This document shows positions 1 through 32,451 of a stretch of 32,451 nucleotides of DNA, in pieces. The notes beneath the pieces were generated by a model. That model searched no databases, was not told the DNA's origin, and saw only the letters and a program-made list of their open reading frames with translations. Source of the DNA: Spirochaetaceae bacterium (GTDB taxonomy: Bacteria > Spirochaetota > Spirochaetia > DSM-27196 > SKKC01); the NCBI GenBank assembly GCA_007694005.1, contig RECN01000111.1, positions 1 through 32,451 on the forward strand, written 5' to 3'. The translations under genes and the position numbers were made by a program. Positions within the stretch are counted from its first letter, which is position 1, and every line of letters begins with the position of its first letter.

Positions 1-2
1 TG

Positions 3-254
3 TATCTTCTGTGGCACAACATTGAGAAGCCGTATCGGATCTCACCGCAGTCATCAATCACGCACGCAGAGGCTGCAGGGATTGAGGCGTGGCGCGTAGC
101 CCGGCAGCGGAGACGGATGCTTCGGCAGCGGTCGTTTTTCACCCGCAGCGCGCTCTCCGAGACCCAGAGACGGGACTGGTTGCAGCTTCTGTGGACCCCG
201 GAACGGGAGAATCGGAGAAACCTCCGGATAACTCCATGCTATGCAGCGGCTTAG
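3..254 (+). CDS. C-terminal part of an unrecognised protein, cut by the window edge
   Basis: An open frame enters from the left edge and stops with TAG at 252-254, giving about 83 codons. The visible product begins YLLWHNIEKPYRI and is rich in Arg and Trp (segments WRVARQRRRMLRQ and RRDWLQLLWTP). I cannot name it. A basic, Trp/Arg-rich tail with a 'HNxEKPYR'-like stretch is reminiscent of the end of a transposase or integrase, but no catalytic residues are in view, so this is only a suggestion. A promoter-like pair for the next gene lies 40 bases downstream, so the two are probably not one operon. It could also be a chance open frame, since no start or upstream part is visible. Confidence 0.4.
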   Translation, partial: YLLWHNIEKPYRISPQSSITHAEAAGIEAWRVARQRRRMLRQRSFFTRSALSETQRRDWLQLLWTPERENRRNLRITPCYAAA

Positions 255-293
255 GCGATCTAAATCACCACAGTCGCGGACAGTAATTACAGG

Positions 294-322
294 TTGCCTT
301 GACGGGGCTCAGTCTCTACAAT
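294..322 (+). promoter_or_regulatory. Promoter-like -35/-10 pair for the exonuclease gene
   Basis: TTGCCT at 294-299 and TACAAT at 317-322 are separated by 17 bases. The -10 matches the consensus at five of six positions. The ATG of the next gene is at 330, so a start about seven bases after the -10 would put the 5' end of the mRNA at or next to the start codon. No Shine-Dalgarno sequence is present in between. Confidence 0.5.
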
Positions 323-329
323 CCCTTTC

Positions 330-896
330 ATGCACGACGACGCCGCTGTCTCAAAAACGATTTTCGCAGCCTTCGATTTCGAGACCACGGGCCTGCACGC
401 CGGGCTTGATCGTATTGTTGAGGTCGGCATCGTCCGCTTTCGAGGGGATCAGATTCTCGGTGAACTGGGTACACTCGTAAATCCTGGCATGGAAATACCC
501 GATGATGCGGCGGCTGTATCGGGAATTACCACCGATATGGTCACTGGTGCCGATCCCATCGATGTCGTATTACCGGATTTCATGGCTCTCTGCGATAACG
601 CTGTTCTGATCGCGCACAATGCGTCGTTCGATATGGGTTTTCTCAGAGCGGCGCTGCAGAGCGCCGGGTTACCGGACGTCACTAATCGGGTTATCGACAC
701 ACAGGTTCTTGCGCAGCGTGCATTTCCCCGACAGAGAAGCTACGCCCTGCAGTCTCTCGTCGAACTGGTCGGGCTTCCGGAGAATAGCGCGCACAGAGCA
801 CTCGATGACGCGGTGACGTGCATGAGACTGTTCCATGCGTGCGCGGATGCTCTGAGCTTTATGGGTGAGGTTCAGCTGCGCGACGTGTACACTTGA
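330..896 (+). CDS. DnaQ-family 3'-5' exonuclease (DEDDh; Pol III epsilon-like)
   Basis: This 188-residue protein has all DEDDh exonuclease motifs. ExoI is FDFETTGL with Asp16 and Glu18; ExoII is HNASFDMGFL with Asp101; ExoIII is HRALDDA with His155 and Asp160. Enzymes of this family remove nucleotides from 3' ends using two metal ions, as the proofreading subunit of DNA polymerase III or as stand-alone exonucleases. The length covers the catalytic domain with almost no C-terminal tail, so the polymerase-binding extension of enterobacterial epsilon is missing. It may be the organism's epsilon-like proofreader or an accessory exonuclease. The ATG at 330 has no clear ribosome-binding site, and promoter-like hexamers end eight bases upstream. 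The gene converges on the next one with a 13-base gap. Confidence 0.9.
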   Translation: MHDDAAVSKTIFAAFDFETTGLHAGLDRIVEVGIVRFRGDQILGELGTLVNPGMEIPDDAAAVSGITTDMVTGADPIDVVLPDFMALCDNAVLIAHNASFDMGFLRAALQSAGLPDVTNRVIDTQVLAQRAFPRQRSYALQSLVELVGLPENSAHRALDDAVTCMRLFHACADALSFMGEVQLRDVYT

Positions 897-909
897 TACG
901 TCGCGCTGC

Positions 910-2985
910 TCAGAGTCGCCCGAGCAGTTTCAGCATGTACAGTTCAATATAGCGACGCAGCGACTCTTTTCGCCGTATCTGCGCGAAGCTGTCCTTATCG
1001 GAGAGCTCCTGGGCCATTTTCCGTATTCTGTCTGCTCCCGGCGGGGCCGAGCGAAATCCACTTCTCATCTTTCTGAGAAAGTCTCTGACAAGTGAGTTTA
1101 TGTCTTCTCTCAGATTCGATTTGGCAGGTTCGGCGATCAGGGGATTCCATTTTTCGTGCAGGTCTCCGAGCACTTTGTCTATGGATGACGGGTCGGGTAT
1201 GAACTCCTGCACCACATCTTTGACTTGTTGTCGATACGCTGCGTTCGGTGCCTTGCTGCCAGCGCTTTTCGGACGGGTAGGGCCGCTGCTCACACCCGTG
1301 CCGCGGCTTGTGTCCGACTTCATGCCGGTGTCTACTGCCGACATTGGAGGTGCTTCGTCGGTATCAATCCCCTCGTCGTCGCCGATTGTGGATGATGTTG
1401 ACGTTCTCCCCGACGAGGTGGTGGAGCTTCTGCTGTCCCGTTCGTCCGCCACGTCGTGTTCGACGCGATCAGATGGGCGCACACGCCCGGAAAACAGTGC
1501 GCGGACGTAGCGAGTAATTGCGCGCAGGAAAGGGGTCCCCAGATAAAACGGTAACAGGAGTTCGGCATCCTTGATGATCCTGTTCCGGTCGAGTTCAAAC
1601 ACCACATCAAGCGGCTGTAGTCTGCCTTTTTCCGGCGCGAAAATGATTCGCAGATCCTCCCGGTAGTCAGCATTTCCTTTTGTCGATTGCGCGAGTAGAA
1701 AGAGGATTTCGTACTTCAACAGACCGGCGAGATAGGGCGAGCGTGTTCGAACTTCCTGAAGGATGTGCTTCTGAAACAACTCGTCATTCTTCATGGACAT
1801 CAGTACTCGGTCCTGTTTGAATGCGGCAGAGCAGCGCTCGATATAATACCGCCTCAGCTCGTCCGATAAGGCCTCGCGGTGCTGAAGAAAGTGCGCAAAC
1901 GCGTGCGCTGACGGTACATAATAATCCACCTGATCCGCACCGCGTATGCGCAGGAGTGGAGCGAGTGAATCACCAGACCCCGGCTTGATTCGCTTTTCGA
2001 TTGTTTCGGCAACCCGGTCGGTGGGCAGTTTTCGGGAGATTGGATTACCCCTGTCGTCCGGCAGGGTAATCACATCGCGGAAGGTAAACGGTACCCGGCT
2101 GTCTTCGAGATGTTTTTCTACGACCTTGAGGGCAAATTCTTCTTCACGCTGTTTTTGATCAAGACCCCGATAATACGCGTTGTAATACCCGATCAGATAC
2201 GCCGCCTGAGCGCTCGAAGAGTCGTGTTCGAGCAGTTCGTTGCGTGAACGGATGTCCTTGATCATCGACGTGCACATGTGTGTCCACAGATTGTACGTGA
2301 AATCGGTCGGTCTTCGTATAGTGCTTACCGCATCGTGCGGGGTGGTGAGCACCTGTCTGATGGCATCACTCAAGGCGGCCTCACGTGTCGGGAAATGGCT
2401 CAGCAGTTTGTGGTGTATATACGAGGCGTTTTTGGTGGAGCGCAGGTAAAGACGGACCTTCTGCATGCACATCGACAGGAGCTCGGTCGCGACGCTTTCG
2501 GAGACGACGATGATACTCGGTATCTTATCCGGAAACTGAAGGCGCAAAATCTCCGGTGCTACTTCATCAGACTTCTGTATCCACTCGACGTACTCGCTTG
2601 TAACGTCGACGGGCCGCACGAGATCTGCCGGTATTACGCTTTCAAGCGATGCATCATCGGGGAATGGAACCGAAGGACGGTTTTCAATCTGTTTATACTT
2701 GTCCCGGATGAGACCGAGAAAGTAGAGCGGAAAGAAGACGCTGATAACCGAACCGCCTGAGTATTGCAGACTCAGGAGCCCGTCTTTCTCCATGGCCGTG
2801 AGAGATTCTACCAGGGTACCTTCCGCCCGATCGTCAGTAAGGGCGGACAGTTCTGGTTGTTCATCCGCACGGCGGTTTGCGTACTGCGTAACGAACTCTC
2901 GGACATAGCGGAACGGCAGACGCGCCGACGAAGACTGTTTCGCGCAGGCATGCAGTATAGGTGTAAGATTCAGTTTTTCGGCCAT
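910..2985 (-). CDS. Large uncharacterised cytoplasmic protein
   Basis: The reading frame is open further upstream, but I place the start at the ATG at 2985. It is preceded by GGGTGG, the protein quality changes there, and a perfect TATAAT lies upstream. The product has 691 residues and no signal peptide or membrane helix. Residues about 1-470 are mixed, mostly helical. About 500-590 is a Ser/Thr/Gly/Pro-rich, low-complexity linker with acidic patches. The last 100 residues are again helical and basic (for example VRDFLRKMRSGFRS and RRKESLRRYIELYMLKLLGRL). I recognise no catalytic motif. It resembles in style the long conserved hypothetical proteins of spirochaetes, but I cannot assign a family. 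It is divergent from the lipoprotein gene at 3133. Confidence 0.75.
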   Translation of the reverse strand: MAEKLNLTPILHACAKQSSSARLPFRYVREFVTQYANRRADEQPELSALTDDRAEGTLVESLTAMEKDGLLSLQYSGGSVISVFFPLYFLGLIRDKYKQIENRPSVPFPDDASLESVIPADLVRPVDVTSEYVEWIQKSDEVAPEILRLQFPDKIPSIIVVSESVATELLSMCMQKVRLYLRSTKNASYIHHKLLSHFPTREAALSDAIRQVLTTPHDAVSTIRRPTDFTYNLWTHMCTSMIKDIRSRNELLEHDSSSAQAAYLIGYYNAYYRGLDQKQREEEFALKVVEKHLEDSRVPFTFRDVITLPDDRGNPISRKLPTDRVAETIEKRIKPGSGDSLAPLLRIRGADQVDYYVPSAHAFAHFLQHREALSDELRRYYIERCSAAFKQDRVLMSMKNDELFQKHILQEVRTRSPYLAGLLKYEILFLLAQSTKGNADYREDLRIIFAPEKGRLQPLDVVFELDRNRIIKDAELLLPFYLGTPFLRAITRYVRALFSGRVRPSDRVEHDVADERDSRSSTTSSGRTSTSSTIGDDEGIDTDEAPPMSAVDTGMKSDTSRGTGVSSGPTRPKSAGSKAPNAAYRQQVKDVVQEFIPDPSSIDKVLGDLHEKWNPLIAEPAKSNLREDINSLVRDFLRKMRSGFRSAPPGADRIRKMAQELSDKDSFAQIRRKESLRRYIELYMLKLLGRL

Positions 2986-3046
2986 TTCGTAACCACCCGG
3001 AATCCTACCGCTACAACACCGGAGTCGGCAATATGGTTTCCAAACT

Positions 3047-3052
3047 ATTATA
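3047..3052 (-). promoter_or_regulatory. Perfect -10 box (TATAAT) for the leftward 691-residue gene
   Basis: Read on the minus strand, 3052-3047 is TATAAT. It would start transcription near 3040, leaving a leader of about 55 bases that carries the GGGTGG ribosome-binding site of the gene starting at 2985. The hexamer 17 bases further upstream is TGCACC, a poor -35, so the promoter may be activator-dependent or use another sigma factor. Confidence 0.4.
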
Positions 3053-3093
3053 TACCTTTCGCATACGACGGTGCACCGTAGCGGTGCGTCCCA

Positions 3094-3122
3094 TTGACAG
3101 CGTAAACGCACGCACGTAGCCT
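3094..3122 (+). promoter_or_regulatory. Weak promoter-like pair for the 3133 lipoprotein
   Basis: A perfect TTGACA at 3094-3099 is followed 17 bases later by TAGCCT at 3117-3122, which matches the -10 consensus at three positions. The start codon at 3133 is only 10 bases after the -10, so the leader would be about three or four bases and there is no Shine-Dalgarno sequence. The good -35 and exact spacing support it; the -10 is poor. Confidence 0.3.
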
Positions 3123-3132
3123 CAACGCATCG

Positions 3133-3669
3133 ATGTGCGAACGATTTCGAATCACACTGTTCTGTATCCTTGTCTTGCCCGTGATTCTGGGCTGTGCCTC
3201 GGCTGATAGCGAGTCTCCCGAGGATCAGGCTCACGTGCGAGAACCGGTTCAACCTGCGGCGCGACCGGACGAAAATGCTACCGTTACGGCAGCGCCGGAC
3301 CCGACGTCTGAAGAAACCTATGACGATGTAGAGCAGCTCGTCGATCGTTTAAACCGTATCATTGCTGATCGCAACTATGGGAGCTGGCGCGAGCAGCTAT
3401 CTGAAACGTATATCGAGACATTCTCGGATCCGGAGGTACTCGGTGAGTTTGAACGGGCAGCGGTGTTACGAAGGTCCGGGATACGATTAAGAACACTGTC
3501 TGATTTTTTTCACCACGTCGTCGTACCGAGTCGGCAGGACGCACGATTGGAAGAGCTTCAGCCCGATGGTGAACGTACTGTACTCGCGTTATCGGAGATT
3601 CAGGGGCGAACGGTCGTACTATATCGCTTTATTTGGGAAGAACAGGAGTGGAAAGTTGCGCCATTCTGA
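3133..3669 (+). CDS. Small predicted lipoprotein of unknown function
   Basis: The 178-residue product starts with a basic n-region and a hydrophobic stretch ending in LPVILGC, a good lipobox with Cys21 as the acylated residue. Residues about 22-60 are an acidic, Pro/Ala-rich linker. About 62-178 form a compact alpha/beta domain that begins VEQLVDRLNRIIADRNY and ends with LYRFIWEEQEWKVAPF, resembling the SnoaL/NTF2-like or lumazine-binding style of small exported domains. That similarity is only an impression. It is followed 25 bases later by the HEAT-like exported protein, and the two are probably co-transcribed. The start lacks an obvious ribosome-binding site. Confidence 0.75.
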   Translation: MCERFRITLFCILVLPVILGCASADSESPEDQAHVREPVQPAARPDENATVTAAPDPTSEETYDDVEQLVDRLNRIIADRNYGSWREQLSETYIETFSDPEVLGEFERAAVLRRSGIRLRTLSDFFHHVVVPSRQDARLEELQPDGERTVLALSEIQGRTVVLYRFIWEEQEWKVAPF

Positions 3670-3694
3670 TTATAATGAAGGGATAAGGAGACTT

Positions 3695-4396
3695 ATGTTT
3701 ATGCGACGTCGACTTGGCTTGGCAGCGGCACTTCTGCTGGTGGCTTGTACCGCGATTGCTCAGAACGGCAATGATCGTGGTCTCATGACAATAGAAGAGC
3801 TGTATCTGCAGGATGATCTGACAATCCGGGTGCTGCGCACGCAGGCCCTCTCGGTAGAACGCGAGCATAAGCTTGCGGCGCTTGAGCAGGCCACGGATCT
3901 GATTGGAACGGTAGACGAGCGGGCGCTTCTGAGCATACTGCGCGTTCTTGCCACAGACGGGTCGTCCTGGCAGGTTCGTGTCGGAGGTCGGCGCATGTAC
4001 GACTATCCCGATGTCCGCCGTGAAGCAGTACGAGTGATAGGTGAGGTCGGTGGCAGGTCTGCCGAAGTCATACTCAGAGAGGTTATTCAGTACGATCGTA
4101 ATCCCCTCGTCCTCTCGGAGGCAGTGTATGCGCTTCGATCAACCGGCATCTCTGCAGACACCGGCACCGCGACCGTGCTCGCGAACCTCATGAATCGTGA
4201 GCTGTCCCGTGTGAACCCGGATAATAATCTCATGTACGCATCCCTGCTCACGCTTGAGAGTCTCGCCTCCGACGGGAATGAGGCGATCTCCAACACAACC
4301 CTCATAAACAACTTGCTGAGGATCACCACGGGGCCGTATACTCGGCTCGTGCGAGAGAAAGCACTTGATGTTTTAAACGTAATGCGCGGTATGTGA
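3695..4396 (+). CDS. Exported HEAT-repeat-like protein
   Basis: The start at 3695 is preceded by AAGGAG with a four-base spacer; a second ATG at 3701 is also possible. The 233-residue product has an N-terminal signal peptide. It may be cleaved after AIA by signal peptidase I or be a lipoprotein, because LVAC with Cys18 fits a lipobox; the sequence does not decide. After about residue 30 the protein is all-helical with HEAT-like pairs, seen in DVRREAVRVIGEVGGRSAEV and ..LVREKALDVLNVM. HEAT repeats make protein-binding solenoids. It lies between a lipoprotein and a SanA-like gene, which suggests an envelope role. Partner unknown. Confidence 0.75.
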   Translation: MFMRRRLGLAAALLLVACTAIAQNGNDRGLMTIEELYLQDDLTIRVLRTQALSVEREHKLAALEQATDLIGTVDERALLSILRVLATDGSSWQVRVGGRRMYDYPDVRREAVRVIGEVGGRSAEVILREVIQYDRNPLVLSEAVYALRSTGISADTGTATVLANLMNRELSRVNPDNNLMYASLLTLESLASDGNEAISNTTLINNLLRITTGPYTRLVREKALDVLNVMRGM

Positions 4397-4446
4397 CGGT
4401 GTGATGCCATCCGACATGCAGAATATGTCTGGTGGGGTTAAAACCA

Positions 4447-4468
4447 CTCCGCCGCGCAGGCGGCGGAG
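4447..4468 (+). other. Strong GC-rich hairpin ahead of the SanA-like gene
   Basis: CTCCGCCGC at 4447-4455 and GCGGCGGAG at 4460-4468 are perfect inverted copies with a four-base loop. The hairpin lies 51 bases after the HEAT-like gene and three bases before the GGAGG ribosome-binding site of the next gene. No T-run follows, so it is not a standard terminator. It could attenuate, stabilise the 3' end of the upstream mRNA or affect translation of the SanA-like gene. If translation began at the GTG at 4432 the hairpin would be inside the coding region. Confidence 0.55.
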
Positions 4469-4482
4469 CTGGAGGCCTGGAA

Positions 4483-5166
4483 TTGGATCACCCTCGTCCA
4501 TTGTATGCATACATCGTGAAATATGCCGTTCTCCTTGGTTTGATTGTCGTTTTTTTTGCGTGGAGTGGAGTGCATAACGCCGCGAGAAGCCGACAGTATA
4601 ACGATCTCTCGGAAATACCACACAACAGAATTGCGCTTCTGCTCGGTACAAGCCAGTTCACGCGTTCTGGCGGGGCGAACCGTTTCTTCTGGCACCGAAT
4701 CGAAGCGGCGGCCAGTCTCTATCACGCAGGCAAAGCCGACTACATTATCGCAAGCGGCGACAACCGCTTTGCGAGCTACAACGAGCCGGAAAGCATGCGG
4801 CGCGCGTTGATTTCCTTTGACGTTCCGGATCATGTCATCGTGCTTGATTCCGCCGGTTTCAATACCTTTGATTCAGTCATTCGCAGTAAGCTCGTATTCG
4901 GCGCGGAGCGCATCACAATCGTGTCTCAGCCTTTCCACAACGCGCGGGCCATATTCATCGCTCGTAACAAAGGCATAGATGCGATCGGTTTCAACGCGGA
5001 AGACGTCCCACGGCAGGACGCATTCTCCGTGTACCTCAGGGAGTATTTCGCCCGCATAAAGGCCATGATCGACGTATACATTCTGCAGCGTGAACCGCGG
5101 GTCATGGATGAACCGATCGATGTCGACGAGCTCGTACGCCAGCAGGAAGCCCTGGGACCAAGATAA
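4483..5166 (+). CDS. SanA/YdcF-like DUF218 membrane protein
   Basis: I choose the TTG at 4483 because GGAGG stands seven bases before it; a GTG at 4432 in the same frame would add 17 Arg/Gly-rich residues and has no ribosome-binding site. The 227-residue protein has one N-terminal membrane helix (YAVLLGLIVVFFAWSGV) and then a DUF218 domain, with family hallmarks LLLGTSQ, IIASGDN, SAGFNTFDSV and VSQPFHNARA. DUF218 proteins such as Escherichia coli SanA are anchored in the inner membrane with the domain outside the cytoplasm and affect envelope barrier function; their reaction is not well defined. Length and motif order match SanA. It ends just before a GC-rich repeat and converges on the AAA+ gene. 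Confidence 0.85.
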   Translation: MDHPRPLYAYIVKYAVLLGLIVVFFAWSGVHNAARSRQYNDLSEIPHNRIALLLGTSQFTRSGGANRFFWHRIEAAASLYHAGKADYIIASGDNRFASYNEPESMRRALISFDVPDHVIVLDSAGFNTFDSVIRSKLVFGAERITIVSQPFHNARAIFIARNKGIDAIGFNAEDVPRQDAFSVYLREYFARIKAMIDVYILQREPRVMDEPIDVDELVRQQEALGPR

Positions 5167-5198
5167 GCGGTGATTACCCGGGAGAAAGGGCCGGTGTG

Positions 5199-5249
5199 GC
5201 GCCCCCGGGGACGAAGGCGCCCCCCGAGACCAAGCGCCCCCGGGACTAA
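5199..5249. repeat. Three tandem GC-rich units of 16-18 bases
   Basis: Three imperfect direct copies begin at 5199, 5217 and 5234. Each starts GCGCCCCC and continues CGGGGAC, CGAGACC or GGGACT, with GA/AA-rich joints. They fill the gap between the converging SanA-like and AAA+ genes, and the last copy overlaps the stop codon of the AAA+ gene. The units are partly self-complementary (CCCCCGGGG), so they could fold at the 3' ends of both mRNAs. Confidence 0.6.
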
Positions 5250-7243
5250 CCGGAGAACTCGCCCGGTTTTGGTATATCGCGTTTTGTTATGGTGCAGAGT
5301 ATTTCATCGGTCAGTGGTGAGATTTTGGAAATGCGGTTCGCCTGCCGTTCCATGATATTTTCAAACAGGTTTCGTACCATGCGGCCGTTTCCGAAGCTTC
5401 GCCCTCTCTTTTCGTAGAGCGACGTAATCAGTGACAGAACCGATCTGCGTGCGTTCGGTGTCAGTCGAAAACTGGAACCTTCTGCAAACACGTCAAAGAT
5501 CTGAAGCAGCTCCTGTGGCGTGTAGTGCTCGAAGTAGAAGTATCGGCTGAAACGGCTCTTCAGGCCCGGGTTACTGTCGATGAACTCGTTCATCTCGTCA
5601 GGATAGCCGGCTGCGATCACGACAAGGCGTTCGCGGTTGTCTTCCATGCGTTTCAGCAGGGTGTCGATCACTTCCTGTCCAAAATCCTTATCTCCGCTGC
5701 GGGGATTAAGGGCGTAGGCCTCGTCGATGAACAGCACGCCGTCGAGCGCTTTCTGTACGACTTCCTCAACCTTGATCGCGGTCTGGCCGACGTATCCGGC
5801 GACAAGACCCGCGCGGTCTGTCTCGACCATGTGTCCCTTGTCGAGAAGGCCGAGACATCGATATACCCGGCCGAGATACCTGGCGATGGTCGTTTTTCCC
5901 GTTCCCGGCGGACCGTAGAATACCGCATGCATGGAGAAGGGTTTGACCGGAAAGTTTCGTTTCTCGCGTTCTCTGTGCACGCGTATCAGATTCACGAAAG
6001 TATCGATCTGTGCCTTGACGTTGTCCATGCCGATGAGCTGGTGTATCTCTTCAAGCACATCCTCAAGCGTTTCCTCACGGTCATCGACCCGGACAGAGGT
6101 ATCTTCATCTTTCTCCGCATCGGTTTCCGCGTCATCCCCGTAGAGGAGTTTTTCGACTCTGGCGAGGCGTTTCTTGCGCAGCTGTGTGTGCATGCCCGAA
6201 GCCTTGAGGATACGGTCGGCGAAACCCCGGAACGCTTCAGCGACGGTCGTTCCGTCGTCGCTAAGGTCTTCTTCATCCTTCTGCTTCAGAATGTCGAGGC
6301 TTCGCAGACTCTCGGGTTTCGAGAACCGGTGCTTTCTCATTTCGTTCAGGATGACATCCCAGTGGCCCAACAGGTCCTTTGCCTGCCGGTAGGAGACCGT
6401 GTCGTAGCGAAAAAGGTCGACCAGGAGCTCCCGATCTCGTGTCAAGGTCTGGCGCATCGGCAGGAACACGACAATTATGAACAGTCGTGCCGCATCGGAG
6501 AGCTGATCCCGGTCGCCGATACACATATCGGCAAGCTGGAACAGATCTGCTACGAGCGTATTGAAAAAACCCGGTTCACCGGGAACCTGTTTGAACTCGT
6601 TCAGGGTCATGAACATTTCGCGTGCAGCGAGAAACTGTCCGGTAAGGACACTGAGTCTGTTTTCTCCAGATGATGAGCGTACCGTCCCGTCCCTGCTTTC
6701 GTGATCTTCGTCGTTGTAAGGCGGGTGGGCCGGGCCGGATTCGGGCCGTGGCGGACGTACGGTTGGTGTCACCGGTGGTTTGGGAGCAGCCGGCGGGATC
6801 ATGTCGGCGCTTCCGGGCAGGTCGTCTGAGACCATGTGCACGGTGATTCCCGATACAACATCGTTAATCTGCGTCTCTGAAGCCGTTGTATTGAGAAAAC
6901 AGGTGCCTGCCGAGTGTTCAATGCAGAGCTTGTAGCCGCCGCGACTGCCGCGGGACTCTGCAGAGAGCAGATCTACAAACTCCAGGATCTCGGGCTGTGA
7001 CTGTGAACCGGCATTTGAGACGAACATGACGCGGCTATCGGTCAGGCAGAGTATGCCCGAGACTCCGGAACCGGTCCCCGAAAGCCGTATTCCCCGCCAG
7101 AATCCCTCAAGCACGTTCTCTATCCGTTCTCCGTTCCGAAGAATGGAAGATAGGCTTGAGAGCAGGTTCGGTTTGAAGCTGACCGAGGCCCAGGCGGGGA
7201 TCTGACTCAGCTGTTGTTGTATGTCGTCAAGCTGTTCTTCCAT
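5246..7243 (-). CDS. CbxX/SpoVK-type AAA+ ATPase with N-terminal PH-like domain
   Basis: The 665-residue protein has three parts. Residues about 37-135 look like a bacterial (YokE-type) PH domain, with beta-strands around VSGILCLTDSRVMFVS and a closing helix. About 148-185 is a Pro-rich linker, and 195-400 a helical, highly charged region. Residues 403-660 are a CbxX/CfqX-type AAA+ module: Walker A GPPGTGKT at 444-451, Walker B LFIDEA at 504-509, the pore-like segment GLVAGYVGQTA near 479-489, and arginines in LKSRFSRYF. Such ATPases remodel proteins; CbbX, for example, acts on Rubisco. Usual family members are about 300 residues, so the N-terminal 400 are extra and presumably target it. The gene stands alone, with divergent and convergent neighbours. 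Confidence 0.88.
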   Translation of the reverse strand: MEEQLDDIQQQLSQIPAWASVSFKPNLLSSLSSILRNGERIENVLEGFWRGIRLSGTGSGVSGILCLTDSRVMFVSNAGSQSQPEILEFVDLLSAESRGSRGGYKLCIEHSAGTCFLNTTASETQINDVVSGITVHMVSDDLPGSADMIPPAAPKPPVTPTVRPPRPESGPAHPPYNDEDHESRDGTVRSSSGENRLSVLTGQFLAAREMFMTLNEFKQVPGEPGFFNTLVADLFQLADMCIGDRDQLSDAARLFIIVVFLPMRQTLTRDRELLVDLFRYDTVSYRQAKDLLGHWDVILNEMRKHRFSKPESLRSLDILKQKDEEDLSDDGTTVAEAFRGFADRILKASGMHTQLRKKRLARVEKLLYGDDAETDAEKDEDTSVRVDDREETLEDVLEEIHQLIGMDNVKAQIDTFVNLIRVHREREKRNFPVKPFSMHAVFYGPPGTGKTTIARYLGRVYRCLGLLDKGHMVETDRAGLVAGYVGQTAIKVEEVVQKALDGVLFIDEAYALNPRSGDKDFGQEVIDTLLKRMEDNRERLVVIAAGYPDEMNEFIDSNPGLKSRFSRYFYFEHYTPQELLQIFDVFAEGSSFRLTPNARRSVLSLITSLYEKRGRSFGNGRMVRNLFENIMERQANRISKISPLTDEILCTITKRDIPKPGEFSG

Positions 7244-7337
7244 GATCCGTCAATGCTGCACAGGTTTCCGGACTGTCCCGGTTCAAGGCGAGTATATCAG
7301 ACCCGATAGCGCCCTGCCACCATGATACGACGACATG

Positions 7338-7366
7338 TTGTCGATACGGTGGAGTGGAGATATAGT
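7338..7366 (+). promoter_or_regulatory. Promoter-like pair for the ankyrin lipoprotein
   Basis: TTGTCG at 7338-7343 and TATAGT at 7361-7366 have a 17-base spacer; the -10 matches at five of six positions. Transcription would start near 7373, giving a leader of about 37 bases with GGTGG ahead of the GTG start at 7410. Confidence 0.5.
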
Positions 7367-7409
7367 CTGCGTAGTTTACAGTGAAAAAAATAAAGAAAAG
7401 GTGGTTGTT

Positions 7410-8885
7410 GTGAAAAAGGATGCGAAACTGTTTGCGCGTGCGTTGAAGTACCTGGGGCTGGTGTTCATAGTCGGGATTGTCCTTGCCTCGTGTGCCTCAA
7501 GCGAGGTAAGAGCCGCACGCAGGGGGGATGTTTCGGCGCTGCGGGAGTTTGTCGAGGATGGGGGTGACGTTAACGAGGTTCAGCGCGACGGACGTACCCT
7601 TCTCATGGTCTCTGCCGAAGGCGGATTTGTACCGGCGGTTCAGTATCTGCTCAGCGTCGGAGCCGATCCTCAGATACGCGATTCCCGGGGCAGAACGGCG
7701 CTTCATTTCGCAGCCGGCCAGACGAACGTTGCGGTGGCGGACGAACTGCTGGGATCAGGCGCGCAGGTTGATGTCGTCGATAACGACGGACGTACGCCTG
7801 CCATGACCGCTGCGCAATCCGGTGGTCTTTCCATGCTTCGTCTGCTCGAAGATCGGGGTGCTGATCTCTCCCGGACCGATAACTCCGGGCGGACGCTGCT
7901 GCACCTCGCCCTCGAAGGCGGAAGAACCGACACGACCGAGTATCTGCTCTCTTCAGGGGCCGATCCGAACCGCCCCGACGGCAGCGGACGAACGCCGATC
8001 TTTTACGCGGTCGATTCGGGAAACTCACAAACCGTCAGGATTCTCCTCTCAGCAGGCGCCGATCCGAACCGGACCGACCGGGAGGGGCTGACCCCCATGA
8101 TCCGTGCCTCGGCTGCCGACCGCACCGACATTGTGAGGTTGCTGCTTGAGTCAGGCGCCGATCCCGATGTCGCCACCTCCGATGATCGTACGGCCTTCTC
8201 TGTAGCACTCGTACGCAGCGCCGAACGTGCCCGTGGCCTCAACGAGACCGCGGTCGTCCTTCGGAATGCGGGAGCACGGTTTAATGCCGGCGCTTCACAC
8301 ATCGCAGACGCTGCATTCACCGCCGCCGGACGGGCAAACGTGGACGTGCTCGATCTTCTGCTCTCTTCGGGTCTGAACGCCGGTATACGAAACCGGAATG
8401 AACAGACGCTGCTGCTCGCAGGTGTTGAGCACGCACCGGTTGTCCGCATACTGACCCGCTACAACGTGCCGATCGACGCGCGGGACCGCAGAGGAAACAC
8501 CGCACTCATGAACGCTGCCTCCGCAGGCTACGATGAGTCGTTCAGGTTGCTGCTCACCGCAGGAGCGGACACCTCGATCGTCAACAGCGAGGGGCAGACC
8601 ATCCTGATGCTCGCCGTCATTGGAAACCGGGAAGACACCGTCAGGCGTCTGCTCGTCGCCGATGCGGCGACCTGGACGAGGGACAGGGGCGGGAACACCG
8701 TCCTGCACCTCGGCGCAGCGTCGGCCTCACCCGCGATCGTACGTCTCCTGCTGACCGCAGGTGCACCGGTGAACGCGGTAAATGACGCGGGACAGCGGGC
8801 GATAGACCGTGCCCGGGAAAACGATAATGCCGATGAGATCAGGAATATTCTGCTGTCAGGAGGTTCCGAACCGCCTGCCGAATAG
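7410..8885 (+). CDS. Ankyrin-repeat lipoprotein
   Basis: The GTG at 7410, with GGTGG five bases upstream, gives a clean signal peptide that the longer frame from 7335 would bury. The 491-residue product has a basic n-region, a hydrophobic core and the lipobox LASC. The rest is a run of about 12-14 ankyrin repeats of 33 residues, with repeated cores such as GRTLLMVSAEGG, GRTALHFAAG, GRTLLHLALEGG, GNTALMNAASAG and GNTVLHLGAA. A divergent section near the middle (about residues 270-335) interrupts the consensus. Ankyrin arrays bind proteins. The lipobox puts this one on the periplasmic or outer surface, less usual than cytoplasmic ankyrins. It appears monocistronic, with its own promoter-like sequence and gltB starting a new unit downstream. 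Confidence 0.9.
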   Translation: MKKDAKLFARALKYLGLVFIVGIVLASCASSEVRAARRGDVSALREFVEDGGDVNEVQRDGRTLLMVSAEGGFVPAVQYLLSVGADPQIRDSRGRTALHFAAGQTNVAVADELLGSGAQVDVVDNDGRTPAMTAAQSGGLSMLRLLEDRGADLSRTDNSGRTLLHLALEGGRTDTTEYLLSSGADPNRPDGSGRTPIFYAVDSGNSQTVRILLSAGADPNRTDREGLTPMIRASAADRTDIVRLLLESGADPDVATSDDRTAFSVALVRSAERARGLNETAVVLRNAGARFNAGASHIADAAFTAAGRANVDVLDLLLSSGLNAGIRNRNEQTLLLAGVEHAPVVRILTRYNVPIDARDRRGNTALMNAASAGYDESFRLLLTAGADTSIVNSEGQTILMLAVIGNREDTVRRLLVADAATWTRDRGGNTVLHLGAASASPAIVRLLLTAGAPVNAVNDAGQRAIDRARENDNADEIRNILLSGGSEPPAE

Positions 8886-8965
8886 CGACAGCGGGCCCGA
8901 TACAGCCGTGCGACCAGACACCACATGCAGGCAGATACACTTCTGATTCGGTTTACGCGTGATTA

Positions 8966-8994
8966 TTGCATTTTTATGTAAAAATATGTATTAA
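8966..8994 (+). promoter_or_regulatory. Promoter-like pair directly in front of gltB
   Basis: TTGCAT at 8966-8971 and TATTAA at 8989-8994 have a 17-base spacer in an AT-rich island unlike the GC-rich surroundings. The GTG start of gltB is at 9002, seven bases after the -10, so the mRNA would begin at or within a base or two of the start codon. No Shine-Dalgarno sequence is present. Confidence 0.5.
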
Positions 8995-9001
8995 TTATAC
9001 C

Positions 9002-12000
9002 GTGAACATCAAAAAGAAGAGACCATCAGCGGCAGGGCTGTACCGCCCCGACTACGAACACGATGCCTGCGGCGTGGGGTTCGTCGCCCACATAAAGAAG
9101 AAGGCAAGTCACAGCATCGTTGAAGACGCAAAGCAGCTTCTCGTCAACATGACGCACCGTGGTGCGGTGGGAAGCGACAAGAACTCAGGCGATGGCGCCG
9201 GGGTTCTCACGGTTTTGCCGGAACGCTTTATCGAAAAAGTTGTGTCCGAGGAACTCGGTCTGAAACTGCCGGAACGCGGGCGATTTTCCGCCGGTGTGGT
9301 GTTTCTTCCGACCGATGACGCCGAGCGCGAAGGCTGCAAGAACGCCTTCGAAGCGATCGTAGAGGCCGAAGGCCAGCAGGTTGTCGGCTGGCGCACCGTC
9401 CCGCGTGATAACTCGATGATCGGACCGACTGCTCTTGCGAGCGAGCCGGTCATGGAGCAGATCTTTATCGCGGCATCGAGCACGGTCGACGAAGCGGCGT
9501 TCGAGCGCAGTCTGTTTCTCATACGAAAACAGGCCCAGTCTACGATCCGGGCCGGTGGGCACGATCCCGATCATTTCTTTTATATATGCAGTCTTTCCAC
9601 CCGGGTTATGGTCTATAAGGGCATGCTCATGCCCGAGCAGCTGTTTGAGTATTTTACCGATCTGAAAGACCCGGACTACGAGACGCATCTCGCACTGGTT
9701 CACTCTCGTTTCTCGACAAATACATTCCCGAGCTGGGACCGGGCACAGCCGCTTCGTTTTATGAGCCACAACGGTGAAATCAATACCCTCAGGGGTAACG
9801 TCAACAAAATGAAGGCACGCGAAGGCGTGCTTGCAAGCCCCCTGTTCGGAGACAGTCTCAAGCGCGCCTTTCCCATTATCGAGCCTGATCTCAGCGACTC
9901 GGGAACCTTCGACAACGTGCTCGAGCTTCTGATCATGTCGGGGTTTTCGCTTCCTGAAGCAGTCATGATGATGATTCCCGAGGCGTGGCAGAACCATGCG
10001 CTCATGCCCAACCACGGCAAGGCGATGTACGAGTACTTCTCAACCTTCATGGAACCCTGGGACGGGCCGGCTTCAATCGCCTTCACCGACGGGCACGTGA
10101 TCGGCGCGGTACTCGACCGTAACGGACTGCGGCCAAGCCGCTACTACGTAACAGAAGACGATCGAGTCATTATGGCGAGTGAGGTCGGCGTGCTGCCGGT
10201 CGATCCCTCAACGGTCGTGCGCAAGGGCAGGCTACAGCCGGGGCGTATGTTCCTCGTTGACTTTGAGCAGGGAAGGCTCGTTCCCGACGAGGAAATAAAG
10301 GACAAGATCGCATTTTCCAAGCCCTATCGCACCTGGCTCGAAGAGCAGCGCATCCGCCTCGAAGACCTCGAGGAGGTCAGTTCGCCGACCCCGACGCCGT
10401 CCGCGCCAGAGCTGCGTGGCAGTCACGCGTCCACCGCAGGAGGAAACGCAAACCTGTTCGCGATGATGCGCGCCTTCGGATACACCGTGGAGCACCTGAA
10501 CCTGATTCTCGGACCCATGGCGGAAACGGGTAAGGAGCAGTTAGGTTCCATGGGCAACGACGCGCCGCTCGCGTGTCTGAGTCCGCATCCGCGCCTCCTG
10601 TACGAGTACTTCAAACAGCTTTTTGCGCAGGTCACAAACCCGCCGATAGACTCTATTCGCGAAACCATCATCATGAGTCTGTCCTCGTATATAGGGCCTC
10701 AGGGAAACATCCTTGATCTCGGGGAAGGGCACGCGCACATGCTGCAGCTCGACCATCCCGTCCTGCGCAATCGTGAACTCGCGCTTCTGAAGAACATGGA
10801 GTTCAGGGGATGGTCGGCAAAAACCATCGATATAACCTACGAAAAAGCAGCGGGACACGACGGGTTCATGGCGGCCCTCGATCGCATCGCCGCAGAGTCC
10901 GAGGCCGCAATTGCAGACGGCTACCAGCTCGTGATCCTGTCGGACAGGGCGGTTTCCGAAAAGAGGATCCCGCTGAGCGCACTGCTCGCAACCGGCACGG
11001 TTCATCATCATCTCGTGAAGCAGGCCAAGCGGACGCAGATCGGTCTGGTCGTGGAGTCCGGCGAACCGCGTGAGGTGCATCACTTCTGCTGCCTTGTCGG
11101 ATACGGGGCAGACGCGATCAACCCCTACCTTGCCTTTGAGACCATGTGGTATCTCCGTGATTCCGGTCAGTACGCGAAAGACGAGACCTACAAGGAAATC
11201 GAAGACCGCTACCTCGGCGCGCTCGCCTACGGTATGCGCAAGGTATTCGGCAAGATGGGTATATCGACGCTCGACAGCTACAAGGGCGCGCAGATCTTTG
11301 AAGCCATCGGTCTGAAGTCCGAAGTCGTAGACCGCTCCTTCGCAGGCACGGCAACGCGCATCGAGGGTGTCGGCTACGATATACTCGCGAAAGAAGCGGC
11401 GATGCGCCACGAGATCGGGTATCTCGACGGGAATGCACCCATAGGAAGCGAGTTCTACAACCCCGGCGACTATCAGTGGCGCGTCGGCGGCGAGAAGCAC
11501 ATGTGGAACGCCGAATCCATTGCCTTCATGCAGCGGGCCGCCCGACAGAACGATCTCGACTCCTATCGCATGTTCAGCGCGAAGCAGGACGCCCGCGAGA
11601 AGGACCAGGCAACGCTCAGAGGACTGCTCGAGTTCCGCTGGGCCGATACCCCCATCCCTCTTGAAGAAGTGGAGTCTGCAAAGAGCATCGCGCGGCGTTT
11701 CGCCTCGGGAGCCATGAGCTTCGGTTCGATCAGTCAGGAAGCGCACGAGACGCTTGCCATCGCCATGAACCGCCTCGGGGCCAAGTCAAACACCGGCGAG
11801 GGCGGGGAAATGCGGGAGCGCTACAAACCGCTTCCCAACGGTGACAGCAAGCGCAGCGCGATCAAACAGGTCGCATCGGGCCGCTTCGGTGTCACCATCG
11901 AGTACCTGACCGAGAGCAACGAAATACAGATCAAAATGGCGCAGGGCGCGAAACCCGGTGAGGGTGGGGAGCTACCCGGACACAAGGTGTTCGATGTCAT

Positions 12001-13588
12001 CGCGAAGACGCGGTATTCGACCCCTGGTGTCGGACTGATCAGTCCACCACCACACCACGATATCTACTCGATTGAGGATCTCGCTCAGCTGATCTTTGAT
12101 CTGAAGAACGCCAACCCCGATGCACGCATCAGCGTAAAGCTCGTCAGCGAAGTCGGTGTCGGGACCATCGCAGCCGGTGTTGCAAAGGCACACGCTGACC
12201 ACATCCTCATTTCCGGACACGACGGCGGCACCGGTGCATCAGCCCTGACCGGTATCAAGCACGCGGGGCTTCCCTGGGAACTCGGACTCGCCGAGACGCA
12301 TCAGACGCTGGTCATGAACGGTCTTAGAAGCAGGGTCGTTCTTCAGACAGACGGACAGATCAAGACAGGACGCGACGTTGCGATCGCCGCGATGCTCGGT
12401 GCCGAGGAAGTCGGCATAGCGACGAGCGCGCTCATCGCTATGGGCTGCATAATGATGCGCGTCTGCCACAAGAATACCTGTCCGGTCGGTATCGCGACAC
12501 AGGATGAGCGTCTGAGAAAGAAGTTCTCCGGAACGCCGGAGGACATCATCAACTACGTGCTCTTCCTCTGCGAAGACTTGAGGAACATCATGGCAAAACT
12601 CGGCCTGCGCACCTTCGACGAACTCGTGGGACGCAACGATCTGCTGCGGGTCGATGAGTCTGTACGCAACTGGAAGAGCCGCGATGTAGACCTCAGCGCG
12701 CTGCTCTATCGTCCTGAACCGGGGGGAGACGATGACCGGGTCATCTGCTGCATCCCGCAGGATCACGGCATAGACCGGGTGCTCGACCGGACCTTTATCG
12801 AGGAAGCCGCGGCGAAGTTCGTTCCCCGGACAAAACTGCGCCTGGAGTATCCCATACACAACACCGACCGTTGCGTCGGCGGCATGCTCAGCCACTATCT
12901 CGTAAAGCAGTACGGCTTCGGTGAACTGCTCGATGACGCGATCAATATTCGCCTCACCGGGAGCGCCGGACAGAGTTTCGGCGCGTGGCTGTCGGGCGGA
13001 GTGACCCTCGAACTCGAAGGCGACGCGAACGACTACGTCGGCAAGGGGCTATCAGGCGGTCGTATCATCATCTATCCGCCGAAGAATTCCCGCTTCGTCG
13101 CTGAGAAAAACATCCTCATCGGCAACGTGGCGCTCTACGGGGCGACCTCCGGCGAGGGGTATTTTCGCGGCGTAGCGGCCGAACGCTTCTGCGTTCGCAA
13201 CTCCGGCGCGCGGGTCGTCGTTGAGGGCATCGGGGACCACGGCTGCGAATACATGACCGGCGGGCGGACCGTCATTCTCGGCGAGGTGGGCCGTAACTTC
13301 GGCGCCGGTATGTCCGGTGGCATCGCCTACATCTGGGACCGGCACGAACGGCTGCGAAGCAGAATCAACCCTGGCATGGTCGAAGTCTTTCCGCTGGATG
13401 AAGACGATGAGGCGGAACTTGTCGAGCTGGTGCAGCGCCACCTTGAGTTCACCGGAAGCTCGGTCGCCGAGCACCTGCTCGCCGGCTGGAAGGACCGGGT
13501 GGACGAGTTCGTGAAGGTCAGTTCACCGCGATTCCTCGATATACTTCGACTGCAGAAGTCGCAGGACAAGGAGCTTGTGCATGGGTAA
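9002..13588 (+). CDS. gltB: Glutamate synthase, large (alpha) subunit
   Basis: GltB makes two glutamates from glutamine and 2-oxoglutarate, using electrons passed on from GltD. The frame is open from a TTG at 8966, but that TTG is part of the promoter-like -35, so I use the GTG at 9002 (1528 residues, a usual length). Cys23 in HDACGVGF is the N-terminal nucleophile of the class II glutaminase domain, exposed after removal of a 22-residue propeptide. Residues about 23-440 form that domain, followed by the central domain. The FMN domain contains SGHDGGTGAS, and Cys1149, Cys1155 and Cys1160 (C-x5-C-x4-C, in CHKNTCPVG) bind the 3Fe-4S cluster. The C-terminal GXGXG beta-helix is present, with many Gly-rich turns. 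All key residues are intact. The stop overlaps gltD. Confidence 0.98.
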   Translation: MNIKKKRPSAAGLYRPDYEHDACGVGFVAHIKKKASHSIVEDAKQLLVNMTHRGAVGSDKNSGDGAGVLTVLPERFIEKVVSEELGLKLPERGRFSAGVVFLPTDDAEREGCKNAFEAIVEAEGQQVVGWRTVPRDNSMIGPTALASEPVMEQIFIAASSTVDEAAFERSLFLIRKQAQSTIRAGGHDPDHFFYICSLSTRVMVYKGMLMPEQLFEYFTDLKDPDYETHLALVHSRFSTNTFPSWDRAQPLRFMSHNGEINTLRGNVNKMKAREGVLASPLFGDSLKRAFPIIEPDLSDSGTFDNVLELLIMSGFSLPEAVMMMIPEAWQNHALMPNHGKAMYEYFSTFMEPWDGPASIAFTDGHVIGAVLDRNGLRPSRYYVTEDDRVIMASEVGVLPVDPSTVVRKGRLQPGRMFLVDFEQGRLVPDEEIKDKIAFSKPYRTWLEEQRIRLEDLEEVSSPTPTPSAPELRGSHASTAGGNANLFAMMRAFGYTVEHLNLILGPMAETGKEQLGSMGNDAPLACLSPHPRLLYEYFKQLFAQVTNPPIDSIRETIIMSLSSYIGPQGNILDLGEGHAHMLQLDHPVLRNRELALLKNMEFRGWSAKTIDITYEKAAGHDGFMAALDRIAAESEAAIADGYQLVILSDRAVSEKRIPLSALLATGTVHHHLVKQAKRTQIGLVVESGEPREVHHFCCLVGYGADAINPYLAFETMWYLRDSGQYAKDETYKEIEDRYLGALAYGMRKVFGKMGISTLDSYKGAQIFEAIGLKSEVVDRSFAGTATRIEGVGYDILAKEAAMRHEIGYLDGNAPIGSEFYNPGDYQWRVGGEKHMWNAESIAFMQRAARQNDLDSYRMFSAKQDAREKDQATLRGLLEFRWADTPIPLEEVESAKSIARRFASGAMSFGSISQEAHETLAIAMNRLGAKSNTGEGGEMRERYKPLPNGDSKRSAIKQVASGRFGVTIEYLTESNEIQIKMAQGAKPGEGGELPGHKVFDVIAKTRYSTPGVGLISPPPHHDIYSIEDLAQLIFDLKNANPDARISVKLVSEVGVGTIAAGVAKAHADHILISGHDGGTGASALTGIKHAGLPWELGLAETHQTLVMNGLRSRVVLQTDGQIKTGRDVAIAAMLGAEEVGIATSALIAMGCIMMRVCHKNTCPVGIATQDERLRKKFSGTPEDIINYVLFLCEDLRNIMAKLGLRTFDELVGRNDLLRVDESVRNWKSRDVDLSALLYRPEPGGDDDRVICCIPQDHGIDRVLDRTFIEEAAAKFVPRTKLRLEYPIHNTDRCVGGMLSHYLVKQYGFGELLDDAINIRLTGSAGQSFGAWLSGGVTLELEGDANDYVGKGLSGGRIIIYPPKNSRFVAEKNILIGNVALYGATSGEGYFRGVAAERFCVRNSGARVVVEGIGDHGCEYMTGGRTVILGEVGRNFGAGMSGGIAYIWDRHERLRSRINPGMVEVFPLDEDDEAELVELVQRHLEFTGSSVAEHLLAGWKDRVDEFVKVSSPRFLDILRLQKSQDKELVHG

Positions 13589-15056
13589 GCCTACCGGTTT
13601 CATAGAAATACAACGTCGCAAGGTCGTCGATCGCGACCCGGTCGCGCGCATACAGGACTTCAGGGAGTTTCACAGCCACCTCAACGAGCAGGACCGCATG
13701 GATCAGGGTGCCCGATGCATGGACTGTGGGGTCCCGTTCTGTCAGAGCGAGTTCGGGTGTCCGGTCGATAACCTGATACCCGAATGGAACGATCTGGTCT
13801 ATCACGGGCGCTGGGAAGAAGCCTGGCGCCGGCTCATGAAGACGAACAACTTCCCGGAGTACACCGGGCGGGTGTGTCCTGCTCCCTGTGAGCACGCCTG
13901 TGTGCTCGGCATCAACGAGCCGCCGGTCACGATCAAGGACAATGAGTGCCACATTATCGACCGCGCCTACGACGAAGGTCTCATGACCCCGCGCATTCCA
14001 AAAATTCGCACGGGTAAACGCGTGGCTGTCGTCGGCAGTGGCCCCGCAGGGCTTGCCGCCGCCGATCAGCTCAATCAGGCAGGGCATGCGGTCACCGTCT
14101 TCGAGCGCGAAGATAAACCCGGCGGGCTTCTCATGTACGGAATACCGAACATGAAACTCGACAAGGAAGACGTCGTTGAACGGCGCAACCGCCTCATGGA
14201 GACCGAAGGGGTGGAGTTCCGCACCGGTGTGGAAGTCGGCGTGGATGTGCAGCTCAAGGATCTGTCGGAGGAGTACGACGCGGTCCTTCTGTCCACCGGC
14301 GCCACCAAACCACGCGATCTTCCGGTTCCCGGCCGCGACCTCAAAGGCGTGTATTACGCCATGGAGTTTCTCACCGCGAGTCAGAAGCGACTCTTTGGCG
14401 TTGAGGGGTACACCGGTGAGAATCCCGACATTCCTTTTGCGAAGGGAAAGCACGTGGTGGTGATCGGGGGTGGAGACACCGGAACCGACTGCCTCGGCAC
14501 ATCACTCCGTCAGGGCGCAAAAACGGTTACCGCGTTTGAAATCATGAACCGACCACCAAACTCGCGGACAGCCGACATGCCGTGGCCGACCTACGCGCGA
14601 ATCTTCAAGCAGGACTATGCCCACGAGGAAGCGGAAGCAATCTTCGGTTCAGACCCGCGGAACTACGCGATCATGACCAAGGAGTTCATAGACCGCGGAG
14701 ACGGCACGGTGTGTGGTGTCAGGACCGTGGAGATCAAGTGGGAAAAGCCCCCGGGAGAACGCCCCCGACCGGTTGAGATTCCCGGCACCGAGAAAGTCTG
14801 GGATGCTGACCTCGTCTGCCTTGCCATGGGCTTCCTCGGCCCCGAGGACACGGTTCCCGAGAGCATGGGTCTTGAACGTGATGAGCGAAGCAACATCAAG
14901 GCCGCCTTCGAGGCTCACGCTACGAGCGTACCGGGCATATTCGCCGCCGGCGACGCGCGCCGGGGACAGAGTCTCGTCGTCTGGGCAATCAAGGAAGGCC
15001 GTATGGCCGCGCGCGAGATAGACCGCTATCTTATGGGGAGCACTGTACTGTCATAG
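13581..15056 (+). CDS. gltD: Glutamate synthase, small (beta) subunit
   Basis: GltD oxidises NADPH through FAD and 4Fe-4S clusters and feeds electrons to GltB. The ATG at 13581 has AAGGAG seven bases upstream and overlaps the gltB stop by eight bases, pointing to translational coupling. The 491-residue product has the N-terminal cluster cysteines Cys46, Cys49, Cys54 and Cys60, with a second set near 99, 103 and 107 (CPAPCEHAC). The FAD-binding motif is [15 protein letters not shown] near 150, and the NADPH-binding motif is [11 protein letters not shown] near 293. Near the C-terminus, [19 protein letters not shown] is the usual second FAD contact. Length and motif order fit the family. Homologous subunits occur in dihydropyrimidine dehydrogenase-type enzymes, but the gltB neighbour settles the role. 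Confidence 0.98.
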
Positions 15057-15086
15057 GCCAGCGGCACTGCGGTCCCCCGCGGCCCT

Positions 15087-16106
15087 GTGGCCCGGCAAAG
15101 GAAGGCTCTTCTGCGCACACAGAGAAATACATCCGGTTTCAGACGTCTGGCCCGCTGGCTTGGCGTCGGAGCCGGCGTTGTGGTTTTTATCCTTGTCGTC
15201 GGTCCGTTTTTCGTGCCCGTACGCTCGACCGGCACCGAGACCGTTTTCGACCTTGTGTACCCTGACAGCTCCTTCCTCGAGGTCGAGGGTACCGCTATCC
15301 ACTACCGGTTTACTCCCTTTCAGACAATTGGTGATGATGATGATGAGCCCCCGCTCTTCGTGCTCCTGCACGGCTTTGGCGCGTCCACCTTTTCGTGGCG
15401 TGAAGTTCAGTCGCGCTTCGCATCAATCGGCGATGTGGTTTCATACGACAGGCCCGGCTTCGGGCTCACCGAACGCCCCGAGGCGGGGAGCCGGCTGTAC
15501 ACCGCAGACGGGCAGCTCAGCATCCTTCAGGCGCTTCTCGCTCATTTCGGTCGCGATACCGCAATACTCGTCGGGAGTTCTGCCGGCGGGACGGTCGCCG
15601 TACAGTTTGCGCTTGAGCATCCCGAGCAGGTGGAGTCGCTCATACTGGTATCACCGGCGATCTACATCGGTGGCGGGGCCCCCGGGTTTCTGCAGCGAGC
15701 ATTACAGCTGCCGCAGCTACGCCGCCTCGGGCCACTGCTTGTCGGCCGCCTCGCCGGGGATGCCGGAGATGATTTTCTGCGCAACAGCTGGTACGACCCT
15801 GAACGCGTGACCGACGAGATCGCCTCGGGCTACCGGCGGCCGACCCGGGTTGCCGGGTGGGAGCAGGGGCTGTGGAACTTCACGACTGCGTCGAGTGCTA
15901 TGGGTCGTCTCGCCGATCGTGTCACAGAACTGCGTGTCCCGGTGCTCGTAATTACCGGGGACACCGACCGCATTGTCCCCACAGAACAGAGTATACGACT
16001 CGCCGGTGAACTCCCCGAAGCCAGGCTTGTCGTCGTGCCGCACAGCGGCCATCTCGCACACGAAGAAACACCAGATGCCTTCATGGAGGCGGTTCATGAC
16101 TTTTAG
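15087..16106 (+). CDS. Membrane-anchored alpha/beta hydrolase
   Basis: The 339-residue product starts at GTG 15087, 30 bases after gltD. It has a basic N-terminus and one membrane helix (GVGAGVVVFILVVGPFFV), so the catalytic domain is probably outside the cytoplasm. The alpha/beta hydrolase fold is complete: oxyanion-region HGFGAS, nucleophile elbow GSSAGG with Ser165, Asp292 or Asp294 in ITGDTDRIVP, and His322 in SGHLAHEE. Family members are esterases, lipases, peptidases or haloperoxidases; nothing here fixes the substrate. It overlaps the following amidase gene by 11 bases, so the two are likely co-translated, perhaps as part of the gltBD transcript. Confidence 0.88.
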   Translation: MARQRKALLRTQRNTSGFRRLARWLGVGAGVVVFILVVGPFFVPVRSTGTETVFDLVYPDSSFLEVEGTAIHYRFTPFQTIGDDDDEPPLFVLLHGFGASTFSWREVQSRFASIGDVVSYDRPGFGLTERPEAGSRLYTADGQLSILQALLAHFGRDTAILVGSSAGGTVAVQFALEHPEQVESLILVSPAIYIGGGAPGFLQRALQLPQLRRLGPLLVGRLAGDAGDDFLRNSWYDPERVTDEIASGYRRPTRVAGWEQGLWNFTTASSAMGRLADRVTELRVPVLVITGDTDRIVPTEQSIRLAGELPEARLVVVPHSGHLAHEETPDAFMEAVHDF

Positions 16107-17586
16107 CGAATACCGGAAAAACGATGCAACCGCGCTTGCCGCACTCGTGAAAAAGCGCTCAGTCAGTCCTGCCGAGCTCCTTGAACTCGCCGTTGACCGC
16201 TTTGAGGCGGTAAACGACAGGCTCAACGCGGTAGTCTCCACACGACTGCCGGCTGCACGCGCCGAGGTCGAAGGCTGTGAACCCTGGGGGCCGTTCTCGG
16301 GCGTTCCGTTTCTGCTCAAGGACCTGGCTATGGAGATCAAAGGAAGCCCCATGAGCTGCGGTTCCCGCAGCTACCGTGGCTACGTGTCGGACCATGACTC
16401 GGATCTGGTGGCAGCAGCTCGTCGCTCAGGGCTTATCGTCTTTGGTAAGACAAACACCCCGGAGTTCGGGATTACCCCGTACACGGAACCGTCGGCCCTC
16501 GGTCCGGCCCGCAATCCGTGGAACACTATGCATACCCCGGGGGGCTCGAGCGGCGGGTCTGGTGCGGCGGTTGCCGCAGGCATCGTGCCAATGGCGAGCG
16601 CGAGCGACGGGGGCGGGTCTATCCGCATTCCGGCGTCCAACTGCGGCCTTTTCGGGCTCAAGTCGAGTCGCGGGCTTCTGCCCTTTGCCCAGGACGGCTG
16701 GGGTGGGGGTGTGGTGGAAGGCTGCCTTTCGCGGTCGGTCAGGGATACCGCGGGCTATCTTGACGCGGTCTCCGGATCCACCGGCTTCGTCTCTGCCCTG
16801 TCGAAAGGGCCACCGGAACACCTGCGCATCGCGTTCAGCACCGCGCACCCCTTCGCAGACGACGGTCTTACCGTGCACGAAGACTGCGTGAAGGCCGTGC
16901 ACGAGGCGATGCGTCTGGCGCAGTCGCTTGGACACCACGTGGAGGAGGTCAGTCTCCCCTGGGATAAAGCCGTGTACGAGCGGGATTTTCTGCCGGTGCT
17001 CTTTGTGTCAACGGTCGAAGAAGTCGCCCGCGCGCGGGCCGTACGGGGTGGAAAGCTTCGCGCCCGCGATCTTGAGCCGAATACCGCGCTCATGGCGCAG
17101 ATGGGCTCGCGAATTGATGCGGCCGCGTATACAGAAGCGCTGTCGCGCTGGACCGAACTCGCCGCCCGCTTTGCTGCGGTATACGAGGGCTTTGATCTGC
17201 TCTGTGTCCCGAGTCTCGCTGAGCCCCCTGCGCGTATCGGGCAGTTTGCGTCTCCAGCGGCCGAAGCGCTCGCGGTCAGGGCAGCCTCCCGACTCGGGCT
17301 CGCCGGGCTTCTGATGCGATTCGGCATTGTCCGGGAAATGGCGCAGCGGGTATTCGGCTACATGCCCTTTACCCCGCCCGCGAACATGGCCGGGCTACCC
17401 GCGGTATCGCTTCCGCTCGGCACAAGCGCTTCGGGTCTTCCGGTCGGGGTGCAGTTCATAGGACCACAGGGGTCAGATGAGCTTCTGCTGCGGTTTTCCG
17501 CCGCGGTGGAGACATCGGCACCCTGGTTCGACCGGGTGCCCGAGCTTCAGGACAGGACCTTCACCGGCCCGTGGTCGTCGCAGTGA
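16096..17586 (+). CDS. Amidase-signature family hydrolase
   Basis: The ATG at 16096 has GGAGG six bases upstream, inside the previous gene. The 496-residue protein has the amidase-signature catalytic triad: Lys75 in FLLKDL, the cis-Ser Ser151 in GGSSGGS, and the nucleophile Ser175 in GGGSIRIPA. The 24-residue spacing between the two serines is the family norm. Such enzymes hydrolyse amide bonds, as in malonamidase, fatty-acid amide hydrolase, 6-aminohexanoate cyclic dimer hydrolase or GatA. It is not GatA here: there are no gatB/gatC neighbours, and the C-terminal half is divergent. No signal peptide is seen, so it is cytoplasmic. A link with glutamate synthase through released ammonia is conceivable, but is inference. 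Its 3' end overlaps the convergent His-rich gene by 40 bases. Confidence 0.9.
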
Positions 17587-17873
17587 TCCCCGTGGGGGTG
17601 GTGCAGGACCCCGTCGACGATGTAGTCGTAGTGGTCTCCGTGGGGAACCATTTCGTGTCCGCAATCGTGGTGATCGCATGAACAGCTCACCGGTTTGCAG
17701 CGATCGGGGTTGGTGTCGCTGACCGCTATCGTATGCTCGTCGTAATGGCCCTCGTGGGGGTGGTGCAGGTGGCCGTTGTGCACGTAGTCGACGTGCCCCT
17801 CGTGTTCGATGCGGGTATGGCCGCAGTGCTCGCTGTGGACGTGATCGTGATCCTGGTGTACCGCGTGTTTCAT
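17547..17873 (-). CDS. Histidine-rich metal-binding protein
   Basis: The 108-residue product contains 26 histidines and 6 cysteines and no signal peptide or membrane helix. It holds two related segments: EGHVDYVHNGHLHHPHEGHY near the start, and [19 protein letters not shown] near the end. Between them is a Cys cluster (CKPVSCSCDHHDCGH). This composition indicates zinc or similar metal binding, as a store, buffer or chaperone. Short His-rich proteins of this style next to ArsR regulators are sometimes labelled zinc transporter permease, which the lack of membrane segments does not support. GGAGGT stands six bases before the ATG at 17873. It is divergent from the ArsR-type regulator, with the operator between them, so it is probably induced when zinc is high. 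Confidence 0.85.
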   Translation of the reverse strand: MKHAVHQDHDHVHSEHCGHTRIEHEGHVDYVHNGHLHHPHEGHYDEHTIAVSDTNPDRCKPVSCSCDHHDCGHEMVPHGDHYDYIVDGVLHHPHGDHCDDHGPVKVLS

Positions 17874-17903
17874 GACAGTACCTCCGTCTATGGTTTATAT
17901 CGT

Positions 17904-17929
17904 TACATATGAGCAACTGTTCATATGTA
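17904..17929. promoter_or_regulatory. 12-2-12 inverted repeat, SmtB/ArsR-type operator
   Basis: TACATATGAGCA at 17904-17915, a two-base spacer AC, and TGTTCATATGTA at 17918-17929 are inverted copies with one mismatch (G at 17913). Known zinc-responsive operators of the SmtB/ZiaR/CzrA group have the same 12-2-12 layout with a TGAACA...TGTTCA core. It lies between the divergent His-rich gene and the arsR-type gene, about 30 bases from the start of the former. Confidence 0.8.
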
Positions 17930-17946
17930 CATACGCGAATCCTAAC

Positions 17947-17988
17947 ACATATGAGGACATTGTCAAGACCGTTTCCCCCGGGTACCCT
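17947..17988 (+). promoter_or_regulatory. Second operator half-site and weak promoter for the ArsR-type gene
   Basis: ACATATGAGGA at 17947-17957 repeats the left half of the main operator with one change. Directly after it are TTGTCA at 17960-17965 (five of six in common with the -35 consensus) and TACCCT at 17983-17988, spaced by 17 bases. The ATG is at 17998, so the leader would be only about three bases. A repressor dimer pair on the two sites could block transcription both ways. Confidence 0.35.
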
Positions 17989-17997
17989 GTAAGAACC

Positions 17998-18312
17998 ATG
18001 AATGACAGCTCACCTGGCCAGACAGCCGTTTCAGCCGAGTCCGCGCAGGCCATAGCCGAACTCTTTCGGGCCTTAGGCGACCCGGGACGCATACGCATCA
18101 TCAGCGCGCTTGTCGACGGCAGAAAAAACGTCGGCGAGCTTGCCATCGCCTCCGAACTCAGCGAGTCGGCCGTCTCGCACCACCTTCGAGGGCTCCGCCT
18201 CATGCGCCTCGTCCGCACCGAAAAAGTCGGTCGACACGTTTACTACACCATGGACGACGACCACGTGTTCGAGATCTTCCGCTGCGGACTGGATCATGTG
18301 AAGCATAGTTAG
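17998..18312 (+). CDS. ArsR/SmtB-family metal-responsive repressor
   Basis: The 104-residue protein is a winged-helix ArsR regulator: LFRALGDPGRIRIISAL starts the helical core, the recognition helix is SESAVSHHLRGLRLM, and the wing contains RTEKVGRHVYYTM. The last helix carries Asp-x-His (DDH) and His-x-x-His (LDHVKH) in the positions of the alpha-5 zinc site of SmtB, which has Asp, His, His and Glu. There is no CVC motif in the recognition helix, so an arsenic or cadmium alpha-3 sensor is unlikely. The sequence therefore points to a zinc (possibly cobalt or nickel) sensor that leaves DNA when metal binds. It is followed 27 bases later by a flavodoxin and is divergent from the His-rich gene. 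Confidence 0.92.
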   Translation: MNDSSPGQTAVSAESAQAIAELFRALGDPGRIRIISALVDGRKNVGELAIASELSESAVSHHLRGLRLMRLVRTEKVGRHVYYTMDDDHVFEIFRCGLDHVKHS

Positions 18313-18339
18313 AGCTGCGGCCACATCAGGAGATGAACA

Positions 18340-18792
18340 ATGAACATAGGCATTGCCGTGTATTCGGAAACAGGAAACACCCGGGAGGTCGCCGAACGCA
18401 TCCGACGGGAGCTTGAAAACGCCGGTCATGAGGCAGAGCTTCTTGAAATCACAACCGCTGCGGGCAGGCGCGAGCTTGCAGAAATCCCTTCCGTTGAGCC
18501 CTACGACACGCTCTGTATAGGGGGACCGGTACATCATCTGACCGTTGCAAAGCCCGTGAAGCTCTTTCTTGAAGCAATACCTTCACTGCAGAATAAAAAG
18601 GTGGCCTTCTTCGTGACCCAGGGGCAGCCGCTGTCGGCGCTTGGAGGCAGTCAGGCAATGGCGTTTCTCAAACGTGCCATACACGAACACTCAGGCTCGC
18701 CGATTCGCGCGGGCATCGTCCACGTTTCCCGGAAATCGAAAGAGTCGGAAATCAGACGCGTCGTAGAGGCGGTCGTTGAGAGTGCGGGATAA
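18340..18792 (+). CDS. Flavodoxin-like protein
   Basis: AGGAG precedes the ATG, and the gene follows arsR by 27 bases, so one transcript is likely. The 150-residue product is a single flavodoxin domain. The phosphate-binding loop of FMN is YSETGNTREVAERI near residues 7-20. Further strands and loops are CIGGPVHHLTVAKPVKLFL and KVAFFVTQGQPLSALGG. Flavodoxins carry one or two electrons on FMN; domain relatives also include WrbA-like and multimeric flavodoxins and menaquinone-dependent IX oxidase. The length is close to short-chain flavodoxin. Its link to metal response is unclear; a role in redox stress that accompanies metal toxicity is a guess. Confidence 0.88.
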   Translation: MNIGIAVYSETGNTREVAERIRRELENAGHEAELLEITTAAGRRELAEIPSVEPYDTLCIGGPVHHLTVAKPVKLFLEAIPSLQNKKVAFFVTQGQPLSALGGSQAMAFLKRAIHEHSGSPIRAGIVHVSRKSKESEIRRVVEAVVESAG

Positions 18793-18886
18793 GCCGGTTA
18801 GGCGCCATCGGAACGGAGAATCTATAGATCGAACCGCTCCATCCGTCGGCAGCGTATCGCATTTCCTGTTACGGTCAGGCCTGTCT

Positions 18887-19718
18887 TCATCCGATCGATT
18901 CCAACCATTCCTCCAATGCCCTATTGAACAGCACCGGATCATCAAGATTCGCGATGTGACCGACACCGGGTAGGTCAATGAGCCTGGACGGAAGTCCCGT
19001 CTGTGCCTTCTGTTCGTTCATTGCGTTGATGTTCTTTTTAGGCACCATGTTGATGTCCCGATCATATTGACCCTTAAATATGCAGAAGGGGCATCGAAGC
19101 GTGCGGATTACCGGCAGATAATCGTACGACCCAGGGAATGTAGAGGAAACCGGGGATAGCTTGCTTCGCTTCGAGAAAAATCTGGTAGACCTGCTCCCGG
19201 GTGTGGGGCATTTTGCTGGTATATCTGGAAAGTGTTTTATACGTTTTCTCTGGATTCTTCGTGGCATTTCGCGAATCGAACCAGAGGGTGAATTTCTGAA
19301 GGAGTTTCGGGAACGACATTTTTCCGGGTGTTCCATAAATAGCCAGACTCCTGACTAAGTCCGGTCTCTGTCGTGCAATCTCTAATCCCATTACACCACC
19401 AGCCGAATTACCGACGATATGGACAGGAGCAGCGTCAAGGTGAGAAATGAGTTCAATGACATCGTGGGCCATAATATCTAATTTGAATGCTTCCAGGCCC
19501 TGGTCGGAGGGGATCGTGGATTCGCCGTGGCCTCGGAGCGAGGGCCCAATGATGCGGTATTTTCGGGCGAAGTGCTCTACCTGGGGTTGGAACTGGTTCA
19601 GGTTCGCTCCTGCTCCGTGGATGAAGACCAGGGTCTCGGCCGCGGGCTGTGGTGGTACGCCGGTGTCTGTATACGCGAGCGTGATATCGTTTAATTCCAG
19701 ATGTCTGGTTTCGTTCAT
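18887..19718 (-). pseudogene. Alpha/beta hydrolase broken by a one-base frameshift
   Basis: The frame starting at ATG 19718 (AGGAGAA upstream) encodes the N-terminal two thirds of an alpha/beta hydrolase: oxyanion region FIHGAGAN, LRGHGES, and nucleophile elbow GNSAGG with Ser105. It reads out of frame after IPGFLYIP near 19135. The last third continues in another frame as PGSYDYLPVIRT, then FKGQYDRD with the Asp of the triad and PGVGHIANLDD with the His, stopping at 18887. Removing one C from the CCC (GGG at 19134-19136 on the plus strand) joins the parts into a normal 276-residue hydrolase. This may be a true pseudogene or a sequencing error in a short homopolymer. The start overlaps the stop of the TetR gene (ATGA). 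Confidence 0.8.
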
Positions 19719-20338
19719 GTCAGTTCTCCTATTCCACGTATCATGAGATTTGTGAGTGTTTCTGCTTCTCTCTGAAGAGCTGTCGGGGTCTCGAGCACGG
19801 ACTCGGGACTTAGCAGGAGTTGACTCATTCGCTGCCCCAGTAGTGCCTGGAACACAAATACCATCCGGGTTGCTGAACAACGGGGCTTCAACGTACCGGC
19901 ATCGATGGCTTCTGAGAGCAGCTGTTTCACCGATGCGAGGACTTTCTGCTGCCACTGTAAAAGCTTGTGTGTGGTTTGATGCGCAAAGGCCGGTTTTTCC
20001 GTAAAGAGAATCTGGTAGAGGACAAAGTTATCTTTGAACCGCGTGAGGCTGGCAACCATGAGTTGCTGTATCCTGGCGTCTACCGAACCGGTCAGGCGTA
20101 TGTGTTCATCAAGATCAATACGCTGATCTATGAGGAAATAGAGAATATCATCCTTCGACTGAAAGTAGTCGTACAGGGTCGTTCTTCCGACACCGAGTCT
20201 CTTCGCGATCTTTTCCATCGTGACCGATGCATACCCGTTCTCGTGGAACAGGTCATTTGCAGCCTCAGCGATGTATCCATACCGGCCTTCCTGAGGCATA
20301 GAATGCAGCGGTACCGCCGCTTTTTTCTGGTTCGACAT
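19715..20338 (-). CDS. TetR-family transcriptional regulator
   Basis: The ATG at 20338 gives a 207-residue protein; the frame is open upstream, but those residues do not look like protein and a palindrome lies there. The N-terminal domain is typical TetR: IAEAANDLFHENGYASVT, then the helix-turn-helix IAKRLGVGRTTLYDYFQSK near residues 44-62. The C-terminal ligand domain is variable, as usual, and gives no clue to the effector. The stop overlaps the start of the hydrolase gene, so the regulator and hydrolase form a two-gene operon, a common arrangement in which the enzyme acts on the inducer or a related compound. No strong ribosome-binding site is visible; an internal ATG 13 codons later is possible. 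Confidence 0.88.
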   Translation of the reverse strand: MSNQKKAAVPLHSMPQEGRYGYIAEAANDLFHENGYASVTMEKIAKRLGVGRTTLYDYFQSKDDILYFLIDQRIDLDEHIRLTGSVDARIQQLMVASLTRFKDNFVLYQILFTEKPAFAHQTTHKLLQWQQKVLASVKQLLSEAIDAGTLKPRCSATRMVFVFQALLGQRMSQLLLSPESVLETPTALQREAETLTNLMIRGIGELT

Positions 20339-20356
20339 AACGTCGAAAACTTTTTC

Positions 20357-20369
20357 CGACACAGTGTCG
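20357..20369. promoter_or_regulatory. Perfect palindrome upstream of the TetR gene
   Basis: CGACAC-A-GTGTCG is a 6-1-6 perfect inverted repeat about 20 bases upstream of the TetR start codon. Two further GTGTCG half-sites in the same direction lie upstream, near 20400 and 20420. TetR proteins usually bind such palindromes in their own control region, so it is a candidate operator. Confidence 0.4.
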
Positions 20370-20438
20370 AACAACAAGATCGGAAAGTTGCCTCGCACGA
20401 CACTTTTGACTGACTCTCGACACGGGTAAGGAAAATTC

Positions 20439-20467
20439 TTGACAGCTCTGTCCCGGGCATTTAGGGT
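20439..20467 (+). promoter_or_regulatory. Promoter-like pair for the PEGA-repeat gene
   Basis: A perfect TTGACA at 20439-20444 and a weak TAGGGT at 20462-20467 are 17 bases apart. The start would be near 20474, giving a leader of about 27 bases with AGGGCG before the ATG at 20501. It lies in the divergent gap with the TetR gene, so co-regulation is possible. Confidence 0.35.
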
Positions 20468-20500
20468 GGAACGCGACCAACACAAAAAAAAGCAGGGCGT

Positions 20501-22960
20501 ATGAACCATCGTGAGAGTATGCGGCACGCGCTCACGAACCATCGTTATTCATTTCGTGTGCCGGTCTTCGTTTTCCTTCTCGTTCTCGTTTCGCACCAGG
20601 CATTCGCACAATCTGGCGTCGCTGCCTTCGTTATCGAACGACTCAGGGGTCCGATTGTCAATGCAGTTGATTCGACCATCGAAGTCGAAGATTCGGGACC
20701 CTTTGTGGATGCCGTTGTCGCATTCCTGCGCGACCGCGACGACGAAGCTGCGATTCATTTCGTTTCGGGTCTCATTGTGAACAGCATTGACTCCGAGGAG
20801 GATGTCGAAAACGTCCTGACAGCAATCGCCGGTGTGTCGAGTGTCAGTCAGATCGTGTTTGTCCTTGCTGGGCAGCGACAACTTGCTGCGCGGCTTGGTG
20901 CGTTTCAACAGGAGTTGTCACACGCTCCCGCGATAGAGCGGTGGAGAGAAGCTAAAGCTACCGGGGACGACGTGCAGATCGTCGACGGCGAGCTTGTCGT
21001 CGAAGAACAGGTAGCTGTCGAGGAACAGGAGGATGACCAGCCGGTTGTCGCTGTTACCGAAACCCCAACCTATGTACAGCGCAGAGACGACGAAGTCATG
21101 CCGCTTCTGAACGTCATTCACGGACGTCGGGGAGCCGAAGTCATCCTCGACGGTGAATCGGTGGGCCACTCGCTCTACGAAGAATATATGTTCGATGATC
21201 TTCCCGCAGGGCTTCGCGAGATTACTATTCGGGACAACGAGTACGAGTCGTCTCTGATGGTGTTCGTGAACCCCGGTCGCGAGACCGAGGCAAACTTCGA
21301 CGAGGTTGAGTTGCGCATGGAACGTGGGTACTTCACGCTTCAGGTGGAACCCGACGTGTCGGACCGTGCCGCTGAGACTATTTCCGTATACGTCGATGGG
21401 GTAAATCTCGGTGCCCCGCCGATAGAGGCAGACATACGAACCGGCACACGTCAGGTGGAGCTGCGAAGTGCATGGACCGAACGATACGCGATCGAGGTCA
21501 CCGGACAGATCGGTGATACGCAGACCCTCGCCCCGAATCTGGTTGAGTATGGGGCCATTCGGTTCGCAGACTCGATACCGGCAAGCACAATGGTGTCTTT
21601 CGATGACGCGAGCGATCTTGAAGAAGTCCGCTATGGAAGGAGAATGCTCAGACCGGGAACCTATCGCGTTCGTCTCGAAGATGATGCCGGGACATTCGAG
21701 CCGCTCACTGTTGAGGTGACTGTTGTACCGTTCGAGACGTCTCGTGTGGAACCCGACCTTTCGTTTCGACTCGGACAGCTCCGTGTTACGGAGCTCCCGC
21801 CTGCGACATCTGTCTATCTTGATGGTGAGCGCATTCATGAACCTGTTTCCATGGAATCCAGTCGTCTTGATGCTGTTGTCATTCCGGGGCTCGTTATTGG
21901 CGAGCGTGTCATCGCCCTGGATTCACCATTTACCGAAGATCCCTACGTGTTTCCTGTTACGTTGCGGGAGGGGCAGACGGTGGAGGTGTCTGCCGAAGCG
22001 GCTCGGCTTGAACTCAGTGGCATGGCTCCAGACGCCGAAATCCACCTGAATGGACACCGTGCCGAGTCGGTCTCCTTTGCAGCCGGCCCCGACAGCAGAG
22101 CGATATTCCTCCCGCCGGGAACCTATGAGTACGAGTTGCGGAGTGACCAGTACCCGGAGCCTCCGTCTGGGTCTGTTACGCTTGAACCGTCCGATCGACA
22201 TGCGGTTTCCTTTGACGATCAGCAGTTCGGGCAACTCCGGCTGGCGCTTGAGGTGGGCGACACCCTCGACCTCGGGCCAATCGAAGTCGAGCACTCGTCG
22301 GAGTTTGTGTACGAAATCGAATCCATGGATGGGGAGATCACTATCCGTTCGACCGTTGGTACGGTTGATAGCTCGATTGCGGCAACCGTCGCGCGATGGT
22401 TCGGCGGCGCCGAAGAAACTGAAGAAGGCGATGATGATGATCCTGGCGTTAGACAGCTTCGAACTTTTCTACCCCCGGGAACGTATACTGCGTCCCTCGG
22501 TCGTGAGGACGATACAGGTCCGCCATCGACCGTACAGTTCGAGATTGAGCCGTGGTCGACACATAGTGCACATCTCGTAGGCCAGGTGACATCTGAGCTC
22601 TTCATGGCTGAGCTTGGACTTGCTCTGGACGACGTCGGTGAGCAGCTCGCACCTGCCCGCAGGGCTCGCGTCGTGCGTAATGTAGCGTTTGGCACCTCGA
22701 TCGCGGCGGGCGTTTTTGGAGGCTATGCGATCTATCGGGCTACGTCGCTGCAGGACGAATACCATGACGCGGCTACGACGTCCAAGGCGGTGGAACTTCG
22801 CGGCAGGAGCGAGGCATGGGGGCTCACCGGATCGCTGAGTCTCGGCGGTGCGATCGGGTTCGCTACTGCGGGAACCATTTCCGCGTTCCTGAGCTCCCCC
22901 GACCCCGAGCTGCTTGCGACCGAACGCGCCCTTGAGACCCGAATCGAGGAGTTACGATGA
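20501..22960 (+). CDS. Secreted multi-PEGA-repeat protein with C-terminal two-helix membrane module
   Basis: The 819-residue product has a signal peptide ending AFA, cleaved near residue 36. Residues 37-195 form a helical and acidic region. From about 200 to 700 there are some five or six PEGA-like beta units, each with a 'xVxLDGxxx' strand and a 'LPxGxYxxxL' hairpin, as in AEVILDGESVGHS, SVYLDGERIHEP, ..LPPGTYEYEL and ..LPPGTYTASL. Near the C-terminus are two hydrophobic helices (about 727-746 and 775-796) joined by a soluble loop, then a charged tail. That end is clearly related to the end of the caspase-like protein at 26004. PEGA domains are extracytoplasmic and often bind surface polymers. 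The next gene overlaps by four bases. No enzyme motif is visible. Confidence 0.82.
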   Translation: MNHRESMRHALTNHRYSFRVPVFVFLLVLVSHQAFAQSGVAAFVIERLRGPIVNAVDSTIEVEDSGPFVDAVVAFLRDRDDEAAIHFVSGLIVNSIDSEEDVENVLTAIAGVSSVSQIVFVLAGQRQLAARLGAFQQELSHAPAIERWREAKATGDDVQIVDGELVVEEQVAVEEQEDDQPVVAVTETPTYVQRRDDEVMPLLNVIHGRRGAEVILDGESVGHSLYEEYMFDDLPAGLREITIRDNEYESSLMVFVNPGRETEANFDEVELRMERGYFTLQVEPDVSDRAAETISVYVDGVNLGAPPIEADIRTGTRQVELRSAWTERYAIEVTGQIGDTQTLAPNLVEYGAIRFADSIPASTMVSFDDASDLEEVRYGRRMLRPGTYRVRLEDDAGTFEPLTVEVTVVPFETSRVEPDLSFRLGQLRVTELPPATSVYLDGERIHEPVSMESSRLDAVVIPGLVIGERVIALDSPFTEDPYVFPVTLREGQTVEVSAEAARLELSGMAPDAEIHLNGHRAESVSFAAGPDSRAIFLPPGTYEYELRSDQYPEPPSGSVTLEPSDRHAVSFDDQQFGQLRLALEVGDTLDLGPIEVEHSSEFVYEIESMDGEITIRSTVGTVDSSIAATVARWFGGAEETEEGDDDDPGVRQLRTFLPPGTYTASLGREDDTGPPSTVQFEIEPWSTHSAHLVGQVTSELFMAELGLALDDVGEQLAPARRARVVRNVAFGTSIAAGVFGGYAIYRATSLQDEYHDAATTSKAVELRGRSEAWGLTGSLSLGGAIGFATAGTISAFLSSPDPELLATERALETRIEELR

Positions 22961-24174
22961 GACAGCGGTACACGGCAATTCTCGGATCATCGCTCGTGTG
23001 TGTGATGGTATTCGCGACCTGTACGAATCTCCTTCTCGACGAGTTTGACAACCCGGTCGATCCGGAGGCGGAGGCATATCAGGGCTACGACACCGTTGAC
23101 AGCATCGACGACATTCAACTTCACATAGAAGAAGGAGAAGATCTGGCGTGGCCGACCTTTGTCGTGAGCAGGGTAACCGGAGCCGACTCCTACGACGTTC
23201 AGATTGCAGAATCTGAGGATTTCGGACCGGAGTCGATTGTGTATGACGGGAGTGGTTACGCCACAAACCTTATGCGTCCAGCTTTCGATCCCGAGGATCC
23301 GGAAGTCGTAGCCGGAGAAACCTATTATTGGCGAGCTCGGGCAGTTGAAAGCGGAGCCGCTGGTTTGTGGACCGAGCCGCGGTCCTTCCAGCCGTACGGA
23401 GTCCTCGGTATGACCCCTGAGGACGGATCGTTTGTGAGTACCGAAAGACCTACCGTCAGCTGGGAACCGGTCGAGGATGTTACCGACTACGTAATCGTAT
23501 TCGGGGTGACTGAGGACGGGAGTTTCGCCGAAGACGATCTCGTTGGCAGTGTTGTTGACGGAGATCAAACGTCAGTAGTCCCTCCGGCCGATATCAATCC
23601 GGGGCAGACAGGAATCTGGATGATGGTAGCGATTGATGGTGACGACCACGGTCCGTGGAGCCCGATATACACAGTGTATCGGCCGGATATTGGCTCGACC
23701 GGACCGGCAGGCGGAGCGATTTTCTATATCGATGATGAGGATGCATTCGATTGGACTTTTCTAGAGGCTGCTCCTGAAGAGACCGAGTGGGCCTTTGAGT
23801 TTTGGGGAGGTATGGGAACTTTCGCGGGCGGGACGAGTACTGCGCTTGGAACCGGGGAGGACAATACGGCTGCTATTGTACAAGAATATGGTACCCATGA
23901 GCCACTATACGGAGATTCTGACTACGCTGCTCGGCTCGCACAGAATCTGGAGCATAACGGATACGATGACTGGTATTTACCGTCCCGAGAGGAGCTTAGG
24001 TTAATACGTGACAATCTTTACGCAGAGGGTATCGGAGGTTTTGGGGCGCCGAGATACTGGAGCTCATCGGAGTACGACGATGAACGCGCATGGACGCACT
24101 GGTTTGGAAATGACAGTCAGGACCCGAGTGATAAGTGGTTAAACACGAGCGTACGCGCGATTCGGTCGTTTTAG
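22957..24174 (+). CDS. FN3-like/DUF1566 lipoprotein
   Basis: Starts at an ATGA overlap with the PEGA gene. The 405-residue product has a signal sequence ending VFATC, a relaxed lipobox with Cys22. After the anchor comes the motif DNPVDPEAEAYQGYDTVD, shared with the lipoprotein at 28994. Residues about 60-145 and 150-240 look like two FN3-type beta domains (for example GETYYWRARAVESG). From about 248 the protein is a DUF1566 (Lcl C-terminal) domain: GPAGGAIFYID, DDWYLPSREELRLI, YWSSSEYDD and the closing VRAIRSF. DUF1566 is found on surface lectin-like or attachment proteins. The C-terminal 35 residues, in the usual place of sequence variation, may be diversified. A terminator-like sequence follows. 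Confidence 0.85.
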   Translation: MRQRYTAILGSSLVCVMVFATCTNLLLDEFDNPVDPEAEAYQGYDTVDSIDDIQLHIEEGEDLAWPTFVVSRVTGADSYDVQIAESEDFGPESIVYDGSGYATNLMRPAFDPEDPEVVAGETYYWRARAVESGAAGLWTEPRSFQPYGVLGMTPEDGSFVSTERPTVSWEPVEDVTDYVIVFGVTEDGSFAEDDLVGSVVDGDQTSVVPPADINPGQTGIWMMVAIDGDDHGPWSPIYTVYRPDIGSTGPAGGAIFYIDDEDAFDWTFLEAAPEETEWAFEFWGGMGTFAGGTSTALGTGEDNTAAIVQEYGTHEPLYGDSDYAARLAQNLEHNGYDDWYLPSREELRLIRDNLYAEGIGGFGAPRYWSSSEYDDERAWTHWFGNDSQDPSDKWLNTSVRAIRSF

Positions 24175-24203
24175 GACTCTAATAATCGATCTCCCCGGAA
24201 AAG

Positions 24204-24226
24204 CGAATCTATGCATCGGAGATTCG
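24204..24226 (+). other. Hairpin after the DUF1566 gene
   Basis: CGAATCT at 24204-24210 and AGATTCG at 24220-24226 are perfect inverted copies with a nine-base loop, extendable by a G-T and an A-T pair. No T-run follows. Together with the terminator-like hairpin 27 bases downstream it marks the end of the first cassette. Confidence 0.4.
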
Positions 24227-24252
24227 TTCCTCAGACGACGGCGACATAGTCG

Positions 24253-24278
24253 GCACAGCGAAGCATGTGCTTTTTTTT
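24253..24278 (+). terminator. Intrinsic terminator-like hairpin with T8
   Basis: GCACA at 24253-24257 pairs with TGTGC at 24266-24270 across an eight-base loop, and eight T residues follow at 24271-24278. The stem is short, so termination may be partial, but the uninterrupted T-run right after it is typical. It separates the PEGA/DUF1566 unit from the caspase unit. The rest of the gap to 24429 shows no clear promoter. Confidence 0.5.
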
Positions 24279-24429
24279 CTCAGCCAGCCATTATGAGCGG
24301 AAAATTGTTGCCACAACGGCCGTGCGAATCTTGCGGAACAGAAAATCGCACAGTAGCCTGTACAGGGAATAACTCAAAAACGGTCCGAATTTTGAATCAT
24401 GATCGTGACGTGGGCCTCGGGGAGAGCGG

Positions 24430-26001
24430 ATGCGATTCCGTCACTACGTCCTTGTTGTGTTTCTACTCCTTAGCGGGGCAACTGCCTTCGCACAGTCGTG
24501 GGTCGACTCGTTCGGTCTTCATAGCGATTATGCACTACCCCGATACCTCACCGGGTATGGGTATTCGGATCTCGCCGATCATGCGGAACGGATACAAACC
24601 GCACGGAATACCGCACTCGCTGATCTCGCCCGGACTGTACAGACACGAATTACGAGCACTGAGGACATCCGTACCTACGCGGACGAGCACACCGAGAGAA
24701 CCCGCTACGTAAACGCAACACAGACAGCGACCGATCTACGGGTTTCCGGGGTGCGGTACGAAATAGAGGAACGAGGCAACGGCACGCACGCGCTCGCCTG
24801 GATTGAGGTGCAGGAGCTTCGCCGACAGTATCTTGAGCAGGCGCGTGACACAGAATCACGATTGCAGGCGCTGCTTGGCGCGCTCGAAGAGATGCTTGCG
24901 CTCGGAAGTACCGACCGCGCTGGCCGGCATCTGCACGATGCGGACGCGGCACTTACCGTTTTATTCGATAATGTAACCGTAATACGTGCCCTTGATGCGC
25001 TCGCATCCCCCCGTCATTCGTCCACGAACAGCGTACAAATGGCTGAGCCATACCCGGATCCTCGTCTGTTTGTACGAGCGGTTCGCGACGCCGAGCGACA
25101 GTTGGCTTTGTTCCGTCCGGCTACGGTAGAGCAGGCCGCTACGCTTCTCGCACGACGCCTTGCCGAACAGCACTGCGGCCGATTTCAGGTCATGCCGCTT
25201 CTGTATGAAGACTCCGACTTTTCGAGTGCTTTTGGAAACAGGTTTTCAGGAGTCATAGAGGCAAGCGTTCCGGCTGAAGCGAATCATCGAAATCAATCAC
25301 ACAATGTAACGTCGTCGGATGCGATCGTGAGGGGGAGTTATTGGGTCGACGAGGAGACCATCGAAGTTCAGGTGACAGCTCGTTCAGTTCAGCATGGACA
25401 GATCGTTGCTTCAGCACGCACGACTGTGCCGGTTTCTTCTGTGCGTCCCGATACGCTCTATCCTGCCAACCTCGAATCCGCACTGGCTGCTGGAAGCGAG
25501 CTCCTGAACGATCAGATCGTTTCCGGTGGGATTAACGTCGAGGTCTGGACTGACCGCGGCCGACACGAGCGCTCGCTTGTTTTTGAGGAAGGCGAGCCGG
25601 TTCAGTTCTATTTCAGGGTTAATCAACCCGCGTTTCTTCAGCTCAGTTATGTGCTTGCTACCGGGCAGACAATATTACTGGAAGAACAGTTTTACATCGG
25701 CATGGATAGAGTGAACCGCGTGGTCGCGTTGCCGTATCGCTTCGAGGTTGTACCTCCGTTCGGCGTAGAGCGACTCATTGTCACAGCTCACTCCGGGATC
25801 CCTCCTCGACCGAATGTTTCTCCACAACGGATAGCGGGACAGTGGTACGAAGTCTTTGGAACCCCCGGTGATGCTGTCGCGCGTACCAGAGGCCTTGTCA
25901 GGGAACGCTCACCGGAACGCGAAGGCACAGATAGTTCAACGTGGCAGCGTGTTGGTGAGGCGCACGTGACGATTACAACGGTAGCACAGGCACAGGAGTG
26001 A
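24430..26001 (+). CDS. Exported LPP20-like/DUF4384 protein
   Basis: GGGGAGAG stands a few bases before the ATG. The 523-residue product has a signal peptide cleaved after AFA near residue 21. Residues about 38-130 resemble LPP20-type exported domains (LTGYGYSDLADHAERIQTAR, then a conserved Ala-rich helix and a strand ALAWIEV). About 130-195 are helical, and 210-345 a mixed domain like the CsgG/FlgO-type exported domains. Residues about 368-452 are a DUF4384-like domain: INVEVWTDRGR, FEEGEPVQFYFRVNQPAFLQ, LLEEQFYIG and ERLIVTAHSG. DUF4384 proteins commonly sit next to or are fused to caspase-like peptidases, which is the case here: the caspase gene follows two bases after the stop. Probably a periplasmic partner or regulator of the protease. 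Confidence 0.82.
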   Translation: MRFRHYVLVVFLLLSGATAFAQSWVDSFGLHSDYALPRYLTGYGYSDLADHAERIQTARNTALADLARTVQTRITSTEDIRTYADEHTERTRYVNATQTATDLRVSGVRYEIEERGNGTHALAWIEVQELRRQYLEQARDTESRLQALLGALEEMLALGSTDRAGRHLHDADAALTVLFDNVTVIRALDALASPRHSSTNSVQMAEPYPDPRLFVRAVRDAERQLALFRPATVEQAATLLARRLAEQHCGRFQVMPLLYEDSDFSSAFGNRFSGVIEASVPAEANHRNQSHNVTSSDAIVRGSYWVDEETIEVQVTARSVQHGQIVASARTTVPVSSVRPDTLYPANLESALAAGSELLNDQIVSGGINVEVWTDRGRHERSLVFEEGEPVQFYFRVNQPAFLQLSYVLATGQTILLEEQFYIGMDRVNRVVALPYRFEVVPPFGVERLIVTAHSGIPPRPNVSPQRIAGQWYEVFGTPGDAVARTRGLVRERSPEREGTDSSTWQRVGEAHVTITTVAQAQE

Positions 26002-26003
26002 GA

Positions 26004-28994
26004 ATGGAGTTGAGACTGTTAACCCGCGTGTTGAAAACAGCATGTGTACTTTGCTTTGTACTCGGTACCCATGTACACGCATCCGGGTTCTCTCGGGTCG
26101 CGCTGATTATTGGAAACAGTAATTATGAGGTGCAGCCGCTTGCAAACCCGATTAATGACGCGACCGATATGGCGGCGATGCTTGAGTCTCTCGGATTTGA
26201 AGTGTTTGTCGAGTTAGACGCTACACGCGGTGGAATGGAGCGGGCGGTTCGAGCATTTGTCGATGCGGTTGAGAGACACAACGCTGAGACTGCGCTTTTT
26301 TATTATGCCGGGCATGCAGTTCAGTTCGAGGGGGTAAACTACCTGCTTCCGGTAAACGCGAATATTCGCGACAGTTTCGAGCTCCTCGATCAGGCGCTCA
26401 GCATGGACCGTGTTACCGTCGGCCTTGAGCGATCCGGTACAGAGTTCAACCTGGTTATGCTTGATGCCTGTCGGGATAATCCGTTTTCGACTACCCGAAG
26501 CGCGTCCCGTGGCCTGTCGGTCATGGGTGGAGGCGGTCGCGGTAGCATGGTGGTGTTCGCGACCGCGCCCGGAGATGTTGCTGATGATGGTGCCGGACAG
26601 CGGAATAGCCCGTTTACACAGGCTCTGTTACGCCATATAGCCACTCCTGGTCTCGAAGTGCGCCAGATCGTTACAGAGGTTCAGCGTGGTGTCCAACAGG
26701 CTACCGGTGGGCGCCAGATTCCGTGGGTCAATACTTCCTTTACCGGAGAGTTTTACTTTACGACAGCCGAAGAGCAACTCGCACGCAGTCGGAGTCAGGC
26801 GCGCGAGCTTGAAGCGGAACTTGCAGCTCTTGAAGCGGAAATCGCCGAACGCGCGCAAGCTATACAGGGAGCGGCAAGTGCTGAGGAACGTCGAAGACTG
26901 GACGGTGAGCAGCAGGCAGCACGCGCGCGGGAGGAAGCGAACAGATTACAGGCAGAGCGCCTGGCCGAGATAGAGCGGCAGGCAGCGGCGGCTCTGGAAC
27001 AGCAACGGGCACAGGCAGCGCTCCGCCAGGAGATGGAAGCGCAGCTGTCAGCACAGCAGGCAAGCCTGTCGCGGCAGGCGGAACAGCGACGCGCGGAGCT
27101 GGATAGACTTCGCCTTGAAACAGCCGGCCGAGACGGTTTTTTCGAGCGGTTGACGACGATTGCACAGATCAACGCCACGATCCCCGAAATTGAGTTGAGG
27201 TTTGACGGGATCGTCACGTCCACGCTTGCAGAACTGAACACCTTGCACCGGCAGCAAATCGTTTCCTACGAGGATGAGAATACACCCGATCCCTGGGAAA
27301 CATCCGAGGAATATGAGACACGAATCGAGCGGGAGCTCCTTGCGCTGGAAGCGTCACACGAGCGGGAGATAACACGACAACGCGACGACCTGCTGACGCG
27401 TAAGACCGAGGAGATTCAGAGACTGCAGGAAGAGCTGGAAACAGTGCGCGGAGAGCTCAATGGTGCACGGTTTACCGTCGGGGCTGAAGCGATAGAGGTC
27501 GTGGTTGATGAGTTGGATCCCTACCGGCGCGAGTTTCCAATTACCGTTCGGGTGACCGATGAGCGGCTGCCCTTCGCAGTGTCCGCACCGTATCGAATTC
27601 AAGGTACTGAACGCGACACAATCAGGGATGAATATTTTCGGGTCTTCAGCGCTGATAGGGCTGGAGGACTCAGCGGTGAACTGGAGTACTCCATGCACGA
27701 AGTGCTCCCGAACCTCTGGGCTATTCGGGTTGTTGAGACGCGTGTCGTGAACTTGCTGGAAGGCGACACCGTCCTTGCAACGGTGGGATCGTCACGTACA
27801 ACAGAACCGGTTTCGACGAGCGCAGGCAGGGGCGAGATACTGTATATGACCGACGGAGAGGTGCAACGTGTAGGCGCTGCCGTAGTCATAATGAGCTCGC
27901 ACGGTTCAGCAAATGTAGTACGTGGAGAGACGGTTCTGGGACAGACCGACTATCTGTATACGACGCCCGGCGACTCGACCTCGAACACCGGTCGCCTTAC
28001 GCTGGAGTGGGAAGACGGACAGCATCGAACGTTTACCTTTCCGATACAGCCCGGCATGAACCCCCCTGTGTTGGTCGACCGTTCTGGTGAAAGAACCAAC
28101 GCACTACGTCTCGTGCACGTATACAATCTCCATCCTTCCATAGAAACGAGTATTGGACGTGATATACACACGGTGCGCACCTTCGCCGAAGGTTCGGTAA
28201 CATACCTGACGGATGGACACGCAGTCCGTTTTTCAGGAGCGTATCTTTTCGATCCTGCTGAGATTAGCTTGAGTGAACGCCTTTCGGGGGGAGATGCGGC
28301 AGTTCGGTGGATTGACGCTGCGGCGCTTGACAGTCAGCTCACCGGCCGTCTGAGGATTGCTTCCGTTGGAGACATTTTTACCGTGTACGATGCCGAGGGG
28401 CAGCCGGTAGAGACGCGCACTGGACAGTCGTCGACAGCCATTCAGCTGAGACCGGGACAGTACGAGGTGGCATTCCGACAACCCGAAGACCCGTACTACG
28501 CTCATGTCGAACACGTTACGGTTGAACCCGCAACCGAGGTGCATCTCGATGTGGCAGATGTGGGCCTTTCTGCGCAGTATCGACTGGAGCAGGCCGAAGC
28601 GGCTCAGCTGGAGACCAAACGGCTTCTCAGCCGGAACCGACGTGGCAGAACATACGGTTGGACGCTGATCGGAACAGGACTCTCGGGATTTGCCGTCAGC
28701 GCTTTGAGCTACCTGCAGGTACAGCACGCGACAACCTCGTATAACGAAGCAAGCACAACAGCTGCAGCGCTTCAACATCGGCAGGAAGTGGAACAATGGG
28801 GTACCGGATTTACGGTATCAGCCGGTGTCGGTATAAGCGGGAGCGTCATTGGAAGTCTTATCCTGCGGCGAAACAGGGACCGGACATCACTTGAGCAGCA
28901 GCAGGACGAAATTAATCGCCGGATCGCAGCATTGCGTGAAGAAATTTCCGCGCAGCGGGCGACAAGTGTCGTCCTGGGTCGAGGAGGAAACTGA
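26004..28994 (+). CDS. Exported caspase-like (peptidase C14) protease with coiled coil and membrane module
   Basis: AGGAG precedes the ATG at 26004; a GTG at 25998 is also in frame. The 996-residue protein has a signal peptide of about 27 residues. Residues 28-252 are a caspase/metacaspase p20-like domain: RVALIIGNSNYEVQPLANP, the catalytic His104 in YYAGHAVQ, and the catalytic Cys156 in LDACRDNPF; both are intact. Residues about 255-375 and 440-490 are charged, Ala/Glu/Arg-rich coiled coils. About 495-850 are beta-rich, ending in a PEGA-like unit (LRPGQYEVAFRQ). Two hydrophobic helices at about 885-903 and 932-953 with a short loop match the C-terminus of the PEGA protein at 20501. The active domain is therefore outside the cytoplasm. 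It overlaps the FGE-fold lipoprotein gene by one base. Confidence 0.9.
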   Translation: MELRLLTRVLKTACVLCFVLGTHVHASGFSRVALIIGNSNYEVQPLANPINDATDMAAMLESLGFEVFVELDATRGGMERAVRAFVDAVERHNAETALFYYAGHAVQFEGVNYLLPVNANIRDSFELLDQALSMDRVTVGLERSGTEFNLVMLDACRDNPFSTTRSASRGLSVMGGGGRGSMVVFATAPGDVADDGAGQRNSPFTQALLRHIATPGLEVRQIVTEVQRGVQQATGGRQIPWVNTSFTGEFYFTTAEEQLARSRSQARELEAELAALEAEIAERAQAIQGAASAEERRRLDGEQQAARAREEANRLQAERLAEIERQAAAALEQQRAQAALRQEMEAQLSAQQASLSRQAEQRRAELDRLRLETAGRDGFFERLTTIAQINATIPEIELRFDGIVTSTLAELNTLHRQQIVSYEDENTPDPWETSEEYETRIERELLALEASHEREITRQRDDLLTRKTEEIQRLQEELETVRGELNGARFTVGAEAIEVVVDELDPYRREFPITVRVTDERLPFAVSAPYRIQGTERDTIRDEYFRVFSADRAGGLSGELEYSMHEVLPNLWAIRVVETRVVNLLEGDTVLATVGSSRTTEPVSTSAGRGEILYMTDGEVQRVGAAVVIMSSHGSANVVRGETVLGQTDYLYTTPGDSTSNTGRLTLEWEDGQHRTFTFPIQPGMNPPVLVDRSGERTNALRLVHVYNLHPSIETSIGRDIHTVRTFAEGSVTYLTDGHAVRFSGAYLFDPAEISLSERLSGGDAAVRWIDAAALDSQLTGRLRIASVGDIFTVYDAEGQPVETRTGQSSTAIQLRPGQYEVAFRQPEDPYYAHVEHVTVEPATEVHLDVADVGLSAQYRLEQAEAAQLETKRLLSRNRRGRTYGWTLIGTGLSGFAVSALSYLQVQHATTSYNEASTTAAALQHRQEVEQWGTGFTVSAGVGISGSVIGSLILRRNRDRTSLEQQQDEINRRIAALREEISAQRATSVVLGRGGN

Positions 28995-30478
28995 TGGGTA
29001 TGCAAACTCGCGGGCACCTGTGTGTATTGATTGCTGTCACAGCGGTGGCGCTCACCGTGGGCAGTTGCCTGAACCCATTCCTCTCGCAGCTTGACAACCC
29101 GGTTGATCCCCATGCCGACGGATATCAGGGATATCATACCGTCGAAGACCCCTCCGAAATCGAACCCGTAAACCGCGAGGAAGCAGCGTCCTTTTTCCCG
29201 CCACAATTTACCGCCCAAAAGGTTGCCGCAGCCGTTGCATATCAGTTTCAAGTTGCAACTGAAAATACCTTTGCTTCCGAAAACATCGTGTATACCAGCG
29301 AAGAGCTTGTTTCCAATGAACACCTGCCGGTCAACTTCGAAGGACATTCTCCTGTAGAAACCTATTATTGGCGCGTACGGGCCAAGGCGGGAGCCGAGTG
29401 GGGAACGTGGTCCAATGTAGTGGGCAGCTTTACCCTCACTCCCATTACCGGTCAAACACCAGTTCATGACAGTACAACGATCAACACATCCCCAACCCTC
29501 ACCTGGAACGAGGTCAATGGTGCAGTTGGCTACGAGCTGCGCGTTGCAGAAACCCAATATGCTCTCCAGGATCTGAATGATGATGATTTCATTGAAGTAG
29601 AAAACGCTGAGTTTCAGGTGCCTGCCCCCCTTGTCATTGGCAACGTTCGCTGGTGGTCGGTTCGGGCCGTTAACGGCTCTGGCGTTCGGAGTGCATGGAC
29701 GAGTCCAGCGGTGTTCAAAGTTACTCTCCTTTCCATGCGGGATGTCCAAGGTGGATCTTCTACTGATATACCAAACGGCACGGAAAATGGTGTCTGGTCT
29801 GTTTCGAGCTTTCACATAGGGCTTTATCCTATTACGCAATATCAATATGAAGTGATTATTGGACGTAACCCGTCTGACACCGATAGGGGGATTGGTCCGG
29901 ATAATCCTGTAAACACAGTAAGCTGGTACGATGCTCTTGTTTTCTGTAACACCTTAAGCGTGAACGAGGGCTTGACCCTTGTATACAGCATAGGAGGTAG
30001 TAAAAATCCGGAAGATTGGGGGGAAGTACCTTCAGACCGAGACGAGACCTGGGACGCGGTCGAGATGGATATAAACGCCAACGGCTACCGGCTGCCCACA
30101 GAAGCCGAGTGGGAGTGGGCAGCCAGAGGTGGAGTAAATAGTAACGGGTACACATATGCCGGAAGTAACAGCATCGATGATGTTGCGTGGTGGAGAGATA
30201 ACAGTGGATTGACGACCCACCCGGTTGGACAAAAACTACCCAATGAACTCGGCCTTTATGACATGACAGGCAATGTCTGGGAATGGAAATGGGATTGGAC
30301 TGGTGCTGACGATATGAACGGCAATAACCCGACTGGTCCGGTTTCTGGAGGAAGTCGCCGCGCTAGAGGTGGCAGCCATGCTAGCGGCGACTCTGTAGCC
30401 ATTTTTTCTTACCGTGGTGGCAGCTCACCAGAGAACAGAAGCAGAACTACAGGCTTCCGTGTAGTCCGGCGTCCCTGA
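28994..30478 (+). CDS. FN3-like/FGE-sulfatase-fold lipoprotein, possible DGR target
   Basis: GAGGAGG lies seven bases before the ATG. The 494-residue product has a signal peptide and lipobox TVGSC (Cys25), then DNPVDPHADGYQGYHTVED, nearly the same as in the lipoprotein at 22957. Two FN3-like domains follow (about 65-150 and 152-245). Residues about 250-494 are an FGE-sulfatase (formylglycine-generating-enzyme-like, C-type-lectin) domain: VSWYDALVFCNTLS, YRLPTEAEWEWAARGG, DMTGNVWEW and GFRVVRRP. The two cysteines used by true FGE are missing; Cys318 is the only Cys in this domain. So it is a binding fold, not an enzyme. The final 45 residues look like a diversified region of a retroelement target. 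Operon with the caspase suggests it is the displayed sensor. Confidence 0.88.
   Translation: MGMQTRGHLCVLIAVTAVALTVGSCLNPFLSQLDNPVDPHADGYQGYHTVEDPSEIEPVNREEAASFFPPQFTAQKVAAAVAYQFQVATENTFASENIVYTSEELVSNEHLPVNFEGHSPVETYYWRVRAKAGAEWGTWSNVVGSFTLTPITGQTPVHDSTTINTSPTLTWNEVNGAVGYELRVAETQYALQDLNDDDFIEVENAEFQVPAPLVIGNVRWWSVRAVNGSGVRSAWTSPAVFKVTLLSMRDVQGGSSTDIPNGTENGVWSVSSFHIGLYPITQYQYEVIIGRNPSDTDRGIGPDNPVNTVSWYDALVFCNTLSVNEGLTLVYSIGGSKNPEDWGEVPSDRDETWDAVEMDINANGYRLPTEAEWEWAARGGVNSNGYTYAGSNSIDDVAWWRDNSGLTTHPVGQKLPNELGLYDMTGNVWEWKWDWTGADDMNGNNPTGPVSGGSRRARGGSHASGDSVAIFSYRGGSSPENRSRTTGFRVVRRP
30352..30475 (+). other. Candidate variable region (DGR VR-like) at the end of the FGE-fold gene
   Basis: The last 40 codons of the FGE-fold gene contain runs of codons of the form NNY where a DGR template would have AAC or AAT: for example CAT GCT AGC GGC GAC, ATT TTT TCT TAC and GGT GGC AGC. 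They are framed by fixed codons such as CGT and the conserved GFRVV end. FGE-fold lipoproteins (for example TvpA of Treponema denticola) are known DGR targets in spirochaetes. No reverse transcriptase or template repeat is present in this window, so the assignment is an inference from position, fold and codon pattern. Confidence 0.4.
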
Positions 30479-30489
30479 ATACCGGGGAC
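30471..30489 (+). repeat. Short inverted repeat at the stop codon of the FGE-fold gene
   Basis: GTCCC at 30471-30475 and GGGAC at 30485-30489 flank a nine-base loop that includes the TGA stop. DGR targets often have a GC-rich hairpin right after the variable region; this stem is only five pairs, so it may be chance. The gap from here to 30700 holds no gene, tRNA or recognisable template repeat. Confidence 0.25.
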
Positions 30490-30693
30490 ATCTCAAAGGA
30501 AAGCAGTTCGTGAGATTCGGCTACTTCGGAGCGGGTATACCGGTAGGGCGTTGATTGGCAGTAAGAATCAGACGGCGTTGTTCCTTCTGGAAAACGTGAA
30601 TACCAGCGGGACGTTAGGAGTCAAGACGTTTCCCCCTCCTTAGGCGAAAACTATCTTGATAGGTAAGGATCCTCCAGGCGTATCAATAAACGC

Positions 30694-30710
30694 ACACATT
30701 GGTGTATATT
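30694..30710 (+). promoter_or_regulatory. Possible vapBC -10 and overlapping inverted repeat
   Basis: ACAC-ATTG-GTGT at 30694-30705 is a small inverted repeat that abuts TATATT at 30705-30710, a fair -10 box 19 bases before the antitoxin start. No clear -35 is seen 17 bases upstream. A repressor site over the promoter would suit the autoregulation usual for VapBC. Confidence 0.3.
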
Positions 30711-30728
30711 TTGATGCAGGAGGCGCAT

Positions 30729-30935
30729 ATGCGTACAACAGTCACACTCGACGACGACCTGCTCAAAGAAGCAGAAGAGCTTACCGGCGTTACCGAACGA
30801 TCCCGGCTGATTCGCGACGGCCTGCTGGCTCTTATACAGCGGGAGTCCTCTCGGCGACTTGCGCGTCTCGGTGGAACTATGCCGGAAATCGCGGATGTCC
30901 CACGACGGAGGCCTGCCGAGGATGATTCTCGCTGA
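30729..30935 (+). CDS. vapB: VapB-type antitoxin (ribbon-helix-helix)
   Basis: AGGAGG lies six bases before the ATG at 30729; the open frame from 30699 has no such site. The 68-residue product starts with the ribbon strand MRTTVTLDDDLLKEAEELTG, followed by the helix-turn of an RHH DNA-binding domain (TERSRLIRDGLLALIQRE), and ends with a basic, flexible tail (PRRRPAEDD) that in this family binds the toxin. It overlaps the toxin gene by 14 bases, so both are co-translated. By family knowledge it neutralises the VapC RNase and, with it, represses the operon. It follows the FGE-fold gene after 250 bases of non-coding sequence and is likely an independent unit. Confidence 0.9.
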   Translation: MRTTVTLDDDLLKEAEELTGVTERSRLIRDGLLALIQRESSRRLARLGGTMPEIADVPRRRPAEDDSR

Positions 30936-31317
30936 TACATCCGTCTGGCTCGACCACTTCAGAAACCCGAATTCCCCGTTTTCTACGGCGCTTGACTCCG
31001 GTCTTATCGCGACCCATCCCTTTGTGATCGGAGAGCTGGCATGCGGAAACCTCTCCGGGCGAGCAGGGGTACTCCGGGACCTCGCGAACCTGCCGGTCGT
31101 GGACAGGGCCTCTGACCGTGAAGTGATGACGCTCATCGAGACGCATAGCCTCATGGGGCGTGGTGTTGGCCTCATCGACATGCATCTGCTGGCTTCTTCC
31201 CTCATTACACCGGATACAAAACTCTGGACCCACGACAAGCGCCTGAACCACATTGCAGACGAGCTTGGCGTTTCATATGAAGGAAACACGGTACGCAGGC
31301 GAACAGACAGTGAGTAA
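30922..31317 (+). CDS. vapC: VapC-type toxin, PIN-domain ribonuclease
   Basis: The 131-residue PIN-domain protein starts at the ATG at 30922, inside the antitoxin gene, with GAG just upstream. The open frame from 30859 would overlap the antitoxin far more. Acidic metal-binding residues are in place: Asp6 in LADTSVWLDHF, Glu in VIGELACGNL, and the Asp of RGVGLIDMHLLAS with the later Asp of THDKRL. Length and motif order are those of VapC enzymes, magnesium-dependent ribonucleases, several of which cut initiator tRNA or rRNA. No substrate can be read from the sequence. Confidence 0.92.
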   Translation: MILADTSVWLDHFRNPNSPFSTALDSGLIATHPFVIGELACGNLSGRAGVLRDLANLPVVDRASDREVMTLIETHSLMGRGVGLIDMHLLASSLITPDTKLWTHDKRLNHIADELGVSYEGNTVRRRTDSE

Positions 31318-31466
31318 CTCATCGCCGGCTAGGAAGTGGAACATAGGCTTGAGGATGCCGAGCTCATCTCGCTCGAGTGGGTGAAAACAGCCTTGTTCTG
31401 ATCCCGGGGTCACATTGGAGAATTCATGCCCAAGAAACCCAAATCAGAAATGAGCGACCCGATTCA

Positions 31467-31540
31467 GCAGTCGGAGGTGTGACACCGAAAATCGTGAAGA
31501 CCCCCGACTGCGTAACCTTCTACCTGTAGCGACGACTACA
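31467..31540. other. Structured region with nested inverted repeats
   Basis: GCAGTCGG at 31467-31474 pairs perfectly with CCGACTGC at 31504-31511. Inside it, GGTG/CACC around 31476-31486 forms a small hairpin. Immediately after, TGTAG at 31525-31529 pairs with CTACA at 31536-31540. A C5 at 31501-31505 and a G6 at 31544-31549 offer an alternative pairing. This could be a small structured RNA or the relic of an element; the strand is not evident. Confidence 0.35.
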
Positions 31541-31802
31541 AACGGGGGGATTACACTTTCACGAAGCGATGGGAGGGACAGTCGGCAGAAAAACATACGT
31601 TGATTTAACCACTCAAATTTTGTTGATCTGAATTATCTTAAAAGTGGTATTCCATTTCCCCGATACCTGCCGTGTGACAACCGAATCGGACTACAGGTGG
31701 CAGCTTCAGCTGTTTGGTTTTGATAAAGTGGGTTTCGAGTGGCGACTATGCTGATAACCGAAGTTCGCTTGCTCCTGTCACCCGAAAGCACTACCACCAG
31801 CA

Positions 31803-31834
31803 TACCCGGCCGCGGAAAGATCCCCGGCCGGGTA
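31803..31834. terminator. 10-bp hairpin at the 3' end of the beta-propeller gene
   Basis: TACCCGGCCG at 31803-31812 and CGGCCGGGTA at 31825-31834 are perfect inverted copies with a 12-base loop. The hairpin lies 26 bases beyond the stop of the leftward beta-propeller gene. No T-run follows in either direction, so it is either a Rho-type or a stabilising 3' structure. Confidence 0.45.
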
Positions 31835-31859
31835 ACTCAGCTACAGAGCAAAGTGCCGC

Positions 31860-32451
31860 CTAATATCTCACGATGACCGCATTTGGCCAGGCAGGTGCAC
31901 TTCCCGCGGCCTCCAGGTCATCGCCATACGCAAATGTGATAGTGCCCCGTTGCCGTCCCACTGCGATGGCGTCTGTGGAACTAGCGGCAACACCACTAAA
32001 AACTGTGTCTCCGGAACCGGCTTCGGTGGTTCTGGCAGTTTTTGCTGCTCCGTTAGTATTGTAGGCGACAAGCAGCACATTCTCGTCACCGTATGACGCC
32101 CCTGCGAATGACCCTGCTACTGTGACTTCCTCTGCGAACGCCAACATATCATTACCTCTTTTGTATCCAGCTGCGTATATCGTGCCCTGATTATCCACGG
32201 CAATAGCATAAAACTCCGATGAGACGTCGCCTTCCGTCGTAGTCGTTGCCCATTGCGCATTCAGGTCACTGTCATATGAAACAACCACAGCATTCCGGGA
32301 GCCGGCTGAGCCGGCCGCATCTACCCCGGGGCCATACGAGTAAGTGCGGTCTCGCGTTTGCCAACCCGCCGCGTAGACGTTACCGCTGCCATCTACGGCC
32401 AAAGCATTAAACTCCGAGAAGCCGCCCCGTTCATCCAGAGTTCTGGCGTGC
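31860..32451 (-). CDS. C-terminal part of a beta-propeller-repeat protein, cut by the window edge
   Basis: The frame stays open to the right edge, giving about 196 visible residues. They form three repeats of about 60 residues with the core 'xxAVDxxGxxYAAG' and a closing strand 'NAVVVSYD'. Examples are ALAVDGSGNVYAAG, AIAVDNQGTIYAAG, and the last, more divergent one, GVAASSTDAIAVG, ending with PNAVIVRY. This is the SBBP/beta-propeller style found in secreted and surface proteins of many bacteria, in which each repeat forms one blade. No start, signal peptide or enzyme motif is in view. The complete protein is probably much longer, and its function cannot be read from this part. Confidence 0.85.
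   Translation of the reverse strand, partial: HARTLDERGGFSEFNALAVDGSGNVYAAGWQTRDRTYSYGPGVDAAGSAGSRNAVVVSYDSDLNAQWATTTTEGDVSSEFYAIAVDNQGTIYAAGYKRGNDMLAFAEEVTVAGSFAGASYGDENVLLVAYNTNGAAKTARTTEAGSGDTVFSGVAASSTDAIAVGRQRGTITFAYGDDLEAAGSAPAWPNAVIVRY

Follow-up and report, generated by a model that had tools for sequence, protein, structure and literature searches.

Bacterial caspases are usually viewed as cytoplasmic effectors of death or defence. Fusions of caspases with FGE-sulfatase domains, and caspase-lectin proteins diversified by diversity-generating retroelements (DGRs), are already known (PMC7517822, PMC3501461), and conflict systems that link caspases to DGRs have been described too (PMC10907252, PMC7159879). 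In the cyanobacterial orthocaspase-type DGR variable proteins a caspase-type peptidase and a DGR-type C-type-lectin domain share one chain, and most of the variable proteins are predicted to be cytosolic (PMC7517822). The putative DGR-diversified antigen sensors of multicellular bacteria and the ternary or NTPase conflict systems combine a variable C-type-lectin sensor with caspase or trypsin effectors, and some of their targets are predicted to be periplasmic or secreted (PMC10907252, PMC7159879). Among prokaryotic metacaspases, signal-peptide-like N termini and FGE-sulfatase fusions of the kind seen here have been catalogued, and extracellular roles were suggested in 2012 (PMC3501461). TvpA of Treponema denticola and related DGR lipoproteins (2y3c; PMC4891356) are likewise spirochaete lipoproteins, and TvpA is the closest solved relative of the recognition head described below.

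We analysed a window of 32,451 nucleotides, the whole of contig C26 in the genome (3.9 Mb, 96% complete) of a Spirochaetaceae bacterium, in which similar parts are found in a unit of three genes: a DUF4384 protein, an exported caspase and a sensor lipoprotein. With a probability of roughly 60%, the lipoprotein and the caspase act together in the cell envelope as a receptor-protease that senses a ligand. The anatomy of the unit, the conserved pairing of its parts, the swapping of heads, the DGR diversification of heads in relatives and the predicted export were all obtained by computation.

The three genes and their products

The three ORFs given in the first-pass annotation, with their spacing and domains, were recovered by ORF and family scans (Table 1). 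With ATG 26004 as start, the caspase gene follows the DUF4384 gene after a gap of two bases, and with the upstream GTG 25998 the two genes overlap by four; the caspase stop and the lipoprotein start share one base. Export signals are predicted on all three products, as had been annotated, SPase I-like in the first two and a lipobox in the third. The unit has a GC content of 0.52-0.57, much like the 0.58 of the rest of the window, and gives no sign of recent acquisition, so a foreign composition was rejected. Upstream, a terminator-like hairpin separates the unit from another one composed of a PEGA protein and a second lipoprotein of the same family. Directly 3' of the unit lies a PIN-domain toxin-like gene (30859-31317), apparently with a small partner upstream of it. 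For FlaA, three matches were found in the window genome compared to none in 14 control genomes, which identifies it as that of a spirochaete.

Table 1. Positions of the features discussed in the text, numbered from the first base of the window.
Feature	Position	Strand	Remarks
PEGA protein with C-terminal CTAIL, non-caspase	20501-22960	+	819 aa; CTAIL profile match aa 503-819; Pfam PEGA
Second Fn3 lipoprotein, same family, DUF1566/Lcl_C head	22957-24174	+	4-base overlap with the CTAIL gene
Terminator-like hairpin and T-run	24252-24280 (hairpin 24252-24271)	+	pattern scan only
Exported DUF4384 protein (predicted export)	24430-26001	+	523 aa ORF; Pfam, profile and structure comparison
Exported caspase (C14; predicted export)	26004-28994	+	996 aa; 998 aa from GTG 25998
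Catalytic His104, codon CAT	26313-26315	+	aligns to MALT1 H415
Catalytic Cys156, codon TGT	26469-26471	+	aligns to MALT1 C464
Caspase tail module (CTAIL), putative docking site of the lipoprotein	27525-28979	+	HMM, ~aa 508-992
Putative sensor lipoprotein	28994-30478	+	494 aa; FGE/TvpA-type C-type-lectin head
FGE-fold head	29798-30469	+	closest solved relative T. denticola TvpA, 2y3c
Segment matching the DGR variable region of relatives	30362-30475	+	alignment

The first gene product consists of a signal peptide, an LPP20-like N-terminal domain, a CsgG/TolB-like middle (seen by structure only, and weak) and a C-terminal DUF4384 (Pfam 2.2e-6, above the cut-off). Its profile matches HP1454, an LPP20-family structure (4kzs, 4e-4), and Foldseek matches of its AF2 model (mean pLDDT 75) are HP1454 and LpoB. 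The Pfam LPP20 match is present in homologues and was not found in the window's protein itself, which nevertheless has both the LPP20-like domain and the DUF4384 of an LPP20/DUF4384 envelope protein. The profile and fold matches to HP1454 and LpoB suggest that it is an accessory protein of the envelope.

The caspase is composed of a signal peptide (~aa 1-28), the C14 domain (aa 31-251), a coiled coil (~255-485), a beta-rich part (~489-849) and a C-terminal module with two hydrophobic segments. The secondary structure was taken from an AF2 model in which the caspase domain itself has low confidence; owing to its low pLDDT (mean 63 from 5 sequences, caspase domain mostly <50), the model was dropped as evidence of fold. 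The domain is complete in one chain according to Pfam (PF00656, Peptidase_C14, 9.6e-40, profile positions 2-233 of 233), and the His104 and Cys156 named in the first-pass annotation were confirmed by alignment to MALT1 and by conservation, as each residue is present in 76 of the 78 relatives in the alignment. In addition, D52 and D154 align to D365 and D462 of MALT1, acidic residues that select Arg at P1 there; D154 is found in 78/78 relatives and position 52 is D or E. Based on these pocket residues, we predict cleavage after Arg or Lys. The annotated membrane tether is a weaker claim: two hydrophobic stretches are indeed seen (aa 888-906 and 935-955, mean hydropathy 1.3-1.7), with basic residues before the first, but their topology is uncertain. 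No confident PADLOC system match was found, the best being a weak generic caspase match of 31 bits, and a plasmid search matched the caspase domain only, mainly in Rhizobium and relatives. Export of the caspase had been presented as an exception, which did not hold: a hydrophobic export-like segment is present in 78 of the 79 readable caspase N termini sampled in the class, and extracellular prokaryotic caspases had been suggested in 2012 (see above). Judged from these N termini, predicted export is the rule for caspases in this class.

The lipobox of the third product is LTVGSC, with a Cys25 that is invariant in 13 relatives. It is followed by a conserved motif, C-(x)n-DNPVDPxxxxYQGYxTV, a stalk of two Fn3-like domains (Ig/Fn3 family matches) and a head with an FGE-sulfatase match (Pfam, 3e-36). 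The head matches TvpA (2y3c) at 1.4e-44 and human FGE at ~1e-14, and by this match it has the C-type-lectin variable-protein fold of DGR targets. Thus the annotated "FGE-fold partner" is right about the fold and understated, as the head is TvpA-like. The FGE catalytic cysteines (RGGSxxCxxxYC) are absent from it (RGGSHASGDSVA); this part of the annotation was confirmed against a bona fide FGE elsewhere in the window genome, which keeps them (RGGSYLCHHSYC). With TvpA as the best solved relative and the FGE cysteines replaced, the head is most likely a ligand-binding C-type-lectin and not a modifying enzyme.

Distribution of the unit and pairing of its parts

A C14 survey covered 395 genomes of the class, with 134 positive, and the surroundings of ~60 of the strongest loci were examined, so the sample favours high-scoring caspases; the family scan was made on a 67-member subset of the 78 aligned caspases. 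The first-pass annotation had proposed a search for the same gene order in other genomes, and the order DUF4384-caspase-lipoprotein does recur in another family (G496, L153), with gaps of 3 and -1. Counted by families, the three-gene order is found in one other, the caspase-lipoprotein pair in six and the DUF4384-caspase pair in nine. A DUF4384-type gene lies directly upstream on the same strand of 10/83 caspases and directly downstream of one, across nine families in total; in G001 the caspase directly 3' of it has a fused DUF1566 head (L026). As it is usually absent beside caspases, the DUF4384 gene may be optional for the system. Within the order (46 genomes), the caspase has two full-length relatives, both in G008; the gene after each, overlapping it by 4 bases, encodes an Fn3 lipoprotein from the family found in the window, with an FGE head in one case (L021) and a DUF1566 head in the other (L020). 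In two congeneric genomes, neither the lipoprotein nor a caspase match to the window protein query was found, and the contigs of these genomes break off or show rearrangement shortly before the locus.

Near the two G008 loci, small proteins (L020 7015-8285; L021 6460-6930) share a near-identical terminal membrane segment, QWTIGIGFTV.TVLM..YNF.G. Genes for exported caspases bearing FGE or DUF1566 heads were seen in tandem in L025 (G022 contig 72) and L171 (G392 contig 22), one copy of the L025 array being broken by frameshifts or stops (~10852-12087), and a Bacteroidota locus (L019, Runella sp. MFBS21) has several clustered caspase-FGE proteins with signal-peptide-like N termini. Ankyrin-SH3-caspase proteins of ~1050-1100 aa with C14 at the C terminus were also observed; one (L097, G410) adjoins a lipoprotein of the same kind and a DUF4384 gene, the other (L025 454-3756) a caspase-FGE gene.

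The pairing of the caspase with the lipoprotein follows the caspase tail. A profile made from the tail of the window caspase (CTAIL) marks 15/83 caspases, and the Fn3 lipoprotein adjoins 11 of these 15, mostly overlapping or nearly so, compared to 0/68 of the caspases without CTAIL (Fisher 8e-11, uncorrected for relatedness). Of the remaining four, two end at a contig edge, and L183 and L191 adjoin some other gene. The lipoprotein family keeps the lipid Cys, the DNPVDP...YQGY motif and the Fn3 stalk, whereas the heads differ (FGE/TvpA, DUF1566, FG-GAP, laminin-G with Kelch, RCC1 and CHB_HEX_C). Caspases without CTAIL carry fused C-type-lectin heads of the same kinds in 32/68 cases. CTAIL is also found with a family lipoprotein in proteins without a caspase domain, in the window (20501-24174), in G008 contig 91, where an ankyrin protein stands between the two, and in G410. 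In the reverse direction, all five full-signature lipoproteins in the 46 genomes of the order are in units with a tail-module protein, and three of these proteins are caspases. The simplest reading of these comparisons would be a docking pair that stays fixed while head and effector can each be exchanged.

The same observations bear on two other explanations. The unit could serve adhesion or surface display. The lipoproteins would then act as adhesins whose tips vary, and the caspase would have a housekeeping or maturation role in processing or shedding them, with neither alarm nor cell damage involved. The generic binding folds among the heads and the CTAIL partner without a caspase next door would fit this, yet 32 other exported caspases are fused to the same heads, which mere processing would not require, and we regard the explanation as unlikely. 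It is more improbable still that the caspase and the lipoprotein are merely co-transcribed envelope genes, neighbours in an operon without a joint mechanism, since the pairing is exclusive to one tail module, the docking-like motif is conserved, split forms exist beside fused ones, and CTAIL pairs with the lipoprotein even where the caspase is missing. If the export signals had been over-interpreted, the unit could be a cytoplasmic-type conflict system such as those of Kaur et al. 2020 or Dore et al. 2024. It shares the caspase and C-type-lectin parts with them and has a weak match to NCBIfam caspase_w_EACC1, but this reading is very improbable given that the match scores 62.6 against a cut-off of 140, that nearly all relatives have export-like N termini and the lipobox Cys is invariant, and that Pfam and NCBIfam scans of the three genes and their two upstream neighbours found neither an NTPase (MoxR, STAND, GTPase) nor an EACC1-type adaptor. 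The wiring of sensor to protease, which the first-pass annotation offered as inference, has thus gained strong comparative support from the exclusive pairing, the fused and split forms, the swappable heads and the heads that DGRs apparently diversify in relatives.

Retroelements and the variable heads

In the window genome, an own-genome DNA search found no template repeat for the head segment that resembles a DGR variable region, and there was no match to RVT_1 or a DGR reverse transcriptase (RT). Without RT and template, the head was rejected as a live DGR target, and it would at most have been a target in the past, or be related to such targets while lacking an RT. The third-base pyrimidines of its last 45 codons (33/45 compared to 264/449) are too weak to argue from.

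In two other genomes of the order, the elements are built, on the evidence of their sequences, like DGRs that act on caspase-linked sensors. One caspase-linked lipoprotein of G008 has a variable region in its DUF1566 head; the template lies ~650 bases downstream with the RT beyond, and changes are found at 20/44 A positions of the template compared to 10/93 others (p 1e-5). The template of G007, which is located next to an RT, matches three caspase-FGE heads on separate contigs (L028, L024 and L029); for the nearest head 19/31 template A are changed compared to 6/95 others (p 8e-10), and changes in the other two are concentrated at A as well (p 6e-8 and 2e-5). The RTs of both genomes carry the motif IGNLTSQ and not QG..SP, and a group II intron reading was rejected by this motif together with the pairs of template and variable region. 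Group II introns are the likely identity of the RTs in G001 (L026) and G474 (both in L161), all of which carry QGG..SP, with a maturase domain also in L026. In G288, DGR-like RT fragments near two caspase-DUF1566 fusions (L101, L102) are possibly decayed DGRs; no template repeat was detected for them.

A putative receptor-protease and its relation to known systems

In the receptor-protease that we favour, the lipoprotein would be the sensor, made up of a lipid anchor, the conserved motif proposed for docking, the Fn3 stalk and an exchangeable recognition head; the exported caspase, whose His/Cys dyad is intact and which its C-terminal module would hold in place, would be the effector, and the DUF4384/LPP20-like protein an accessory in the envelope. 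Docking, activation, substrate and outcome, as we infer them, would follow one another when the head binds its ligand: the stalk and motif would engage the caspase tail, the signal passing through stalk and tail would cluster or activate the caspase, and the active caspase would cut envelope proteins after Arg or Lys, resulting in self-damage or a proteolytic signal. From the first-pass interpretation, the conserved order, the predicted export and the wiring, by comparison, are retained, whereas the exceptional nature of the exported caspase and the description of the head as merely FGE-fold are not.

Because its tip is swapped between species and apparently rewritten by DGRs in relatives, the lipoprotein could work as an alarm receptor that varies and is coupled to a protease. 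A wider proposal, which we make tentatively and hold to be somewhat less probable than even, is a modular immune-receptor platform of the envelope, where the CTAIL and DNPVDP/Fn3 docking pair allows any head to be plugged onto an extracytoplasmic caspase, heads are swapped between species and hypermutated where a DGR is present, and variable surface recognition triggers the caspase. If the coupling is real, bacteria would offer a testable counterpart to caspases that are triggered by a variable receptor, and roles beyond adhesion would be suggested for some variable spirochaete lipoproteins.

In the window, unlike in the cyanobacterial proteins (PMC7517822), receptor and caspase are separate chains: the receptor is a lipoprotein whose heads are interchangeable, and the caspase brings an export signal and a C-terminal module of its own. 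In contrast to TvpA, the head resides in a genome without template repeat or RT, and the word "caspase" is absent from the survey of the TvpA-like lipoproteins (PMC4891356). The antigen sensors and conflict systems carry MoxR or STAND NTPases and adaptor domains (PMC10907252, PMC7159879), which the three-gene unit lacks, and a split lipoprotein partner, head swapping and a tail module are not described in the available part of the metacaspase study (PMC3501461). We found no description of a split, lipoprotein-based, head-swapping envelope form in the open-licence full-text literature. Relative to the known caspase-C-type-lectin systems, it is this split, lipoprotein-based envelope form with swapped heads that appears to be new here.
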